The notes under the pieces: generated by a model
The model's input: only the letters and a program-made list of their open reading frames with translations
Database searches by the model: none
What the model was told of the DNA's origin: nothing
Position numbers and translations under genes: made by a program
Shown: piece after piece, positions 1 to 64,000 of the stretch
How the letters are laid out: every line of letters starts with the position of its first letter
Numbering within the stretch: the first letter of the stretch is position 1
DNA from: Niastella populi
GTDB taxonomy: Bacteria > Bacteroidota > Bacteroidia > Chitinophagales > Chitinophagaceae
Length of the DNA: 64,000 nucleotides
Assembly (NCBI RefSeq): GCF_002078015.1
Contig: NZ_LWBP01000001.1
Span: 434,001 to 498,000 of the forward strand
Reading direction: 5' to 3'

Positions 1-183
1 GATGTAACTTCTACCGTTACCCTCGATAATGGTGCTATCACCAATTCGCACCTGGTGCTGAAGGCAAGCGTTCCCGGCATCAGCGCTGAAAAATTTAAAG
101 AGTGCGCCGATGATGCCAAGGCTAACTGTCCGGTTAGTAAAGTACTGAACGCAGAGATCACTTTGGAAGCATCTCTGGTATAA
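1..183 (+). CDS. OsmC family protein, C-terminal fragment
   Basis: The window opens inside an ORF read in frame 1 that gives 60 residues and a TAA at 181-183. The peptide contains VPGISAEKF, then a Cys-containing helix (KECADDAKANCPVSK), then LNAEITLEA. This is the typical end of OsmC/Ohr-like proteins, which reduce organic hydroperoxides with a Cys pair; the Cys in the ANCPVSK segment matches the second conserved Cys position. The N-terminal part lies outside the window, so catalytic completeness cannot be judged. Family assignment rests on this short segment only. Confidence 0.7.
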   Translation, partial: DVTSTVTLDNGAITNSHLVLKASVPGISAEKFKECADDAKANCPVSKVLNAEITLEASLV

Positions 184-221
184 AGCGTTAACCGTATATA
201 ACAATGATCTGTGATGTAAGA

Positions 222-316
222 ATATGAGATTTCGGGATTTCGCGATTTAGGGATTTTGAGATTTGTCGTAAGACTTAATTCAAAAGAAATCTCAAAATCG
301 CGAAATCTCAAAATCA
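222..316. repeat. Intergenic inverted word array (GATTTTGAGATTT type)
   Basis: The gap between the OsmC-like gene and the first oxidoreductase holds repeated GATTT words. GATTTTGAGATTT at 252-264 is a perfect inverted match to AAATCTCAAAATC at 287-299. GATTTCGCGATT at 236-247 matches AATCGCGAAATC at 296-307. The loop is about 22 nt. The same words return at 23165-23280. Confidence 0.8.
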
Positions 317-402
317 GCAATTGTCGTCCTGCCTTCCCTTCGCGATCTTAAGAACCGAATGTTTCCTTTTCTCCTTAGCCTTTGCAAAAAATGCGATAAG
401 AT

Positions 403-1818
403 ATGTCCTCAAACAAACGAACCCGGCGCAGCTTTATCAAAAATGCCTCACTGGCCGCCGGCAGTTTCTTCATTGTGCCACGCCATGTATTAGGCCGGGG
501 CTATATTGCCCCCAGCGATAAACTCAATATCGCCGGCATAGGCGCCGGTGGCAAGGCCGAAGTGAATTTGCCCTACGCTTATAACAATGGCGCAGAGAAC
601 ATAACCGCACTTTGCGATGTTGACGACCGTATGGCGGTGAATGCCCGCAAAAAATGGCCGCAGGCGCCTTATTACCGCGACTACCGCGAAATGCTCGATA
701 AAGAACATAAAAATATCGACGCCGTAATTATTACCACTCCCGATCACATGCATGCCGTACAGGCCCTTGCAGCCATGCAGCTGGGCAAACATGTGTATGT
801 TGAGAAACCACTAACGCACGACATTTACGAGGCCCGCATATTAACGCAGGCCGCACAACAGTATAAAGTGGTTACGCAAATGGGTAACCAGGGCAGCAGC
901 GGTGATGACACCCGCATCGTGGAGACCTGGATCCAGGCAGGGGTGATCGGCAACGTACATACAGTGCATGTATGGACGAACCGCCCCGTTTGGCCGCAAG
1001 GCGTTCCAACGCCCACCGGTAAATTCGATATTCCGAAAGAAGTTGACTGGGACCTGTGGCTGGGCACTGCACCCTTCCGCGATTTCAATCCTGCTTATTT
1101 GCCCGCCACCTGGCGCGGCTGGGTCGATTTTGGTGCCGGCGCCCTCGGCGATATGGGCTGCCATTTTATTGACGTGCCGTTCAGGGCGCTGAAACTGGGA
1201 TACCCGGTATCGGTAGCCTGCAGTGTGGGTTCGGTATACACGGGTTTTTTCAGAGAAGCAATTTATAACGACAGCTATCCGCCTTCATCGAAGATCAATA
1301 TCCATTTTCCGGCCCGCGGGGAAAAAATGCCGCCGGTAGAGCTGATCTGGTACGATGGCGGTATACAACCCGATCGCCCCGCAGAGTTATTGCCCGACGA
1401 ACCTTTTGCCGGGCCAGACGGCGGTATCCTGTTTGAAGGAACAAAAGGCAAACTGCTGGCCGGGTTGTTTGGCCGCAATCCTACCTTGCTGCCGACACAA
1501 AAAATGAAAGAAGTAAAACTGCCCAAATCAAAATTTCCGTTTGTTGATAATGGAACAGAAGGTCACCAGACGCAATGGGTGCAGGCCTGCAAAAAAGGTT
1601 TCGGAACTTATACCAGTTCTTCCTTCGATGTGGCCGGACCGCTTACTGAAACCGTACTGATGGGCAACCTGGCAGTTAGAAGTTATAATATTAAAGAAGG
1701 AAACAATTTCCCCGGCCGTAAAAAGCTCCTGTGGGATGGTGCCAATATGCGCATCACCAATTTTGAAGCGGCGAATGCGTTTGTGAAGCGGGAGTACCGG
1801 CAGGGGTATAAGTTATAG
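403..1818 (+). CDS. Gfo/Idh/MocA family oxidoreductase, Tat-exported
   Basis: This 471-aa protein starts with a twin-arginine signal (T7-R8-R9-S-F-I-K) and a hydrophobic stretch ending near residue 30, so export by Tat is expected. A Rossmann start (IAGIGAGGKA, about residues 43-52) is followed by CDVDD (71-75). The family motif EKP lies at 134-136, where Lys is the presumed catalytic base in this family. A C-terminal GFO_IDH domain has the WRGW and MGCHFIDVP segments. Such proteins oxidise sugars or sugar-like alcohols with NAD(P); the substrate cannot be read from sequence. The gene is followed by a close paralogue in the same direction, suggesting a tandem duplication. No strong Shine-Dalgarno is seen, as is usual in Bacteroidetes. 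Confidence 0.9.
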   Translation: MSSNKRTRRSFIKNASLAAGSFFIVPRHVLGRGYIAPSDKLNIAGIGAGGKAEVNLPYAYNNGAENITALCDVDDRMAVNARKKWPQAPYYRDYREMLDKEHKNIDAVIITTPDHMHAVQALAAMQLGKHVYVEKPLTHDIYEARILTQAAQQYKVVTQMGNQGSSGDDTRIVETWIQAGVIGNVHTVHVWTNRPVWPQGVPTPTGKFDIPKEVDWDLWLGTAPFRDFNPAYLPATWRGWVDFGAGALGDMGCHFIDVPFRALKLGYPVSVACSVGSVYTGFFREAIYNDSYPPSSKINIHFPARGEKMPPVELIWYDGGIQPDRPAELLPDEPFAGPDGGILFEGTKGKLLAGLFGRNPTLLPTQKMKEVKLPKSKFPFVDNGTEGHQTQWVQACKKGFGTYTSSSFDVAGPLTETVLMGNLAVRSYNIKEGNNFPGRKKLLWDGANMRITNFEAANAFVKREYRQGYKL

Positions 1819-2010
1819 TTCTCAGTTCTCAGTTCACAGTTCACAGTTCACAGGTCTCGGTTATTCAGTTATTCAGTTATTCAGTTATTCAGTTTGTGAG
1901 TTGCCGGTTACCAGATACCTGTTTCCGGAAATGAGATCAGGCCCTTCGGGCTCCAATAACTTCGTCGCTTGTCGCCCTTCGGGCTCCAATAACTGAATAA
2001 CTGAATAACT
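1819..2010. repeat. Intergenic inverted word array (TTATTCAG type) with duplicated UUCG hairpin
   Basis: Directly after the first oxidoreductase come CAGTTCACAGTTC words, then four TTATTCAG words (1860-1893). A spacer with CGGTTACC and ACCTGTTTCCGG follows, and then the inverted arm AATAACTGAATAACT (1989-2010). The sequence GCCCTTCGGGCTCCAATAACT occurs twice (about 1941-1961 and 1973-1993); each copy carries a GCCC-TTCG-GGGC-like stable tetraloop hairpin. These could act as transcription terminators or mRNA 3' stabilisers, but no T-run is attached. Confidence 0.8.
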
Positions 2011-2253
2011 ATTTTGTTCGCATGCTTTGCTAAAAATATTTTAGTTAGAATCCAACGTAAATATTCATACCGGTTTTCTATTGCCCAACCCGCTGCAACA
2101 CTTTTCATCGAATTCCCGTCTGGTGTAATGCAAAAATATTTTTGCAAACCATTTGTTTAATTTCCTGACCGGGATTAAAAAGAATAAAGTAATTTAACTT
2201 GCTAAATCGGTTTAAATCTATACTTTCAGGCTTCTAAAATCAATGCTTACAGT

Positions 2254-3693
2254 ATGAAGAAGAACAAAAATAACAACCCTTCGTCGCGCCGGGATTTCCT
2301 TAAGAACACAACCCTGGCGGCCGCCGGTTTCTTTATTGTTCCCCGTCATGTATTGGGCAAAGGCTACATTGCCCCCAGCGACAAATTGAACATTGCCGGT
2401 ATTGGTGTGGGCGGAAAAGGTACCAGCGATCTTGCCTCGTTTGCCAAAAGTCCCAAAGTGAATATCGTTGCCCTGTGTGATGTCGATGATCGCCAGGCCG
2501 TGAAATCGCGCCAGAGTTTTCCCAACGCGCCCTACTACCGCGATTTCCGCGAAATGCTTGAGAAGGAAAAGAAAAATATTGATGCCGTTTGTGTATCTAC
2601 TCCCGATAACACACACGCCGTAGCTGCACTGGCTGCCATGCAACTCGGTAAGCACGTATATGTACAAAAACCTTTAACGCACGATATTTATGAAGCACGC
2701 ATTCTTACCGAAGCCGCAAAAAAATATAAGGTAGTTACCCAAATGGGTAACCAGGGCGGTTCAGATGATGGCGTTCGTAAAATGAAGGAAATGGTTGATG
2801 CCGGTTATATCGGCGATGTGCATACCGTGCATTGCTGGACGAACCGTCCCGTATGGCCGCAGGGCATTCCAACACCCAGCGGTTCATTCGAAGTGCCAAA
2901 AGAAGTTGATTGGGACCTGTGGCTCGGCCCCGCAAAAAAGATCGATTACAACCCTGCATACCTGCCATTCAACTGGCGCGGCTGGTGGGCGTTCGGTACC
3001 GGTTCACTGGGCGATATGGCCTGCCATATCATGGACCCCGTGTTCCGTATTCTTCCCATCGATTATCCAAGTTCGGTAGAGTGCAGTGTGGCTACCATTT
3101 ATAAGGAAATGTGGAATGACTATGTGAATCCCGATAGCTGTCCGCCTTCTTCCATCATGCACCTGACGTACCCACGCAAGGATAAAAAAGGCAATATCAA
3201 AGTTTCATGGCACGATGGCGGATTGTTGCCTGAGCGCCCCGAAGAACTGCTGCCCGAAGAAGCAATGGGTAACTGGGACGGCGGTGTTATTATGGAAGGC
3301 ACCAAGGGTAAGATCATGTGCGATTGTTATGGCGCCAACCCGCGGTTGCTGCCTACCAAACTGATGAAAGTAAAAGCGGTGCCTAAGGAAACCATCAAAC
3401 GTGTACCGGAAGGCCACTATATACAATGGGTGAACGCCTGTATGGAAGGCTATGGCAAAGGCGTAACCAGTTCACCGTTCGAATATGCCGGACCGTTCAC
3501 AGAAAGCATTTTGATGGGTAACCTCGCCATTCGCAGCTTCCTCATGAAGAACCCGAATGCCAAAGGCGAAAACAGGTATCCGGGCAGAAAACGTTTGGTG
3601 TGGGATGCAAAAAATATGAAGATCACGAACTTTGAAGAAGCCAACCAGTTTGTGAAGAGAGAATATCGTGATGGCTGGAACCTGAGTTTATAA
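2254..3693 (+). CDS. Gfo/Idh/MocA family oxidoreductase, Tat-exported (paralogue)
   Basis: This 479-aa protein is a clear paralogue of the upstream gene: Tat motif SSRRDFLKN (residues about 10-18), Rossmann IAGIGVGGKG, CDVDD, and the same MGNQG, WTNRPVWPQG and WRGWW segments. The family EKP motif reads QKP here (VYVQKPLTHD), so the Glu of the motif is replaced while the catalytic Lys stays. The protein is predicted to be exported and to act on a sugar-derived substrate with NAD(P). It is about 435 bp downstream of its paralogue, with a repeat-rich gap between, so a single transcript is possible but not shown. Confidence 0.9.
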   Translation: MKKNKNNNPSSRRDFLKNTTLAAAGFFIVPRHVLGKGYIAPSDKLNIAGIGVGGKGTSDLASFAKSPKVNIVALCDVDDRQAVKSRQSFPNAPYYRDFREMLEKEKKNIDAVCVSTPDNTHAVAALAAMQLGKHVYVQKPLTHDIYEARILTEAAKKYKVVTQMGNQGGSDDGVRKMKEMVDAGYIGDVHTVHCWTNRPVWPQGIPTPSGSFEVPKEVDWDLWLGPAKKIDYNPAYLPFNWRGWWAFGTGSLGDMACHIMDPVFRILPIDYPSSVECSVATIYKEMWNDYVNPDSCPPSSIMHLTYPRKDKKGNIKVSWHDGGLLPERPEELLPEEAMGNWDGGVIMEGTKGKIMCDCYGANPRLLPTKLMKVKAVPKETIKRVPEGHYIQWVNACMEGYGKGVTSSPFEYAGPFTESILMGNLAIRSFLMKNPNAKGENRYPGRKRLVWDAKNMKITNFEEANQFVKREYRDGWNLSL

Positions 3694-3793
3694 ATTATTC
3701 AGTTATTCAGTTCGTTAGTTCTGAGCGTAGGTAAATAAACCTGTACCCGGAATTAATGAACTGAATAACTGAACAACTGAATAACTGAACAAC
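3693..3793. repeat. Intergenic inverted word array (TTATTCAG type)
   Basis: The convergent gap holds the left arm ATTATTCAGTTATTCAG (3694-3710), a spacer containing ACCTGTACCCGGAA, and the right arm CTGAATAACTGAACAACTG (from 3761). The spacer resembles that of the array at 1819-2010 (ACCTGTTTCCGGAA). The right arm runs into the TAA stop of the minus-strand gene at 3794. Confidence 0.8.
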
Positions 3794-4717
3794 TTATTCG
3801 TTTTCCGTATCTGTAGTATCAGTATCTGACGTGTCGGGTTTCTCTTTCTCGGTAATCAACTCTGCCAGCGTAAGCAATTCCTTTTGCTTGTAGTTGTTCT
3901 TCTCATCAGTAAAGCATTTGCTGAACTCCTCCATTAAAAACTGGATCACCCGTTTGTTCGAAAGTTGTTTGAAGTAGGTGGCGGAAGGCGCTACGTTGAT
4001 GCGTTTGAAGTAATTCTCTACGTCTTTATGCGTGAATACCTGACCGCTCATGGGATCTATAAAGAATTCCGTTTTGTACAACGGGTTCTCTACATGACGG
4101 GTAAAATCGTAGTCGGTTTTAAAATAACCCAGCACAAACTGGTGCGGAATATTGATTGCACGAACCGGCACATCGAGCAGTTCGCACAGGATCAGGTATA
4201 AGATCCCGTTGGCAATTGTATTACCGCGTTTCGTTTCAAGCTGCTTGTTTATCAGGAACTCTTCGGGGTTCTGATAACCTATTTCCGCACCCCGTAAATT
4301 GAAATAATTGTAGAGAATACTGGTTACCACATTTACCTGCTCGAGGGGAGTGAGGTAACTGTTCAGTTCCAGCCAGATGTTCCGTCTTAATTTTTCAACT
4401 TCCTGGTAAACCTGTGAGGTCACCAGATCGGGATACTGAAAGCGCGCAACCAGTAATGCGCCAGTGAGCAGGTCCTGGTGAATATTGTTATTCCATTGCG
4501 TTAATTCCTCTGTGAGATCGCGATAATGTAACCGGTGTATCAACATTTCAATACGTTCCTGTACATCTTCGCTGATGGTGTTCTCCCACAGATTTTCAAG
4601 GTTAGGTATGATGCCTTTTCCATAATCTATTATGCGGGTAGAGACCACATTGAAGACCTCTTCATCGGGATCATCAATTAAATGGAACAATGCCGATATC
4701 TCTTTGTTTTCTTCCAT
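3794..4717 (-). CDS. SirB1-like transglutaminase-fold protein
   Basis: This 307-aa soluble protein starts with a HEAT-like helical segment (LFHLIDDPDEEVFNVVSTRI) typical of the SirB1 N-terminal family. A transglutaminase-core-2 region follows (LRRNIWLELNSYLTPLEQVNVVTSILYNYF, then RGNTIANGILYLILCELLDVPVRAINIPHQFVLGYF). The usual catalytic Cys before the helix is not obvious, whereas His and Asp candidates are present (IPHQFVLGY; FFIDPMSGQ), so enzymatic activity is doubtful. The acidic Thr/Asp-rich tail (DTSDTDTTDTENE) is low complexity. Function of this family is not established; it is often annotated as transglutaminase-like. It is convergent with the second oxidoreductase. Confidence 0.75.
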   Translation of the reverse strand: MEENKEISALFHLIDDPDEEVFNVVSTRIIDYGKGIIPNLENLWENTISEDVQERIEMLIHRLHYRDLTEELTQWNNNIHQDLLTGALLVARFQYPDLVTSQVYQEVEKLRRNIWLELNSYLTPLEQVNVVTSILYNYFNLRGAEIGYQNPEEFLINKQLETKRGNTIANGILYLILCELLDVPVRAINIPHQFVLGYFKTDYDFTRHVENPLYKTEFFIDPMSGQVFTHKDVENYFKRINVAPSATYFKQLSNKRVIQFLMEEFSKCFTDEKNNYKQKELLTLAELITEKEKPDTSDTDTTDTENE

Positions 4718-4805
4718 CTTAAATACTACAGTTCTTGCCGTTTAACCACTTCAATATCGTAATCTTATAAAAGATATCAATAAAAATCTTATCCACAAAG
4801 TTTTA

Positions 4806-5354
4806 TCACTTTGTGGGGAACTCTGAACTCAGCGGCAAATACTGGTTAAATAATCGTTCCAGCTCCTGTTTTTCCGTTGGGGTAGCGATCACCCGCCGCG
4901 GTATAACGATGGCATGATACGAACTTGTGTACAGATAGTAACAGGCGGGCGTTTCGGCTTTTTTCACGATCGCCTCCCATGAATATTTGCTTTCCGTTGC
5001 GGTGTCTTTATCTACAATACCCGAATCGGACAACATCACTTCCGCTTCATCAAGTACATGCTGGTTCTCGGGTTTCGATAAAATGCTTCGCACCCGGCGA
5101 AGGATAGAACGTTTGATAAGCCAGGGCACCATCAGAAAATATACAAGTGCTATTACGCTAAAGATAATGAGGTCGATAAAGATCTGCTCTGAACGGCGGC
5201 TGAAAATGTATAGTCCGGCCACCCCTGCATACAGAATAAAAACCCGCAGGTAGTACCATAGCCGGTAGTTCCTTTTTTCCGGCGCGGCCCAGGCCGTGTA
5301 ATAATTGTAATCGAAATATTCTTCTTCAGTAAGGTGGTATTTGAGACTAAGCAT
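4806..5354 (-). CDS. YcxB family membrane protein
   Basis: This 182-aa protein starts at the ATG at 5354 (MLSLKYHLTEEEYFDY). The ORF remains open for 13 more codons upstream, but those consist of intergenic repeat words, so they are not counted. Two membrane segments follow the basic region NYRLWYYLR (VFILYAGVAGLYIF and LIIFSVIALVYFLMVPWLI). A C-terminal YcxB-like domain follows (KYSWEAIVKKAETPACYYLYTSS, then HAIVIPRRV). The family is found in membranes of many bacteria and its function is unknown. It lies upstream of the SirB1-like gene on the same strand, 88 bp apart. Confidence 0.75.
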   Translation of the reverse strand: MLSLKYHLTEEEYFDYNYYTAWAAPEKRNYRLWYYLRVFILYAGVAGLYIFSRRSEQIFIDLIIFSVIALVYFLMVPWLIKRSILRRVRSILSKPENQHVLDEAEVMLSDSGIVDKDTATESKYSWEAIVKKAETPACYYLYTSSYHAIVIPRRVIATPTEKQELERLFNQYLPLSSEFPTK

Positions 5355-5357
5355 GGT

Positions 5358-5636
5358 TGAATCAATTAGCAATTGGCAATTTGCAAAAGGCAAGGATTGA
5401 AGAATTTCGGGCCTCGCGATTGATCGCGAAGCTCCCTTTTTGCTTATTGTCTATTGCTTATTGCCCATTGACTATTGTCTATTGTTTTTTGAGCTTTACG
5501 AACTGGCAATTTGAAAGCAGGCCTGAACGTTTAGCTTTGCCTATTGTTTATTGCCTATTGTTTATTGCCTATTGTTTTTTTACAACTCATAGCCAGGCAG
5601 CGCATTAAGTTTTGCCCATTGTCTATTGCCAATTGC
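5358..5636. repeat. Intergenic word array (TATTGCC/CAATTGGCAATT type)
   Basis: This 280-bp gap between topA and the YcxB gene is full of variations of TATTGCCTATTG, with the inverted words CAATTGGCAATTTGC near 5368-5384. The right end runs into the topA stop: TAG is encoded by the word itself (5637-5639). No gene is seen here. Confidence 0.75.
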
Positions 5637-8234
5637 CTATTGTTTCTTCTTCTTCGGTGCTGCCTTTTTGGTAGCGTCTTTTTTAGGAGCCGCTTTTTTG
5701 CCGGGCGCCTTTTTTGCCGCCGCTTTTTTCGTTGCAAATGCATTTGGGATCTGCAGTTCGATCATTTTCTTCACCTCCTCTAACGGCACTGTGGTCAGTT
5801 CCTCAGCTGTGTATTTGCTCTCATCGGCTTTTCTACCCACCTTCAGTATTTTTTTACCGAATTTCAGTACCGGTCCCCAACGGGCATTTTCGATCGAGAT
5901 CTTTTCATCGGGCCAGTGCTGTATATACCGGTTCTCTTCTTTTTTGATCTTAGCTTCTATCAGTTCATCGATGTTGGCCTGTGAAAGGTTCTCAAAATCG
6001 TACCGCCGCGGAACGTTGATGTACATGTCGTTCCACTTTATGAACGGACCAAAACGGCCGGTACCTTTGGTAACCGGTTTTTCATCGTAAAAACCGATGG
6101 GGGCATCTGCTTTTGCTTTTTCCTCGAGCAGCTCCAGCGCTCTTTCCATATCCACATCGTGCGGGTCTACACCGCGGGGCATGGAGATGTTCTGCTCACC
6201 CCATTTTAAATAGGGGCCAAACCGTCCCAGATTCACGGAGATCTCCTGACCTTCATGCACGCCGAGGGTTTTGGGAAGTTCGAATAACTTCAACGCTTCC
6301 CCGAGGGAAATGGTTTCAATGCTCTGGCCTCTTCTTAACCCGGCAAAACGCGGTTTTTCATCCTCATCATCGCCAATTATTGCCACAACCGGGCCAAAAC
6401 GGGCCATCCGCGCCACTATCTTTTTGCCGCTTTGCGGATCAACGCCCAGTTCGCGTTCACCTTTTATGCGTTCTGCTGTTTCAATAGTATTGTCAACGTC
6501 TTTTTTGAAGGGAATATAAAAGTCGTCGATCATGCTGTTCCACTTCAGTTTGCCTGCCGCCACTTCGTCAAACTCGCCTTCAATACGGGCGGTGAACCCG
6601 TAATCCATAATATCGTCGAAGTATTGTTTCAGGAAGTCTGTTACCACCAGTCCCAGGTCGGTAGGGAAGATCTTGGCTTTTTCTGCCCCGGTATTTTCCT
6701 GGTCGGTTACCTTTTTGATGGTGTCGTTCTTTAAGGTAAGGATGCGGAAATCGCGTTTTATAGGTTCCTTGTCGCGTTTTTCAACATAACCGCGGGTAAG
6801 AATGGTGTTGATGGTAGGAGCGTAGGTAGACGGGCGGCCGATGCCCAGCTCTTCCAGCTTTTTCACCAGCGAAGCTTCCGTATAGCGGGGTGAAGGCCGG
6901 CTGAAACGTTCTATGGCCTTCATTTCATTCAAAGGCAATTGCTGGTTAACTGTCAACGGCGGCAGCATGCCTTCCTGTTGTTCGTCTTCCGTAATGTCCT
7001 CATCGTCGCGGTCTTCGCGATAGGCTTTTAAGAACCCGTCGAACTTCAGCACCTCACCGCTTGCGGTAAGTTCTTCTTTATTGGTAGAGATCTCTATTTT
7101 GGCGGTTGTTCTTTCCAGTTCAGCGTCAGCCATCTGGCTGGCCATGGTACGTTTCCAAATGAGCTCGTACAACCGGCGTAAGTCAGGATCATCAACCGTT
7201 GTATTCTCCATATAAGTAGGCCTGATGGCTTCGTGCGCTTCCTGGGCCGATTCGTTCTTGTTCTTGTATTTGCGGGGCTGGTAATAATTATTACCATACT
7301 GACCGATCACCTGGTTACGGATGTCGGCCATAGCGGTATCGCTCAGGTTCACACTGTCGGTACGCATATAAGTAATATTACCGCTTTCATACAGGCGTTG
7401 TGCCAGTTGCATGGTGCGTTTAACGCCGTAGCCCAGTTTGCGCGAAGCTTCCTGCTGCAGGGTAGAAGTGGTAAAAGGCGCGGCCGGCGATTTCTTACCG
7501 GGCCTTACCTGTATGTCGTTTACCTTATAATTTGCGCCGATACAGGTTTGCAGAAATTTTTCCGCATTTTCAGCGGTATCGTACTTTTTGCCTTCGGCAA
7601 CAAAGGTTACGTTCTTACCGGTTATATCGGGTGTGGTAAATAAAGCTTCAATTTTAAAAGTGCTGATGGCGGTGAAGGCGTTGATCTCGCGTTCGCGTTC
7701 GGCAATGAGGCGAACGGCTACGCTTTGTACCCGGCCTGCGCTGAGGTTGTTGCGGGTGCTGATCTTGCGCCATAACACGGGGCTCAGTTCAAAACCCACG
7801 ATCCTGTCCAGTACCCGCCGGGCCTGCTGCGCATTCACCAGGTTCATATCGAGCTTGCGCGGACTGGTTACTGCTTTTTGAATGGCGGGTTTGGTAATTT
7901 CATGGAAAACAATGCGTTTGGTAGTTGATGGATCAAGGCCTAACACCTCGCACAAATGCCAGCTGATGGCTTCCCCTTCACGGTCCTCATCCGTTGCGAG
8001 CCAAACTTCGTCCGATTTCTTGGCGAGGCTTTTAAGTTCTTTAACTACTTTTTCTTTATCGTCGGGAATTTTGTAACGCGGTTTGTAACCATTCTTTATA
8101 TCAATACCCATTTCTTCCTTTTCCAGGTCGCGGATATGTCCATAACAACTCTTTACCTCGAAATCTTTCCCCAGGATCTTTTCGATGGTTTTGGCTTTTG
8201 CAGGAGACTCAACAATCAGTAAATTCTTGGCCAT
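5637..8234 (-). CDS. topA: DNA topoisomerase I
   Basis: This 865-aa type IA topoisomerase relaxes negative supercoils. The Toprim domain starts LLIVESPAKAKTIEKIL (5-21) and holds the metal-binding TDEDREGEAISWH (81-93). The catalytic Tyr is Y289 in ITYMRTDS. SAGRVQSVAVRLIAERE (165-181) and GRPSTYAPTI are further signatures. The C-terminal part has four Toprim-C repeats (ARFGPVVAI, GRFGPYLKW, GRFGPFIKW, ARWGPVLKF) in place of Cys4 zinc fingers, as is common in Bacteroidetes. The last about 35 residues are a Lys/Ala-rich tail that probably aids DNA binding. It is a single-copy housekeeping gene; the repeat array abuts its stop codon. Confidence 0.97.
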   Translation of the reverse strand: MAKNLLIVESPAKAKTIEKILGKDFEVKSCYGHIRDLEKEEMGIDIKNGYKPRYKIPDDKEKVVKELKSLAKKSDEVWLATDEDREGEAISWHLCEVLGLDPSTTKRIVFHEITKPAIQKAVTSPRKLDMNLVNAQQARRVLDRIVGFELSPVLWRKISTRNNLSAGRVQSVAVRLIAEREREINAFTAISTFKIEALFTTPDITGKNVTFVAEGKKYDTAENAEKFLQTCIGANYKVNDIQVRPGKKSPAAPFTTSTLQQEASRKLGYGVKRTMQLAQRLYESGNITYMRTDSVNLSDTAMADIRNQVIGQYGNNYYQPRKYKNKNESAQEAHEAIRPTYMENTTVDDPDLRRLYELIWKRTMASQMADAELERTTAKIEISTNKEELTASGEVLKFDGFLKAYREDRDDEDITEDEQQEGMLPPLTVNQQLPLNEMKAIERFSRPSPRYTEASLVKKLEELGIGRPSTYAPTINTILTRGYVEKRDKEPIKRDFRILTLKNDTIKKVTDQENTGAEKAKIFPTDLGLVVTDFLKQYFDDIMDYGFTARIEGEFDEVAAGKLKWNSMIDDFYIPFKKDVDNTIETAERIKGERELGVDPQSGKKIVARMARFGPVVAIIGDDEDEKPRFAGLRRGQSIETISLGEALKLFELPKTLGVHEGQEISVNLGRFGPYLKWGEQNISMPRGVDPHDVDMERALELLEEKAKADAPIGFYDEKPVTKGTGRFGPFIKWNDMYINVPRRYDFENLSQANIDELIEAKIKKEENRYIQHWPDEKISIENARWGPVLKFGKKILKVGRKADESKYTAEELTTVPLEEVKKMIELQIPNAFATKKAAAKKAPGKKAAPKKDATKKAAPKKKKQ

Positions 8235-8245
8235 AGGTTCAATAA

Positions 8246-8400
8246 ATGGTTTTAAACGCTTAAGGCTTAATGCTTAAGGCTTAAGGCTTGCTCTTCAGTT
8301 TTGAAGCTCGCGTACAGTACGAAGCATTTCAATATTTGGTTTTCAGCATTTTGCATTTGGCCTTCGGCTTTTTGCTTTCAGCTTTCAGCTTTCCGCCTAT
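8246..8400. repeat. Intergenic word array (GCTTAAGGCTTAATGC type)
   Basis: Upstream of topA, the gap of about 490 bp (8235-8726) begins with GCTTAAGGC words, continues with a diverged spacer, and has a second block of GCATTTGGCC/GCTTTCAGC words up to about 8400. The remaining stretch to 8726 is AT-rich with no convincing gene. A 61-codon ORF at 8456-8641 was considered and not accepted. Confidence 0.65.
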
Positions 8401-8726
8401 TTCATTCAAATTCAATGATCTTTATTGTTATTTTTTAGAATCACTGGTGACAGAAATGGAATGTTGCTGGCGTGCAAGTTTAATTTATAAATACGAAAAC
8501 AACAAATTGGTACTTACCCGGCAAAAGCGTACCGTGCCGAAATGGCGGATATTTTTTAATTTTAAAGAACTGCGGCAGGACGAAAATCAGCGCCTTTTCC
8601 AGATATTTTTCATAAGAGGAAACCTGTACAGATCAGCATAATAAAAATATAATACCGTGATATTTATGACAGAATGCGCGGTTATGTGGTAAAAAAATTA
8701 ACTTCAAACATTTCTTAATTTGAAAG

Positions 8727-9446
8727 GTGACCGACCAGTATAAAATATTTCCGCTAGGGGATGCTGCCATTACCCTCGAGCTCGGCAATTCCATCAATGA
8801 GGTGTTGAATCAAAAAGCATTGGCTATGCAACAATGGTTGCTGGCTTATCCTTTTGAGGGGCTGAAAGATTGCCTGGTGGCCTACAGTTCTCTCACTGTG
8901 CAGTATAATGCCGCTACCGTAAAGAAATATTACAATCTTCAAACAACTGTATTCGCCTGGGTTGCCGACCGGTTAAAGGAGGCATTTGAAAGATCGGTTC
9001 AGGAAGAAAAAGAAGCGAAGGAGCTCATACGCATCCCGGTTTGTTATGAAGGGCCCGACCTTGGGTCACTGGCGCAGCAAAGACAACTGACCGAACAGGA
9101 GATTGTGAACATTCACACCGCCACTATTTATAATGTGTACATGATCGGGTTCCTGCCTGGATTTTCTTACATGGGTGAAGTAAATGAAAGAATTGCCGTT
9201 CCGCGAAAACAACATCCCACACAGGTATTGGCCGGTAGCGTTGGAATAGCCGGTTCCCAAACGGGTATCTATCCTTTAAATAGTCCGGGTGGCTGGCAGA
9301 TCATTGGCCGCACGCCGCTCAGGCTATTCGATCCTTTTGTTCCCGAGCCGGTAAAACTACAGGCGGGGGACAGGGTTCAGTTTTATTCGATTACAAAAGA
9401 GGAATTTGTGGAGTATGATTGTGTAAATGATATGCTTACAAAATAA
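8727..9446 (+). CDS. pxpB: 5-oxoprolinase subunit PxpB (KipI family)
   Basis: This 239-aa protein starts with GTG (MTDQYKIFPLGDAAITLELG); no in-frame ATG precedes the conserved start, so GTG is preferred. The KipI/CT_C signature includes YNVYMIGFLPGFSYMGEV and LNSPGGWQIIGRTPLRLFDP. PxpB and PxpC form the ATP-dependent ring-opening part of the PxpABC 5-oxoprolinase, converting 5-oxoproline plus ATP and water to glutamate. The gene leads a cluster with pxpC, pxpA and an NRAMP-like transporter, which makes the assignment firm. Confidence 0.92.
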   Translation: MTDQYKIFPLGDAAITLELGNSINEVLNQKALAMQQWLLAYPFEGLKDCLVAYSSLTVQYNAATVKKYYNLQTTVFAWVADRLKEAFERSVQEEKEAKELIRIPVCYEGPDLGSLAQQRQLTEQEIVNIHTATIYNVYMIGFLPGFSYMGEVNERIAVPRKQHPTQVLAGSVGIAGSQTGIYPLNSPGGWQIIGRTPLRLFDPFVPEPVKLQAGDRVQFYSITKEEFVEYDCVNDMLTK

Positions 9447-9449
9447 GAA

Positions 9450-9540
9450 ACAGTTACCGGTTACCCGGCCTTTAGTGCAGATGGCTGATAGCGGTTTGTC
9501 TTTCCCGGAAACCGGTACCCGGCAATTCAAATTTTTTACC
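9450..9540. repeat. Intergenic inverted words (ACCGGTTACCCGG type)
   Basis: The pxpB-pxpC gap contains AGTTACCGGTTACCCGG and, inverted, CCCGGAAACCGGTACCCGG about 60 bp later. Similar words occur at 15050-15152. The array interrupts an otherwise compact operon. Confidence 0.6.
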
Positions 9541-9587
9541 GAAAGATGAAAACTTCGAACAATGAAATTAGAAGGGAGATCTAGCCC

Positions 9588-10580
9588 ATGTCATTAACTG
9601 TCATCAGACCCGGAATTTTAGATACACTGCAGGATCTTGGCCGCACAGGTTATAGCCGGCTGGGCATAAATCCCGGTGGCGTAATGGATCGTTATGCCGC
9701 GCAGGTGGCCAATATGCTGGTAGGTAATGATACCCGCGAAGCCGTTATTGAAGTTCATTTCCCCGCCGCTCAGTTCCTGTTCGATCAGAACACCCTCATT
9801 AGTATTACCGGCGGTGATTTCAATGCCATGGTGAACGATGAAACGGTACCGTTATGGCATCCCATGGTGGTGCGAAAAAATGCGGTACTGCATTTTCCCA
9901 AACTGCAATATGGCGGCCGCTGTTACCTCGCCGTTCATGGCGGTTTTTGCGTAAACAAATGGCTCAACAGTTACAGCACCCACCTGAAAGCAGGCGCCGG
10001 CGGTTTTCATGGCCGTAAACTGGAGAAAGGCGATGAACTGCCGTTCAGGGAAAGCAATATCTACTTTGCCGGTTTGCTTAAACCGGGAAAAGAACTGGAA
10101 GTATTGAAATGGAAGGTTGATACCGGCAGCACTTATAAACATCCGAACGAGATCTGCTTTATAAAAGGCAACGAATGGGATGAACTCACCGGGCAATCGC
10201 AACAACATATGCTGGAAGACAATTTCATCATTCACCCGTTCTCTGACCGGATGGGCTACCAGCTAAAAGGCGCAGACCTCAACCGCAACAACAATACAGA
10301 GCTTGTTTCTTCGGGCGTAAGCTTTGGCACCATACAATTATTGCCCAATGGCCAGTTGATCGTGCTGATGGCCGACCACCAGACAACCGGCGGGTATCCT
10401 CGGTTAGGCCATGTTATTTCGGCCCACCTGCCCAAACTGGCGCAATTGCGTCCCAGCGATTGTATTCATTTTAAAATGACGGATATTGCTACTGCGGAAA
10501 ACCTGCTGATTGCCCAACAGCAGGAATTGAATATATTACAACGCGCCTGTACAGAGCGCCTGAACAATACGGTATGCTAA
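9588..10580 (+). CDS. pxpC: 5-oxoprolinase subunit PxpC (KipA/AHS2 family)
   Basis: This 330-aa protein is of AHS2/KipA type. The start MSLTVIRPGILDTLQDLGRTGYSRLG carries the family signature, followed by GVMDRYAAQVANMLVGND and, near the end, LMADHQTTGGYPRLGHVISA. With PxpB it is expected to phosphorylate or activate 5-oxoproline before ring opening by PxpA. The gene end overlaps the pxpA start by 7 bp, indicating translational coupling. Length fits the family. Confidence 0.93.
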   Translation: MSLTVIRPGILDTLQDLGRTGYSRLGINPGGVMDRYAAQVANMLVGNDTREAVIEVHFPAAQFLFDQNTLISITGGDFNAMVNDETVPLWHPMVVRKNAVLHFPKLQYGGRCYLAVHGGFCVNKWLNSYSTHLKAGAGGFHGRKLEKGDELPFRESNIYFAGLLKPGKELEVLKWKVDTGSTYKHPNEICFIKGNEWDELTGQSQQHMLEDNFIIHPFSDRMGYQLKGADLNRNNNTELVSSGVSFGTIQLLPNGQLIVLMADHQTTGGYPRLGHVISAHLPKLAQLRPSDCIHFKMTDIATAENLLIAQQQELNILQRACTERLNNTVC

Positions 10581-11341
10581 GTATAGATATTAATTGCGAC
10601 ATGGGGGAGAGCACCCTTTTATGGCCATACGATATTGACAAAGACCTGCGGCTGATGCGGTATGTAAGCAGCATCAACCTGGCTTGCGGTTATCATGCCG
10701 GTGATGCCGAAACCATGCATATACTGGCAGGAGCTGCCATTGCGGAAGGTATAGCCGTTGGCGCACATCCCGGTTTTGCCGACCGCGATAATTTTGGCAG
10801 ATCCAACCTGAGCCTGCCACCAGAACAGATCTATGACCAGGTGATATACCAGATAGGCGCCCTCGATGCTTTTATGCGTATCATGAATGACCGTTTGCAT
10901 CATGTAAAACCACATGGCGCTTTATATAATATGGCCGCAAAAGACGAAGCCATGGCCGAGGCCATTTGCAAAGCGGTATATGATTACGATCCCGGGCTGA
11001 TCATATATGGTTTGAGCGGCAGCAAACTCATAGAGGCGGCGACCGCCACCGGGCTCAAAACCTACAGTGAAGTATTTGCCGACCGTACTTACCAGGACGA
11101 TGGTCATTTAACGCCGCGCAGCGCAACCAATGCGCTGATAGAAGATCAGCAGCAATCTGTAGAGCAGGTATTGCAAATGGTAATGCAGCGAACCGTTACC
11201 AGTGTAAATGATAAAGAAGTGCCTATTGTGGCCGATACGGTTTGTGTGCATGGTGACGGAGCCCATGCGCTTGAATTTGCCCGGGAAATAAAGGCGGTTT
11301 TGATGATACATGGAGTGGAGATTGGGAATACAAAATATTGA
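10574..11341 (+). CDS. pxpA: 5-oxoprolinase subunit PxpA (LamB/YcsF family)
   Basis: This 255-aa LamB/YcsF protein starts SIDINCDMGEST and continues with SSINLACGYHAGDAETM, HPGFADRDNFGRSNLSL, HVKPHGALYNMA and VCVHGD. It is the ring-opening subunit of the PxpABC enzyme and yields glutamate. The start codon lies inside the 3' end of pxpC. The last codons (GNTKY) are encoded by a sequence containing GGAATACA, an 8-mer found repeatedly in the intergenic arrays of this window. Confidence 0.94.
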   Translation: MLSIDINCDMGESTLLWPYDIDKDLRLMRYVSSINLACGYHAGDAETMHILAGAAIAEGIAVGAHPGFADRDNFGRSNLSLPPEQIYDQVIYQIGALDAFMRIMNDRLHHVKPHGALYNMAAKDEAMAEAICKAVYDYDPGLIIYGLSGSKLIEAATATGLKTYSEVFADRTYQDDGHLTPRSATNALIEDQQQSVEQVLQMVMQRTVTSVNDKEVPIVADTVCVHGDGAHALEFAREIKAVLMIHGVEIGNTKY

Positions 11342-11610
11342 ATGTAGAATGTTCAATGTAGCATGTCGAAGTGGAATACAGGGAGAAGTTGAAAAGGTGA
11401 TACAGGTGATAAAGTTGATAAAGGTGATAAAGGTGATACAGGAGAGGACAAGTGGAGTTCAATAGTTGACAAGTTAACAGGTTTACAGGTTAACAAGGGT
11501 TTAATTCATGGCTCGCGAGTAATAGTTATTTGCCTTCTCAGCCTGCTCCTGTATTCGCTTATAGCTTACAGCTTGAAGCTTGCAGCTCGAAGCTTGCAGC
11601 CAGCCAAATA
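11342..11610. repeat. Intergenic word array (AAGGTGATA / GTTAACAGG / AGCTTGCAGC types)
   Basis: The pxpA-transporter gap of 289 bp holds three blocks: AATGTAGAATGTTCAATGTAG (from 11341), AAGGTGATAAAGGTGATACAGG (about 11394-11445), and TTAACAGGTTTACAGGTTAAC (11473-11494). Nearer the next gene lie AGCTTACAGCTTGAAGCTTGC words. GGAATACA occurs at 11373-11380 and also at 11325-11332 in the pxpA end. Confidence 0.7.
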
Positions 11611-11630
11611 ATTTCCAAAAGTGACACTTA

Positions 11631-12818
11631 ATGAAAGGAGATACAAAATCGGCTTTACTGGGCGCCGCTTTCCTGATGGCCACTTCAGCCATTGGTCCGG
11701 GTTTTATTACCCAAACAACGGTATTCACCCAGCAACTACTCACCAGTTTCGGTTTTGTAATATTGGTTTCCATTGTGCTCGATATTGCCGCGCAACTGAA
11801 CGTATGGCGTATAATTGCCGTAACCGAAATGCGCGCACAGGACCTCGCCAATTCATTGTTACCCGGCATGGGTTATTTGCTGGCCGCACTTATTGTATTG
11901 GGCGGACTGGTGTTCAACATTGGCAATGTGGCCGGCGCGGGATTAGGTATGAATGTCGTTTATCCCTTCGATGCAGATATAAAACACCCGGTAATAGGCG
12001 CCGGTATCAGTGCAGCATTAGCGCTGCTCATTTTCTGGATCAGGGAAGCGGGCGTGGCAATGGACTGGTTTGCGAAAATACTGGGTTTTATCATGATCGG
12101 GTTAACGCTGTATGTTGCCATCAGTTCGCATCCCCCGGTAGGGGAGGCTGTTTACCGGTCGTTTGTGCCAGTTACAATAAACACCACTGCCATCGTAACC
12201 CTCGTTGGCGGAACAGTAGGCGGGTATATCAGTTTTGCCGGTGCGCATCGGTTGCTCGATGCAGGTATAAAAGGGCAACAACAATTACCACAGGTAAACC
12301 GCGGTAGTGTAAGCGCCATTTTGTTGGCATCAGTAATGCGCATACTGTTATTCATGGCTGCACTGGGTGTAGTTACGGGTGGCGGCATTTTAAATAAAGA
12401 CAATCCCGCCGCATCTGTTTTTCAGATAGCCGCCGGTGATATCGGTTATAAAATATTCGGCATTGTATTATGGAGCGCAGCCATTACTTCGGTGGTTGGT
12501 TCGGCATACACTTCGGTTTCTTTTTTGCGCACGCTTCACCCGATGATTGAAAAACACCAGCGGCTGATAACTTCTTTATTCATTTTGACCTCGATAAGCA
12601 TTTTTGTTTTTCTACAGCAGGGCGCTGTTCATTTGCTTGTAGTTGCCGGTGCATTGAACGGATTGATCCTGCCCGTATCGATTGCACTGTTGCTCATCGC
12701 CGTTTTGAAAAAACGGTTGACGGGAAATTACAAACACCCGGTATGGCTGTCGGTAGCCGGCTGGATAGTGGTGGTGATCATGGGCATTATGGGGGCCAGA
12801 ACGTTGCTAAACGTTTAA
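11631..12818 (+). CDS. NRAMP family transporter linked to 5-oxoproline genes
   Basis: This 395-aa protein has about eleven membrane segments and belongs to the NRAMP/divalent cation superfamily (SAIGPGFITQTTVFTQQ near the start, in place of the classical DPGN metal motif). The metal-binding DPGN is absent: the equivalent site reads GPGFITQ, so metal transport is unlikely. Family members next to pxpABC genes are thought to import 5-oxoproline or a related organic acid; this is inferred from context. The gene ends 4 bp before a perfect terminator hairpin. Confidence 0.8.
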   Translation: MKGDTKSALLGAAFLMATSAIGPGFITQTTVFTQQLLTSFGFVILVSIVLDIAAQLNVWRIIAVTEMRAQDLANSLLPGMGYLLAALIVLGGLVFNIGNVAGAGLGMNVVYPFDADIKHPVIGAGISAALALLIFWIREAGVAMDWFAKILGFIMIGLTLYVAISSHPPVGEAVYRSFVPVTINTTAIVTLVGGTVGGYISFAGAHRLLDAGIKGQQQLPQVNRGSVSAILLASVMRILLFMAALGVVTGGGILNKDNPAASVFQIAAGDIGYKIFGIVLWSAAITSVVGSAYTSVSFLRTLHPMIEKHQRLITSLFILTSISIFVFLQQGAVHLLVVAGALNGLILPVSIALLLIAVLKKRLTGNYKHPVWLSVAGWIVVVIMGIMGARTLLNV

Positions 12819-12821
12819 TGC

Positions 12822-12860
12822 AAAACGCTGAACCAGCCGGCAGGCAGGTTCAGCGTTCTT
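12822..12860 (+). terminator. Intrinsic terminator-like hairpin after the pxp cluster
   Basis: AACGCTGAACC (12824-12834) pairs perfectly with GGTTCAGCGTT (12847-12857) around a 12-nt loop, followed by CTTCC. The T-run is short, so strength is uncertain. Confidence 0.7.
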
Positions 12861-12921
12861 CCGCTCCGGATCCTGTAAAATAGTACGGTAAGTGCCCTAA
12901 ACTACGTAGGACTTGTACCGG

Positions 12922-12952
12922 AATTGCATAGAAATTGCATAAGAATTGCATA
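12922..12952. promoter_or_regulatory. Three direct repeats AATTGCATA at 11-bp period
   Basis: AATTGCATA occurs exactly at 12922-12930, 12933-12941 and 12944-12952, i.e. with an 11-bp period that puts the copies on one face of the helix. They lie in the 430-bp gap before the DUF4407 gene. They could be a multimeric protein-binding site. The rest of this gap shows no gene. Confidence 0.45.
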
Positions 12953-13249
12953 GAAACGCTACTTTTCAGTGCAACCCTGAAGCGGGGTTGGTGCAGTAAG
13001 TGACCCTGTAATTACTATGAGTGCTACGTAATTCTTCCTGTTTGGTGCGGTATTTACCAATTATATAATGGAATTTGCTTACCTGTATTTCCGGCACCAT
13101 TTTAGCCTTCGTTAAAAGCGTTTCTTTTTACTTTTCATTTACACAGATATCGAAATTTTTTTCGTTATTTGTAATATTCCAACCCACTCAACCCACCTAT
13201 AAGATATTTAAGTCTTAACAATTATTCCATTAATTAAACCGTAACGGTT

Positions 13250-14515
13250 ATGGCTGACAATCAGCAAGGGCCTGATACTGGCTTGTATACCTATGATTCG
13301 TTTACCGGACGAGGCCCCGGAAAAAAGGCCGACACTAATTTTTTATGGTGGTGTTCCGGTGCTCACCAGGAACTACTGAAACAATTTCCATCAGAACACA
13401 GCAAATACTGGGGGTTGGGCGGTGTTATTCTCGCCACCTTTGTGCTTGCTGCACTTTCATCGGGGTACGCTATTTACAGCGTGTTCGGCAACTGGCTATG
13501 GACAATTTGTTTTGCCATCGTATGGGGATTGATCATTTTTAATTTCGACCGCTTCCTGGTTTCCACTATGCGTAAATACGGCGTAAGCCGGCGCAAACAA
13601 TTATCGATGGCATTGCCGCGGATGGCGCTGGCTATTCTTATCGGTTTTACCATTGCGCGCCCCCTCGAACTCAAGATCTTCGAAAAAGAGATCAACACAA
13701 AAGTTATCGAGAATACGCACAAGAAAATTCAGTTGAACGACAGTTTACTGGCGGCGGAAAATACGGCATTGATGCAAACCACCGAAGCCGAACGCAACCG
13801 CCTGTATGAACGCAAAAAAAACATAGAGGACGAACTGGCGCGTTTGCAGCAGTCGTATGTTCAGGAAGCCGATGGCACCGGCGGATCGCAGGTCCGTGGT
13901 GTGCAAAAGATAGCCAAACTGAAACTCGACGCGTACAATTCCTCTACCTTACAGGCTGCGCCTGAATTACTTTCGCTGAACAACAGCATTCATGTACAGG
14001 ACAGCATTCTCGCCAATGCAAAAAGCAATATGGAAGCCAAACGCGCAAAGTATGAACTGAGCGCGCTGGAAAATGTCGGGTTCCTCGAGCGCAACAAAGC
14101 GCTTACCGATCTGGCCTCTGAAGAAAGCAGTGTTTTCTGGACAAGCTTTTTATTATCGCTGCTGATCATACTTATTGAAGTAGGGCCCATCATTTCAAAA
14201 CTGATCATGCCGGTTGGTCCGTACGATATCGCACTGGCAAAAGAAGAGCTTACCAGTATGGCCGCTGCCGAAGAAGAAATGCGCCGCAACAAGGAAATGC
14301 TGGTGAATAAAAAAGACGCCTGGTACAAGAAACAAAAAGAAGTTTCAGACCAGTTGGTAGAAAAAATGACAACATTACAGCAAAAACACATCGACCAGGA
14401 GCTCGACAAATGGGAACGCGGCGACTGGAACCCGCGCGATCATCGCGCAAGCATGGATGAAGTGATGCGTAAGATAAAAGAGCGTTACCAGTTCAATGGG
14501 GAAGACCTATTGTAA
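13250..14515 (+). CDS. DUF4407 domain-containing membrane protein
   Basis: This 421-aa protein carries the DUF4407 pattern: FLWWCSGAHQELLKQFPSE near the start, two membrane segments (about 55-75 and 80-98), and NFDRFLVSTMRK between them and a third. A long Glu/Lys/Gln-rich coiled coil (about 150-290) follows, then a fourth membrane segment (SFLLSLLIILIEVGPIISKLI) and a second coiled coil to the C-terminus. The function of the family is unknown. The gene overlaps the convergent small membrane gene by 9 bp. Confidence 0.88.
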   Translation: MADNQQGPDTGLYTYDSFTGRGPGKKADTNFLWWCSGAHQELLKQFPSEHSKYWGLGGVILATFVLAALSSGYAIYSVFGNWLWTICFAIVWGLIIFNFDRFLVSTMRKYGVSRRKQLSMALPRMALAILIGFTIARPLELKIFEKEINTKVIENTHKKIQLNDSLLAAENTALMQTTEAERNRLYERKKNIEDELARLQQSYVQEADGTGGSQVRGVQKIAKLKLDAYNSSTLQAAPELLSLNNSIHVQDSILANAKSNMEAKRAKYELSALENVGFLERNKALTDLASEESSVFWTSFLLSLLIILIEVGPIISKLIMPVGPYDIALAKEELTSMAAAEEEMRRNKEMLVNKKDAWYKKQKEVSDQLVEKMTTLQQKHIDQELDKWERGDWNPRDHRASMDEVMRKIKERYQFNGEDLL

Positions 14516-14998
14516 GAAAAAATAAGCGCCGCCAAGGCCCGCAAATAACAACAGGGTTAGTAGGAATACCATCTTATTAACCCTGTATTTTTGCCTGGCC
14601 CCCGGCAACAACAGAAACAAGATCGCCAGGAATATCAGGAATATCGCTACACCTAACCCGATCATGGAATTATCGAATTTTTTTGCTTTCATTCCCTGTT
14701 CAGCGGTTGTTAAACCTAAAATTACCATCGTAAATAATAAGATGGGCAGGCCCAGCATAAAGCCTAGGCGTTTACCCTTCAGCAATCCCCAGCCCGCGAT
14801 AATACCCGCGAGTATAAGTGAATACGTTTTAAGATCGGAGAAGAATTCATTTTTATTGATAACAAAAGTTCCGTTCTGAATAGAGTAGGGCCCCGATCTT
14901 TCGCCGAATAAAGAAGCTATCTGCATTAACAGAAAAACGATACTTATAAATAGTACCAGGATACCGGCGTATTTTTCTTTCCAGGATAATTTAACCAT
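14507..14998 (-). CDS. Small four-helix membrane protein, unknown function
   Basis: This 163-aa protein has four predicted membrane segments (YAGILVLFISIVFLLMQ, TYSLILAGIIAGWGLL, LGFMLGLPILLFTMVIL, and a long hydrophobic stretch covering GVAIFLIFLAILFLLLPG), with a fifth hydrophobic tail at the end. I do not recognise the family. Its stop codon region overlaps the 3' end of the DUF4407 gene on the other strand. Confidence 0.6.
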   Translation of the reverse strand: MVKLSWKEKYAGILVLFISIVFLLMQIASLFGERSGPYSIQNGTFVINKNEFFSDLKTYSLILAGIIAGWGLLKGKRLGFMLGLPILLFTMVILGLTTAEQGMKAKKFDNSMIGLGVAIFLIFLAILFLLLPGARQKYRVNKMVFLLTLLLFAGLGGAYFFLQ

Positions 14999-15049
14999 AG
15001 GACTTTAATTAGCTGCTATATAGTTAGAAACGAAATGAACGGATTATAA

Positions 15050-15152
15050 GTATGTGTTGCCGGGTACCGGTTACCCGTTTCCAGGCCTGAATTTCGATCG
15101 GTTCTGCAGGTGGTCAGGCGCGCTACATTTGCGTTACCGGCAACCGGCAAAG
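15050..15152. repeat. Intergenic inverted words (CCGGGTACCGGTTACCCG type)
   Basis: TTGCCGGGTACCGGTTACCCG (15057-15077) and the inverted GTTACCGGCAACCGGCAA (from about 15133) flank a spacer with no gene. The words match those between pxpB and pxpC. Confidence 0.6.
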
Positions 15153-15154
15153 GC

Positions 15155-15766
15155 TTATTTTGATATCAATTGTTGAATAGCTTCGGAGAGTTTTATTGCC
15201 CATCGTGCATGTTCCTTCCCCGAATAATGCAACTGGTCTGTTGCCAGCAATGAAAGATCATGGGCGGCGAGCCGGGTGCCCGGCGTAATATCAATGTAAT
15301 GCACGCCATACTTTTCTGCAAACAGTTTGTTCACGGCATTAAACGAATCAATTTCATGCGCAATGGTAGCGCTGTTCCTGTCTTTGGCAAATGGGGTAAC
15401 GCCCCAGTCGGGTATGCTCAGTACAAAAACATGTTCCTTCTTATTTCCGGCAAAACCAATGGCTTGTTGTAAAAGCGCTTCAAACTGCTGTGTATACTCC
15501 TGAATACTGCGGCCGCGGTACTGGTTGTTAACGCCTATAAGCAACGACACTACATCATACACCGGGAGTAAACGACTGGCGGCAATCGCCGACTGCAGTT
15601 CGTCGGTTGTCCAGCCGGTTTTGGCCATTATTTCAGGTGCATAAAATGCATAGCCGGCCTTGCGAAGTAGTTGTACCGTTTGATAGGGGAAATTATCATA
15701 AACAGGTACCCCTTCACCAATGGTATAGGAGTCGCCCAGCGCCAGGTATGAGTAGGTTGATGCCAT
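15155..15766 (-). CDS. SGNH/GDSL hydrolase family protein
   Basis: This 203-aa protein has the block I nucleophile ALGDSYTIGEG (residues about 8-18), block III GVNNQYRGR (Gly and Asn of the oxyanion hole) and the catalytic TDQLHYSGKEH (Asp/His pair) near the C-terminus. It is an esterase or acyl hydrolase of the SGNH superfamily; the substrate is unknown. There is no signal peptide, so it is probably cytoplasmic. Confidence 0.88.
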   Translation of the reverse strand: MASTYSYLALGDSYTIGEGVPVYDNFPYQTVQLLRKAGYAFYAPEIMAKTGWTTDELQSAIAASRLLPVYDVVSLLIGVNNQYRGRSIQEYTQQFEALLQQAIGFAGNKKEHVFVLSIPDWGVTPFAKDRNSATIAHEIDSFNAVNKLFAEKYGVHYIDITPGTRLAAHDLSLLATDQLHYSGKEHARWAIKLSEAIQQLISK

Positions 15767-15779
15767 AGTTGCTAAATAG

Positions 15780-16045
15780 AATTGAAAAGTACAAAAATGG
15801 GAAATTAAAAATGAGAAATGACAAATGAAAAATTAAAAAGGGAATACAGGGCTTGTGGTTTCGGCTGTATTTCACTTTTCAAATAGAAAAGGGGCTGATC
15901 GTTCAGCCCCTGCAACATAATCATGTAGTTTATTAATGTGATCGATAATTGGATAATGTGATAATTGAATACAACCCCAATGCGCGATTGCCGATAATTC
16001 GCATGAGCCGCGATATGTAGCATTATCAAATTATCACATTAGCTA
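15780..16045. repeat. Intergenic word array (GATAATGTGATAATT type) with terminator inside
   Basis: The gap holds GAAATTAAAAATGAGAAATGAC words at its left end, GGAATACA at 15841-15848, and the terminator at 15890-15911. GTGATCGATAATTGGATAATGTG words (from about 15936) are matched by the inverted arm ATTATCAAATTATCACATTAGC up to the next stop codon at 16047. A further GAATACA occurs at about 15967. Confidence 0.7.
15885..15911 (-). terminator. Intrinsic terminator for the outer membrane barrel gene
   Basis: AGGGGCTGA (15890-15898) and TCAGCCCCT (15903-15911) form a perfect 9-bp stem with a 4-nt loop. Read on the minus strand it is followed by TTTTCTATTTG, so it terminates transcripts arriving from the gene at 16047-18692. 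Confidence 0.8.
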
Positions 16046-16046
16046 A

Positions 16047-18692
16047 TTATTGTTGTATTCCCTGCATTCCATTCTGCATACCTTCCGCATCGCCGCGCAT
16101 GTTCTTGCGTTTGAACAGGGCCACATCGAATTTTCCAAAACGGTAGCTGAAGTTTACGCGTACAAGCTGGGGGTCTCTTCTGCGCCAGTCGTCCTGTATA
16201 AAGCCCGTTGCTTCGGAGTGTACAAAATACTTACGGCTTCTGAAGATATCGCTCCAGTTCACCGATATGGTCGCTGTGTTCTTTTTTATCTGGAAGTCTT
16301 TACGCAAACCCATATCAACACCATAGAAGGGATTTACATAACCCTGGGTTGTTGATGTTGGCCCGCCGCCAAAACCGCCCCGGCCGCCGCGGCCACCGCC
16401 GCCATCACCATTATTGCTTGTGCTTACGGGTAAGGCGCTCTTTGCCTGGTAATCGCCACTAAGCTGAAAGCTCCAGCCTTTGTTGAATTTAAAACTGTGG
16501 TTCATTTTGGCCGTCCAGCTGGTGCGTTCATTTTCCAGGTTTTTCACCACATTGCTGCCGTTGATCTTTGAATAATAGATGTTGGCGCTTGTTGTTACAT
16601 CCCACCATTTGGTAAGCGTGTTACGGGAGATTAGCTCAAGACCGCCGGCGTAAGCTGTAGAGGCGTTTATATAGGTCGTTATCCATACCGAATCGGGCCT
16701 TGCTTCCACTTTACCCATGTACTGGTAGCGGGCAATGAGGTCTGTAGTATATTTCCCGAAAAGCGTTGCCAGGAATGTGTTGGTTTTTTTACCGTAAGTT
16801 TTCTGGTAAGAGAGCTCGAGCGAATGCGTGAACTCAGGCTTCAGCCCCGGGTTACCGGTTTGATAGTTAAGGATATCGGTATAATCGGTATTGGGCATTA
16901 ACTGGAAGAAGTTAGGCCGGTTAATGCGTCGGGTGTAGTTTAACTGCATGTCCTGTTTGTGCTCGAACTGCTTGCTCAAAAATACACTGGGGAACAGGCT
17001 GATGGGAAAATCGTTGGTGTAGGTATCTTTACCAATTTGTTTTCCTTCGTAACCACTGCTTTCGCCCCGTAAACCCAGCTGATAGCTGAATGTTTCTTTT
17101 ATCTTTTGCGAGTAAGTTACATAACCTGCATACACATGGTCGGTATATTCAAAATTATTACCAACCGGGGGAGTGCCGTTATTGAAGGTGTTATACTGAA
17201 AACTTTCGAATTTGCGTACCTGGGCGCGGAGGCCGGCTTCCCACTTGATTTTATCGTTAATGGGATTTATATAATCTGTTTGTGCTATCAGGAACCGGTT
17301 TTTTCCGCCGGCGTCAACTCTTTGAAGGATCTCAAAATTGTCAATGGGAACTGTCATGTCAAGATCATAGAACGAACGGTCGCGGATGTCGCTGTAGTTT
17401 GTGTTCCTGCTTTGGTTGAAGTTCAGGTCAGCGGTCCACTCTTTGCCAGCTTGCGCAAAAAGGTGTTTGAAACTTAACTGTGTACCATAGTTGCGGAAAT
17501 TGTTTTTACCGGTGGTATTACGATACTGGGCGTACGAGCCGCCAATTGAATCGTATACGAAGTTGGTACGGTTATCTGGTTTGAAGTCTCCATTCACGAT
17601 TGACTGCGAGATCGAAATAGTATTGCGGTTGTCGATGAAATAATCCAAACCGAACCGGCCGAATGCAAAAGCGCCATCGAACACGCTCTTGTTGTATTGT
17701 GTGGTATACAGGTCTTTGGTGTTTTTTCCGAAGGTGAACCTGTCGGTTTGTCCCCAGCCTTTTGATCTGCGCTGGTTGTACATGGCGTTGGCAAATACGT
17801 TGATCCTGCCCTGGCGAACGTTGATATCGCCGCCGCCGTTGAACTTACCGCGGGAATCGACACCGGCGCGTACACTGCCGTTATAACCGGTTTTGCGGTT
17901 CTTCTTTAATATGATATTCAGAATGCCCGACTGGCCCCCGCTGGCGTCGTATTTGGCTGAAGGGTTGGTGATAATTTCAACGCTCTGAATGGCATCGGCC
18001 GGGATCTGGTCCATAGAAAGGGTAGTGGGGCGGCCGTCTACAAACACCTGCGGCGCTGCGTTGCGCAGGGTTACGTTCCCGTCAATGTCGACGTTGATGG
18101 AAGGTACATTGCGCATGACGTCGATGGCTGTACCCCCGGCGGCCGTAATGGTTTTTTCCACGTTGAAGATCTTGCGGTCAACACCCATGGTGATGAGGGG
18201 TTTTGAACCGGTAACGGTTACATCCTGCAGCACGGTAGCGTCCTGTTCCATTTTTAAATTACCGAGGTCTTTATCAACCGCCGATAACATGGCCGACCTG
18301 TCGACCCCCGGGCCCATTTTTAAATCGAACGATACCTTTTGTTCAATGGGTTTATAACCGATGGCTGTAATGATCAGTTTGAACTGGCCGAAAACGGGCA
18401 GGCCTTCGAGGCTGAAATCGCCGTTACGGCCGGTTAGCATTCCGCCGATCACCACATCGGCCTTTTTTTTGGTGGCGGTATCGAATTTGTTCTGGAATAA
18501 TTGAACAGAAGCGGCATCCAGTCCTTTATTGGTTGCCTTGTCGACTATACGTCCGTAAAAATGGCCGATATTCATTTGCTGGCCGCCGCCCTGCCGGTTT
18601 CCGCCGCCCGGGGCGCCTCCTGCGCCGGGAAATTGGGCATGGGCAGTTTGGAAAAGGGCAAATAGAGCAAGGATCCATCCGGTAAGTTTCAT
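16047..18692 (-). CDS. TonB-dependent-receptor-like outer membrane beta-barrel protein
   Basis: This 881-aa protein begins with a signal peptide (MKLTGWILALFALFQTAHAQ) and a Gly/Gln-rich linker. A carboxypeptidase-regulatory-like repeat (GRIVDKATNKGLDAASVQLF, about 45-125) comes next, then a plug region (TVTGSKPLITMGVDRKIFNVEKT; QVFVDGRPTTLSMDQIP; VEIITNPSAKYDASGGQSGILNI) and an OMP beta-barrel domain to the C-terminus. The last barrel strands are RFGKFDVALFKRK-like and a Met/Gln-rich tail (GMQNGMQGIQQ) follows. The ligand is unknown; this barrel type is common in Chitinophagaceae. The last codons (GIQQ) include GGAATACA on the minus strand, joining the repeat array. Confidence 0.87.
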   Translation of the reverse strand: MKLTGWILALFALFQTAHAQFPGAGGAPGGGNRQGGGQQMNIGHFYGRIVDKATNKGLDAASVQLFQNKFDTATKKKADVVIGGMLTGRNGDFSLEGLPVFGQFKLIITAIGYKPIEQKVSFDLKMGPGVDRSAMLSAVDKDLGNLKMEQDATVLQDVTVTGSKPLITMGVDRKIFNVEKTITAAGGTAIDVMRNVPSINVDIDGNVTLRNAAPQVFVDGRPTTLSMDQIPADAIQSVEIITNPSAKYDASGGQSGILNIILKKNRKTGYNGSVRAGVDSRGKFNGGGDINVRQGRINVFANAMYNQRRSKGWGQTDRFTFGKNTKDLYTTQYNKSVFDGAFAFGRFGLDYFIDNRNTISISQSIVNGDFKPDNRTNFVYDSIGGSYAQYRNTTGKNNFRNYGTQLSFKHLFAQAGKEWTADLNFNQSRNTNYSDIRDRSFYDLDMTVPIDNFEILQRVDAGGKNRFLIAQTDYINPINDKIKWEAGLRAQVRKFESFQYNTFNNGTPPVGNNFEYTDHVYAGYVTYSQKIKETFSYQLGLRGESSGYEGKQIGKDTYTNDFPISLFPSVFLSKQFEHKQDMQLNYTRRINRPNFFQLMPNTDYTDILNYQTGNPGLKPEFTHSLELSYQKTYGKKTNTFLATLFGKYTTDLIARYQYMGKVEARPDSVWITTYINASTAYAGGLELISRNTLTKWWDVTTSANIYYSKINGSNVVKNLENERTSWTAKMNHSFKFNKGWSFQLSGDYQAKSALPVSTSNNGDGGGGRGGRGGFGGGPTSTTQGYVNPFYGVDMGLRKDFQIKKNTATISVNWSDIFRSRKYFVHSEATGFIQDDWRRRDPQLVRVNFSYRFGKFDVALFKRKNMRGDAEGMQNGMQGIQQ

Positions 18693-18920
18693 ATGTTAGG
18701 TGCTATGGTTGAGATCAATTTGACGCAAAAATGACGTAGAACTTGTGAAAAGGACATTTTTTGTGATGAACGGCGGACAGGATTCTTTTTACCGGTGCCC
18801 GGTTGCATTTTCCCGGGTTTTTAAGGGCAGGCCCCATTATTTTCGGCCTGTTTTTCCGGTGGTATCTGCTTCCGGCTGCCATTGTAAGTTCAAAATCAGG
18901 CTAATTGCGTTATTGCGATG

Positions 18921-19247
18921 TGTTAGCTGGCAGAAAACGAGGAAAATCTGTTAGCGCGGTATCCGCGCTGACAGAAAATGAGCGAAATCTGTTAGCGCGG
19001 TGTTCGCGCTGACAGAAAATGGGCGAAATCTGTTAGCGCGGTGTTTGCGCTGACAGAAAATGAACGAAATCTGTTAGCGCGGTGTTCGCGCTGACAGAAA
19101 ATGTACCCGCGCTGACAGAAAATGGGCAAAATCTGTTAGCGCATTGTCTGCGCTGACAGAAAATGGATGAAATCCGATAGAATGGTACCGGCGCTGACAG
19201 AAAATGAAGGGGAGCTGACAGCCTGGTGACGACGCTAACGGAAAATG
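18921..19247. repeat. 41-bp-period tandem hairpin array
   Basis: The core GCGCTGACAGAAAATG occurs exactly at 18965, 19006, 19047, 19088, 19109, 19150 and 19191. Degenerate copies start at 18924, 19212 and 19232. Steps are 41, 41, 41, 41, 21, 41, 41, with a half-step copy (19212) before the last. CTGTTAGCGC (18948, 18989, 19030, 19071, 19133) pairs with GCGCTGACAG in each unit, giving hairpins with a 7-nt loop. The array lies in the 610-bp gap upstream of the barrel gene and after the DUF445 gene. The rest of the gap shows no gene. Confidence 0.9.
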
Positions 19248-19304
19248 AATAAATTCCGCCTGCCCCGGATCGGCGCCAACAACAATCAGTGTTTGTTTTA
19301 CAAT

Positions 19305-19913
19305 TTATTTCAATATGTAAACGATTCCAACCTGTACCAAACCAATCAGGAAACCCAGTAAACCAAAAAAGAAACCCGCCTGGCGTAATTCCTTCTTCAA
19401 TCCCTCATATATGGCCGTTTCGAGTTTATCGGTAGAAAGCGCGGCTATTTTTGCGGCCACCATCTTTTCAAGGTCGAGGTCCTGCTGCAGGTTTTTGACA
19501 TACTCCTTCATAATAACCGGGAAAATTGTTTCCAGCTCATTCATGAAGATCGTCTTCAGCGTGCCGATGGTCTTTTCTCCGATTAGCATACCGATCATGG
19601 GGAAGGCTTCCTTCAGTTTATTGCGCAGGAAATCATCGATATGCAGTTCTGCCACCGGCATGATCTTTTTTACGCTTTCTTCGCTGGTGATCTTTGCTTC
19701 GATTTCAGAAAATGATACCAGCTCGCTGGTAACCAGTGCGCCGATCCGTTGGGCGAACTGCGGTTGTCTGGCAGGAAAAATACCCTGGATGGTAATGCCA
19801 AAAACACGTACCGGTGTTCGTGGCCGGAACAGCATTTTCACGGCCAACCGGTTGGTTATGTAACCGGTAAACGCAGATGTAACAGGTATAATGATCACTA
19901 ACCACCAGTTCAT
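19305..19913 (-). CDS. DUF445 family membrane protein
   Basis: This 202-aa protein has the DUF445 signature: an N-terminal membrane segment (MNWWLVIIIPVTSAFTGYITN), then NRLAVKMLFRP and GIFPARQPQFAQRIG. A charged helical middle follows, and a hydrophobic C-terminal segment (AGFFFGLLGFLIGLVQVGIVYI). The start at 19913 is preferred because AAGGA lies just before it; an upstream ATG at 19943 would add ten residues. The family is linked to membrane or envelope function but is not characterised here. Confidence 0.82.
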   Translation of the reverse strand: MNWWLVIIIPVTSAFTGYITNRLAVKMLFRPRTPVRVFGITIQGIFPARQPQFAQRIGALVTSELVSFSEIEAKITSEESVKKIMPVAELHIDDFLRNKLKEAFPMIGMLIGEKTIGTLKTIFMNELETIFPVIMKEYVKNLQQDLDLEKMVAAKIAALSTDKLETAIYEGLKKELRQAGFFFGLLGFLIGLVQVGIVYILK

Positions 19914-20000
19914 AGAATCCTTTTTTAAGGTAAAGCCTTGCATTTTTCCCGGGGAAATAATACTTTACAAAATGCCGGGCGGGGGATTTGATAAATAAAA

Positions 20001-20026
20001 AGCCCCCCGACGTATCTGTCGGGGGG
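20001..20026 (-). terminator. Intrinsic terminator after tRNA-His
   Basis: CCCCCCGAC (20003-20011) pairs with GTCGGGGGG (20018-20026) around a 6-nt loop. On the minus strand it is followed by CTTTTTATTTATC. It terminates the tRNA transcript. Confidence 0.85.
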
Positions 20027-20037
20027 AGTTATCTGAG

Positions 20038-20112
20038 GGAGGATGAAGGGTCTCGAACCCTCGACCTCTAGAACCACAATCTAGCGCTCTAACCAACTGA
20101 GCTACAACCTCC
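20038..20112 (-). tRNA. tRNA-His (anticodon GTG)
   Basis: The minus strand reads G-1 GAGGTTG, the D arm GCTC-AGTTGGTTA-GAGC, the anticodon arm CTAGA-TTGTGGT-TCTAG, the T arm GAGGG-TTCGAGA-CCCTT and the acceptor CATCCTC. The anticodon is GTG, i.e. His. The extra G-1 pairs with C73, as expected for His. The acceptor stem has one T-T mismatch (position 5-68). CCA is not encoded. A -7-like TACATTTG lies just upstream (minus, 20125-20132). Confidence 0.95.
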
Positions 20113-20124
20113 GTATTGAGGCTG

Positions 20125-20155
20125 CAAATGTAGGAAAAAAATTGTTTCACTAAAA
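20125..20155 (-). promoter_or_regulatory. Promoter of tRNA-His (Bacteroidetes -7 box)
   Basis: TACATTTG on the minus strand (plus 20125-20132) matches TAnnTTTG exactly, about 13 bp before the tRNA 5' end. A TTTAG element on the minus strand (plus 20150-20154) lies about 18 bp upstream as a partial -33 box. Confidence 0.6.
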
Positions 20156-20230
20156 AAACTTTCTAAAAACCTTTCATCAAAATGGCTTGTTAATTATAAC
20201 ATTAGTGCAACAACCCATAATTTTTATCGT

Positions 20231-20238
20231 TATTTTTG
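20231..20238 (+). promoter_or_regulatory. Predicted -7 box of the S41 protease gene
   Basis: TATTTTTG matches TAnnTTTG exactly. The expected transcription start is near 20244, so the protein start at 20265 leaves a leader of about 20 nt; a start at 20244 would be leaderless. No good -33 box is seen. Confidence 0.4.
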
Positions 20239-20264
20239 AATTGATGCCAAAAGTTTTAAAATAT

Positions 20265-22424
20265 ATGCTACAACGAAAAAATTTACCCATAGTCCTGCTG
20301 TTGTTCGTCGCCGGTTTAATTGTGGCGTTCCGTTCGCTGGGGTTTGGTTTGGGTAATGGTAATCCTCCTACGAAATATGAAAAAATACTTCATAACGTGG
20401 GGGAAATGCTTGCTGAGATCCATTACAGTCCTAAGAAGATCGACGATAACTTTTCAAAAGAGATCTTCAGGAAATTCCTGGGCGAAAAGATCGACGATCA
20501 AAAGAACATTCTCCTGTTGTCGGACATTCAACAACTTAAAAAGTTTGAAACAAAGATAGACGATGAGATCCTCGGCGGAGCGGTACAATTCGTACCTGCC
20601 GTTTCAGAGATCTATAAAAAGCGTTTACCTGAAACCGAGGCAATCTATAAAGAACTGTTGTCGAAACCTTTCGATTTTACGAAGGATGAGTCAGCCAATT
20701 TCAATAGCGAAAAGCTGGAGTATCCAAAATCTGAAGCAGACAGAAAAGAGGCCTGGCGCAAACGGTTGAAATACCTTACGCTCGAGCGCTTTTACGACCT
20801 GATGGAAGATCGTGAAAAGAATAAAGGCAAAGAGAACTTTGTAGTAAAAACCGATGAACAACTGGAACAGGAAGCCCGCGACCGGGTTTTGAAAATAATG
20901 AACCGCACCTACGATCGCCTGAAACTCAAAGTGAGCGACGACGACCGGTTCAACGAGTTCGTAAAGACCATCACCGAGTCAATGGACCCGCATACGACGT
21001 TTATGCCGCCGGTTGACAAACGCTATTTCGATGAAGAGATGAGCGGCCGTTTCTATGGTATTGGCGCCTCGCTTCGTGAAGAAGATGGTAATATCAAGAT
21101 CGGTTCTGTACTGGCCGGCAGCCCTGCTTTGAAAAGCGGCGAAATTGGTGTTGGCGATGCCATCATCAAAGTTGGCCAGGGTGCAGCTGAACCTGTTGAC
21201 CTTACCGGTTATACCGTTCAGGATGCCGTGAAACTGATCCGTGGTAAAAAAGGCACTGAGGTTCGCCTTACATTAAGAAAAACGGATGGTTCGGTAAAAA
21301 CCATAACCCTGATCCGTGATGAAATAATCCAGGATGAAACCTTTGCCCGCAGTGCTGTGATCAACACACCCAAAGGCAAACTTGGTTTTATTTACCTGCC
21401 CGAGTTCTACGCCGATTTCGATAACCCGAAAGGCGCCCGTTGCTCGGAAGACGTTCGCAAAGAAATCATCAAATTAAAAGAGCAGAAAGTAGACGGCATC
21501 ATTATGGACCTGCGCAATAACGGCGGCGGTTCATTATACGATGTGGTGCAAATGGTTGGTTTGTTCATCGAAGGCGGCCCCATTGTACAGGTTAAAGACC
21601 GCGAAGGCAAACCACAGGTTTACTACGATCGCGATAAATCGGTTTTATACGATGGTCCGCTGGCTGTAATGGTAAATGAATTCAGCGCTTCAGCTTCTGA
21701 GATCTTTGCCGCCGCCATCCAGGATTACGACCGTGGCGTTATCATCGGCAGCACCTCTACCTATGGTAAGGGTACCGTTCAACGTAATATCGGTCTCGAT
21801 AAAACAATGGGTTTCCTCGATCCTAACAGCGAGCTGGGAACCATCAAGCTCACCCTGCAGAAATTCTATCGCATCAATGGCGGTTCTACCCAATTACGTG
21901 GTGTATCGGCCGATGTGAACATTCCCGATATTTTCGAGTATACCAAGATCAGAGAGAAAGATAATCCCGATGCACTGGCCTGGGACGAAATTCAAAAAGC
22001 CGATTACAACCGCTGGAAATTCGGTCTCGATCTGAACCCCATCAGAAAAGCCAGCGCAGAACGTATTAAAAATAATGCGCTGTTCACCACCATTCACAAC
22101 AATGCAGAATGGCTGGCCAAACAAAGCGATAAAATGTTTTCGCTGAGCCTGAAAAAATACCAGGAAGAGCAGAAAAAGAACAAGGCTATCGCCAAACAAA
22201 TTGAATCACAGAATAAGCTGCCGCATGAAACGAATGTGGAGCCTTTGGCAGATGACATGAAGCGTATTGAAGGCGCAGGCGATGCTGCTAAACTGGAACG
22301 TTACAAAAACTGGTTGAAGATCTTACGCAACGACCCGTACCTCGATGAGGCAACCAATGTGTTGAACGACATGGTTACCCAAACCAACCTGGTATATGCC
22401 AATGTAAATAAGAAACAACCGTAA
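20265..22424 (+). CDS. prc: Carboxy-terminal processing peptidase, S41/Prc (tail-specific protease)
   Basis: This 719-aa protein starts with a signal or membrane segment (LPIVLLLFVAGLIVAF). It has a long helical N-terminal region, a PDZ domain (RFYGIGASLREEDGNIKIGSVLAGSPALKSG, about residues 262-350) and the S41 catalytic domain: MDLRNNGGGSLYDV, EFSASASEIFAAAIQDYDRG (Ser) and YGKGTVQ (K502, general base). It processes C-terminal tails of periplasmic proteins and is anchored to or exported across the inner membrane. ATG codons at 20244 and 20265 are in frame; 20265 is chosen from the predicted transcription start. A terminator follows at 22449. Confidence 0.9.
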   Translation: MLQRKNLPIVLLLFVAGLIVAFRSLGFGLGNGNPPTKYEKILHNVGEMLAEIHYSPKKIDDNFSKEIFRKFLGEKIDDQKNILLLSDIQQLKKFETKIDDEILGGAVQFVPAVSEIYKKRLPETEAIYKELLSKPFDFTKDESANFNSEKLEYPKSEADRKEAWRKRLKYLTLERFYDLMEDREKNKGKENFVVKTDEQLEQEARDRVLKIMNRTYDRLKLKVSDDDRFNEFVKTITESMDPHTTFMPPVDKRYFDEEMSGRFYGIGASLREEDGNIKIGSVLAGSPALKSGEIGVGDAIIKVGQGAAEPVDLTGYTVQDAVKLIRGKKGTEVRLTLRKTDGSVKTITLIRDEIIQDETFARSAVINTPKGKLGFIYLPEFYADFDNPKGARCSEDVRKEIIKLKEQKVDGIIMDLRNNGGGSLYDVVQMVGLFIEGGPIVQVKDREGKPQVYYDRDKSVLYDGPLAVMVNEFSASASEIFAAAIQDYDRGVIIGSTSTYGKGTVQRNIGLDKTMGFLDPNSELGTIKLTLQKFYRINGGSTQLRGVSADVNIPDIFEYTKIREKDNPDALAWDEIQKADYNRWKFGLDLNPIRKASAERIKNNALFTTIHNNAEWLAKQSDKMFSLSLKKYQEEQKKNKAIAKQIESQNKLPHETNVEPLADDMKRIEGAGDAAKLERYKNWLKILRNDPYLDEATNVLNDMVTQTNLVYANVNKKQP

Positions 22425-22448
22425 TAATAATCGATCTTATTAATAATA

Positions 22449-22485
22449 GGGTGGGTCGCCTTTCAATGGCGGCTCACCCTTTTTC
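22449..22485 (+). terminator. Intrinsic terminator after prc
   Basis: GGTGGGTCGCC (22450-22460) pairs with GGCGGCTCACC (22468-22478), with two G-T wobbles and a short loop, followed by TTTTT. The right arm also matches a perfect inverted copy at 22528-22538. Confidence 0.8.
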
Positions 22486-22615
22486 GTTTGGATAGTCACC
22501 TTTTATGGATGGAGCGCCGCCAATGAAGGTGAGCCGCCCGGAGAAAGCAACCTGCCTTTTTTTCAGCAAACCCATTTCTTTCCTTTGATCGCTGGCATAA
22601 CAGGGATTTTCCGCT

Positions 22616-22623
22616 TATTTTTG
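22616..22623 (+). promoter_or_regulatory. Predicted -7 box of kdsC
   Basis: TATTTTTG matches TAnnTTTG exactly, 11 bp before the ATG at 22634. The expected leader is only about 5 nt. A weak -33-like CTGG lies 20 bp upstream. Confidence 0.35.
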
Positions 22624-22633
22624 CACTCACTCA

Positions 22634-23161
22634 ATGAGCATGAATATTTTAGATCAATTAAAGCAGATCACTACCTTCGTCTTTGATGTAGACGGCGTAC
22701 TGACTGATGGTACGCTGTTTGTTTTTGATGACGGGCAGTTTGTTCGCCGCATGAACATAAAAGACGGGTTCGCCCTTCAACTGGCGGTTAAAAAAGGCTA
22801 CCGGGTAATTATTATTTCGGGCGGTGCCAGCGATGCCGTTACCCAGCGCCTGAACCGGTTGGGCATAAACGATGTTTTTATGCAGGTGACCGATAAAAAA
22901 GGGAAACTGGCCGAATATGTAAAACAGCATAACTTAAAATGGAACGAAGTGCTGTTCATGGGTGACGATATTCCCGATTACGAGGTAATGAAACAGGTTG
23001 GGTTGGCCTGTGCGCCGGCAGATGCGGCCACTGAAATAAAACAGATCGCAAACTATATTTCGTTATTGCCGGGCGGACAAGGTTGCGCCCGTGAGGTGAT
23101 CGAAAAAGTGCTGAAGTTGAATGATCATTGGGAGCTGCATACCGATGTGGCAAGCAAGTAG
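22634..23161 (+). CDS. kdsC: 3-deoxy-D-manno-octulosonate 8-phosphate phosphatase (KdsC)
   Basis: This 175-aa protein belongs to the HAD superfamily, class III. FVFDVDGVLTDG (about 14-25) holds the nucleophile and acid/base Asp. IISGG (motif II) and LFMGDDIPD (motif IV) complete the active site. The length and the PDYEVMKQVGLACAPADA segment fit KdsC, which dephosphorylates KDO-8-P in lipopolysaccharide biosynthesis. It is followed by a UbiA-type gene and maf; the same trio is seen in related genomes. Both ATG at 22634 and 22640 are possible. Confidence 0.85.
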   Translation: MSMNILDQLKQITTFVFDVDGVLTDGTLFVFDDGQFVRRMNIKDGFALQLAVKKGYRVIIISGGASDAVTQRLNRLGINDVFMQVTDKKGKLAEYVKQHNLKWNEVLFMGDDIPDYEVMKQVGLACAPADAATEIKQIANYISLLPGGQGCAREVIEKVLKLNDHWELHTDVASK

Positions 23162-23164
23162 TAA

Positions 23165-23280
23165 ATTTTGATTTCTGATTTTGAGATTTAGAGATTTGTA
23201 ATTGCAGAATGCCGTTGTGGATGTAGTAAACCTCAAAATTAAGAAATCCCGAAATCCAACAATCCTAAATCAGAAATTGT
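23165..23280. repeat. Intergenic inverted word array (GATTTCTGATTTTGAG type)
   Basis: GATTTCTGATTTTGAGATTT (about 23169-23188) faces inverted words: CCTCAAAATT, GAAATCCCGAAATCC, and CCTAAATCAGAAATT just before the next start. The words are the same family as at 222-316, over 22 kb away. Confidence 0.7.
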
Positions 23281-23284
23281 ATTT

Positions 23285-24229
23285 ATGAAGCTACTGGCAG
23301 CATTCATACGCCTTATACGTTCAGTGAACCTGTTGTTCATTGCAATTACCCAATTGCTGTTCCAGTATTGCATTGTAGAACCCATTCTGCAAAAAGTACA
23401 GGCGCCGCCTGTATTGACCACGCCCATTTTTATTACACTGATCGCTGCCTCTGTATTGATAGCAGCTGCGGGTTATATTATCAACGACTATTTTGACCTC
23501 AACATCGACCTGGTGAACAAACCCAATAAGCTGGTGGTTGAAAAGATCATCAAACGCCGCTGGGCCATTATCTGGCACCTGATGTTGTCGGGGATAGGGG
23601 TTGCCCTCAGCGCCTATGTTGCGTGGAAAACGCGGGTGTGGTGGCTGATACCGGCCAATATAGGTTGTGTGGCCGCGTTGTGGTTGTACAGTACCAACTT
23701 CAAAAAGAAATTACTGAGCGGTAATGTGATCATTTCGTTGCTTACCGCATGGGTAATACTGGTTATCGGGTTTATTACTCATTATGTGGTTATCAAAAGA
23801 CCCGACCTGTATGCGCAAGTAGAAGCGTCGAAACTCCTGCGCCGTACGTTTTTATACGCCGGCTTTGCATTTATCATTTCCCTGATAAGAGAAGTGGTTA
23901 AGGATATGGAAGATATCAATGGCGATGCCCGTTACGGTTGCCGCACCATGCCAATTGTATGGGGTATAAACGCTGCAAAAATATTTACCGCCACCTGGCT
24001 TATCGTACTGCTTACTGCAGTGGCCATAATGATGGCCTATATTTTACCCTTCGAATGGTGGTGGGCCGCTGCATACAGCGGTTTGCTGATCATTATTCCC
24101 TTGCTGATCCTGCTGCGAAAACTTATTAAGGCCATAACACCGGCCGATTTTCATACCGTAAGCACCTGGTTGAAACTAATCATGCTCAGCGGTATTTTAT
24201 CGATGCTATTCTTTAAAATGTACTCATGA
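23285..24229 (+). CDS. UbiA family prenyltransferase (geranylgeranylglycerol-phosphate-transferase-like)
   Basis: This 314-aa membrane protein has about nine membrane segments. The first Asp-rich motif NDYFDLNIDLVNKPNKLV lies at about 61-78 and the second, DMEDINGDARYGCRTMP, near 205-220; both are the prenyl-diphosphate-Mg sites of UbiA enzymes. It transfers a polyprenyl group to an acceptor; the exact product cannot be read. It shares a stop/start overlap (ATGA) with maf downstream. Confidence 0.85.
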   Translation: MKLLAAFIRLIRSVNLLFIAITQLLFQYCIVEPILQKVQAPPVLTTPIFITLIAASVLIAAAGYIINDYFDLNIDLVNKPNKLVVEKIIKRRWAIIWHLMLSGIGVALSAYVAWKTRVWWLIPANIGCVAALWLYSTNFKKKLLSGNVIISLLTAWVILVIGFITHYVVIKRPDLYAQVEASKLLRRTFLYAGFAFIISLIREVVKDMEDINGDARYGCRTMPIVWGINAAKIFTATWLIVLLTAVAIMMAYILPFEWWWAAAYSGLLIIIPLLILLRKLIKAITPADFHTVSTWLKLIMLSGILSMLFFKMYS

Positions 24230-24819
24230 ACACAAAGGGCTTCCGTATAATACTGGCTTCTCAATCGCCACGCCGTAAACAATTACTTGAATGGGCAGAA
24301 ATTCCTTTTGAAGTGATGGTGCAGTCTACCCCTGAAACTTACCCGCCCGATATGGCGGTGCCCGAAGTGCCGGTTCATATAGCCCGCGAAAAAGCGTTTG
24401 CCGTAAAACAAAAGAACGAATCGCTGCACCATGCCGGCAATATCATTATTGCCGCCGATACCGTGGTGGTGCTGGGTAATGACATCATTGGCAAACCGAA
24501 AGACAGGGAAGAAGCGCTGGATATTCTTGGCCGCCTGTCGGGCAACAAACACCAGGTAATAACGGGAGTGGTATTGCTGAAAGGAGATCGGGAGATAGCC
24601 TTTGCCGATATTACCGAAGTGTGGTTTCACCCACTTACCAGCGAACAGATCGCTTTTTATGTAGACAAATACAAACCGTACGACAAGGCCGGCGCCTATG
24701 CCATACAGGAATGGATTGGGGTGATAGGCATTAAATCAATTCAGGGAGATTTTTATAATGTAATGGGGCTGCCCGTTAGCAGGGTAGTTGAACAATTAGC
24801 TAATTTGCTGATTAGCTAA
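24226..24819 (+). CDS. maf: Maf family nucleotide pyrophosphatase
   Basis: This 197-aa protein starts with IILASQSPRRKQLLEWAEIPFEV, the Maf signature. It contains ADTVVVLGNDIIGKPKDREEA and AGAYAIQEWIGVIGIKSIQGDFYNVMGLPVSR, typical of the dTTP/UTP-pyrophosphatase (YhdE) type. It hydrolyses non-canonical or excess nucleotides to the monophosphate. The gene begins inside the end of the UbiA gene, so the two are translationally coupled. The last codons (LANLLIS) are encoded by word repeats of the array that follows. Confidence 0.92.
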   Translation: MNTKGFRIILASQSPRRKQLLEWAEIPFEVMVQSTPETYPPDMAVPEVPVHIAREKAFAVKQKNESLHHAGNIIIAADTVVVLGNDIIGKPKDREEALDILGRLSGNKHQVITGVVLLKGDREIAFADITEVWFHPLTSEQIAFYVDKYKPYDKAGAYAIQEWIGVIGIKSIQGDFYNVMGLPVSRVVEQLANLLIS

Positions 24820-24953
24820 TGTGCTAATGCTGCTATTTCCGCGAGCCTGATAATTCCCAGACATCTGCACCAAAAGCTGTATTTAATTAGCACATTATCA
24901 CATTAGCATATTAGCACATTGGTATTCATTATCGAATTATCACATAATTTTGT
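24797..24953. repeat. Intergenic inverted word array (GCTAATGTGCTAATG type)
   Basis: The left arm (TTAGCTAATTTGCTGATTAGC from 24798) overlaps the 3' end of maf and supplies its stop codon. After a spacer of about 60 bp the inverted arm AATTAGCACATTATCACATTAGC follows, then ATTAGCACATTGG. The gap continues to 25119 with no gene. Confidence 0.8.
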
Positions 24954-25119
24954 TATCTTAGATGTATAAAGGTCTGCTATTGTATCCGTTCTGTTTTGTA
25001 GTAATTTTTGATAACTATCTCTGTTAGTAAGTCGCTCTGTTCAGTAGCATAACATGCAGGTTGGGAATTCTTCAGTTTCCGAACATGTGCATATTGTTTA
25101 ATTTTCATTGCTATCTTAT

Positions 25120-26445
25120 ATGACAGAAAGGCTTTTGCAATACCTCTGGCAATTCCAGTATTTTAATAAAGACGGCCGCGTGCTCGATAATGGCGATGCC
25201 TTCCAGGTTATTCATCCCGGGCGCTATAATACCAACCAGGGCCCCGATTTCCTCGAAGCAAAGATCAAAATTGAAAATACATTATGGGTGGGGCATGTTG
25301 AGTTACATGTAAGAACCTCCGACTGGTTCAGGCATGCTCATCAATTCGATCGCAACTACGATAATGTGGTTTTGCATGTGGTTTGGGAGAACGATCTGCC
25401 CAACAGGGAATCGCGCATCCCCGTTTTCTCATTACAGTCGAAAGTACCCGCAATGTTATTGAGCCAGTATGAGCACTGGATGAACAATCCGGGTTTTATC
25501 GCCTGCGGCAGCCAGGTGCAGGATGTTTCGCGCATCATCTGGTTTTCCTGGCGCGAGCGGCTGCTGGCAGAACGGATGCAAAGAAAATCGGCAACGGTAT
25601 TTTCTTTCCTGTTACAAACCAATCAGCATTGGGAAGAAACTTTCTGGTGGCTGCTGGCGCGCAACTTTGGCGCTGTGCTGAACTTCGAACCTTTTGAGGC
25701 CCTGGCCAAAACACTGCCTGTTACACTGCTGGCCCGGTATAAAAACCAATTGCCAAAACTGGAAGCATTGTTGTTTGGGCAGTGCAGGTTGCTGGAGGGC
25801 GATTTTGAAGAAGATTACCCGGCTATGTTACAACGTGAGTACCTGCATTTAAAGGCAAAGTATAAACTGCAGCCGGTAAAGCAGGCCGTTCACTTTTTAC
25901 GTACGCGGCCGGTCAATTTTCCCACAGTCAGGCTGGCCCAGCTGGCCATGCTGCTGCATTGCTCAAACCACCTGTTTGCGTTTATCAAGGATACCGTAAG
26001 GCTTAACGATATAAAAGAGTGGCTGTCGGTAACCGCCAGTTCGTTCTGGGACAATCATTATACGTTTAACAAGGCTTCGGTTCACCGGCCCAAAAAGCTG
26101 GGCAGCCAGATGATCGATACGGTCATTATCAATTCGGTAGTGCCCGTACTGTTTGCTTACGGCCTGCTGCATAATGAAGAACTGTTTAAGAACAGGGCAC
26201 TGAATTGGCTCGACGAACTGGAGCCGGAAACGAATTCGGTAACGAATGGTTATGCAGAACTGGGTGTTGTAAATAAAAGCGCCTGCGACTCCCAAGCCCT
26301 GCTTGAGCTCAAAAGCCATTATTGCGATGCCAGGAAATGCCTCGATTGTGCAGTGGGCAATGCATTATTGAAAAGATCCGCTGCCGTTGAAACGCCGGTT
26401 TCAACGGCACGGCTTACCCGTGACGAATTCCTTATTTCAGCTTAA
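25120..26445 (+). CDS. DUF2851 family protein
   Basis: This 441-aa soluble protein starts MTERLLQYLWQFQYFNKDG and continues with NTNQGPDFLEAKIKIENTLWVGHVELHVRTSDW, the DUF2851 core. The HVELHVRTSDW segment resembles restriction-endonuclease-like folds, but this is only a resemblance. Four Cys near the C-terminus (CDSQ, CDARKCLDC) may bind metal. The start at the ATG 25120 is chosen; an upstream TTG would add four residues. Function unknown. Confidence 0.85.
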   Translation: MTERLLQYLWQFQYFNKDGRVLDNGDAFQVIHPGRYNTNQGPDFLEAKIKIENTLWVGHVELHVRTSDWFRHAHQFDRNYDNVVLHVVWENDLPNRESRIPVFSLQSKVPAMLLSQYEHWMNNPGFIACGSQVQDVSRIIWFSWRERLLAERMQRKSATVFSFLLQTNQHWEETFWWLLARNFGAVLNFEPFEALAKTLPVTLLARYKNQLPKLEALLFGQCRLLEGDFEEDYPAMLQREYLHLKAKYKLQPVKQAVHFLRTRPVNFPTVRLAQLAMLLHCSNHLFAFIKDTVRLNDIKEWLSVTASSFWDNHYTFNKASVHRPKKLGSQMIDTVIINSVVPVLFAYGLLHNEELFKNRALNWLDELEPETNSVTNGYAELGVVNKSACDSQALLELKSHYCDARKCLDCAVGNALLKRSAAVETPVSTARLTRDEFLISA

Positions 26446-27274
26446 CCTGTTTGGGTTACATAACTGTTTTCTCACCAAAAAACTGCCTTTGATAAAAAGG
26501 AAGCTGTCGCCTGCTATCTGCCAATTCCAAACCTGCATATTTATTATGATCGGATGCGTCAACCACCTGAACTTAATATTCAATAAAACACAGGCTACCG
26601 GTATTGAAATGAATACGTTAGGCGCCTGACATACGCCGGTTGCGGCGGTTCAGCGGGCAACGGGCCGGGTTATTTCTTATGGATGTATTTTAACAATTTG
26701 AAAGGAAGCTACTATGAACAGGGCCTAATAAAAGAGAGTCATCCACTCCTGGTGGATGACTCTTAGCCAGCATTCATAGACATTGGCGGGCTCTTCATTT
26801 AAGGATATTCGGGTTACCTGCTAAACAGGTAGTAACGAGGTTCTTATTCAACATAAGAATGCCTTGATATTCAAGAGCAGATCAAAATTGTTTATGTATA
26901 AATAAGAAACCCGGTACATGGTTTTACAAAGTGTATTTCTGAACTAAAACGAAAAAACAAGCTTCGTTCCGTGCAATGCACAGCGCGTCAATTATGTCAA
27001 AACAAAATGTATTCGGAACTGCTTTTTATGGGTGGTAGCACAGCGCCTTTACAAATCAAGAGCTCAGGAAAAGGTCGCATTTAATAAATTCATGTTTACC
27101 TCACTAAAATCATTCCTATCTTTTTATTTCAGTAAAAAAATGTAAATGATCAATTATAGGATGGCCTATAAACACAAGCATTATGCCATCATTATTTTCT
27201 ATTAGCAGTTGTTCTCATATTCAAACTGCTGAGGTTTATTACATTTATTTCTCAATACCTGATTCAGCCCGGGA
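26446..27274. other. Long gap without a recognisable gene
   Basis: No ORF with family resemblance or coding-like composition was found between the DUF2851 gene and the TonB receptor. The only clear structure is the hairpin at 26735-26763. The rest is AT-rich with scattered short repeats. Confidence 0.6.
26735..26763 (-). terminator. Perfect 12-bp hairpin in the long gap
   Basis: AGAGTCATCCAC (26735-26746) pairs perfectly with GTGGATGACTCT (26752-26763). On the minus strand it is followed by CTTTTATTA, so it could terminate leftward transcripts from the TonB receptor gene, more than 600 bp away; on the plus strand no T-run follows. Confidence 0.5.
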
Positions 27275-27398
27275 AATACCTGATTTGATAATTTGTTAAT
27301 CCCGACTAAAGCCGGGACAATTTGTGATAATTTGATAATACCCGACAGCCTGCTTTGGCAATTGTATTCCATTATCAAATTATCGAATTATCACTTTA
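27275..27398. repeat. Intergenic inverted word array (TTGATAATTTG type)
   Basis: TTGATAATTTGTTAATCC and GTGATAATTTGATAATACC (27285-27346) face the inverted arm ATTATCAAATTATCGAATTATC (27371-27392). The minus strand carries GGAATACA at 27363-27370. The arm runs into the stop codon of the receptor at 27399. A separate hairpin (CCCGACTAAAGCCGGG) lies inside. Confidence 0.75.
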
Positions 27399-29840
27399 TC
27401 ACATTGACCAAACGAGCGGGATGTTCAGTTTGATGCCAAAGTTCCGCCCCATACTGAATACGCCGGTGCGGCCGGTAACATTATTGACCGCTGCATATTT
27501 CAACCGGCTTAAGTGATTTTGATAAGCCACATCGCCAAGGTTGTAGGCGGTGAACCGCAAACTGAACCGCGTTTTTCCCTTCTGTACGAAATCTGCGCCG
27601 ATGCCCGCATTGATCAGCCAGTAACCGGGGGTTGCGGTTTCGGTATCGAACCCGGTAAAAGGATCATCCTGTTTGAAGGTATAATCGCTCTCGAGGTTGA
27701 TGTGCAGGTTGCGAAGCGTTTTGCCTTTGGGCATCAGGCTTACTGCCAGGTCGGTAAACAGCCGTGCCGCCGGAATGAACGGAATATTCTTTGTGCCATC
27801 CACCGCCTCGGTGAACCGGGCCCGCGTATACGAAAATGCATTTCTGAAATGCAGCCAGTCGAGCGGGTGGGGGTGGATATCGAGCGCCAGTTCTACACCA
27901 TACAGGTTGGCATCTTTCTGGTCAAAACGGTAAACTCTTAATTCATCACCGGTTTCATCGTCGATCTGTATGCTATCTTCACCTGCATCGTTCAATACTT
28001 TCTCGTAGAAGATGAAATCCTGAATGCGATTATAGAACAGGCTGGTCTCCAGTGAAAGGTGCTCCGAGTTCAGTTCAAATCCTCCATCAACCTGTAAACT
28101 GGTTTCTGATTTCAGCTTGTTATCACCGAGCTCAAACCGGTTGGTACCTTCATGTGCGCCGTTGCTTGCCAGTTCGGCGAGGTTGGGCGCCCTGAAACCG
28201 CGGGCTACATTGAGCTTTAAAGTAACCAGGTCGCTGGCGGCATAACTAAGCCCCACGCTGCCCGATACATTGCTGAAATTGCGTGAGAAGCCGGCAAACT
28301 TCAGCTCGTTATCGATGTCCATCGCTTTACCGTTTACATGCCGGGTATCGAAACGCAGACCGCCGCTGAGCGATATTTTATTCTTATGATAATGAGTAAA
28401 TACAAAACCGCCGATATCGAACAGGTCGTAATCGGGGATGATCACTTCTTCGCCTTTGTTGGTATTGGTTTGCGACATACCATTAACCCCAAGGGTTGTT
28501 TTCCAGTGTTGGGTAGAAGGTAGATGCCAGCGAACCGCATAATTAACGGTTTTAAGATCGAACCAGGCATCGGGAGTGGCGGCGTCATCGGGATTGCCGA
28601 ATTCCTGCCGCTGGTTTTGCTGATAACCTGCCTGCACGTCGATACTTCCTTTGCCTGCGGCGAAGTTGTTGTCGGAAGCGATCTTGAAATGTTTGATATG
28701 CTGAAACGGAACTTCGGGGGTTATTTTTTTGAAATCCTCGTTTGAGGCAATGCCTTCATCGCCGCCGGGCAATGCTTTTAAAAAGGCTCCCGTAGCGCTG
28801 TCGCGTTCGCCCTCCACCATTCCTATACGCTGCCCGAAATTGCTTATCAGCACATGGCTGTAACCCCAGGCGCCGCTGTACCCCAGCATACCGCCGAAAT
28901 TCTGGTTATAGAATTTAGAATTGAATACCCGGCCATCATACTTGTTCTTGTAATCCTGCGCGCCTTTGTACGAACCATATGCATTCCAACTGAAGCCATT
29001 CTTTGTACCGGCCACGTCGCCATAGAAACCACGCAGGGCGTTATTGGTCTGGTATTCGCCCAGCACATTGGCGGTAATATGTCCCTCGGCTACCGGCCGT
29101 TGCGAAATGATATTGATCACCCCGGCCAGCGCATCGCTGCCATACATGAGGGAGGCGGGCCCTTTCAACACTTCAACCCGTTGCATGCTGTAGTCGTCAA
29201 TTTCGATCCCATGTTCATCGCCCCATTGCTGACCTTCCTGGCGCACACCGTCGTTGATGGTAACAACGCGGTTGTAACCTAAACCGCGGATAAAGGGTTT
29301 TGTAATGGCCGGACCCGTTGACAATCCGCTTACGCCCGGCACCGTTTTGCTCAGCGCGTCGATGGCATTGGTAGAAGAAACGTTGAAGAGTTGTTCTTTC
29401 TTTAAAACATCAACCGGTTGCGGCGATTGCCTGATGCGGGTAGCCGATGAAACGCCGGTAACGGTTACCTCTTCGTTCTCAACCACTGCTTCTTTCAGTG
29501 CAAAATCTTTTTGTGTATCGCCATTTATCCTGATATTCTCAATGATGGAAGAATATCCCCGGTACGTGATCTCAACCAGGTAATTGCCGGCATTCAGGTT
29601 CCCAATGCGAAACTCGCCTTTATCGTTCGAGATGGTCCCTTTCTTCAGGTCGTGGATATAAATGCTGGCGCCGGGTAATATTTCGCCGGTTTTGGCATCG
29701 GTGATCTTCCCGCTGAACACCCCGGGCTGTGGCGCAATAACCGGAACAGGTTGATTACCGGCGGTAAGGTTCTGCTGGCTATAGCCAATTAAACCAACCA
29801 ATGTATATATAAATGTAAGGATCGCATTTACTGGTTTCAT
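27399..29840 (-). CDS. TonB-dependent receptor
   Basis: This 813-aa protein starts at the ATG 29840 (MKPVNAILTFIYTLVGLIGYSQ, a signal peptide). The ORF remains open another 34 codons upstream, but these are word repeats. A carboxypeptidase-regulatory-like domain (GKITDAKTGEILPGASIYI) is followed by the plug (VTGVSSATRIRQSPQPVDVLKKEQ, KPFIRGLGYNRVVTINDGVRQEGQQWGDEHGIEIDDYSMQRVEVLKGPASLMYGSDALAGVINI) and a 22-strand-type barrel. The plug type resembles metal or siderophore receptors, including zinc and copper receptors. The upstream small gene is probably in the same unit. Ligand not determined. Confidence 0.9.
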   Translation of the reverse strand: MKPVNAILTFIYTLVGLIGYSQQNLTAGNQPVPVIAPQPGVFSGKITDAKTGEILPGASIYIHDLKKGTISNDKGEFRIGNLNAGNYLVEITYRGYSSIIENIRINGDTQKDFALKEAVVENEEVTVTGVSSATRIRQSPQPVDVLKKEQLFNVSSTNAIDALSKTVPGVSGLSTGPAITKPFIRGLGYNRVVTINDGVRQEGQQWGDEHGIEIDDYSMQRVEVLKGPASLMYGSDALAGVINIISQRPVAEGHITANVLGEYQTNNALRGFYGDVAGTKNGFSWNAYGSYKGAQDYKNKYDGRVFNSKFYNQNFGGMLGYSGAWGYSHVLISNFGQRIGMVEGERDSATGAFLKALPGGDEGIASNEDFKKITPEVPFQHIKHFKIASDNNFAAGKGSIDVQAGYQQNQRQEFGNPDDAATPDAWFDLKTVNYAVRWHLPSTQHWKTTLGVNGMSQTNTNKGEEVIIPDYDLFDIGGFVFTHYHKNKISLSGGLRFDTRHVNGKAMDIDNELKFAGFSRNFSNVSGSVGLSYAASDLVTLKLNVARGFRAPNLAELASNGAHEGTNRFELGDNKLKSETSLQVDGGFELNSEHLSLETSLFYNRIQDFIFYEKVLNDAGEDSIQIDDETGDELRVYRFDQKDANLYGVELALDIHPHPLDWLHFRNAFSYTRARFTEAVDGTKNIPFIPAARLFTDLAVSLMPKGKTLRNLHINLESDYTFKQDDPFTGFDTETATPGYWLINAGIGADFVQKGKTRFSLRFTAYNLGDVAYQNHLSRLKYAAVNNVTGRTGVFSMGRNFGIKLNIPLVWSM

Positions 29841-29852
29841 AATCTGAGTTAT

Positions 29853-30053
29853 AATTAGCTGATTAGCTAATGTGCTGATGTGCTGATGTAATAATTCGTT
29901 AATTCGATAATGTGGTGATTCTCTAATGTGATGATATGCCAATTGAAAATACGATAGTGGAAAACAACCTGCAGACAGGGCTTTGCGAAACCACTGGTGA
30001 GGCCTAAAAGGGATGTATTAGCACATTAGCAAATTATCACATTAGCACATTGG
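29853..30053. repeat. Intergenic inverted word array (GCTAATGTGCTGATG type)
   Basis: Left words TTAGCTGATTAGCTAATGTGC (29854-29874), GATGTGCTGATG and TTCGATAATGTGGTGATT face the right arm TATTAGCACATTAGC (30017 on), AAATTATCACATTAGCACATTGGC. The right arm encodes the last five residues (ANVLM) and the stop codon of the small gene at 30037. Confidence 0.8.
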
Positions 30054-30372
30054 CTATTGGGGGCGCGCGAAGGGAATGGAAGTATTTGCTTACAGCCGGA
30101 ATAACAAAAACAGGGCCGGTGTGCGGTTGGCGCACTATAATTACCGGGGCCAGAATTTCGGGGATGGAAGTTTCAGTGAGCGGCAGGTTGAAATCGTTGA
30201 TACAACCGCAGGTTAACTGTAATTCCTGGCTTGAAGTGGGTTTTGAAGATGCGGCGTGCTGTTTGGAGCCGTGTAACCAGTTGTGCATGAACAAACTCAT
30301 ACCCATTTTCTGGCTGAACACGAGGATCAGTGCCAGGGTAACGAGCTTTGTTATAATGCGGTTACATCTCAT
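30037..30372 (-). CDS. Small membrane-anchored protein linked to the TonB receptor, unknown function
   Basis: This 111-aa protein begins with a hydrophobic segment (IITKLVTLALILVFSQKMGMSLFMHNW), a possible signal anchor. A short His/Ser/Gln-rich region follows, then a CGC motif in LTCGCINDFNLPLTE and a SLRAPP motif near the C-terminus. I recall proteins of this layout beside TonB receptors in Bacteroidetes, and the Cys pair and His residues suggest metal binding, but no function is established. The last five residues and the stop are encoded by repeat words. A TACATTTG promoter lies 7 bp before the start codon. Confidence 0.6.
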   Translation of the reverse strand: MRCNRIITKLVTLALILVFSQKMGMSLFMHNWLHGSKQHAASSKPTSSQELQLTCGCINDFNLPLTETSIPEILAPVIIVRQPHTGPVFVIPAVSKYFHSLRAPPIANVLM

Positions 30373-30378
30373 GAGTTA

Positions 30379-30411
30379 CAAATGTAGGCAAATTTGCAAC
30401 AATAGGGCAAA
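30379..30411 (-). promoter_or_regulatory. Promoter of the small gene/TonB receptor unit
   Basis: On the minus strand TTTG (plus 30408-30411), a 21-bp spacer and TACATTTG (plus 30379-30386) match the Bacteroidetes housekeeping promoter. The transcription start would fall at about 30372-30374, so the mRNA is nearly leaderless. Confidence 0.6.
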
Positions 30412-30414
30412 AGA

Positions 30415-30573
30415 CAATGAGCTAATGTGCTGATTAGCCCAAGTGCTAATGGAAATGCGATAATGTGATAATTCGGTAATGGAATACAGTTCGCCAGGCA
30501 GCCTGATGCCATTGATCGAACATCCTGCAATGAAAGTATTAGCACATTAGCACATTATCCCACTAGCAAATTA
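30415..30573. repeat. Intergenic inverted word array (GCTAATGTGCTGATTAGC type)
   Basis: AATGAGCTAATGTGCTGATTAGC (30417 on), GTGCTAATGG and GATAATGTGATAATTCGG face the inverted arm TATTAGCACATTAGCACATTATCCC. GGAATACA lies at 30481-30488, just after the left words. The right arm ends at the HxlR stop codon (30574-30576), which is provided by the word TTATCAAATT. Confidence 0.8.
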
Positions 30574-30918
30574 TCAAATTCTGTTCTTATCTCCCCAGTC
30601 ACTCAAACTCTCGAGAATGGGTTTCAGCGAGTTGCCTTTGGCCGACAACTCATATTCAACCCGCGGCGGCACTTCGGCATACACGATCCGGTTGATCAGC
30701 CCATCTTTTTCCATTTCACGCAATTGCAATACCAGCATTCTTTCGGTAACATTGGCAATGGAATCGCGGAGTTCGCTGTACCGCATTTTTCCGCGGGCCA
30801 GCCGCCAAAGGATGGCGGGTTTCCATCTGCCGCCGATCGCGGTGAGTGTATACGACATGCCGCAATCTTTTTCGAGGTGTTGTTTGTTAAGGGTATTGGT
30901 TGAATTCTCCTTTCGCAT
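30574..30918 (-). CDS. HxlR family transcriptional regulator
   Basis: This 114-aa winged-helix protein has the HxlR pattern: a Cys near residue 19 (EKDCGMSYTLTAIGGRWKPAILWRLARGKMRYSELRDSI), then NVTERMLVLQLREMEKDGLINRIVYAEVPPRVEYELSAKG. The single Cys at the N-terminus is where HxlR regulators often sense thiol-reactive electrophiles. It is transcribed divergently from an SDR and probably controls it. Confidence 0.92.
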   Translation of the reverse strand: MRKENSTNTLNKQHLEKDCGMSYTLTAIGGRWKPAILWRLARGKMRYSELRDSIANVTERMLVLQLREMEKDGLINRIVYAEVPPRVEYELSAKGNSLKPILESLSDWGDKNRI

Positions 30919-30961
30919 TACTTACATTTTTGATAGTACCTAACAACATTATATGTACCGG

Positions 30962-30992
30962 CAAATGTACAATGCAGCCAATAGTTTTGCAA
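30962..30992 (-). promoter_or_regulatory. Promoter of the hxlR-like gene, overlapping the SDR promoter
   Basis: On the minus strand TTG (plus 30990-30992), 20 bp, then TACATTTG (plus 30962-30969). The leader is about 38 nt. The divergent -7 box TAGTTTTG (plus strand, 30982-30989) overlaps it, so the two promoters compete. Nearby GTAC words (30936-30970) may be part of the regulator site. Confidence 0.55.
30982..30989 (+). promoter_or_regulatory. Predicted -7 box of the SDR gene
   Basis: TAGTTTTG matches TAnnTTTG exactly, giving a leader of about 15 nt before the ATG at 31011. No -33 box is visible at the right distance, as expected for a regulated promoter. Confidence 0.45.
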
Positions 30993-31010
30993 GTAATAAA
31001 ATCATAAACC

Positions 31011-31751
31011 ATGAAGAGATTAACGAACAAGGTGGTATTTATTACGGGTGGAAGCCGTGGCATTGGAGCGGGTATTGCTAAACGTATGGCGGCTGAAGGC
31101 GCCGATGTGGTGATCACATACGTGAGCGCTGCCAACCAGGCGCAACAGGTAACAGACGAGATCAAAAAAGCCGGGCAACAGGCATTGGCCATTCAGGTAG
31201 ACAATGCATCACCCGGTGCTATAACCGCTGCAATTGAAAAGGCTGCTGCGGTATTTGGCCGTATCGATGTGCTTGTGAACAATGCCGGTGTATACAATGC
31301 AAAACCGTTAGCCGAATATACGTTGGAAGATTTTGACAGCACCATGGCTGTGAATGTGCGATCTGTTTTTCTGGCAGCGCAAAAAGTGGCAGCCTATATG
31401 CATCGGGGCGGCCGCATCATTACTATCGGCAGCAATATGGCAGAGCGGGTTACCGGCGCTACCGGTAGTTTATATGCCATGAGCAAATCGGCATTGATCG
31501 GTTTAACAAAAGGACTGGCGCGCGATTTGGGTGAACGCGGTATTACGGTGAACCTGGTACAACCCGGACCGGTAGATACCGACATGAACCCGGCCAATGC
31601 GCCGCATGCCGAAATGCTGCGAAGCGCCATGGCTATTCCAAAGTATGGAACGCCGGCAGATATTGCCGCACTGGTAGCTTACCTTGCAGTTGAAGAAAGC
31701 GGTTTTATGACCGGGGCTGCATTGACCATCGATGGCGGTTACAGTATCTGA
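31011..31751 (+). CDS. SDR family oxidoreductase
   Basis: This 246-aa classical short-chain dehydrogenase has the cofactor motif TGGSRGIG (12-19), NNAG (90-93), and catalytic YAMSK (Y155, K159). The C-terminal TIDGGYS is typical of 3-oxoacyl-ACP-reductase-like members. It reduces or oxidises a carbonyl/alcohol with NAD(P); the substrate is unknown. It is divergent from the HxlR regulator, a frequent arrangement for electrophile- or quinone-responsive enzymes. Confidence 0.92.
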   Translation: MKRLTNKVVFITGGSRGIGAGIAKRMAAEGADVVITYVSAANQAQQVTDEIKKAGQQALAIQVDNASPGAITAAIEKAAAVFGRIDVLVNNAGVYNAKPLAEYTLEDFDSTMAVNVRSVFLAAQKVAAYMHRGGRIITIGSNMAERVTGATGSLYAMSKSALIGLTKGLARDLGERGITVNLVQPGPVDTDMNPANAPHAEMLRSAMAIPKYGTPADIAALVAYLAVEESGFMTGAALTIDGGYSI

Positions 31752-31795
31752 TGAGTGCTACACCCCGAAGGTGTGGCACATTAGTTACTGAAAAT

Positions 31796-31834
31796 AAAAA
31801 ACCCTCATTCCGACGCATCGGAAGGAGGGTTTTG
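31796..31834. terminator. Bidirectional intrinsic terminator
   Basis: ACCCTC (31801-31806) with GAGGGT (31825-31830), plus TTCCGA (31808-31813) with TCGGAA (31818-31823), form one stem with a single A-G mismatch. It is flanked by A-runs and T-runs on both sides, so it terminates the SDR transcript and the leftward gene at 31998. Confidence 0.85.
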
Positions 31835-31997
31835 TATTTCAACATGTTTGGTGAGGCAGAAATAATAATTGTGAAAATAAACAATTGCAGACGAGGGATT
31901 ACAAAGACGAAAATGTACCTGCATCCTGCTCCCTGTTTGGGCTTCACATAAAAATTACTTACTCCATTGGACACACTTTTATACCATCGAATGCATC

Positions 31998-32420
31998 TTA
32001 AACGCTTTCCCACATGGTATTTTCGGTAGCTATTACCTGCATGGTTCCGTTAGAAGATAAAGTTACATTTTTTAATGTGTACAAGCCGGGTTTGCAGTTA
32101 CCTGGAACTGTTAACCCATCGATAATTGCTTCAGCCGGTAAGCTGCCTCCGTCACCGGCATTAACCTTTTCAACAACTTCAATTGATTGCATCGGACAGA
32201 AATAGAGGACCATTTTGCCGAAATTGCTTTCCAATCTAACCGGAGAAATGTTAGCTGTCACGGTTTCACCATGCGACAGTTTTTCTTCCTTCATTCTCTG
32301 TTGCAGAACATGCGGCTGAGAGTAAGAAGTGATTACAACCGGTGTTGATTTTTCAGACTCTGCGGGCTTGCCCTTTGCACCAAAGAGATTGCTGAAAAGG
32401 GAGGTGTGTTCTTTTTTCAT
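31998..32420 (-). CDS. Hypothetical protein, unrecognised
   Basis: This 140-aa protein starts MKKEHTSLFSNLFGAKGKPAESEKS; the ATG at 32420 is preferred because AAGAGAT lies just upstream, while an earlier start adds only ten residues. The N-terminal part is charged and disordered. The middle (GETVTANISPVRLESNFGKMVLYFCPMQSIEVVEKV) and end (GLYTLKNVTLSSNGTMQVIATENTMWESV) look like a small beta domain. No family is recognised. The gene is single, with an AT-rich gap upstream. Confidence 0.5.
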   Translation of the reverse strand: MKKEHTSLFSNLFGAKGKPAESEKSTPVVITSYSQPHVLQQRMKEEKLSHGETVTANISPVRLESNFGKMVLYFCPMQSIEVVEKVNAGDGGSLPAEAIIDGLTVPGNCKPGLYTLKNVTLSSNGTMQVIATENTMWESV

Positions 32421-33873
32421 ATCTCTTGAATTTTTAGTTACAAAAAACAAAATACAAAAGAGGTCGTCGTCTTATACGAGCGTATAAATCTGGCTTAATA
32501 ACTTATTGTTCCGATCTAAACGGTAAATAGGATACAGCGTTGTACAATTCGTCTTTCTTCGGATCTGTTAGCGGTGTTAAAAAGGTTCTTATGCATATTA
32601 TCGGCTCAAATAGGGTGGAGCTAAAAAGAGGATAATATGATTTATAAAATCTACCTGAATTATAGACAGCGTTTACCTGTGATCTGCTGCTTGCATTAGG
32701 TATGTATAGCAAGCGATGCTTTCGTTCGGCGGATGAGTCTCAAAATGGTGGTGAATCCGTAATTGTAATTGCGTTCCGTTAATTCGTCAATCGATCCGAT
32801 ACCTTCTGTGAAGTAGATGAAATTTTTTCTATCGGCACTTCGTGCCTGTGCTTCCCCCACTTTGTAAACACACAAACTATGTGTATTCTCCAATGATAAC
32901 GTTTCAAAAATTATGCCGGTAAAACTATCTTATTTCTCTATATAAATGTGCTCGTCTTTTTATGATATAGTCAAGTCGTTGTTGTTTTAACAATGGCAGC
33001 AGGCAGCTTATTGCGGCGCTTCACTTCTTCATACATACGGTAATTTGCTGTTTGGCGTTGGGTTGTCAGGTAACCCGTTTAACTGTCGAATGAAGTGCTC
33101 ATGCATGCCTTAACATGCATATGACCGGCCTTAACAAAACACTGCCGAAAGCGATACTACATATCCTTTCTATCGATAGCAATCGGAAGTTTTTACAGCT
33201 ATCCTAATTTAATCATTTTTTCTGGTATCCAGATGCAAAAGTCCACATTAAAATTTTCATTTTGCTCAAACCGGAAAAAACGAATCACTCAACACATCAT
33301 GGCCATTCTTTCTCATCGAACAGCCGATGTAACACTTCGTTTATTCGGCAGAAAATGATTGCTTCTTTTTTTCCGAATACATTTTTGTTAAACCAGTGCC
33401 GGTTATGCCGTACGGCCGCCAGTTTTTCCTTTGGTTTGTTAATGCCATGTGCGGATCCTTTGTAAACGATCGGGCGTGAAGGCATTTTTCCTTTCTGCAA
33501 ACCGCGGTATAATTCATATGCATTTCGGAATGGGGCCGTTTATCAAATTCGCCATGTTGTACGTGTGTGGGCGGGAAGGCCGGGTTAACATTTGTGATGG
33601 GCGATATTTTGAGATAGTTATTGGTGGGTACGCCACATCGATGCCGGTTTTCATATATCACATATGAACACGCGATTGTTTTTATAATAATCTGAAATAC
33701 TGTCGGTAAGCGCGCCCCGGGTAAGTAAATGCCTTTTCATCGAACTCCGGCGGCCACGGAAATCGCCGGTCTGATAAATGGGGTGGGCTTTCCCCATTAC
33801 GGCAAATATCCCGCTGCCAAATGACAAAATACCAAACTGCTGCGTGGGTGGCATTGATTTACTATCCTTATAG
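32421..33873. other. Long AT-rich gap without a convincing gene
   Basis: Several short minus-strand ORFs exist (32503-32712, 32696-32893, 33297-33500, 33341-33661, 33651-33854) but none has a recognisable family, they overlap in conflicting frames, and they do not form a clean gene. A perfect hairpin ATGCATG-CCTTAA-CATGCAT lies at 33101-33120. Possibly decayed DNA or an unrecognised element. Confidence 0.5.
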
Positions 33874-34701
33874 ATGAGTAATCAAATGTTATCCATTATG
33901 GAAAAATGGTTCGTTTTAATAAGGGATAAAATAACAGGCTGGCTGGAGATCTTTTTCAGAATGCTTCCCAATCTGCTGCTGGCTATCCTGGTCTTCATAT
34001 CCTTCTTTTTATTAGCCCGTTTCCTGCGAAAATTTAGCTACAGGTTGCTGCTGAGGGTTTCAGAAAAACCGGCCATCAGCGGACTTTTCTCCAGTATATT
34101 TTTTATCATCATCCTGTTCGTTGGGCTTTTTATCAGTTTACAGTTGCTGCATCTCGATAAAACAATTACCTCATTACTTGCGGGCGCCGGGATCATCGGG
34201 CTGGCATTGGGTTTCGCTTTCCAGGACCTTACCGCAAATTTCATTTCAGGCGTGTTCATCATCTTCCGCAAACCTTTCGATGTAGGGAATATTATCGATA
34301 CCAATGGGTTCACCGGTATTGTGGAAGAGATACAACTGCGTTCAACCACCATTCGAACCTTTCAGGGGCTGCATATTATGTTGCCCAATAAAGATATTTT
34401 TCAGAAGCCGATCACCAATTACTCGTTAAGCGGCAAACGCCGCATCGATGTGGTACTTACCATACCGGGAAAATCGAATGTTGCAGAAACTGAAAGGCGT
34501 ATTAATAAAGCGTTGGATGAAATACCGGAGGTAAATAATGATAAATTCCAGGTCCTTTTCGCCGATTATAATGGCGATACCATCAAAATGGAAGTGCATT
34601 GCTGGACCGATAACTTAATTGAAATGGGTTTTTACAATACCCGCGACAAAGTACTGCGAAAAATACATGAGGCCATTACGCAACCTGAACCTAACCATTG
34701 A
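33874..34701 (+). CDS. MscS-type mechanosensitive ion channel
   Basis: This 275-aa protein has three membrane segments: MLPNLLLAILVFISFFLL, SGLFSSIFFIIILFVGLFISLQLL, and the pore helix ITSLLAGAGIIGLALGFAFQDLTANFISGVFIIF. The last has the Gly/Ala pattern of the MscS pore. The beta domain follows (FDVGNIIDTNGFTGIVEEIQLRSTTIRTFQGLHIMLPN). It opens on membrane tension and releases solutes under hypo-osmotic shock. It overlaps the SDR gene on the other strand by 11 bp. Confidence 0.93.
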   Translation: MSNQMLSIMEKWFVLIRDKITGWLEIFFRMLPNLLLAILVFISFFLLARFLRKFSYRLLLRVSEKPAISGLFSSIFFIIILFVGLFISLQLLHLDKTITSLLAGAGIIGLALGFAFQDLTANFISGVFIIFRKPFDVGNIIDTNGFTGIVEEIQLRSTTIRTFQGLHIMLPNKDIFQKPITNYSLSGKRRIDVVLTIPGKSNVAETERRINKALDEIPEVNNDKFQVLFADYNGDTIKMEVHCWTDNLIEMGFYNTRDKVLRKIHEAITQPEPNH

Positions 34702-35548
34702 TGATTGAACCGCCGTTAGGATGCAGAACCTGTCCTGTCATATACGATGCATCTTTCGACGCCAGGAAAAGGTAACTGGGCGCCACTTCAACCGGTTCAC
34801 CCGCTCTTTGCAGGGGCGTATCCTCGCCATGATGTTTGTTGCTTTCCTTGTCAAAACTGCTCATGGCAAGCGGGGTCCAGATAGGGCCGGGGGCCACCCC
34901 ATTCACCCTGATCTCTTTACCAGCCAGGCTGGCGGAAAGGCTCCTGGTGAATGCGACAATAGCGCCTTTGGTAGCGGAATAGTCGAGTAATTGCCCATGG
35001 CCCTGATAGGCCGTTACCGAGGTGGTATTAATAATGGAACCGCCTTTCGGCATATGCGGTACCGCCGACCGGGTGATCCAGATCATGGCAAACACATTTA
35101 CCTGAAAGGTGCGAATGAGGTCTTCGGTCTTTATATCTTCAATACTTTCGGTGTGGTGCTGGGTACCTGCGTTATTAACGAGAATGTCTAAACGGCCATA
35201 TCTTTGTACGGTTTTTTCAACCAGTTCAGTGCATACTTCTTCCTTACTGATATCGCCCTGCATCAACACTACTTCACCGCCATATTTTTTTATGATGGCT
35301 TCGGTATCTTTCGCATCTTCTTCACCGCTGTTATAATTGACGACCACTTTGGCGCCTTCTTTTGCAAACAGAATGGCTACCGCTTTGCCAATACCACTGC
35401 CGCCGCCTGTAATGAGCGCAATTTTGTCTTTCAGTTTTTCGCCGGGTTTATGGCTGGGATCATCGACAACCGGCTGATGCTCCATTTGGTTTTCGCTGGT
35501 AATGGAAGCCTGCTGCTCTTTTTCCGGTGAAGCTGTTTGTTGTTTCAT
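34691..35548 (-). CDS. SDR family oxidoreductase (general-stress type)
   Basis: This 285-aa protein has a 35-residue Gln/Glu-rich N-terminal extension. The SDR core follows: TGGGSGIG (47-54), NNAG (125-128), YSATK (190-194) and a C-terminal QVLHPNGGSI. The extended N-terminus and the sequence fit the YdaD/general stress protein 39 group. The substrate is unknown. It lies next to the FAD oxidoreductases on the same strand, 23 bp from the next gene. Confidence 0.9.
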   Translation of the reverse strand: MKQQTASPEKEQQASITSENQMEHQPVVDDPSHKPGEKLKDKIALITGGGSGIGKAVAILFAKEGAKVVVNYNSGEEDAKDTEAIIKKYGGEVVLMQGDISKEEVCTELVEKTVQRYGRLDILVNNAGTQHHTESIEDIKTEDLIRTFQVNVFAMIWITRSAVPHMPKGGSIINTTSVTAYQGHGQLLDYSATKGAIVAFTRSLSASLAGKEIRVNGVAPGPIWTPLAMSSFDKESNKHHGEDTPLQRAGEPVEVAPSYLFLASKDASYMTGQVLHPNGGSIING

Positions 35549-35571
35549 GTAGTAAGCTATTTATTGTTTTT

Positions 35572-37089
35572 TTACAGGTTTATCTTTTCAAGGTCGATAT
35601 CGGCAGGGCCGGTTAAAACGTGGCCGTTGGCATCATATCGCGCACCATGGCAGGGGCAATCCCATGTTTTTTCAGAAATGTTCCAGTTTACAGTACATTT
35701 TAAATGAGTGCAGCGGGGGTTGATGGTATGTACCTGGCCCGATTCGTCTTTATACAAAGCCAGCGTCTGGCCTTCATGTTGTACGATCTTTCCTTCGCCG
35801 GGCGCAATATCGGCCAGCCCATGAATTTTTTCTTTCGTGAAGAAACCGGTGATCAATTGTTTGGCCACATCTACATTTTCTTTTACAAAATTGGTAAAGC
35901 CGGCCACTGGTTTTATGCGGTTGGGATCGAACAGTTTTATATAAGGGCTTTCTTTGTCGAGAACGATACTGCTTAGCAAACGCGCTGCAACATGGCTATA
36001 GGTAATGCCATTGCCGCCAAAACCGGTCGCTACGAGAATTTTACCGGGTTGTCCGGGCATATGGCCAATATACGGCAGGCCGTCGGCCGGTTCAAAATAC
36101 TGTGACGACCACCGGTACGCAATTTCCTTTACATTGAAGTGATTACGAATATGGCTTTCAAGTTTATTGAATGGGGCGTTGGTATTGTCTTCGTGCGCGG
36201 TTTTGTGGTCTTCGCCACCCGCAATCAGGAATTGTTCGCCATCGATCAACTGGGTGCGGTAATAATGATATGGATCGTACATGTCGTAACTGAGGCCGGC
36301 AGGATATCTTTCATCGGCCAGTTTTACCGCCATGGCGTAAGAGCGGTATGGCGCACAACGCAAATGCACCAGGTTAACGCCCGGTGGTATATGGGTGGCG
36401 TAAATTAGCCAGCCTGTTTTTATATCGCCCAGCGATGTTTTAACCTCCAGCGGATCGGTATTGTCAGTTGCCATAACCCGGCAGTTTTGCACAATGGTGC
36501 CACCCGCTTCTTCAAATACTTTTGCCATCGCGAGCACATAACGTGTTGGGTGAAATTTAGCCTGGTTCTTTATTTCAAGCGCTTTTTCGAATTGAACGGG
36601 AACAGGCGTACTATCGGTATACGATGCGGTTACGCCGGCTTCAATAGTAGCTGCGCGAATGCTTTCGAGTTCCTTTGTCTGGTTCTCATTCTGCGAAAAA
36701 AGATAAGCCGTGGCTTCTTCAAAATTGCAGTCGATGCCATGTTTCGCAATATTGCCTTTAACGGTATTCAACGCTTCGCGCACAGCGGCTGCCACCAGCG
36801 AAGCGCCTTCCTTACCGAAATTATTGGCGATGGTGGTATACGGTGTATCGAGCAAAGTATTGAGGTGAGCGGTAGTGCCGCCTGTTGTACCAAAGCACAG
36901 GGTATGAGCTTCCAGTACCACACAGCGCAGGCCGGTTTGTTGTAATTGTAAAGCCGTGGTGATGCCGGTAATACCGCCGCCGGCAATTACCACATCGTAG
37001 TTTCGGGTAGTATCTAATTGCCTTACAGGAATATATGGTTCTGCTGTGCCCTGCCAAAGACTGATATTGGCGCCATCTCTTGCAATCAT
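35572..37089 (-). CDS. FAD-dependent oxidoreductase with C-terminal Rieske domain
   Basis: This 505-aa protein combines a DAO-type FAD domain (VVIAGGGITGITTALQLQQTG, about 30-50; then a long substrate domain with GGEDHKTAHEDN and ATGFGGNGITYSHVAARLL) with a C-terminal Rieske 2Fe-2S domain. The Rieske ligands are visible as CTHLKC and CPCHGARYD, i.e. Cys-x-His plus Cys-x2-His. The domain order matches YhfW-like proteins. The Rieske group probably passes electrons to or from FAD. The substrate is unknown. A second DAO gene lies upstream on the same strand. Confidence 0.9.
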   Translation of the reverse strand: MIARDGANISLWQGTAEPYIPVRQLDTTRNYDVVIAGGGITGITTALQLQQTGLRCVVLEAHTLCFGTTGGTTAHLNTLLDTPYTTIANNFGKEGASLVAAAVREALNTVKGNIAKHGIDCNFEEATAYLFSQNENQTKELESIRAATIEAGVTASYTDSTPVPVQFEKALEIKNQAKFHPTRYVLAMAKVFEEAGGTIVQNCRVMATDNTDPLEVKTSLGDIKTGWLIYATHIPPGVNLVHLRCAPYRSYAMAVKLADERYPAGLSYDMYDPYHYYRTQLIDGEQFLIAGGEDHKTAHEDNTNAPFNKLESHIRNHFNVKEIAYRWSSQYFEPADGLPYIGHMPGQPGKILVATGFGGNGITYSHVAARLLSSIVLDKESPYIKLFDPNRIKPVAGFTNFVKENVDVAKQLITGFFTKEKIHGLADIAPGEGKIVQHEGQTLALYKDESGQVHTINPRCTHLKCTVNWNISEKTWDCPCHGARYDANGHVLTGPADIDLEKINL

Positions 37090-37193
37090 AACAACATTTA
37101 CAGCAATACTGCAAATTTCATCCTGCTATCATCGGGTTATCGATGTAGAAAAATGTTGATATACAGGGAAAAAATTCCCCGGCCGGTGAGTTG

Positions 37194-38393
37194 TCAGCGG
37201 TTGAAACCAAATAAACGGGCATCGTCGTCGTGGAGGCCAAGCGCGAGGCGGGTGATGATCTGCGCTGCCAGAATACTGAAGGTGATGCCATTGCCGCCAA
37301 GGCCCAAAGCAAAATAGGTATGCGGTTTACCGGGTAAATTACCGATATAAGGCAACCCGTCTTTGGTGGAAGCAAATATGCCGGCCCATTTGAAATCGAT
37401 GCGGAAAGGGATGTGCGGAAAAAGTTTTTTAAAGGCTGCTTCCAGTGCTTTGGCTTTAACCGGCAGGGCTTTGTCGCGTTTTTGCGGGTCGCTGAAATCA
37501 TCGTCTTTGCCACCGATCAGAATGCGGTTGTCATCGGTTGTGCGCAGGTACAAATAGGGGCGGGCCGTTTCCCAGATGAGGGCATTCTGGTGCCAGTGAT
37601 GATTGCTGGTAGCTGGTTCGCTAATGATGGCGTAGGTCGATTGCAGGCTTTGGATCTTTTGCGGAATGTAACGGGCCGATTCATAACCGCAGGCAATGAC
37701 GAGTTTTCGGGCTTTGATCTTTTTGCCGCTTTCCGTTAACAGTTCAACACCGTTCCTGTTCTCACTGAAATTACTGATCTTCGTATGATCATAGATCTCA
37801 AGTCCCATCGGGCGGCTGCGATGCAGCAATGCATGCGTTAAACTATATGCTTTTACTTCGGCTGCATCGCGTGAAAGAATGGCCGCTTCTTTTTCGAAAC
37901 CAAACTTGTTGCTGAGCGCTGCTTTATCAAGGTAATTTACGGCTATGCCATATTGTTTGCGCAACTTATACTCCTTTTGTAACAGGGAAACATCTTTTTT
38001 ATAAGAAGCATATTGCAAACTGGGTCTTCTTGTAAAGGCGGTTTCTTCCCAGTTTCCGCAGATCTCCTCGAGGTCGGTGATGGCTTTTAAGCAAAGCAGG
38101 TAACTTCTTACGGCATCCTGCTCGCCGCGTTTGCCGATGAGTTCGCCGAGCGGCGTATCTATTTCATATTGCAGCAGAGCGGTACTTGCCGCAGTGCTGC
38201 CCATACCCACATGGCGTTTATCGACGATCAACGTTTTAAACCCCGCATGGCACAGGTACCAGGCCGTAAGTGCGCCGCTGATGCCGGCGCCCATAATAAC
38301 CACATCGGTTTTTATATCATGTTGCAATGAGGGATAAGAGTGAATAATGCCTTTGTCGAGTAACCAAAATGGGTAGTCTGATCTGAGGTCCAT
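37194..38393 (-). CDS. FAD-dependent oxidoreductase (DAO family)
   Basis: This 399-aa protein starts at the ATG 38393 (MDLRSDYPFWLLDKGI); upstream in-frame codons exist (the ORF stays open to 38534) but lack support. The FAD motif is VVIMGAGISGALTAWYLC, and GLGGNGITFSILAAQI closes the domain. It resembles the DAO half of the neighbouring DAO-Rieske protein (similar GNLPGKPH and GNLPG-like segments, similar C-terminal motif) but has no Rieske domain, so the pair may be paralogues. The natural substrate is unknown, probably an amino or amine compound. Confidence 0.85.
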   Translation of the reverse strand: MDLRSDYPFWLLDKGIIHSYPSLQHDIKTDVVIMGAGISGALTAWYLCHAGFKTLIVDKRHVGMGSTAASTALLQYEIDTPLGELIGKRGEQDAVRSYLLCLKAITDLEEICGNWEETAFTRRPSLQYASYKKDVSLLQKEYKLRKQYGIAVNYLDKAALSNKFGFEKEAAILSRDAAEVKAYSLTHALLHRSRPMGLEIYDHTKISNFSENRNGVELLTESGKKIKARKLVIACGYESARYIPQKIQSLQSTYAIISEPATSNHHWHQNALIWETARPYLYLRTTDDNRILIGGKDDDFSDPQKRDKALPVKAKALEAAFKKLFPHIPFRIDFKWAGIFASTKDGLPYIGNLPGKPHTYFALGLGGNGITFSILAAQIITRLALGLHDDDARLFGFNR

Positions 38394-38603
38394 AAGTTTA
38401 TTTTTTGGGGGAATTCCCTGTTTTACCCGGCGTATGTATGGGTCATGCATAATTAAAAAGAAATGTGCCAGCGCTGGTGGCATATCATTTGAAATTGTTG
38501 CTTCAGGCCGGTTGATCTGAAGAGAATAATTCAAAGATGATATTACAGATTTGAGAGACGATCAGAACAAAATTCAACGCCTGGTTAGTTGCAGAATGAC
38601 TAC

Positions 38604-38617
38604 ACGGATACGTCCGT
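38604..38617. repeat. Small hairpin upstream of the hybrid kinase
   Basis: ACGGA-TACG-TCCGT (38604-38617) is a perfect 5-bp stem with a 4-nt loop, about 100 bp before the kinase start. The 320-bp gap otherwise holds no gene. Confidence 0.4.
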
Positions 38618-38713
38618 AATAAACCTTAGGTGGGAAACTTATTGCCCAAGCTGTGGTGGATCATTATTATCCTAAATTGTAAAAAAAATGCTGAGTATCC
38701 AGGCATAAGTATC

Positions 38714-40069
38714 ATGAATAAAAATTTTGCTATATCAAGCCGGTTGGATTTTTTATCAGGAGGCGGAGAAATGGGTGAAAGGATTAGAAATTTCGACTGG
38801 TCAAAAACGCCATTAGGCGATCCCGAAACCTGGGAACAAAGTTTAAAGACCTGCGTTCGTATCATTCTTACCTCGGCTCAGCCAATGTTCGTATGGTGGG
38901 GGCCTTCGCTCAATGCGATCTACAATGACAGCTATGCGCAAATAATGGGAAAAAAGCATCCTGCAGGGGTAGGCGCCCGGGCGCAGGATATCTGGTTTGA
39001 GATCTGGGACCAGCTGGTGTCCAAAATAAAAAGTGTTGAACGGAATGAAGGCACGTATGACGAATCGTTCTTTTTTATAATGGAACGAAAGGGGTACCAG
39101 GAAGAAGTATATGTGTCGTTCAGTTATAGCCCGGCCCCGGGCGACGATGGTAAGGTAAAGGGTATTTTTTGCGTTTGTTCGGAAAACACCGAACGCGTTA
39201 TCAATGAAAGAAGGTTGCAGACGCTGCGCGATCTCGGATCGATCGCTTTTGATGAAAAATCACTCAACTCAATTTACCGGTACGTGGCCGAAGCGCTGGG
39301 AAAGAATAATAAAGATTTTCCTTTTGCAATAATATATGATATAGAAAGGAACGGCTGCAATGCTGTTGCCGCAGCCGCCACAGGTACCAACGGCAACCAG
39401 TATGTTTTACCGGAGGTGATCGACCTGCAAAACCCAACTGATATTACCAGCGATTTTGTTCAGGCTTTCAGAACCAATAAGGTAATCGTTTCGGGCATAA
39501 CAAAACCGCAGGATGATATTCCGAAAGGGGCCTGGAGAAAGGCCGCCAGTCAGTTTATATATATTCCTGTCGGTGCGGCAGGCAGTAACCATCCTTATGC
39601 AATCCTGTTTGCTGCGCTTAACCCATACCGGCAATTCGATGAGGGGTATCTGCAGTTCTGTGAACTGGTAGGGGAGCGGGTTTCGTTGGAAATAAACAAG
39701 ATGCTCACACTGGAAGAGGAAAGAAAACGCGCAGCAGCGCTTGAAGAGATAGATAAGGCCAAAACCGTTTTCTTCAGCAATATCAGCCACGAGTTCAGAA
39801 CGCCGCTCACGCTTATCCTGAGCCCGCTGGAAGAACTGATCAATCAGCAGCATGGAAGCCTTAACGCAACAGATAAACAATGTAGAAACGGCGCACCGCA
39901 ATGCATTGCGTTTGCTCAAACTGGTGAATACCCTGCTCGATTTCAGCCGTATAGAATCGGGCCGGCACCAGGCAAGTTATGCGCTTACCGATATTGTTTC
40001 ATTCACAAGAAAGCTGGCCGCCAATTTCGAATCGGTGATGGAGAAAGCGGGGCTGCAGTTGATCGTTAA
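38714..40069 (+). CDS. Hybrid histidine kinase, N-terminal part (frameshifted)
   Basis: The ORF starts at the ATG 38714 (MNKNFAISSRLDFLSGGGEMGERIRNFDW). It encodes a PAS-like sensor (to about residue 170), a GAF-like region (about 190-330) and the start of the HisKA domain with H359 in SNISHEFRTPLTLILSPLEEL. Homology then moves to the +1 frame: after TDKQ (codon at 39878-39880) the sequence would continue VETAHRNALRLLKLVN if one base, T39881, were removed. The remainder of this frame to 40069 has no family resemblance. Either a pseudogene, a recent mutation, a sequencing error, or programmed frameshifting. Confidence 0.75.
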   Translation: MNKNFAISSRLDFLSGGGEMGERIRNFDWSKTPLGDPETWEQSLKTCVRIILTSAQPMFVWWGPSLNAIYNDSYAQIMGKKHPAGVGARAQDIWFEIWDQLVSKIKSVERNEGTYDESFFFIMERKGYQEEVYVSFSYSPAPGDDGKVKGIFCVCSENTERVINERRLQTLRDLGSIAFDEKSLNSIYRYVAEALGKNNKDFPFAIIYDIERNGCNAVAAAATGTNGNQYVLPEVIDLQNPTDITSDFVQAFRTNKVIVSGITKPQDDIPKGAWRKAASQFIYIPVGAAGSNHPYAILFAALNPYRQFDEGYLQFCELVGERVSLEINKMLTLEEERKRAAALEEIDKAKTVFFSNISHEFRTPLTLILSPLEELINQQHGSLNATDKQCRNGAPQCIAFAQTGEYPARFQPYRIGPAPGKLCAYRYCFIHKKAGRQFRIGDGESGAAVDR

Positions 40070-41729
40070 AACCGGTGAAGTGGATCAACCGGTATATATC
40101 GACCGGTCGATGTGGGAGAAAATAGTCTTTAACCTGTTATCAAATGCATTCAAGTATACGCTTAAAGGAAGTATAACGGTAGAGATCGGTTCTGAAGCGC
40201 ATTTTCTGGTGCTGAAAATAAAAGATACCGGCGTAGGCATTCCCGCGGCAGAGCTTCCGCATATGTTCGAACGTTTTCACCGGGTTCAGCAGGTGACGGG
40301 AAGAACCTTCGAGGGCACGGGCATCGGGTTATCGCTAATAAAGGAACTGGTGCTGTTGCATAAAGGGGAGATCGGTGTTGAAAGCGAACTGAATGTGGGC
40401 AGCACGTTTATTGTAAAAATACCCCTTGGTAAAGATCATTTGCCGGCAGCGCAAATAACAACGCGTCCGGAGGATGAGGAAACCCAGGCCTTCAACATGT
40501 ATGTAGAAGAGGCGGGCATCTTGCTGGTAAAAGCGCCGGAAGCAACCGACGCGGCTGAAAAGAAATCATTGCCCCTGGTGCTGGTAGCAGATGATAATGC
40601 AGATATGCGGGAGCATATTCAGATGATCCTGTCGAATCAGTTCAATGTGGTTACCGCCGTAAACGGCCAGGATGCATTACAGAAGATCCGCGAACAGAAA
40701 CCCGGCCTGGTAGTTAGTGATGTTATGATGCCGGTGTTGGATGGTATCGGGTTGCTGAAAGAAATAAAAGGCAACAGGGCCACAGCCCATATACCGGTAA
40801 TTTTGCTTACAGCCCGGGCCGGGGAAGAATCGAAGATCGTTGGCTGGGAAACTGGTGCAGATGATTATCTTACTAAACCCTTTTCTGCAAAAGAACTTAT
40901 TTCGCGCATCGCTTCCCAGATAAAGACCCAGCAACTAAGGGCCGAAGCGCTGATCGATGTGGCCGAGCAAAAGAAATACGCGCAGCAGCTGGAAGATATG
41001 AACCGGGAGCTTACCAAGATGAACGAAGAGCTCACCTCATTTGCCTATGTAAGCAGTCACGATTTGCAGGAACCCTTACGCAAGATCCAGATGTTCAGCA
41101 AACGCATAATGGAAAAGGAAGTGCATGTGCTTAGTGAAGAGGGCAAGAACTTCTTTCAGCGAATGGACAATGCCGCCAGCAGAATGCAGCTATTGATAAA
41201 TGACCTGCTTACCTATTCCCGCACCAATACTTCTCAAAAACATTTCGAAAGAACGAACCTGAATAAACTGGTAACGGAGGTGAAGCAGGAGTTGTATGAG
41301 CGCATTTCGTCTACCGGCACTATAATAGCCTGCGAATCGCTTCCCGAATTATCGATCATTCCATTTCAGTTCAAACAACTATTTACCAATCTTATCACCA
41401 ACTCCATCAAGTTCGCGCGGCCCGGTATAACGCCATATATTCAGATCAGCGTTGGAAAGGTCGATGGGCATACGCTTCCGCAGCCAACCGCCAACAGGGA
41501 GAAAAAATACTGGCAGATATCCGTTGCCGATAATGGCGCCGGTTTCGATCCCAAATTCAATGAACAAATCTTCGGGCTGTTTCAGCGGCTGCATGGCAGA
41601 AGGGATTATGAAGGAACGGGGATCGGACTGTCAATAGCCAAAAAAGTGGTAGAGAACCATAATGGTTTCATTACCGCCGAAGGCAGGGAGAACGAAGGCG
41701 CCACCATTCATATTTTCCTGCCCGATTAA
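39852..41729 (+). CDS. Hybrid histidine kinase, C-terminal part (HATPase, REC, second HisKA/HATPase)
   Basis: This +1-frame ORF begins at an internal ATG 39852, after the H-box. It holds the first HATPase (LLSNAFKYT, DTGVGIPAAELPHMFERFHRVQQ, FEGTGIGLSLIKELV). A receiver domain follows with the phosphoacceptor D290 in VVSDVMMPVLDG and the conserved YLTKPF. A second kinase module has H403 in YVSSHDLQEPLRKIQ and an HATPase with ADNGAGFDPKFNEQIFGLF. The 625-aa ORF lacks the N-terminal phosphoacceptor helix of the first kinase. The joined reading would be one long hybrid sensor kinase. It overlaps the ThuA gene by 4 bp at its end. Confidence 0.8.
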   Translation: MEALTQQINNVETAHRNALRLLKLVNTLLDFSRIESGRHQASYALTDIVSFTRKLAANFESVMEKAGLQLIVKTGEVDQPVYIDRSMWEKIVFNLLSNAFKYTLKGSITVEIGSEAHFLVLKIKDTGVGIPAAELPHMFERFHRVQQVTGRTFEGTGIGLSLIKELVLLHKGEIGVESELNVGSTFIVKIPLGKDHLPAAQITTRPEDEETQAFNMYVEEAGILLVKAPEATDAAEKKSLPLVLVADDNADMREHIQMILSNQFNVVTAVNGQDALQKIREQKPGLVVSDVMMPVLDGIGLLKEIKGNRATAHIPVILLTARAGEESKIVGWETGADDYLTKPFSAKELISRIASQIKTQQLRAEALIDVAEQKKYAQQLEDMNRELTKMNEELTSFAYVSSHDLQEPLRKIQMFSKRIMEKEVHVLSEEGKNFFQRMDNAASRMQLLINDLLTYSRTNTSQKHFERTNLNKLVTEVKQELYERISSTGTIIACESLPELSIIPFQFKQLFTNLITNSIKFARPGITPYIQISVGKVDGHTLPQPTANREKKYWQISVADNGAGFDPKFNEQIFGLFQRLHGRRDYEGTGIGLSIAKKVVENHNGFITAEGRENEGATIHIFLPD

Positions 41730-42556
41730 CGGGCGCGGCCGGCCAGCCACAACAAACCGTCGATGATCATTTTGCCCTGTTCTTTACTGTCGAATGTGAA
41801 GGATAATTCTTTATTGGTGCCATGTTCGTAGTCGATATCGTTATGCCCCATATTCAGGTACAGCATTTTGTATTTCCTGTTCGTCCATACCACGGGGTAA
41901 TACCCGCTGCGCCAGATCTCGTGCTGTTTGGGGCCGGTGCCCAGCGGAAAACTGGTTGAATCTATCGACAACAGGATCTCTATATCAGGGTTTTGCCGCA
42001 GGTCTTTCTCCCATTTATACCATTCATTGGGCGCCGAGCTGAAGGTGACCGGTACATGCCGGGTGACCGGATGCTTCTTTTTTTCTACCCGTAATACCGC
42101 TGCCGTTGGCCGCCAGGTATTGCCTGCATATTGGCCGGAACCCAGGAGCTCGTTATGGTACCAGTTCCAGTTCTGCGGATAGGTGGAAGGTGTTAGTGCA
42201 AAACCGGCAAAATGAAAACCTAAAAAGGCGCCGCCATTTCGCATATAGTGCTCGAACGCGGTGCGTTGTGCGGGATCGTTGGGCCGGGTATCTAAAAAAA
42301 CAACCACCTGGTATTTTGAAAGTTCGGTTGCGTTCAACCGGTTCCAGTCGTTGGTTGAATCGTACCGGAAATGATATATTGCCGCCTGTTTTGCAAACCA
42401 CCGGTTAGCCTCATGAACAAAGCTGATATGCGCCATGTCGTTTTTGGCGGTATAAAATGCAATGACGTTGAATTTTGCTTTTTGTTGAGCCGTAACACGA
42501 GTGAACGGAAGCACAAACAGAAGCAATACAATGACCAGGTAACGGGTATATGGCAT
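41726..42556 (-). CDS. ThuA domain-containing secreted protein
   Basis: This 276-aa protein has a signal peptide (MPYTRYLVIVLLLFVLPFTRVTAQ) and a ThuA-like core: FNVIAFYTAKNDMAHISFVHEANRWF, VVVFLDTRP, GGAFLGFHFAGF, HPVTRHVP and YLNMGHNDIDYEHGTNKELSFTFDS. ThuA-like proteins have an amidotransferase-like fold and are often tied to trehalose or sugar metabolism, but their reaction is not known. The ThuA domain fills nearly the whole protein. The 3' end touches the kinase stop. Confidence 0.85.
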   Translation of the reverse strand: MPYTRYLVIVLLLFVLPFTRVTAQQKAKFNVIAFYTAKNDMAHISFVHEANRWFAKQAAIYHFRYDSTNDWNRLNATELSKYQVVVFLDTRPNDPAQRTAFEHYMRNGGAFLGFHFAGFALTPSTYPQNWNWYHNELLGSGQYAGNTWRPTAAVLRVEKKKHPVTRHVPVTFSSAPNEWYKWEKDLRQNPDIEILLSIDSTSFPLGTGPKQHEIWRSGYYPVVWTNRKYKMLYLNMGHNDIDYEHGTNKELSFTFDSKEQGKMIIDGLLWLAGRAR

Positions 42557-42587
42557 GCTGTGAGAGTTGCGTAAACCGAAGGTAAGG

Positions 42588-42660
42588 ATAATTGATTGAC
42601 GGTTGATAGGTTGACAGAGCCTGCCCGATGAAGTTACAGGTTAACAAGGTGGTAAAGCTT
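42588..42660. repeat. Intergenic word array (GTTGATAGGTTGACAG / GTTACAGGTTAACAAGG type)
   Basis: GATTGACGGTTGATAGGTTG and GTTACAGGTTAACAAGG words fill this part of the gap. The latter resembles GTTTACAGGTTAACAAGG in the array after pxpA (11480-11500). No inverted partner was found. Confidence 0.55.
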
Positions 42661-42776
42661 AACGATAATATTGTCAGGCAAAGTGTAATAATTCCATTTA
42701 TAATGCGTCTAATGGATTTTTATAATATTTTAGCGATCGTAGCAACCTATTATTAAATAAAACGCCTATATCTATT

Positions 42777-43598
42777 ATGACCAGGAAACTGATATTACAA
42801 ACAGCCATATTAGTTGTATTCGTTCAGGTTGGTTATGCACAAAATAATTGCACACCAATATTTAACAGTTTGGCCAATCATAAAATGAATTCCTGCGAAA
42901 GCAAAGAGTTCGAAAAGCTGGAGCTGTATAAAAAAGATAAAAAAGGCGAAACCTATTTTCAGAAAGCTGGCGAATTTATGAAAGCGGCGTTTTCATTTAC
43001 CGGCGATTTCAATGCCCGTCCTTCAGAGGTTCAGATCTACCAGAATTATGTAAATGCCATTACAAAGGCCGGTGGTGAAGTGTTGTATAACGGCGGAAAA
43101 GGCGTGTATGGAAAGCTGATCAAATCGGGTGATGTATACTGGATAAGAGTATATACCGATGGCAGTGGCTGGTACTGGCTCGAAACGGTTAAAGAAGCTT
43201 CCATGCGGCAGGATGTAGCGGTAACGGCTGATGAAATTAACAAAACGATCCGCGAAGATGGTAAGATCCCGTTATATGGGATTTATTTCGATACTGATAA
43301 AGCCATCCTGAAGCCGGAATCAACCCCTACGCTTACCTCAATTGCCGGATTTCTGACAGCTAATCCCTCCATTACAGTTTTCATTGTAGGCCATACCGAT
43401 AATACAGGCGATTACCTGCATAATATAAAATTGTCGAAAGAAAGAGCCGCAGCCGTGGTGAATGAACTGGTGAGTAAATACAAGATCAGCAAAACCCGGT
43501 TGATACCCGATGGTGTTGGCCCGCTGGCGCCGGTTGCAGCCAATAATACCGATGAGAAAAAGGCGAAGAACAGAAGGGTAGAAGTGGTAGCGAAATAA
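42777..43598 (+). CDS. OmpA family outer membrane protein
   Basis: This 273-aa protein has a signal peptide (MTRKLILQTAILVVFVQVGYAQ), a DUF4892-like N-terminal half with Cys residues (NNCTPIFNSLANHKMNSCES), and a C-terminal OmpA domain. That domain contains GIYFDTDKAILKPES, VFIVGHTDNTGD and LSKERAAAVVNEL, the peptidoglycan-binding pattern. It probably links the outer membrane to the cell wall. The gene is monocistronic, with a repeat array downstream. Confidence 0.9.
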   Translation: MTRKLILQTAILVVFVQVGYAQNNCTPIFNSLANHKMNSCESKEFEKLELYKKDKKGETYFQKAGEFMKAAFSFTGDFNARPSEVQIYQNYVNAITKAGGEVLYNGGKGVYGKLIKSGDVYWIRVYTDGSGWYWLETVKEASMRQDVAVTADEINKTIREDGKIPLYGIYFDTDKAILKPESTPTLTSIAGFLTANPSITVFIVGHTDNTGDYLHNIKLSKERAAAVVNELVSKYKISKTRLIPDGVGPLAPVAANNTDEKKAKNRRVEVVAK

Positions 43599-43601
43599 GG
43601 C

Positions 43602-43706
43602 ACAAGGCTAAAGGCTAAAGGCATAAAGCTACAGGCTAAAGGCATAAGGCGTAAGGCGTAAGGCTAAAGGCATAAGGCTAAAGGCATAAAGGCAGAAGGC
43701 AGAACC
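43602..43706. repeat. Intergenic word array (AAGGCTAAAGGCATAAGGC type)
   Basis: After the OmpA stop, about 100 bp consist of AAGGCTAAAGGCATAAGGC variations, all in one orientation without a visible inverted arm. The words are related to GCTTAAGGC at 8246-8290. The gap to the helicase start also contains the helicase promoter and leader. Confidence 0.75.
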
Positions 43707-43893
43707 CAAGATCCAAAGGGCAAACCCGGCTAAACAGGATAAAAAAGAAGGGGCGGTTAAAAAAAATCGGTGTTAAGTTGATGGCATACCTGCTATGATT
43801 TTGGTGGGCGGGAAATTCATAAAAACAGGCTGTTTTGTTGTTTTGCAGAGGTAACTGGTTTTTAATGAATTAGTTATGTTGATAACAGATTGA

Positions 43894-43925
43894 TTTTACC
43901 AGGCCATTTTAATGTTGTACCTTTG
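43894..43925 (+). promoter_or_regulatory. Promoter of the DEAD-box helicase gene
   Basis: TACCTTTG (43918-43925) matches TAnnTTTG exactly, and TTTT at 43894-43897 lies 20 bp upstream as a degenerate -33. The transcript starts near 43931 and has a leader of about 120 nt before the TTG start codon. GGTAAG (43982-43987) and GTAAGC (43991-43996) can each pair with GCTTACC (44020-44026), giving a leader stem. Confidence 0.6.
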
Positions 43926-44051
43926 CGCAACTTATTTCCGTCCTGCACCTATCTTGATTTCTCGCTGTTCAACATTTGTGAAGGTAAGAGCGTAAGCCCG
44001 GTATGTGTCTTGAAGGCAGCTTACCATCATTTTTCATTAAAATTTCAAAAA

Positions 44052-45314
44052 TTGTCATTCGAAAAGTTAAAAATTATAGAGCCGATCTTAAAGGCGCTTA
44101 GAAACGAAGGTTATTCAAATCCTACTCCCATCCAGGAACAGTCTATACCTATCATACTTCAACGTAAAGATCTGTTTGGCTGTGCCCAGACAGGTACCGG
44201 TAAAACCGCAGCTTTTGCTATTCCGGTTCTTCAGTTAATACATGAACACAAACAAACGGTTAAACAACCCAATACGATAAAAGCGTTGGTGTTAACACCT
44301 ACGCGTGAACTGGCCATGCAGATACAGGAAAGCTTTGAGGCATATGGTAAGTTCACCGGTATAAACCATACCGTGGTTTTTGGCGGTGTGTCACAATGGA
44401 CGCAGGTAAACGCACTGAGAAGAGGTGTTGATATTTTGGTTGCTACACCCGGCCGTTTGCTCGATCTGATCAACCAGAATGTAGTAAGGCTTGGTGATCT
44501 GAAATTACTGGTGCTCGATGAAGCAGACCGTATGCTGGATATGGGTTTCGTAAACGATGTAAAAAAGATCATTGCCAAAACTCCCAGGCAAAAGCAAACG
44601 CTTTTCTTTTCGGCAACGATGGCGCCCGACATTCGTAGGCTGGCCGATTCTCTGTTGATCAACCCGTTGAAAGTGGAAGTAACCCCGGTTGCAACCACTG
44701 CCGAAACCATACAACAGGCGGTTTGTTTTGTTGAAAAGAAAAATAAACCCGCTTTGTTACTGCATCTGTTGACCAATACCGATATTCCCATGGCGCTGGT
44801 ATTTACCCGCACCAAACACGGGGCCGACAGGGTTGCCAAAGAATTGAACCGGTCGGGCATAAGGGCAGAAGCCATTCACGGCAACAAATCGCAGCAGGCG
44901 CGGCAGAAAGCCCTGCACCAGTTCAGGCTAAAACAAATTAAAGTACTGGTTGCAACAGATATTGCAGCAAGAGGCATAGATATTGATGAGTTGAGCCATG
45001 TTATTAATTTTGAGTTACCTAACGTACCTGAAACGTATGTGCACCGGATAGGCCGCACGGGGCGTGCAGGCGCCAGCGGTATAGCCATTTCTTTCTGCGA
45101 CCGGGAAGAAAAAGCATACCTGAAGGATATTCAAAAATTAACAAGTTGTTTGATACCGGTAGAAGGTGATCATCCATTTAAGGATGCCCCGGTTAATAAC
45201 GACCTTAGAAAACAGGCCAGAACGCCTTATGAAATGGCCAAACCGAAACCGGCAAAGCGTTTTTCACGTGACAACAAACGCCCGGGCCGTTTTAATACCA
45301 GAGTAGTACAATAA
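44052..45314 (+). CDS. DEAD-box RNA helicase
   Basis: This 420-aa RhlE-type helicase carries the Q motif YSNPTPIQEQSIP, Walker A AQTGTGKTAAFA, PTRELA, DEAD box VLDEADRMLDMGF, SAT, and ATDIAARGIDIDELSHVINFELP and HRIGRTGRAG. The homologous start is LSFEKLKIIEPIL, which reads TTG TCA TTC: TTG at 44052 is taken as start. The ORF stays open upstream to 43890, but that part is leader. It unwinds RNA, e.g. in ribosome assembly or cold adaptation. A conserved small gene and an RRM gene follow. Confidence 0.92.
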   Translation: MSFEKLKIIEPILKALRNEGYSNPTPIQEQSIPIILQRKDLFGCAQTGTGKTAAFAIPVLQLIHEHKQTVKQPNTIKALVLTPTRELAMQIQESFEAYGKFTGINHTVVFGGVSQWTQVNALRRGVDILVATPGRLLDLINQNVVRLGDLKLLVLDEADRMLDMGFVNDVKKIIAKTPRQKQTLFFSATMAPDIRRLADSLLINPLKVEVTPVATTAETIQQAVCFVEKKNKPALLLHLLTNTDIPMALVFTRTKHGADRVAKELNRSGIRAEAIHGNKSQQARQKALHQFRLKQIKVLVATDIAARGIDIDELSHVINFELPNVPETYVHRIGRTGRAGASGIAISFCDREEKAYLKDIQKLTSCLIPVEGDHPFKDAPVNNDLRKQARTPYEMAKPKPAKRFSRDNKRPGRFNTRVVQ

Positions 45315-45341
45315 ATATCTTATATAGCAAATGTTTATTTT

Positions 45342-45593
45342 ATGACAAACGTTCAGATTGAAAAGTTCCTCCAGCAAAATTACCTCGATAAAACACCGGT
45401 TAAGGTTAGTTTTAAGGGAAGAAAACCCATTGTAGGAATATTTATAACATCAGCCGATTACGGGGAGTTAAAGGCAAAGAATTTTTGGCGGATAGTTGGC
45501 GAGGTGAACATTGAAAACTACCAGAAGTCGAAAGATATGAGCCTGGCTAGAATGTTTAGCGGCTCTGAGTTCACCAGGCTTTCAAACCCTTAA
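45342..45593 (+). CDS. Conserved small protein after the helicase, unknown function
   Basis: This 83-aa protein has the core TPVKVSFKGRKPIVGIFITSADYGELKAKNFWRIVGEVNIENY and ends KDMSLARMFSGSEFTRLS. I do not recognise a named family. A short gene in this position follows helicase genes in related genomes, as far as I recall. The pattern of a strand, a turn with Gly and a basic stretch recalls Sm/SH3-like beta barrels, but this is only a guess. It lies 27 bp after the helicase and may be co-transcribed. Confidence 0.6.
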   Translation: MTNVQIEKFLQQNYLDKTPVKVSFKGRKPIVGIFITSADYGELKAKNFWRIVGEVNIENYQKSKDMSLARMFSGSEFTRLSNP

Positions 45594-45754
45594 ATAGCTG
45601 GTTAACAATTTAAGTTGGTATACTCTTGTAAAAGAGTTATCTTTAATAACGACAATTGAGTTTTACACTAAAGTATTTGAAACGATATTTGTTAAAATAA
45701 GCTTCTACTTTTTGTGCGTTCTCAGTTCATTTATCACTTTTTAATTTTACAGTA

Positions 45755-46060
45755 ATGAATTTGTATGTCTCAAACTTAGGGTTTCATGTTAATGATGATG
45801 ACCTAATTAAATTATTTTCGGCTTATGGTAACGTTACCTCTGCGAAAGTAATAACAGACAGAGAAACTGGCAGATCACGCGGTTTTGCTTTTGTTGAAAT
45901 GTCTTCTGAGGAAGAAGGAAAAAAGGCCATTCAGGGTCTGGAAGGAAAAGACGTTGAGGGCAGAAATATCTCTGTTTCCGTTGCAAGACCCAAAACCGAC
46001 AGAGGAAACTCTTTTGGTGGCGGCGGTGGTCGTGGCGGCAACCGTGGTTCCAGATGGTAG
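45755..46060 (+). CDS. RRM domain RNA-binding protein
   Basis: This 101-aa protein is one RRM domain with RNP2 NLYVSNLGF (residues 2-10) and RNP1 SRGFAFVEM (about 42-50), followed by a Gly/Arg-rich tail (GGGGGRGGNRGSRW). It is the usual small Bacteroidetes/cyanobacterial-type RNA-binding protein, probably cold-induced. The long AT-rich gap upstream contains candidate promoter words but no exact match. A strong terminator follows. Confidence 0.93.
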   Translation: MNLYVSNLGFHVNDDDLIKLFSAYGNVTSAKVITDRETGRSRGFAFVEMSSEEEGKKAIQGLEGKDVEGRNISVSVARPKTDRGNSFGGGGGRGGNRGSRW

Positions 46061-46103
46061 AAGCCGATAATGCTTTTATATCGACATGATTAAAAAATAA
46101 TTT

Positions 46104-46136
46104 GAAACCTTCAGCCCCCAGGCTGAGGGTTTTTTA
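46104..46136 (+). terminator. Intrinsic terminator after the RRM gene
   Basis: CCTTCAGCC (46108-46116) pairs with GGCTGAGGG (46121-46129), with a 4-nt loop and TTTTTT after. Confidence 0.92.
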
Positions 46137-46216
46137 TTTATATGATGTTTGGGAGCGCCATTGATTTTGTACATTTCTTGCACCGACTGTGTGGCTGATA
46201 TTGGGTAAACTTGCAT

Positions 46217-46747
46217 ATGGAACAATCTGTTGAAATTACCGGTCAGCGCGGTATCGTGTTGCGGCCTTTATTGCCGGCCGATGCAGCGGCGCTTGCTTCT
46301 ATAGCCAATGATGCCTCTATAGTACCTTTTATACGTGATGCATTCCCACATCCCTATACCATTGCCCATGCGCGGAACTTCATACATTTTGCCGCAGGGG
46401 ATAACCATTTAAAAAGTTGGGGTATTTTTGAAAACGGGCAGCTGGCCGGCGTTATAAGCGTAACCCTGCAGGATGATATTTACCGGCATTCCGCCGAAAT
46501 AGGTTTCTGGCTGGGCGCTGCCTTTCGAAAGCGCGGGATCATCACTGAAGCCATCGGGCTTGTTTGCCGGTATGTGTTCAGTCAACTGCCGGTGGTGCGC
46601 ATATTCGCGCATGTATTCATACATAATGAGGCTTCTAAAAAGGCCCTGCTGAACAATGGCTTCGAAATAGAAGGAATACGCAAAAAAGGATCGATCAAAA
46701 ACAAAGAACTGATCGATGATATCTTAATGGCAAAATTAAAAAGCTGA
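46217..46747 (+). CDS. GNAT family N-acetyltransferase
   Basis: This 176-aa protein is a RimJ/RimL-like acetyltransferase (LRPLLPADAAALASIANDASIVPFIRDAF; AEIGFWLGAAFRKRGIITEAIGLVCRYVF; HNEASKKALLNNGFEIEGIRKKG). The ATG at 46217 is chosen; an upstream TTG would add two residues. The stop TGA overlaps the next start (TGATG), so the next gene is translationally coupled. The acetylated substrate is unknown. Confidence 0.9.
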   Translation: MEQSVEITGQRGIVLRPLLPADAAALASIANDASIVPFIRDAFPHPYTIAHARNFIHFAAGDNHLKSWGIFENGQLAGVISVTLQDDIYRHSAEIGFWLGAAFRKRGIITEAIGLVCRYVFSQLPVVRIFAHVFIHNEASKKALLNNGFEIEGIRKKGSIKNKELIDDILMAKLKS

Positions 46748-47688
46748 TGCCGGAAAAACTAGCGAACAAAATAGCGCAACGTACAGGTAACCATCAGTTG
46801 ATCGACCTGCTGGCAGGGCAATTGCCGGGCGCCGATTGTAACTCCCTGTTGCTGGAAGTATTTGCGCGCAGAACAAAACAACTGACCGCCCCCGAATTGT
46901 TGAAGCAATATGAGAAGAACCGTTTTGTGCAACCGGCGGAAACCGATTTCATCCGCCTCATGGAACAATCCCTGCTTACGCTTAAAAATTTACAGGGCCA
47001 TGGTTTCATCCCTTTGCAAATGTCGCCGCTGAGCCAGTTGGGAACCAGTTCGGTTGTGGGTACCGTTGATCAGAATAAAGTGGTTTCCGCCCTTCGCAAT
47101 TGCGAGGTGTTGTCCGACGCTACCAATGCGCTGGCCCTGCATATTTGTAGTCAGAAGAAAAGGCAAAAGCAAACAGCTTCATCGGCGCATATAAAACATT
47201 GTACGGTGCAACGGCATGTACGGGCGCAGCAATTCAATGTAAAAGGCTTTGCACCGCACTTTACGATCGGCTGCCTGGTTTCATCGGGCGTCGATACCGG
47301 TAACTTTGCATTTGAGAAAAAGGCGCTTGGCGATCATTTCAGTGCGTTGAGCGATGTGCTTACGACGGTGTTCAATACCGGTAAAGTACGGTTCCGCCTG
47401 CAGCAAAGAGAAGGATACCCTTCGCATTTCATTCCTGCGGTTTTGGCGTATCTTCAAAACAACTTCGCCGGTATGGAAGTGACCGTGGATGAACAACCCG
47501 GTAAAAACAGTTATTATAAAGGAATTCAGTTCAAGGCTGATATAACTGTAAAACAGCGTCACTTTGAAATTGCCGATGGCGGGTTCGTCGACTGGACCCA
47601 ACAGATGCTCAATAATAAAAAAGAGCGCTTTTTTATTGCCGGGTTCGGACTTGAATTGCTGAATAAACTTGAAGAAGGATTGTTATAA
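46747..47688 (+). CDS. Class II aminoacyl-tRNA-synthetase-like protein (degenerate), function unknown
   Basis: This 313-aa protein is coupled to the GNAT gene. It is not a known enzyme. The segment FVQPAETDFIRLMEQSLLTLKNLQGHGFIPLQMSPLSQLGTSS and the later FEIADGGFVDWTQQMLNNKKERFFIAGFGLELL recall the ends of the HisRS/HisZ catalytic fold. The latter is motif 3-like, but the motif 3 Arg (as in GLERL) is replaced. This suggests a class II synthetase paralogue that lost catalysis. The resemblance is by eye only. Confidence 0.45.
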   Translation: MPEKLANKIAQRTGNHQLIDLLAGQLPGADCNSLLLEVFARRTKQLTAPELLKQYEKNRFVQPAETDFIRLMEQSLLTLKNLQGHGFIPLQMSPLSQLGTSSVVGTVDQNKVVSALRNCEVLSDATNALALHICSQKKRQKQTASSAHIKHCTVQRHVRAQQFNVKGFAPHFTIGCLVSSGVDTGNFAFEKKALGDHFSALSDVLTTVFNTGKVRFRLQQREGYPSHFIPAVLAYLQNNFAGMEVTVDEQPGKNSYYKGIQFKADITVKQRHFEIADGGFVDWTQQMLNNKKERFFIAGFGLELLNKLEEGLL

Positions 47689-47691
47689 GGT

Positions 47692-47775
47692 ATGAGTAAA
47701 GTTGTATTTGAAAATGAAACCACCTCTTTTACCCCAGGGCGTAACGACCAGGCTTCAATATATGATAAGGCCTGA
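47692..47775 (+). CDS. Possible 27-codon ORF, low confidence
   Basis: An ATG 3 bp after the preceding stop opens 27 codons (MSKVVFENETTSFTPGRNDQASIYDKA). The composition is coding-like and there is no repeat in it, but it is too short to judge. It could be translated by coupling or be just 3' UTR. Confidence 0.25.
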   Translation: MSKVVFENETTSFTPGRNDQASIYDKA

Positions 47776-47791
47776 TTTAGCAAACAGCAAC

Positions 47792-47813
47792 GGCCCCCGA
47801 GGAATCGGGGGCC
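47792..47813. terminator. Bidirectional terminator between convergent genes
   Basis: GGCCCCCGA (47792-47800) pairs perfectly with TCGGGGGCC (47805-47813) around GGAA, between convergent genes. AACAGC/GTTGTTGC flank and extend it. Confidence 0.8.
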
Positions 47814-47853
47814 CTGTATATGTTGTTGCTTTCTCTATTTAAACGTCTCTGTA

Positions 47854-48855
47854 TTATCTTTTAATAAAGGTCCTGGTAGTAGCAGTACCGTCACTCAACA
47901 CGATCACTGCCGAATAGGTTCCGGCCGCCAGCTGCTGCACGTTGATCGTATACGAGGCAGTGTGTTGTGGTTTAGCATATGCTACCAGGCTGCCCGCCGT
48001 ATTATAAATATTCACCGATCTCAACTGCAGGTTACCACCGGCCACTACAGTAAGCACATTGCCGGCCGGAACCGGATACAGCCAAACATCGCCCGGCTGG
48101 TCGTTTTTAACGGCAACGGTTTTTGAATAAGTATACTTACCATCGAGGTCGTTCTGGCGCACGCGATAGAAACTGATGGCTGCAGGCAGGTTATTGTCGT
48201 TAAGGGAATAGTTATTGGGACCTGTCGTATTATTCGCTTTTATCGTATTGCCGAGATTGGTCCAGTTGGTGCCATTCGCGCTTTTTTCAACCTGGTAATT
48301 GGCGCAATTGTCTTCATCGGCGGTTTTCCAGCTTATTTGTATAAGTCCGTTGCGGCGTTGTGCATACACATCGAGCCATACCATGGGCAGCGGGCCTGAG
48401 GCTGCTGTTCCCAATGTAAGTTCATTCAGGGCAATACCCGAAAGGGTGGTGGTAACAAAGTTGCCGGTGCCGTTGCGAATGACATTTGTGATATAGGCGT
48501 TCCACCCGCTTCCATTGTGCACGTTAAGGGCCAATACGTTCTCACCAAGGCCGTTCAATTCCGTATCGCGATAATAGATAGTAACATCACCGGTAAACGG
48601 TGCAAGCGAATTGTTCCATTGATATACCCGGCTGATATGCGGATTGCTGCCATTGTGCAATGGAGTGGCCGACCGTTGTAAACCGTTGACACCGGTAATG
48701 GTATATGCGCCTGATGGCGTCAGTACCAGGCTGTCGACAGCAACCGCTGTGCCGGCTTCAATATAAAATGTGGCACCGGGTGTAAGGTACAGGCTGCTCT
48801 GTGCCGAAACTGCAGCCGGTAATAACAATATGGTTAAGAAGAATAAATTCCGCAT
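47854..48855 (-). CDS. T9SS type A sorting domain-containing secreted protein
   Basis: This 333-aa protein has a signal peptide (MRNLFFLTILLLPAAVSAQ) and several beta-sandwich-like segments. The C-terminal sorting domain (about the last 75 residues) starts VWLYPVPAGNVLTVVAGGN and has LQLRSVNIYNTAGSLVAY and LAAGTYSAVIVLSDGTATTRTFIKR. This is the Por secretion-type tail that directs export by the type IX system. The ATG at 48855 is chosen for the signal peptide. The role of the body is unknown; it may be a surface or adhesion protein. Confidence 0.88.
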   Translation of the reverse strand: MRNLFFLTILLLPAAVSAQSSLYLTPGATFYIEAGTAVAVDSLVLTPSGAYTITGVNGLQRSATPLHNGSNPHISRVYQWNNSLAPFTGDVTIYYRDTELNGLGENVLALNVHNGSGWNAYITNVIRNGTGNFVTTTLSGIALNELTLGTAASGPLPMVWLDVYAQRRNGLIQISWKTADEDNCANYQVEKSANGTNWTNLGNTIKANNTTGPNNYSLNDNNLPAAISFYRVRQNDLDGKYTYSKTVAVKNDQPGDVWLYPVPAGNVLTVVAGGNLQLRSVNIYNTAGSLVAYAKPQHTASYTINVQQLAAGTYSAVIVLSDGTATTRTFIKR

Positions 48856-48877
48856 ACAACTTGTGATTAACAAAATG

Positions 48878-48885
48878 CAAACCTA
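48878..48885 (-). promoter_or_regulatory. Predicted -7 box of the T9SS protein gene
   Basis: The minus strand reads TAGGTTTG, an exact TAnnTTTG. A TCTG lies 18 bp upstream as a partial -33 box. The leader is about 17 nt. Confidence 0.45.
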
Positions 48886-48904
48886 CGGTGTCATTGCGCG
48901 GTAC

Positions 48905-49055
48905 AGAGAGCAATTGTATGTAAGCAACCATATTTTGTATGTGAACGGCGTAATCAATTGGCAACAGGAAATGGGCAACAGGCAGGTCTGTTTTTCGCCT
49001 TCGTTTTAATTCCGTCGTTCACATACAAATTCCCGCCGTTTGCATACAAGGGCTC
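48905..49055. repeat. Nested inverted repeat around a spacer
   Basis: TTTGTATGTGAACG (48934-48947) is perfectly inverted at 49016-49029 (CGTTCACATACAAA). An outer pair, GAGC..TTGTATG (48908-48920) and CATACAA..GCTC (about 49043-49054), extends it. The spacer holds GGCAACAGG words. It lies in the gap between two divergent secreted-protein genes. Confidence 0.7.
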
Positions 49056-49170
49056 CATTACCGCTTCAAAGTATTTATAATATTGCATCGCTGTGTCGCA
49101 GCATTCATCTCCAGGTCCTTCGCAAAAGCCATTGGTATAAACTTTCAAATCTCAAAATAAATACAAGGGT

Positions 49171-50091
49171 ATGAACCGTATATTTATAAGTACATGTTGT
49201 GCATTACTTTTAATTTCAACCACCTATGGCCAGAGCGTAGGCATAGGGACCAGCCAGCCAAATGCCAGTGCTGCGCTCGACATTCAAAGTAGCAATAAAG
49301 GCCTGTTGATACCACGGATTGATGTGGCTGCCGTTGCTGCCCCGGCAAATGGCCTGATGATATTTAACGTGAATCCCTCGTCAGCTTATGGCACGGGATT
49401 ATATATTAATATGGGAACCAGTTTTGCACCGCAATGGGTGCGCGTGGCTTCATCGGAGTCGGGTAATTTTATCCGTAACCAGCAAACGCAGCAGCTAAAC
49501 AGCGGATTCAATATTTCAGGAAACGGCACTATTGGCGGTTTCCTGCTTGCAGGTAATAACACCAGCCTGTCAATCCCAATGGAGATCAGGTCTTCCAATT
49601 CATTATTAACAGGGATGGTAATACGCAATACTTCAAATAACGCCTCCTGGTCATTTCGTGTAAACGGATCTGCCAGTGCTGTTCCCGGGGCTTTTGTGCT
49701 TCAAAGTAACGGAAACAATGCAAACCATATTATAGCGGTTGACGGCAAGGTGGGCATCAATAAGTCAGATGCGCCCACCGAAGCGCTGGATGTAGATGGC
49801 AATATTAAAGCCTCAGGTGTTTTCCTTGTCGATCTTAAAACCACCAGATATGATTTCTCTATCTCTGGAAATAGCTACGGCTATGGAACTGTGTCCTGTC
49901 CGCCCGGTTACCGGTTGATCACCGGCGGCGGCGGCCATCGTGATTATAACAGTGCGGTGAGCGACATCGAGCTGGCGTACAATGGTCCCGATCCTTCAGC
50001 ACCAACCACCACGTGGCGGATCATGGTAGATAATACCAGCAGCCGCAGCAGGGCCATGGTTGTCTTTTGTAATTGTGCGAAGGTGCGGTAG
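49171..50091 (+). CDS. Secreted protein with VGIGT-type repeats, unknown function
   Basis: This 306-aa protein has a signal peptide (MNRIFISTCCALLLISTTYG). The sequence SVGIGTSQPNASAALDIQSSNKGLLIPR follows, a pattern that recurs in large secreted Bacteroidetes proteins similar to tail-fibre repeats (a second copy: KVGINKSDAPTEALDVDG). The C-terminal part (SCPPGYRLITGGGGHRDY) with Cys at CNCAKVR resembles a small stalk-end domain. No enzyme signature. It may be an adhesin or surface stalk. Confidence 0.6.
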   Translation: MNRIFISTCCALLLISTTYGQSVGIGTSQPNASAALDIQSSNKGLLIPRIDVAAVAAPANGLMIFNVNPSSAYGTGLYINMGTSFAPQWVRVASSESGNFIRNQQTQQLNSGFNISGNGTIGGFLLAGNNTSLSIPMEIRSSNSLLTGMVIRNTSNNASWSFRVNGSASAVPGAFVLQSNGNNANHIIAVDGKVGINKSDAPTEALDVDGNIKASGVFLVDLKTTRYDFSISGNSYGYGTVSCPPGYRLITGGGGHRDYNSAVSDIELAYNGPDPSAPTTTWRIMVDNTSSRSRAMVVFCNCAKVR

Positions 50092-50130
50092 GGGCATTGG
50101 AAGAAAATATCAGGGGTGTACTCTAAATAA

Positions 50131-50166
50131 AAGTGGGTCATCTGCCAATGGCGGATGACCCAACTT
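50131..50166. terminator. Bidirectional terminator
   Basis: TGGGTCATCTGCC (50134-50146) pairs with GGCGGATGACCCA (50150-50162) around AAT, with A-runs and T-runs on both sides. It lies between convergent genes. Confidence 0.85.
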
Positions 50167-50180
50167 ATTACGGTCGATAA

Positions 50181-51683
50181 TTACTTTCTTTCCGTTCTCG
50201 CCCTATCTACATACCGGTACTTGCCCAGCACGGTTCTCTCCAGCGTAAGTTTATACGTGCCGCCGGCATAACCGGCCGTTGTTACAATGGTTTCCTTTTT
50301 GGCTTTGGTAATGGCGCCGGGCGCAGGTTTACGCAGGAACTCATTCATTATCCGTCCGTCCATTGTGGCGGGAACGGGAATGTTAAGTGTGTACAGAACC
50401 GTTGGCGCCAGGTCTACATTGGAGGTAGGCAGTTCGCTTTCAAACGTATTTTTGAAGGCCGGTCCCGATACGATCAACGGTATATGAATGTCCCAGTTGC
50501 TGATGCTGCCGTGCCCTGCTACGCCGGGCAGAAAGGTGGCGCCTGCATAACCGGCGCTGTTCTTACGATCGTCCCAGTTGGCATCGACCAGGATATCTGC
50601 GGCGCGGCTATGGTTCCAGTGGATGGTTTCAAAACTCAGCGTCCCTTCTACAAATCCTTTTGTATCGCCGGCTTTAACGCCTTTGGTGAAAATAGCGCCT
50701 ATATATTCGAGCGGGCGCAATACAGTCACTATCTTCTTTATAAGCTCAGGATCGTGGTTTTTGATATAAATGGCGCCGCCGGCCGTTACCACATCATCGG
50801 AAGTGGCGCTTTGTTTAAACCCGTTATCGATCAGGAGCTGGTTCAGGCTTTTGGTGTTTTGCCCAACATGCGTTGTAAAACCATGATCTGTTGAAATAAG
50901 AATGTTATTGTATCGCGTCAGTCCTTTGTTTTCCAGTTCAGCTACAATTCTGCCAAACTCAGCATCCACAGTTTTGATGCTGGCCATTGCTTCGGGCGAA
51001 CCAATTCCTTTGGCATGCGCACTGCCATCAGGGTCTGAATACCAGATGGCGCTAACGAGTGGACCGTCATCACTCAATCCATATTTTATCAGCGCATCGG
51101 TCACCCATTTGTGTTTGCCGCCGGCTTGTACAGGGCCAAGGTCTTTAAAGATACTGTCTTTTATGGTGGCCGGTAAGATCATGGCCGGGTTAATGATGGC
51201 TCCGCCGCTGATAGTGTGGTTTTGTAAATAGGCCTGACCGGTAGAACCCGAACTGAATACCATCATTTTCTTACCCAGCGATTGCAATATCTCACCCAGT
51301 GAAGTAGTGGTGAGCAATTTGCCCCCGGTGGCTTCGCCGATCTTAAAAAGATCTTCCGCATCCCCGGTGTTCAGGCTTTTGTTGTTGACCACTTCGGGAA
51401 AGAATACAGCGTTGCCCATCAGCCCGTGTGTTACGGGATAACTGCCGGTAGCGTAGGAGGCTGAGTTCACCCGGGTTACAGTTGGAAATACGCTGTGATG
51501 CGATTTGCCATAAGCGCTGCGTTTTTTAAAAGCATGCAGATTGGGCATTGCTTCAGGTGTAATATAATCGGGGCGCAGGCCATCAAAGAACACGATCAGC
51601 GTTCTGGTTTCCGGTTGTTTGGTTTGCGCCGATGCCTGCAGTAGCGTGCTTGCCGTTATTATCGCAATGAGGATCTTATTCAT
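50181..51683 (-). CDS. Type I phosphodiesterase/nucleotide pyrophosphatase family protein
   Basis: This 500-aa protein starts at ATG 51683 with a signal peptide (MNKILIAIITASTLLQASAQ); the ORF stays open for 80 codons further but without support. The alkaline-phosphatase-fold core has the metal-binding LIVFFDGLRPDYITPEAMPNL, SVFPTVTRVNSASYATGSYPVTHG with the nucleophile Thr, SDPDGSAHAKG, STDHGFTTHVG and GVAGHGSISNWDIHIPL. These are the zinc ligands and nucleophile of nucleotide pyrophosphatase/phosphodiesterases. It is exported to the periplasm. It is the last gene of the left SusCD locus, 22 bp after susD. Confidence 0.9.
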   Translation of the reverse strand: MNKILIAIITASTLLQASAQTKQPETRTLIVFFDGLRPDYITPEAMPNLHAFKKRSAYGKSHHSVFPTVTRVNSASYATGSYPVTHGLMGNAVFFPEVVNNKSLNTGDAEDLFKIGEATGGKLLTTTSLGEILQSLGKKMMVFSSGSTGQAYLQNHTISGGAIINPAMILPATIKDSIFKDLGPVQAGGKHKWVTDALIKYGLSDDGPLVSAIWYSDPDGSAHAKGIGSPEAMASIKTVDAEFGRIVAELENKGLTRYNNILISTDHGFTTHVGQNTKSLNQLLIDNGFKQSATSDDVVTAGGAIYIKNHDPELIKKIVTVLRPLEYIGAIFTKGVKAGDTKGFVEGTLSFETIHWNHSRAADILVDANWDDRKNSAGYAGATFLPGVAGHGSISNWDIHIPLIVSGPAFKNTFESELPTSNVDLAPTVLYTLNIPVPATMDGRIMNEFLRKPAPGAITKAKKETIVTTAGYAGGTYKLTLERTVLGKYRYVDRARTERK

Positions 51684-51705
51684 GTTGTGTATCATTAAAT
51701 ATAAT

Positions 51706-53187
51706 TTATTTATCCCACCATACTTTGATATCCGTATTGTCGCCGCCCATACCCGCAACGGCTTCTGCCAGGTGTTGCGCATTGAGCGATTGCAAATAAG
51801 AAGGGTATGGCACTCTTGAAGGAAACTGATTTTCTGCGGGGATACCGTTGCCTCTTGGCAATACCGGGTAGCCGGTCCTTCTTTTTTCGAACCACGACTG
51901 GTAATCCATAAACAGATAGGCAATATATTTCTGCAGCATGATCTGCTCTAACTGGCCTTCAAATGAGGCGCCGCCATTCCAGGCAACACCGGGGCGGGTA
52001 GTAAAATCGGCAGGCATGGTTATGCCCCATTGGGTCATGGAAGCGGCAATGCCTTTTTCATAATGTTGTTTGGGCGTGCTGCCGGTTGTAAATCCGCGAA
52101 GCGCCAGTTCCGCTTTAATAAATTCCAGTTCGGAATAGGTCATCATCACACCTAGGCCCTGGTAGGTTTTCAGGGCATCTACATAACTCGAATTGGCGCC
52201 TACCGCATATTCGGTAGAAGTAGGATAACCGCTTTCAATACCGCTGAAAGTGTCTACGCCATTCTTTGGTACTTTGGTTGCCCAAACCGTTCTGCGCGGG
52301 TCGCGGTCGGTATTGAGCTTGTTCATAAAGAATTTGCTGAAATACGCGCCGTCGCGCCATTCGAGCTGGCGGGTATTGTAGAAAGGATTGTAATAAGGAA
52401 ATGTGCCGGGATATTTGAAGATAGCTTCATCTTCATTACCGGTAAATACCGGGCGGGAGGCGGTGTTGCCAAGGATATCATTTATTTGTGCACTTACATT
52501 CACATCACCATCGCGTTTGAGTATCCGAAGCAGCAAACGCAATTTGAGGGAGTTGGCAAACTTCTGCCATTTAACTACAGCGGCTGCAGGGTCTTTAGCG
52601 GCGGGGTTGGCATTGTACAACATATCGCCACCATAGGTAAGGGCCTTCTTTACAAACAGGCTGTTGGCAAGGTCGAGATCGGCCAGCAGTTTTGGATATA
52701 TAGCCGACTGCTTATCGAAAGCTGGCAGGAAATCGCCTTCGGCGCCGTTGGTTGCTTTTGAATAAGGAACATCGCCATACAGGTCGGTAAGAATGGAGTA
52801 GGCCCAGCATTTATAAACCAGGGCAATGGCTTTGTAGTTCGGTTCATTCAGTTTATCGGCAGTGGCATATATATCTTCTATGTCGGTCAAATACAGGTAG
52901 AAATTGTTCCATACCGCTGCACCGGGGTTGATGACGTACCGATGCAGTCCGCCGCCGCTGTTGCTCGAACGGGGCGCATCTACCTGCATCAGCTGATGCG
53001 TAAAGAAACGGCCTTCGTTGATGGCCGTGTTCACCATGCGGTATTGCAACTGGCCCAGCATTACGCCCGGCGTACTTTCTTTCGGGCGGTTGGGGTCGTT
53101 ATTCAACTCATCGAAATTTTTTGTGCAGGCCGTTGATAACAGGGATACTGATAACACCAGGCCGGCTATATTTTTAAGCGTTTTCAT
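51706..53187 (-). CDS. SusD/RagB family nutrient-binding lipoprotein
   Basis: This 493-aa protein is a SusD-like lipoprotein. Its signal ends LSVSLLSTAC, a lipobox with Cys at residue 21, followed by TKNFDELNNDPNRPKES. TPR-like segments follow: NYKAIALVYKCWAYSILTDLYGDVPYSKA, AVVKWQKFANSLKLRLLLRI and TYSELEFIKAELALRGFT. It sits on the cell surface over the SusC barrel and binds the substrate. It starts 9 bp after susC, so they are co-translated. Confidence 0.93.
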   Translation of the reverse strand: MKTLKNIAGLVLSVSLLSTACTKNFDELNNDPNRPKESTPGVMLGQLQYRMVNTAINEGRFFTHQLMQVDAPRSSNSGGGLHRYVINPGAAVWNNFYLYLTDIEDIYATADKLNEPNYKAIALVYKCWAYSILTDLYGDVPYSKATNGAEGDFLPAFDKQSAIYPKLLADLDLANSLFVKKALTYGGDMLYNANPAAKDPAAAVVKWQKFANSLKLRLLLRILKRDGDVNVSAQINDILGNTASRPVFTGNEDEAIFKYPGTFPYYNPFYNTRQLEWRDGAYFSKFFMNKLNTDRDPRRTVWATKVPKNGVDTFSGIESGYPTSTEYAVGANSSYVDALKTYQGLGVMMTYSELEFIKAELALRGFTTGSTPKQHYEKGIAASMTQWGITMPADFTTRPGVAWNGGASFEGQLEQIMLQKYIAYLFMDYQSWFEKRRTGYPVLPRGNGIPAENQFPSRVPYPSYLQSLNAQHLAEAVAGMGGDNTDIKVWWDK

Positions 53188-53196
53188 AATTGCTGA

Positions 53197-56100
53197 TTAA
53201 AATTTTACTGTAAGATTTACACCCATCGTTCTTGCTGAAGGGAACTGGGTTAGTTCAACGCCGGGCGTTAAGGTGCCGCTGTTCAGGTTGCCTCCTTCGG
53301 GGTCGAAGCCGGGGAAGCTGGTAATGTTGAACAGGTCGCGGCCATACAACGCTATGCTTGTTTGCTGCAGATGCAGTTTGCTTACCCACTTCCCGGGCAA
53401 ATTGTATTCAAGGCGCACTTCGCGAAGCTTCAGGTACGAGGCGTCGAAGATGTTTGTTTCTGCATTGCCGATCGTGTAATATGTTTCGTAATAACTGGCT
53501 GCAGTAACTTTAACGGTATTGGGCACATACTTGCTGCCATCCCACACAACGCCGTCGCCTACAATACCTTCGTCGCGGCCCGGCAGCGTGACCTTGGTTT
53601 TACCCAGCGTATTGTTCTTGTGATTGGTTTGGGAATACATGCTGCCGCCTTTTTGCCCGTCGAGCAAAATGCTTACGCGTACATTATGAATGGTGAATTC
53701 GTTCATGAGGCCCGCCCGCCAGTCGGGAAATGCATTGCCCCATTTTTTTACATTGGGGTCAAGGGTGGCGGGCAACCCAACCGATGAATATACGATCCTG
53801 CCCTGGTCATCACGCAAAAACCCTTTGCCATACATATCGCCCATACGGCCGCCCACCCTGGCTTCTATGGTAACGTTACTGTTATGTGCATACATTACCT
53901 GGCTGGTTATGCCTTCGGCCAGTTCTTTTACATAACTGCGGTTCGTGCTCCAGTTCAGGGTCGAGGTCCAGCTGAAGTTCTTATGCGCAACCGGTTTTCC
54001 GCTCAGCACCAGCTCAACGCCTCTGCTGTTGATCAAACCGGCATTCACCACTTTGTTCGAATAACCCGAAACGGGGTCAACGGGGATGGCAATGATCTGG
54101 TTGCGGCTGTTGTTGTTATACACCGTAGCGTCGATGCCCAAACGGCCGTTGAACAAACGAAGGTCAAAGCCGGCTTCATAACTGGTAGTGATCTCCGGTT
54201 TAAGATCGGGGTTATACATGGTGCCGGGATTGGTAAGGTTGTTACTATAGATCTTGTCATAGTATTTTGCCGTTTTGTACGGGTCGGTATCGTTGCCCAC
54301 CTGCGCCCAGCTCAGCCTCAGTTTCGCAAAGGAAACTTTGGCCGGTAAACGAAAGATCTCATTTAATAACAGGCTGGTGCTGAAAGAAGGGTAGAAGTAG
54401 GAGTTGCTTCCGGCGGGTAATGCACTCGACCAGTCGTTCCTGCTTGTTATATCGAAGAAGATCTTTTCCTGGAAATTCAATTGCCCTGATGCGTATACGC
54501 TGTTGATGGCCTTTTTCGATTTTTGCGGATCGGCCACGGCGGGGTCGAGGCTGTTGCTGATCATATACACGCCGGGTTGCGCCAGCTGATCGGCATACAT
54601 GCCTGCAAAATCATAGGTAGAACGCATGGCGTTGCCACCGGCCGACAATGTGAAGCGGAGATCTTTAGTGAAGCGGTCGTTATATGTTAACAGGGCATCG
54701 GTATTCACTTCATAATTGAAGATGTTCTGTTCACGGTAGGAACCATTGGGAAATTTGGTCATGCTGAAAGGCCGTTGTTGTGAACGGAACTCGAAGGAAA
54801 GATCAGTGCCCGTGCGTACCTGCAGCTCCAGTTTCGGACTGATCTCATAATTGGCCGACAGGGTTCCGATAACGCCGTGTTTGTTCATCTTATTCAGCAT
54901 CTCGTACAGGTCGAGATAGGGGTTGTCGGGACCGGAATTGAACGGGTTTCTTTGTTTAACATGTTCCAGCCCCGGCTGCCAGTAAGGTTTGAACCATGCG
55001 GGCCTGATATTGGGCGCCGTGCCAATGATGAGGAAGTACATGATGGATTGGTTATTGTAACCGGCACCCGGCAGGTTATCGCTTTTTTTGTTGGTGTAAT
55101 TCACTTTACCGTTTATCTTAAGCCGGTTGCTTACCTGCTGGTTAACCGATAATGAAGCATTGATGCGTTCGTACCCGGTGTTCGGCAGGATCCATTGATT
55201 TTTCATGTGCGTGAGCGAAAGGCGTGCCGTTCCCCTGTCGTTACCGCCTTCAATGGCAAGGCTGTTGGTAATGGTCAATCCTGTTCTGAAAAATCCTTTG
55301 ATATAGTTTTTATCTGCAACCCACGGTGTACGAACGGTGGGTTTGCCATCGGGCGCATCGGGATTGTATTGAAAATATTCCTGTCCGGCGAATTTTGGGC
55401 CAAAGGCGCGGCCGGCAGCCACGGTAGTACTGGTGTTGGCGCCATCGGCGCTGTTGCCGTATGAGTAGTATTTATCGGTTCTGCCCTCGCCGTATTCGTA
55501 TTGATAATCGGGCCAGCGGTTCACCTGGTCAATACTGATGTTGGTGTTGTAGGTAATGCCGATGCCTTTCACTTTTTTTGATCCTGATTTGGTGGTGATC
55601 AGGATGGCGCCGCCGGCTGCGCGGCTGCCGTACAGGGCGGTAGCGCCTGCACCTTTCAGGATGGTCACTTTTTCTATATCGTCGGGATTGATGTCGGAAA
55701 GATCGGAACCAAAATCGACCGGGTTATCTGCTGAAAGGTGTGATGAATAACCGGTGCCGGTGATGCGTTTGCTCACCGGTACGCCATCGACAATGATAAG
55801 CGCCTGGTTATTGTCGAGGTTCAGCGAACTTTCGCCGCGCAGCGTAATGCGCGATGATCCCATGGGGCCTGCACCGGCGCCCTGGATGTTCAGTCCGGCC
55901 ACTTTGCCAGAGAGCGAATTCACCCAGTTGTTGGTGCGGGCGTCCTGAACGGCGTTTTCCTTAACGGTTTGGGCGGAATAACCAAGCGATTTTTCTTCGC
56001 GGCGGATGCCCAGCGCGGTTACCACTACCGTATTCAGTTCTTCATTTTTCAGGCGCATGGTAACGGCCAGGGAGATCCTGGTTTTTTCATGCACCTTATA

Positions 56101-56403
56101 ACCGGCAAGGGTATCTGAAACAAACCCGATGTGACTGAAAATAAAATGATAGGGGCCGCCTACCGGCAGATCGGTAAAGGTGAAGATCCCTTTCTCATTG
56201 GTTTGGCCGCTGGCCACGGGGTCATTGCTTTCGTTGTGCATAGATACGGCTACATTGGCAAGGCTTTCACCTTTGCTGTTCTTTACGATACCGGTGGCAA
56301 CCGGGTTGCTTAGCTGTGCATGTGCAATGGATGCGCATGTCGTTAACAGCAGCATACAGGTTGCCCTGATGAATTGTTTTGGTAAATAAATAATTGCATT
56401 CAT
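53197..56403 (-). CDS. SusC/RagA family TonB-linked outer membrane protein
   Basis: This 1068-aa protein has a signal peptide (IRATCMLLLTTCASIAHAQ) and a carboxypeptidase-regulatory-like domain (IVKNSKGESLANVAVSMHNE). The plug has VVTALGIRREEKSLGYSAQTVKEN, WVNSLSGKVAGLNIQGAGAG, ITLRGESSLNLDNNQALIIVDGVPV and ILKGAGATALYGSRAAGGAILITTKSG. A long barrel ends in F. There is no N-terminal STN domain, unlike the SusC of the right locus, so direct signalling to FecR is not expected. It imports the substrate held by SusD. Confidence 0.94.
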   Translation of the reverse strand: MNAIIYLPKQFIRATCMLLLTTCASIAHAQLSNPVATGIVKNSKGESLANVAVSMHNESNDPVASGQTNEKGIFTFTDLPVGGPYHFIFSHIGFVSDTLAGYKVHEKTRISLAVTMRLKNEELNTVVVTALGIRREEKSLGYSAQTVKENAVQDARTNNWVNSLSGKVAGLNIQGAGAGPMGSSRITLRGESSLNLDNNQALIIVDGVPVSKRITGTGYSSHLSADNPVDFGSDLSDINPDDIEKVTILKGAGATALYGSRAAGGAILITTKSGSKKVKGIGITYNTNISIDQVNRWPDYQYEYGEGRTDKYYSYGNSADGANTSTTVAAGRAFGPKFAGQEYFQYNPDAPDGKPTVRTPWVADKNYIKGFFRTGLTITNSLAIEGGNDRGTARLSLTHMKNQWILPNTGYERINASLSVNQQVSNRLKINGKVNYTNKKSDNLPGAGYNNQSIMYFLIIGTAPNIRPAWFKPYWQPGLEHVKQRNPFNSGPDNPYLDLYEMLNKMNKHGVIGTLSANYEISPKLELQVRTGTDLSFEFRSQQRPFSMTKFPNGSYREQNIFNYEVNTDALLTYNDRFTKDLRFTLSAGGNAMRSTYDFAGMYADQLAQPGVYMISNSLDPAVADPQKSKKAINSVYASGQLNFQEKIFFDITSRNDWSSALPAGSNSYFYPSFSTSLLLNEIFRLPAKVSFAKLRLSWAQVGNDTDPYKTAKYYDKIYSNNLTNPGTMYNPDLKPEITTSYEAGFDLRLFNGRLGIDATVYNNNSRNQIIAIPVDPVSGYSNKVVNAGLINSRGVELVLSGKPVAHKNFSWTSTLNWSTNRSYVKELAEGITSQVMYAHNSNVTIEARVGGRMGDMYGKGFLRDDQGRIVYSSVGLPATLDPNVKKWGNAFPDWRAGLMNEFTIHNVRVSILLDGQKGGSMYSQTNHKNNTLGKTKVTLPGRDEGIVGDGVVWDGSKYVPNTVKVTAASYYETYYTIGNAETNIFDASYLKLREVRLEYNLPGKWVSKLHLQQTSIALYGRDLFNITSFPGFDPEGGNLNSGTLTPGVELTQFPSARTMGVNLTVKF

Positions 56404-56490
56404 ACTATTGCAGTTTTGACAAAAAGATCCCTGTGCATACTGCCGGTGTTTTTTGCAGCATGCAAATGAGTAATAAACGTTTCAAAAAAA

Positions 56491-57549
56491 TTATCGAGTT
56501 TCTATAATGATCGACCCGTTCTCTTCGCGCATCACCAGGTTATTGAGCAAACTGATCGTTTGAATGAACGCGGCGAGCCGTTCTTTCCGGTGATCGTACC
56601 GGCCGGTAAATGTGATGCCTTCTACCTGCCCGGGCCGGAATAAGATTTTCGTCTGGTACTTTTCAGATAAGGTGATAAGGATGTTTGCAAGCGGCTCGTT
56701 ACGAAAGACCGTTATGGTACTGTCGGCCTGTTGTAACCGGTGGCTGGTAATGACTTGTGCGGGTTTAAATGGTTTAGGGTTCTCTTTCCTGTTCAGGAGC
56801 ACAAGGTGTTGCCGTAGGTCAAGTTGCAGTTCCTGGCCGGGCAGCAGACAGATAATATTACTGCCGTTCAGTTGTACGGTGCTGTCGGATCGTACGCGCA
56901 CTTTACCGCTTAACAAATGCACGCGGGTTGTTTTACCTTCAAATGCCGTGATCCTGAAAACCGTGCCGATGGCGGTAGTGGCCAGTTTGCCGGCGTGCAC
57001 GGTGAATGGGCGCGATGCATCTTTGGCTACATAAAAAACTGCCTGTCCGATCAGCGTAATTTCGCGGCGGTCTTTCATGAACGGAACAGGATAGCTTAAC
57101 CCGCTTCGCGGCGCCAGTTTAACCCTGGTGCCATCTTCGAGTGTTATGGATTGGGTTTTTGAAGTGGTATTTGACCGGTGAATTATTTTGCTTGCGGGCG
57201 CTGGCGCTGCTGTCGTTTTTGTCGCCATCGCTTTTTCGGGCGCCGGTGTAACCAGGTGGGTATACCACCAGGCGCCGGTTGCAAGTAAAAGCACTGCAGC
57301 CGCCGCCCACGAGCGGATAATGATCAACCTGCGTTTGCGCCCTGTTTGCTGCCTGATAACAGCCAGCATTTTTTCCGAAACAGGTGCCGGTAATGGTTTG
57401 CCGGGTTCGAAGGCGCACCATGTTTGCTCCGTCATGTATTTGTTCAATACCTCCGGGTGCTGAATGAAATAAGCCCTTACCGCCTGTTGTTCTGCCTCAT
57501 TACATTCATTGTTGAGGAACCGTTCTATGAGCGCTTCCGAAATATTCAT
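56491..57549 (-). CDS. FecR family anti-sigma factor
   Basis: This 352-aa protein has a cytoplasmic N-terminal part, one membrane segment (SWAAAAVLLLATGAWWY, about 81-97) and a periplasmic FecR domain (TLEDGTRVKLAPRSGLSYPVPF; ITLIGQAVFYVAKDASRPFTVHAGKLATTAIGTVFRI). A C-terminal DUF4974-like region follows (IEITFTGRYDHRKERLAAF). It controls the ECF sigma factor upstream. It is 87 bp upstream of susC. Confidence 0.92.
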   Translation of the reverse strand: MNISEALIERFLNNECNEAEQQAVRAYFIQHPEVLNKYMTEQTWCAFEPGKPLPAPVSEKMLAVIRQQTGRKRRLIIIRSWAAAAVLLLATGAWWYTHLVTPAPEKAMATKTTAAPAPASKIIHRSNTTSKTQSITLEDGTRVKLAPRSGLSYPVPFMKDRREITLIGQAVFYVAKDASRPFTVHAGKLATTAIGTVFRITAFEGKTTRVHLLSGKVRVRSDSTVQLNGSNIICLLPGQELQLDLRQHLVLLNRKENPKPFKPAQVITSHRLQQADSTITVFRNEPLANILITLSEKYQTKILFRPGQVEGITFTGRYDHRKERLAAFIQTISLLNNLVMREENGSIIIETR

Positions 57550-57594
57550 ATTTATAATTCGCAGGAAAAAGCCGTATCCCTCACCGGTAACAAT

Positions 57595-57680
57595 TAGTTA
57601 ATACGTTTAACGCGGAACGCAGAACGCTTAACGCAGAACAATGCAGCATGCTCAATGCAGAACGCTTAACGCGGCGACAG
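57595..57680. repeat. Intergenic word array (AACGCAGAACGCTTAACGC type)
   Basis: GTTTAACGCGGAACGCAGAACG, CTTAACGCAGAAC, CAATGCAGCATGCTCAATGC and CAGAACGCTTAACGCGG fill the gap between the sigma gene and fecR. GCAGCATGC is a self-inverse core. The array lies inside the sigma/FecR/SusCD unit. Confidence 0.7.
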
Positions 57681-57720
57681 GCACTTTACAGTCTGTACAC
57701 CGTTGCGGTGTATGTGGGGT

Positions 57721-58263
57721 TTATAATTTTGTAAGAATTATTAGCAGGATCACCATTTTATTCTTCAAATGCATAATGGCGCGGCCGATATGATTTTCAA
57801 CGGTTTTGGGTGAGATCGAAAGCTGCTCGGCGATCTCTTTGTGCGAAAGTTCTTCGAACCGGCTCAGCCGGAACACTTTTTTGCGCACGGGCGACAGCTC
57901 TTCAATCAACGCTTCAACGTGATTCAGTTCGTCTTTATGTATAATATCCGTTTCCACGCTTAACGCCATTGTTTCATCGGCGTTCACTTCTATATGAGAG
58001 CCGGCAGTGCGTTCTTTTCTGAGCAGGTCGATGGTAATACTGCGCGCTATGCGAAAGAGTTGAACGGAGAGATCGAATTGGGTAGAGAGCCTGTGCCGGT
58101 TCTCCCACATTTTAATAAAGGTAAGTTGTACGGCTTCTTCTGAAAGATAGGTAGAGCGGGTATGTTTCAGCACAAAATAATACAGCCGGGCATGGTATTG
58201 ATGATATACCTGTTCAAAGCTTTTGATGTTTCCGCTTTGTATTTGCTGTACACTAATCTCCAT
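57721..58263 (-). CDS. RNA polymerase sigma-70 factor (ECF, FecI-like)
   Basis: This 180-aa sigma factor starts at the ATG 58263 (MEISVQQIQSGNIKSFEQVYHQYHARLYYFVLKHTRS). Region 2 has YLSEEAVQLTFIKMWENRHRL; region 4 has FRLSRFEELSHKEIAEQLSISPKTVENHIGRAIMHLK. The C-terminal hydrophobic tail (VILLIILTKL) may hold it near the membrane. It leads the left sigma/FecR/SusCD/phosphodiesterase unit. Confidence 0.94.
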   Translation of the reverse strand: MEISVQQIQSGNIKSFEQVYHQYHARLYYFVLKHTRSTYLSEEAVQLTFIKMWENRHRLSTQFDLSVQLFRIARSITIDLLRKERTAGSHIEVNADETMALSVETDIIHKDELNHVEALIEELSPVRKKVFRLSRFEELSHKEIAEQLSISPKTVENHIGRAIMHLKNKMVILLIILTKL

Positions 58264-58632
58264 AACCAGGCACAAATATCATGAACTCCTCAACGGTTGG
58301 GCTGCCTTAACTGATTATCCTATTGTTAATTCAGGGCCTTTCCGGCGTTTATCACCCATAAAACCTCGATCCTGTACTTTACTTTTCCGCCTGCAGGTAA
58401 TGATATTATTTTACTGTAATAAATATCAATAAACTATGAAGTGATGGGCGCCGATGAGTGGCAGCATGCTCCCTTGCCCGATGGTTTTATCAACATTCCG
58501 GTTAAAAAGTGATCAGCTCAAATATGTTGTAATGCTGTTCCCCTGTAATAATATTTTGGCAGTTTAAAATAAATGTACTAATTACGTATATCAATTCACT
58601 GGCGCTTTTGAACAAACAGTGAGGCTGCCTTT
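58264..58632. other. Divergent regulatory gap between two sigma factor genes
   Basis: This 369-bp gap separates the divergent sigma genes. No exact TAnnTTTG pair was found in either direction; TATTTTGG near 58553 is the nearest to a -7 box. No gene or large repeat is seen. Confidence 0.4.
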
Positions 58633-59211
58633 ATGGATTACCAACTGCTTGCCGACGACGTATTGCTTAAGCTATTGAAAATAAGCGACGAACTTGCTTA
58701 TAAGGAAATTTATTTGCGGTATTGGCGAAAACTGTATATTTCTGCCGTAAGTAAAACAAACAGCAAAGAGGTTGCGGAAGATATCCTTCAAAGCGTATTT
58801 ACCGACCTCTGGGACCGCCGCGAACGGCATAATATCATCAATATCGCGGCCTATCTTGAAACCGCCGTAAAATACCAGGTCATCAACTACATAAAGAGCG
58901 CCATTTCAAAACGGGCGCGGCACACGGGTTTAAGCGAACTGCAAAGTTCCGAAGAAAGTACGGCCGATCTCACGTTGCTGGTGCGGGAATTAAATACCGC
59001 TATCGATAAAGCAATCAGTCAATTACCGCAAAAAACACAAACCATTTTCCGCCTGAGCCGTTTTGAGAAACAGTCCAATAAAGATATCTCCCGCATTATG
59101 CACCTCTCGGAAAAAGCCGTTGAATATCATATTACCCAATCATTAAAATTACTGCGGCTTAATTTGCAGGACTTTATTTTCATCAGTATTATATTCCTGC
59201 TGTATATATAA
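58633..59211 (+). CDS. RNA polymerase sigma-70 factor (ECF, FecI-like)
   Basis: This 192-aa protein has region 2 (YKEIYLRYWRKLYISAVSKTNSKEVAEDILQSVFTDLWDRRER) and region 4 (FRLSRFEKQSNKDISRIMHLSEKAVEYHITQSLKLLR). It ends in a hydrophobic tail (FIFISIIFLLYI), as in the left sigma gene. It precedes fecR and susC in the same direction and probably directs transcription of this locus when FecR releases it. Confidence 0.93.
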   Translation: MDYQLLADDVLLKLLKISDELAYKEIYLRYWRKLYISAVSKTNSKEVAEDILQSVFTDLWDRRERHNIINIAAYLETAVKYQVINYIKSAISKRARHTGLSELQSSEESTADLTLLVRELNTAIDKAISQLPQKTQTIFRLSRFEKQSNKDISRIMHLSEKAVEYHITQSLKLLRLNLQDFIFISIIFLLYI

Positions 59212-59332
59212 GTTGTAAAAACGTTTTTTTGACACATTATCCCGCCTGCCAATGGCCCACGAAAAAAAAAGTAAAATTTTTTAGGGTAACACCAGCTTCC
59301 GTTTACTAATAATAAGTGACAAAAATGTTCAA

Positions 59333-60376
59333 ATGAACCATAAAGCATTCAAACAGTTACTGAAAAGCTATCTGGATGATTCCTGTACAGATGAAGAAAG
59401 GAAGATCATAGATCAATGGTATGAGCTGTTGGGCAATGAGAATATGGACCTGGGCGCCCGGGAAATGGATGAAGTGGAAAGCCGGCTCTGGAGCAAATTG
59501 CAAACGGCTTCCCGGGAAAAGAGTGTCGTATTGCCCGAGCGGAAGCGATTCAGGATGTCGTGGAAGTATGCTGCTGCCGCCTGTTTGTTCGCACTGGTTT
59601 TATTAAGCGGTATTACATTATGGTTCGGGAAAAACAGGCAAACGCAGGCCGCCGGAACATTGGTTGATACAAAAATAACGCAGGGTTTCCTGGAGCAGTC
59701 CAATACCGGCAGTACGCCCAAAACCATACAGCTGGAAGATGGCAGTACGGTTACCATTTATGCCGGATCAACACTGGCTTACCCAAAACATTTTGCCGCC
59801 GGTAAACGGGAAGTATACCTGCAGGGCGATGCTTTCTTTGACATCAGCAAAAATGCCAGCCGCCCCTTTTTTGTATACAGCAACAATGTAGTTACCCAGG
59901 TGCTGGGTACCAGTTTCGATGTGCGCGGAAAGAACGGACAGGTAGAAGTGGCAGTAAAAACCGGCAGGGTAGCGGTGTATGAAAATAAAGACCAGGTTAC
60001 CCTCGATGAAGTGCAGCAGAAATCGAACGGGGTTATTATTACGCCTAATCAGAAAGTAACTTATTACCAGCTGGAAAGACATTTTATTACATCCATTGTA
60101 GACCAGCCGGTGCCGGTGATCAAAGGAGAAAAAAATGCCGAAGCGAATTTCAATTATAACGAAACGCCATTATATAAGGTCTTGCGCGACCTGGAAGAAA
60201 CATATGAACTGGAGATCGTTCTGGAGAACGATAAGATCAGGAATTGTTTGTTTACCGGTGATCTTACGGTGCAAACCCTGTTCAATAAACTGGAAGGTAT
60301 TTGCCTTGTTTTTAATGCCACTTACGAGATAAAAGGAACCAAAATACTGTTGAAAGCGGTAAAAGATTGCCCTTAA
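59333..60376 (+). CDS. FecR family anti-sigma factor
   Basis: This 347-aa protein has a short cytoplasmic N-terminus, one membrane segment (YAAAACLFALVLLSGITLWFG) and the FecR domain (IQLEDGSTVTIYAGSTLAYPKHF; VYLQGDAFFDISKNASRPFFVYSNNVVTQVLGTSFDVRG). The DUF4974 region follows (NCLFTGDLTVQTLFNKLEGICLVFNATYEIKG). It is the anti-sigma of the upstream ECF factor and would receive the signal from the STN domain of the SusC that follows. Confidence 0.93.
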   Translation: MNHKAFKQLLKSYLDDSCTDEERKIIDQWYELLGNENMDLGAREMDEVESRLWSKLQTASREKSVVLPERKRFRMSWKYAAAACLFALVLLSGITLWFGKNRQTQAAGTLVDTKITQGFLEQSNTGSTPKTIQLEDGSTVTIYAGSTLAYPKHFAAGKREVYLQGDAFFDISKNASRPFFVYSNNVVTQVLGTSFDVRGKNGQVEVAVKTGRVAVYENKDQVTLDEVQQKSNGVIITPNQKVTYYQLERHFITSIVDQPVPVIKGEKNAEANFNYNETPLYKVLRDLEETYELEIVLENDKIRNCLFTGDLTVQTLFNKLEGICLVFNATYEIKGTKILLKAVKDCP

Positions 60377-60451
60377 CCAACTGATTGCTTATTGTTCACT
60401 TCAAAAAAACTGCCATATGAGTTATATTAAAACATAGACATCTGCAAAAAT

Positions 60452-60508
60452 AAAAGCCAGCAATATTCGCAGTATTGCCGGCTTCAGCATCCCGTTAACA
60501 AAACGGGA
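60452..60508 (+). promoter_or_regulatory. Two hairpins in the fecR-susC leader
   Basis: AAGCCAGCAATA (60454-60465) pairs with TATTGCCGGCTT (60473-60484), one mismatch. CCCGTT (60491-60496) pairs with AACGGG (60502-60507). No long T-run follows. They could attenuate or stabilise the susC mRNA. The 180-bp gap otherwise holds no gene. Confidence 0.45.
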
Positions 60509-60555
60509 AGGGTTTTGCCCGCTCCATTATTCACGTTCAAAACCAGCCACAATTT

Positions 60556-63500
60556 ATGGAAAATAAGTTACTTATTGCTTTAACCCGGTTAGCAATGAGA
60601 TTAATGATCATTCAGATACTGATTGCTTTTACTGTGTTTTCTTCCTACGCCATTCCGGCGAACGGGCAGGAGGCGCTGCATAGAAAACTTTCCATGACCG
60701 TTAACAATACAGAATTAAAAACTGTTTTGGAAAAAGTACAAACGGCCGTGGACGCCAAATTTGTTTTTAGTTCAACCATCATTAACGTAAAAAGAAAAGT
60801 GAGTTTTTCCGTACAGGATAAAACACTGGCCGAATTTCTGAAAACGATCGTTCAGCCTTTAGGCATCACCTACAGGGCCGTTGGAAATATGATCATCCTG
60901 TATGATGCAAAATCACCTGAGCTTACGAATAATAATGCCACTGTTATTCTTACTGCTCCCGCTGAAGAAAAACGAATAGACCGCGAGATCGCAGGTGTAG
61001 TGCTGAACGATAAAAAGGAACCTGTCGTAGGGGCTTCTGTATTTATTCAGGGTACTACCATTGGTACAACCACCGATGCAGGCGGAAAGTTCCGTTTGAT
61101 GGTTCCGGGTAATGAAACAGTGACCCTGGAAATTTCTTATGTCGGTTACCAGACCCAGAAGATAGAAGTAAACGAAAATACCGCCTCGGTAAACGTTACC
61201 ATGAATGCCAGTGTGGGTGGATTGAATGAAGTGATCGTAATTGGTTATGGTACGCAACGCAAAGGCGATGTTACCAGTGCGGTTGCATCGGTTAAGGCGG
61301 AGAATTTTATCAAAGGTTCCGTAAGGGATGCTGGTCAGTTGATCCAGGGAAAAGTGGCGGGTTTGACAGTGGTGAACCCAAGCGGCGACCCAACCGGTTC
61401 TTCGCAGATCATATTGAGAGGCCAGTCGACCCTGATGGGGCAGAACCAGAATCCCCTGGTGCTGATAGACGGGGTTCCCGGCGACCTGCGGATGATCACG
61501 CCGCAGGATATTGAAAGCATCGACGTATTGAAAGACGGTTCCGCAGCCGCTATTTACGGTACCCGTGGTACCAACGGGGTTATCTTCATTACTACAAAAA
61601 GAGCCGGCGCCAATAACAGAACGTCGGTCGATTACGGCGCATTTGCCAGTGTTCAAACCATTGCCCGCAAACTCGATATGTCAACGGCAGGCGATATGCG
61701 TGCGCAGATCGCTGCAGGGCAGCGGCAGAACCAGTTGATAGATCAGGGCGCCAGTACCGACTGGCTGAAAGAAATCACCAGAACGCCATTCTCGCAGGAC
61801 CACAACCTCACCGTGCGCGGCGGTAATTCAACTACCAATTACCTGGCCAGCCTGAACTATGACAATGCGCAGGGTTTATTCCTGAAATCGTACAACCAGT
61901 TATTTGCGGGCCGTTTCGATATTAACCACAGCATGTTCAACAACCGGCTCAAAGTGAACATTAATGCCTTTAGTTCTTCCCGAAAGTTAAACGGGTTCAA
62001 TACCGGCCAATACCTGCAGGCCCTCAGGCAAAACCCTACGGCGCCGGTAAAAAATCCTGATGGCACCTGGTTCCAGGAGTTAAGTAAATTCGAGTATCAA
62101 AGCCCCGTATCGGATCTGCATGAAAGTGATGGACAAACCAATGAAGCGCTCACGCGGTTCAACGGTTCCCTGGCGTACACACCGGTTAAAGGGTTGAAAT
62201 TATCGGCTTTATTCTCTTATTCGAAATGGATGCAGGAATATGGTTATGCCGAAACCAAACAACACGTTTCCACACTCAGGGATAGCCGCAACGGTTATGC
62301 CCGCACAGGCGGCGCCGAATCGATAGACCGGTTGATGGAACTGACGGCTGAATATTCAAAGTCGCTGTTGAACCACAACTTCACGTTGTTGGGCGGATAC
62401 AGTTACCAGGAGAATGATTACAACAATCATTTCATGGAGAACTGGGACTTTCCTACAGATATCTTTGGCTGGCATAACATAGGGTTGGGAAGGGCTATCA
62501 GCAGTGGCGATTTTGTAAACCTTATCAGGAATTTCCGGTCAGAAACCAACCTGATCGGTTTCTTTGGCAGGCTTTCCTACAATTATGATCAGAAGTACCT
62601 GTTCATGGCCAGCATTCGCCGCGAAGCGGCCAGCCAGTTATGGGGCACCAATAATAAATGGGGCGTATTTCCCGCGGTATCTGCCGGCTGGCGCATCAGC
62701 CGCGAAGCATTTATGGATGGACAGGATATCATCAACGACCTGAAGTTAAGAGCAGGGTATGGGGTTACCGGTTCACAGCCTTCCGACCTTTTCCGCGGTG
62801 TGGCATTGCTTGGTTACAGCGGTTTTGTTTTGTCGAATGGCGCATGGATCCAAACGCTGGTGCCTACGCAAAACGCCAATCCCGATCTGAAATGGGAAGA
62901 AAAACGCGAAACGAATATCGGCCTCGACTTCAGCTTATTGAATAACCGCATCGGCGGTAGCATCGATCTGTACAACCGCCAGATCCATAACCTGCTTTAT
63001 TTATTCGAAGTGCCCAGTCCGCCAAACCTGTACAATCGTACACTCGCCAACGTTGGTACGCTGGAAAATAAAGGGATCGAGATCTCGCTGAATTTTGTTC
63101 CCGTCTCCAAAAAAGATTTTCAATGGAATTCCACACTTAACTTTTCTACCAATTCCAATAAGCTGAAGAGCCTTTCGAATGATCTTTATAAAACATCCAC
63201 CGATTACCTGCGGGTAGGCGCTATTTTTCCGCCCATACAAACCTTCTCGCACCTGTTGAAGGTTGGCGGACCGGTTGGTGATTTTTATGGATACAAAGTG
63301 ATAGATGTGGGTAACGACCCGGCAGATGTAGCCAACTATGGGCAATGGATCTATGAAGGTAAGGATGGCAAGCCCGTAAACTATACCGCATTTGGCCATT
63401 CGTTTGAAGATAAAAAAGTAATCGGCAACGGCCTGCCCAAATATTACCTGGCATGGAACAACAACTTCCGGTATAAGAACTGGGACCTGGCCATCACACA

Positions 63501-63942
63501 ACGGGGCGCTTTCAAATTCCAGGTGGCGAACCTGCAGCGGATGATGTTTGAGAACCCAACGCAGGCGCAATACAATCTTTTGAAGAATGCGTATGACCCC
63601 GTATTCGGCAAAACACAGTTGAAATCGCCGGTTGAATTCAATAGCTATTATATTGAAAATGGCGATTTCTGGAAGATCGATAACATAACGCTCGGGTATA
63701 ATGTAAAGACAGCCGGTTTAAAGTATATCAGGTCGGCCCGGTTTTATATAGCCACCCTGAACACATTTATTATTACAGGTTATAAGGGTATAGATCCTGA
63801 AGTGAGTTTACGCAATGGTACTTCTTCCGCCCAGTCGGGCGTGGTACAGGTGCCCACTTCAGGTCTCGATCCCGGAATGGATTCGCCGTTCAAATATCCA
63901 ACCACCCGTTCTTTCAGTGTTGGACTAAACGTTACATTCTAA
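60556..63942 (+). CDS. SusC/RagA family TonB-linked outer membrane protein with STN domain
   Basis: This 1128-aa protein has a signal peptide (MIIQILIAFTVFSSYAIPANGQ region). The STN signalling domain (about 45-118) has LSMTVNNTELKTVLEKVQTAVDAKFVFSSTIINVKRKVSFSVQDKTLAEFLKTIV and ITYRAVGNMIILYD. A carboxypeptidase-regulatory-like domain (about 145-225) follows, then the plug: VIGYGTQRKGDVTSAVASVKAEN, GKVAGLTVVNPSGDPTGSSQIILRGQST, LVLIDGVPG and YGTRGTNGVIFITTKR. The barrel ends in a terminal F. The STN domain passes substrate sensing to FecR, so the locus is self-regulated. The susD gene starts 18 bp later. Confidence 0.95.
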   Translation: MENKLLIALTRLAMRLMIIQILIAFTVFSSYAIPANGQEALHRKLSMTVNNTELKTVLEKVQTAVDAKFVFSSTIINVKRKVSFSVQDKTLAEFLKTIVQPLGITYRAVGNMIILYDAKSPELTNNNATVILTAPAEEKRIDREIAGVVLNDKKEPVVGASVFIQGTTIGTTTDAGGKFRLMVPGNETVTLEISYVGYQTQKIEVNENTASVNVTMNASVGGLNEVIVIGYGTQRKGDVTSAVASVKAENFIKGSVRDAGQLIQGKVAGLTVVNPSGDPTGSSQIILRGQSTLMGQNQNPLVLIDGVPGDLRMITPQDIESIDVLKDGSAAAIYGTRGTNGVIFITTKRAGANNRTSVDYGAFASVQTIARKLDMSTAGDMRAQIAAGQRQNQLIDQGASTDWLKEITRTPFSQDHNLTVRGGNSTTNYLASLNYDNAQGLFLKSYNQLFAGRFDINHSMFNNRLKVNINAFSSSRKLNGFNTGQYLQALRQNPTAPVKNPDGTWFQELSKFEYQSPVSDLHESDGQTNEALTRFNGSLAYTPVKGLKLSALFSYSKWMQEYGYAETKQHVSTLRDSRNGYARTGGAESIDRLMELTAEYSKSLLNHNFTLLGGYSYQENDYNNHFMENWDFPTDIFGWHNIGLGRAISSGDFVNLIRNFRSETNLIGFFGRLSYNYDQKYLFMASIRREAASQLWGTNNKWGVFPAVSAGWRISREAFMDGQDIINDLKLRAGYGVTGSQPSDLFRGVALLGYSGFVLSNGAWIQTLVPTQNANPDLKWEEKRETNIGLDFSLLNNRIGGSIDLYNRQIHNLLYLFEVPSPPNLYNRTLANVGTLENKGIEISLNFVPVSKKDFQWNSTLNFSTNSNKLKSLSNDLYKTSTDYLRVGAIFPPIQTFSHLLKVGGPVGDFYGYKVIDVGNDPADVANYGQWIYEGKDGKPVNYTAFGHSFEDKKVIGNGLPKYYLAWNNNFRYKNWDLAITQRGAFKFQVANLQRMMFENPTQAQYNLLKNAYDPVFGKTQLKSPVEFNSYYIENGDFWKIDNITLGYNVKTAGLKYIRSARFYIATLNTFIITGYKGIDPEVSLRNGTSSAQSGVVQVPTSGLDPGMDSPFKYPTTRSFSVGLNVTF

Positions 63943-63960
63943 CCTTTAATTGAAAAAGAA

Positions 63961-64000
63961 ATGAAGAAGACAAACTATTATATAGTGCCGGGCATGCTGT
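63961..64000 (+). CDS. Start of a SusD-like gene (cut by the window end)
   Basis: ATG 18 bp after susC opens a frame reading MKKTNYYIVPGML, which looks like the start of a signal peptide. Position next to susC implies a SusD-like lipoprotein, but only 13 codons are visible. Confidence 0.55.
   Translation, partial: MKKTNYYIVPGML

Follow-up and report, generated by a model that had tools for sequence, protein, structure and literature searches.

The window analysed here, a stretch of 64,000 nucleotides from the soil bacterium Niastella populi (Chitinophagaceae), carries arrays of short words at the ends of genes, in which tandem arrays of the 7-8-base words of one family flank a mostly unique spacer on both sides, predominantly in inverted orientation. 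They belong to a class that occurs genome-wide; in N. populi and its relatives, such arrays occupy many intergenic gaps as far as the adjoining stop codons. These arrays may be made and renewed by DNA copying and may serve as stem-loops at gene ends; both the function and the copying route are read from sequence comparison, and we regard this reading as plausible, though not quite probable. In short gaps, the arrays seem to replace ordinary transcription stop signals.

Inverted word arrays in the window

The preliminary description had pointed to word arrays with inverted arms in five gaps (15.9k, 24.8k, 27.3k, 29.9k, and 30.4k), and such arrays were confirmed in all five. The elements at 15.9k, 24.8k, and 29.9k pass the strict inverted-pair filter (3/5), and those at 27.3k and 30.4k were detected only by looser k-mer and hairpin methods. 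The features of these gaps are as follows.

15942-15966, + strand: left arm, GATAATTT-type words
16020-16049, - strand: right arm (word array 16020-16044); an outer-membrane barrel gene on the - strand has its stop codon in the last bases (16047-16049)
24794-24829, + strand: left arm, GCTAATGT-type words, overlapping the stop codon of a Maf-like gene (24817-24819)
24884-24924, - strand: right arm of the 24.8k element, with more words on to ~24942
27300-27317, unstranded: ordinary GC hairpin (TCCCGACTAAAGCCGGGA) flanked by two word blocks, without a T run on the + strand side
27326-27339, + strand: left arm, 14 bases, the perfect complement of 27371-27384
27369-27402, - strand: right arm, holding the stop codon of a TonB-dependent receptor gene (27399-27401, - strand)
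29854-29914, + strand: left arm, upstream of the receptor gene at 13 bases from its start (29840)
30015-30055, - strand: right arm, overlapping the end of a small - strand gene (30037-30372)
30413-30480, + strand: left arm words (best pairing 30413-30434, array 30451-30480)
30535-30576, - strand: right arm (word array 30535-30565); its last bases are the stop codon of an HxlR-type regulator gene (30574-30576, - strand)

It had also been noted that both arms use one vocabulary, which was borne out, and their complementarity exceeds that of controls. RNA folding z-scores, each calculated against 200 dinucleotide shuffles, ranged from -2.2 to -5.5 in the five gaps, i.e. -2.2 (15930-16050, - strand), -4.4 (24797-24945, +), -5.5 (27275-27405, -), -3.0 (29841-30060, -), and -2.5 (30440-30580, -). 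When two arms of the 29.9k element were each folded on their own, the z-scores were only -1.3 and -1.1, and DNA folding of one gap (30405-30585, +) gave -1.9.

The proposed family of GCTAATGT/GATAATTT words is real but was drawn too narrowly, as it is one among at least 12 vocabularies per genome, all consisting of 7-8-base words. The same design occurs in other vocabularies elsewhere in the window, where it had been missed:

225-316, unstranded: array of GATTT-type words with inverted arms at 225-265 and 286-316 (strict filter)
1813-2014, unstranded: inverted array of AGTTCAC and GTTATTCA words, arms 1813-1902 and 1985-2014 (strict filter)
3690-3797, unstranded: AGTTATTC-type words in an inverted array that occupies the whole convergent gap between the two stop codons, 3694-3793 (strict filter)
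23172-23265, unstranded: array of GATTT-type words with inverted arms at 23172-23200 and 23236-23265 (looser filter only)

The gap at 3694-3793 forms the strongest stem folded in the window (RNA z = -10.1 and -9.1 on the + and - strands, respectively). A search of the whole window against Rfam 15 at the gathering score matched a tRNA at 20038-20111 and none of the arrays.

Abundance and polarity

With the strict filter, 39 inverted arrays were identified in 1.40 Mb of Niastella genome, whereas 1.21 Mb from other genera yielded 5 and 100 kb of Escherichia coli none; 598 kb of the N. populi genome contained 22, versus 0 in one 3-mer shuffle. Across the class Bacteroidia, the presence of arrays is patchy. 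Inverted pairs outnumber direct ones: when the outermost arrays of 211 gaps were compared, an array's own inverted partner came within the top 5% 90 times, against an expectation of 10.6, and the same-direction control gave 25.

The polarity of each family is fixed: seen from either flanking gene, the strand that runs into the gap is the G/T-rich one; among pairs of elements sharing a vocabulary, 334 agreed in polarity and 23 disagreed. In canonical terminators of these genomes, the polarity is reversed (G-C 323 versus C-G 424), a point against our favoured reading. Recognition of the words by a protein, such as a DNA uptake machinery or a gene-end factor, would explain both polarity and location, and the fixed polarity and inverted pairs at gene ends resemble the uptake-signal pairs of Neisseria and Pasteurellaceae as presented in the accessible part of PMC1852404. 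However, a genome holds its many vocabularies rather than one exact word, the words are degenerate and tandem, and their presence is patchy across the class, so that we consider binding or uptake signals quite improbable.

Position relative to genes

Strict inverted pairs were found in 16/167 convergent and 33/695 co-directional gaps and are rare in divergent gaps (1/206). Arrays often begin at the stop codon: their periodicity rises there (163 ends) and, on the other side, ~11 bases away from start codons (49 ends), and at 95 of the 365 gene 3' ends having an array within 200 bases, the first base of the stop codon lies within the array. TAG stop codons are enriched at gene ends adjoining arrays (53/163 versus 281/1407 for all genes, p = 6e-5). 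The type of stop codon shows no link to the word family (p = 0.62), and that a word supplies the stop codon is speculative.

The cluster of GCTAATGT words in the window had prompted the idea of local copying between nearby gaps, which was rejected. Over the 259 array gaps from N. populi, vocabulary sharing between gaps no more than 20 kb apart was 0.069 versus 0.067 in permuted data; in G005 (75 gaps), it was 0.086 versus 0.057, which is under the permuted maximum of 0.098. Nearby gaps thus share vocabulary no more than distant ones, which lends no support to copying between gaps.

Pairing between the arms

The main proposal of the preliminary description was that the arms form RNA hairpins under selection for pairing, with compensating changes letter by letter. 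Such compensation was not supported. In 77 co-directional elements, arm mismatches comprised 54 G-U and 62 A-C pairs, whereas 130 canonical terminators from the same genomes had 62 and 14, respectively (Fisher p = 1e-6). The lack of a G-U excess makes selection for an RNA stem in co-directional gaps less likely. The two arms match in word order weakly at best: the combined p was 0.47 (87/102 elements, ties counted against), and the weak excess in a mid-p version (mean 0.374) concerns 70 co-directional elements selected by pairing score, by which selection it can be explained. As each word of a family could pair with each of its inverted words, complementarity would persist without a fixed register or order. 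The arm pairs are also asymmetric, with G-C 437 versus C-G 158 and T-A 627 versus A-T 529; according to the available text of PMC8794818, intrastrand template switching predicts an excess of G-C and of T-A/U-A. This asymmetry, the absent G-U excess, and the lack of a clear match in word order favour upkeep at the DNA level.

Orthologous gaps

In orthologous gaps from nine species, the vocabulary often differs, yet both arms tend to share one. When arms were picked for complementarity, similarity within an element was 0.282, compared with 0.105 when a given arm was set against its counterpart in another species; the 10 gaps gave 101 species pairs, of which 72 were for, 26 against, and 3 tied. 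Arms defined without this choice gave 0.192 versus 0.125, with 50 pairs for and 39 against and 7/10 gaps in favour; in the other 3/10 gaps, orthologous arms resembled each other more closely than did the paired arms within an element. The joint change of arms suggested beforehand thus stands as a tendency. The mean partner rank of pairing-chosen arms was 0.287 (92 elements), a value inflated because the arms were chosen by pairing; for array-defined arms, the family-restricted rank was 0.435, near 0.5 (128 gaps), and an element-specific sub-vocabulary was accordingly rejected.

The folding of the five gaps, the z-score of about -10 at 3694-3793, and the joint change of vocabulary would suit RNA hairpins kept paired by selection. 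The mismatch counts, the at most weak match in word order, and the partner rank near 0.5 argue against them, and we regard that explanation as improbable.

Spacers show little in common. The spacers of 102 elements, compared in search of a mobile core common to them, gave 32 match rows, several of which are array words, and such a core was rejected. The exceptions are a GCTGCCGCGCTTTGAG-type stretch shared among GTTTATG elements and the spacer of G003 and G001, which is conserved between the two with the arms changed and thereby also favours a joint change of vocabulary.

Relation to ordinary terminators

Among convergent gaps of 60-150 bases, a canonical terminator was found in 40/71 without arrays, in 0/11 with arrays, and in 1/15 with inverted arrays (pooled, 1/26 versus 40/71, p = 1e-6), although lack of room could be a partial cause of this exclusion. 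In gaps of 150-420 bases, the exclusion is weak (convergent gaps, 28/47 without arrays versus 10/24 with arrays), and in the gap at 15767-16046 arrays adjoin a conserved canonical terminator. The window offers one informative orthologous convergent gap, 3694-3793, whose orthologues contain an array only in six species, a canonical hairpin only in two, and both in one. Runs of T are rare after the arrays: at least 5 T in the 8 bases following the 3' arm were present in 2/23 convergent and 12/77 co-directional elements, which speaks against our favoured reading.

These observations bear on the possibility that the arrays are neutral or selfish repeats, with slippage and template switching filling any unconstrained intergenic DNA and the preference for gene ends reflecting constraint that is weak after stop codons and stronger on promoters. 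Such repeats would be expected to carry no RNA-level signature, as the mismatch counts indicate, to fill the space up to stop codons and halt ~11 bases before starts, to turn over fast, and to coexist with canonical terminators in longer gaps, all of which agrees with the data. On the other hand, the near exclusion of canonical terminators from short convergent gaps and the one orthologous replacement do not fit, and neutral slippage would not predict a fixed polarity per family. We judge neutral repeats to be a serious possibility but a somewhat unlikely one.

Transposase genes

One strong Y1_Tnp gene is present per genome in each of 10 Niastella genomes, and in 8/9 of those fetched an inverted array lies directly upstream of it. 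This would agree with a mobile element that has the arrays as its ends and is mobilized by a transposase, for instance a RAYT-like Y1 protein. Outside the genus, however, 28 loci with Y1 relatives (stretches L255 and L256 left out of the survey) had no array beside the gene, and one of them (L265) had a strict inverted array ~1.2 kb away. At Y1 orthologs within the same aro operon no arrays are present, a second Y1 family had inverted arrays beside the gene at 0/7 loci, the spacers lack MITE-like conservation, and arrays are common in such gaps anyway. RAYT/REP transposition was therefore dropped, and a mobile element of this kind is highly unlikely. Of the earlier suggestion of a mobile or amplifying element, amplification is supported, with 427 non-coding array segments in 1.40 Mb, and RAYT-type mobility is not, with an array beside the gene at 0/28 loci outside the genus.

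Proposed origin and role

If the arrays are renewed by DNA copying and act at gene ends, slippage would amplify a word of 7-8 bases, and words would reach the opposite arm and further loci through template switching within a hairpin or through copying from gap to gap. The long imperfect stem-loop could form on either strand and, where a short gap separates convergent or co-directional genes, act as a two-way gene-end element, i.e. as a transcription stop, a barrier to 3' exonucleases, or both, standing in for the usual GC hairpin and T run.

The arrays might even represent a separate class of bacterial gene-end element, conserved in design and not in sequence: polar, degenerate 7-8-base words face inward and pair in any register, vocabularies are exchanged between species at the same gap, word families occur in scattered Bacteroidia, and the element would replace intrinsic terminators and be renewed by DNA copying. 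From the sequences compared, we offer this as a tentative suggestion, rather unlikely in its entirety. If arrays do replace terminators, a function would be kept while the sequence, even the vocabulary, is swapped between sister species, pairing would be independent of register, and finders seeking a GC stem and T run would miss many gene ends here. The polarity rule and the way both arms change together also provide a direct handle on how bacteria make and renew inverted repeats, for which slippage, template switching, and copying between loci are the candidate routes.

Comparison with known systems

No account of inverted polar word arrays was recognized in a search of open-licence papers; one may be in print elsewhere. 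Intrinsic (Rho-independent) terminators likewise lie at gene 3' ends, the termination role of the arrays being a prediction, but they have a T run directly after the stem, which most arrays lack, and a G-U-tolerant RNA stem, whereas arrays have no G-U excess.

The direct TAACTGA repeats known from Beggiatoaceae, Cyanobacteria, and five Bacteroidetes (PMC4679880, accessible sections) are also intergenic 7-base tandem words of scattered distribution, and one array vocabulary (AATAACTG) includes these letters. They consist of one word in direct orientation, with one indirect repeat among 170 sets, and lie mostly just upstream of start codons; the arrays have many words, inverted pairs, sites mostly at 3' ends, and a fixed polarity.

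As far as the available text of PMC1852404 describes them, the uptake-signal pairs of Neisseria and Pasteurellaceae serve as terminators with one orientation preferred, and they share with the arrays a dispersed word, inverted pairs downstream of genes, a preferred orientation, and stems. Uptake signals have one nearly exact word per genus, a single copy per arm, and a T tail, unlike the degenerate tandem words, many families, and rare T runs of the arrays.

REP palindromes (GTAG and CGTC super-families) are of 20-40 bp and one sequence type in the portion of PMC3733652 considered, where their G-T pairs are taken as support for an RNA function. Like arrays, they lie between convergent and unidirectional genes, and their ends often supply the stop codon; unlike REPs, arrays consist of tandem words, with no G-U excess and no RAYT link found.

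Template-switch hairpins, described for RNA genes and with matched arms in the accessible text of PMC8794818, involve a DNA mechanism that makes and repairs inverted copies, and the G-C and U-A excess is seen here too. The arrays differ in their tandem words, in an order that is at most weakly matched, and in a polarity kept genome-wide.

Borg tandem repeats, as covered in the available sections of PMC9879509, are likewise recent and fast-changing, with a strand composition bias, and some start at the end of an ORF. Their units are perfect and head-to-tail (18-21 bases in the examples), about half lie in ORFs, and those sections do not describe the inverted pairs that characterize the arrays.

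Inverted word arrays in the window and in the genus

The window comes from a draft genome of 8.6 Mb (contig C1, 434001-498000); among the relatives listed with a species name, the nearest are Niastella caeni and N. yeongjuensis (Chitinophagaceae). Inverted word arrays were present in all five gaps named in the preliminary description (near 15.9, 24.8, 27.3, 29.9 and 30.4 kb), and their arms are more complementary than controls. As RNA, the gaps fold more stably than dinucleotide shuffles (z scores of -2.2 to -5.5), and DNA folding of one gap gave z = -1.9 relative to such shuffles. The notion of a single word family was too narrow, as the window itself carries several vocabularies with an identical design (AGTTATTC, GATTT-type, AGTTCAC, and others). 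The sole Rfam match in the window is a tRNA. An ordinary GC hairpin (TCCCGACTAAAGCCGGGA, 27300-27317) is flanked by the word blocks of the 27.3-kb element, so a gap can hold both arrays and ordinary hairpins. A long lone array of AAGGCTA-type 7-base words lies between two co-directional genes (43595-43709), with no inverted partner detected. The gap adjoining an outer-membrane barrel gene contains a nested tandem repeat (18926-19247; 41-base unit, higher-order units of 62, 103, and 144 bases), unlike the 7-8-base arrays.

Allowing one mismatch, GCTAATGTGCTGATG occurs in 58 copies in the source genome (G000), 0-266 copies in each of nine congeneric genomes (zero in three, one of which is incomplete), and 0-2 copies in 19 genomes from other genera. 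Within gaps, 427 non-coding array segments were identified in 1.40 Mb of G000, with best periods of 7 in 231 and 8 in 128; intragenic arrays (323 in G000 and a second Niastella genome, G005) favour periods of 9 (140) and 6 (57). Sorted by eye, the words form at least a dozen families, the common ones including GTTT(A/G)TG, G(A/C)T(A/G)AT(G/T)T, GGT(C/G)AAT, AACGCTT, and AAGGCAAC.

Inverted pairs passing a strict filter numbered 39 in 1400 kb of G000 (27.9 per Mb), of which 35 are non-coding by our own gene calls, 11 in 480 kb of G005, and 2-5 per 76-80 kb stretch in seven other species. Other genera yielded 5 in 1206 kb, including none in 271 kb of Chitinophaga, and E. coli K-12 (100 kb) had none. 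In 598 kb of G000, 22 pairs compared with 0 in one 3-mer shuffle of that sequence. An inverted array in a Sphingobacteriales metagenome-assembled genome (L012) is built from 9-base words (CCACTAAGACAACAAAGACC...), and the design is thus not confined to words of 7 or 8 bases. The genome also carries repeated, dispersed copies of a REP-like or terminator-like palindrome, AGGTGTGCCACAC...GTGTGGCACACCT, in the following stretches:
L128, 10413-10474 and 11674-11721: palindrome
L136, 13471-13519 and 16861-16910: palindrome
L138, 19394-19444: palindrome

Arrays at gene ends

Genes were called with our codon-usage script in 1.40 Mb of G000 and 0.48 Mb of G005, giving 1068 gaps of 30-900 bases. Of 167 convergent gaps, 68 hold arrays and 16 hold strict inverted pairs; the corresponding counts are 227 and 33 for 695 co-directional gaps, and 39 and 1 for 206 divergent gaps. 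Of 365 gene 3' ends with an array no more than 200 bases away, 95 have the first stop-codon base within an array; by the same measure, 22 of 265 start codons do. Mean periodicity near stops (163 ends) is about 0.25-0.3 deep in the gene, 0.45 at the stop, and 0.79 ten bases beyond; near starts (49), comparable values are reached only from about 11 bases off.

Stops within array words mean that an array could capture ORF ends. Across nine species, no more than two residues separate 44 of 54 array-borne stops from the modal protein end, versus 204 of 224 other stops (exactly at it, 29/54 versus 182/224), indicating that the array boundary is largely, but not wholly, the old gene end. Stop triplets in 76 stop-adjacent arrays, first 9 bases excluded, numbered 227 versus 166.7 ± 9.6 after shuffling (antisense, 109 versus 98.0 ± 7.2); this enrichment may supply back-up stops, a reading on which we place no weight.

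Canonical terminators (GC hairpins with a T run) are scarce beside arrays in gaps of 60-150 bases. Among convergent gaps, one is present in 40 of 71 that lack arrays, in 0 of 11 that carry arrays, and in 1 of 15 that carry inverted arrays; the co-directional figures are 43/270, 1/38, and 2/18. The contrast has p = 1e-6 (convergent) and 0.04 (co-directional) in a set that includes orthologous, and hence not fully independent, gaps. It is weaker at 150-420 bases (convergent, 28/47 without versus 10/24 with arrays; co-directional, 87/276 versus 32/144), and arrays sometimes adjoin a conserved canonical terminator. T runs 3' of the 3' arm are rare, and the arrays fail when tested for belonging to the intrinsic terminator family. 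In short gaps, however, they probably behave like two-way gene-end stem-loops.

Inversion and polarity

When the outermost arrays of each gap were taken irrespective of pairing, the gap's own inverted partner ranked in the top 5% in 90 of 211 gaps (10.6 expected), compared with 25 in the same-direction control. Of 181 cases of neighbouring arrays within one gap in G000, 44 are inverted-similar and 27 direct-similar; for G005 the counts are 16 and 2 among 43 cases.

Each word family keeps one polarity relative to the gap, with 334 word-sharing (non-independent) element pairs agreeing and 23 disagreeing; among 12 disagreeing pairs shown, the majority join different families and two include an arm that is itself palindromic. 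Co-directional elements have a G/T-rich left arm (G-C 437 versus C-G 158; T-A 627 versus A-T 529). On the inward strand, G exceeds C in 34 and C exceeds G in 6 of 48 start-adjacent arrays (111 and 20 of 138 stop-adjacent arrays), and because both classes share the inward G-rich strand, this bias does not track transcription direction.

Of 149 genomes in the class, 17 contain three consecutive GTTT(A/G)TG words (up to two mismatches), the source genome among them with 450 matches; a reversed control gave mostly 0-2 matches, and 18 in one genome. Fifteen stretches from six of the matching genomes outside the genus were examined by eye. A G-strand array of this family is followed by a C-strand array within about 215 bases in L289, L291, L292, L293, L294, L300, and L302, and the opposite order of arrays of this family was seen in none of the 15. 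In L290 and L298, where gene limits are uncertain, a C-labelled array precedes a G-labelled one, with words of other families.

Turnover between species and proposed origin of the arms

In the convergent gap at 3694-3793, the left protein end is identical in nine species and the right protein varies in length, and the words differ by species (AGTTATTC, AGTTAACT, AGTTCAAA, AATATTGA, and others), even where sister species share about 90% protein identity. Six species have an array only, two a canonical hairpin only, and one both. In the gap at 15767-16046, two other Niastella genomes (G003 and G001) share a 41-base spacer stretch at 90% identity, and the words of both arms differ between them, though related.

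A lone Y1 (IS200-like) transposase gene (L239, 2755-3210; orthologs in L240-L247) is present in each of the nine Niastella species examined, between genes named from their translations as DAHP synthase/chorismate mutase and aroB-like. An inverted array lies directly upstream in eight species (absent in L247), with mostly AATG words in both arms in five and mostly AATC in three; the arms match in type in all eight, as counted with slightly different patterns for each arm. Y1 genes of other genera (L267, L269, L270, L271, L272, and L274) are flanked, by eye, by GGCTAAAGCC-type palindromes that look like ordinary REPs.

That the two arms change vocabulary jointly was borne out in part. In 101 species pairs spanning 10 gaps, similarity is 0.282 within elements versus 0.105 between orthologous arms when arms are chosen by pairing, and 0.192 versus 0.125 otherwise, with seven gaps for and three against. 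The further proposal, that pairing is kept by letter-by-letter compensation, was not supported: arm mismatches in 77 co-directional elements comprise 54 G-U and 62 A-C, and canonical terminators of the same genomes (n = 130) show 62 and 14 (difference, p = 1e-6), which indicates that the test can detect RNA-level selection. Pairing drops only slightly when word order is shuffled inside arms (combined p = 0.47, calculated from the 87 of 102 elements that were suitable). A mid-p version gave means of 0.374 for 70 co-directional (KS p = 0.004) and 0.421 for 15 convergent elements (KS p = 0.34), but these were picked by pairing score, so the weak word-order excess does not count as evidence. The arm match stems mainly from the shared word family.

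We infer that arrays arise by slippage of 7-8-base units and their inverted copies by template switching. According to PMC8794818, template switching predicts an excess of G-C and U-A pairs, and the arrays show such an excess. One polarity per family, genome-wide and across genera, makes slippage or template switching alone insufficient; it would require common descent of families via gap-to-gap copying, or a word-binding factor.

Comparison with known systems

No description of inverted polar word arrays was found in the open-licence literature searched. The nearest published kinds found are TAACTGA heptamers, uptake-signal pairs in terminators, and REPs; in the parts of these sources consulted, none brings together tandem degenerate words from many vocabularies with inverted arms and a fixed polarity.
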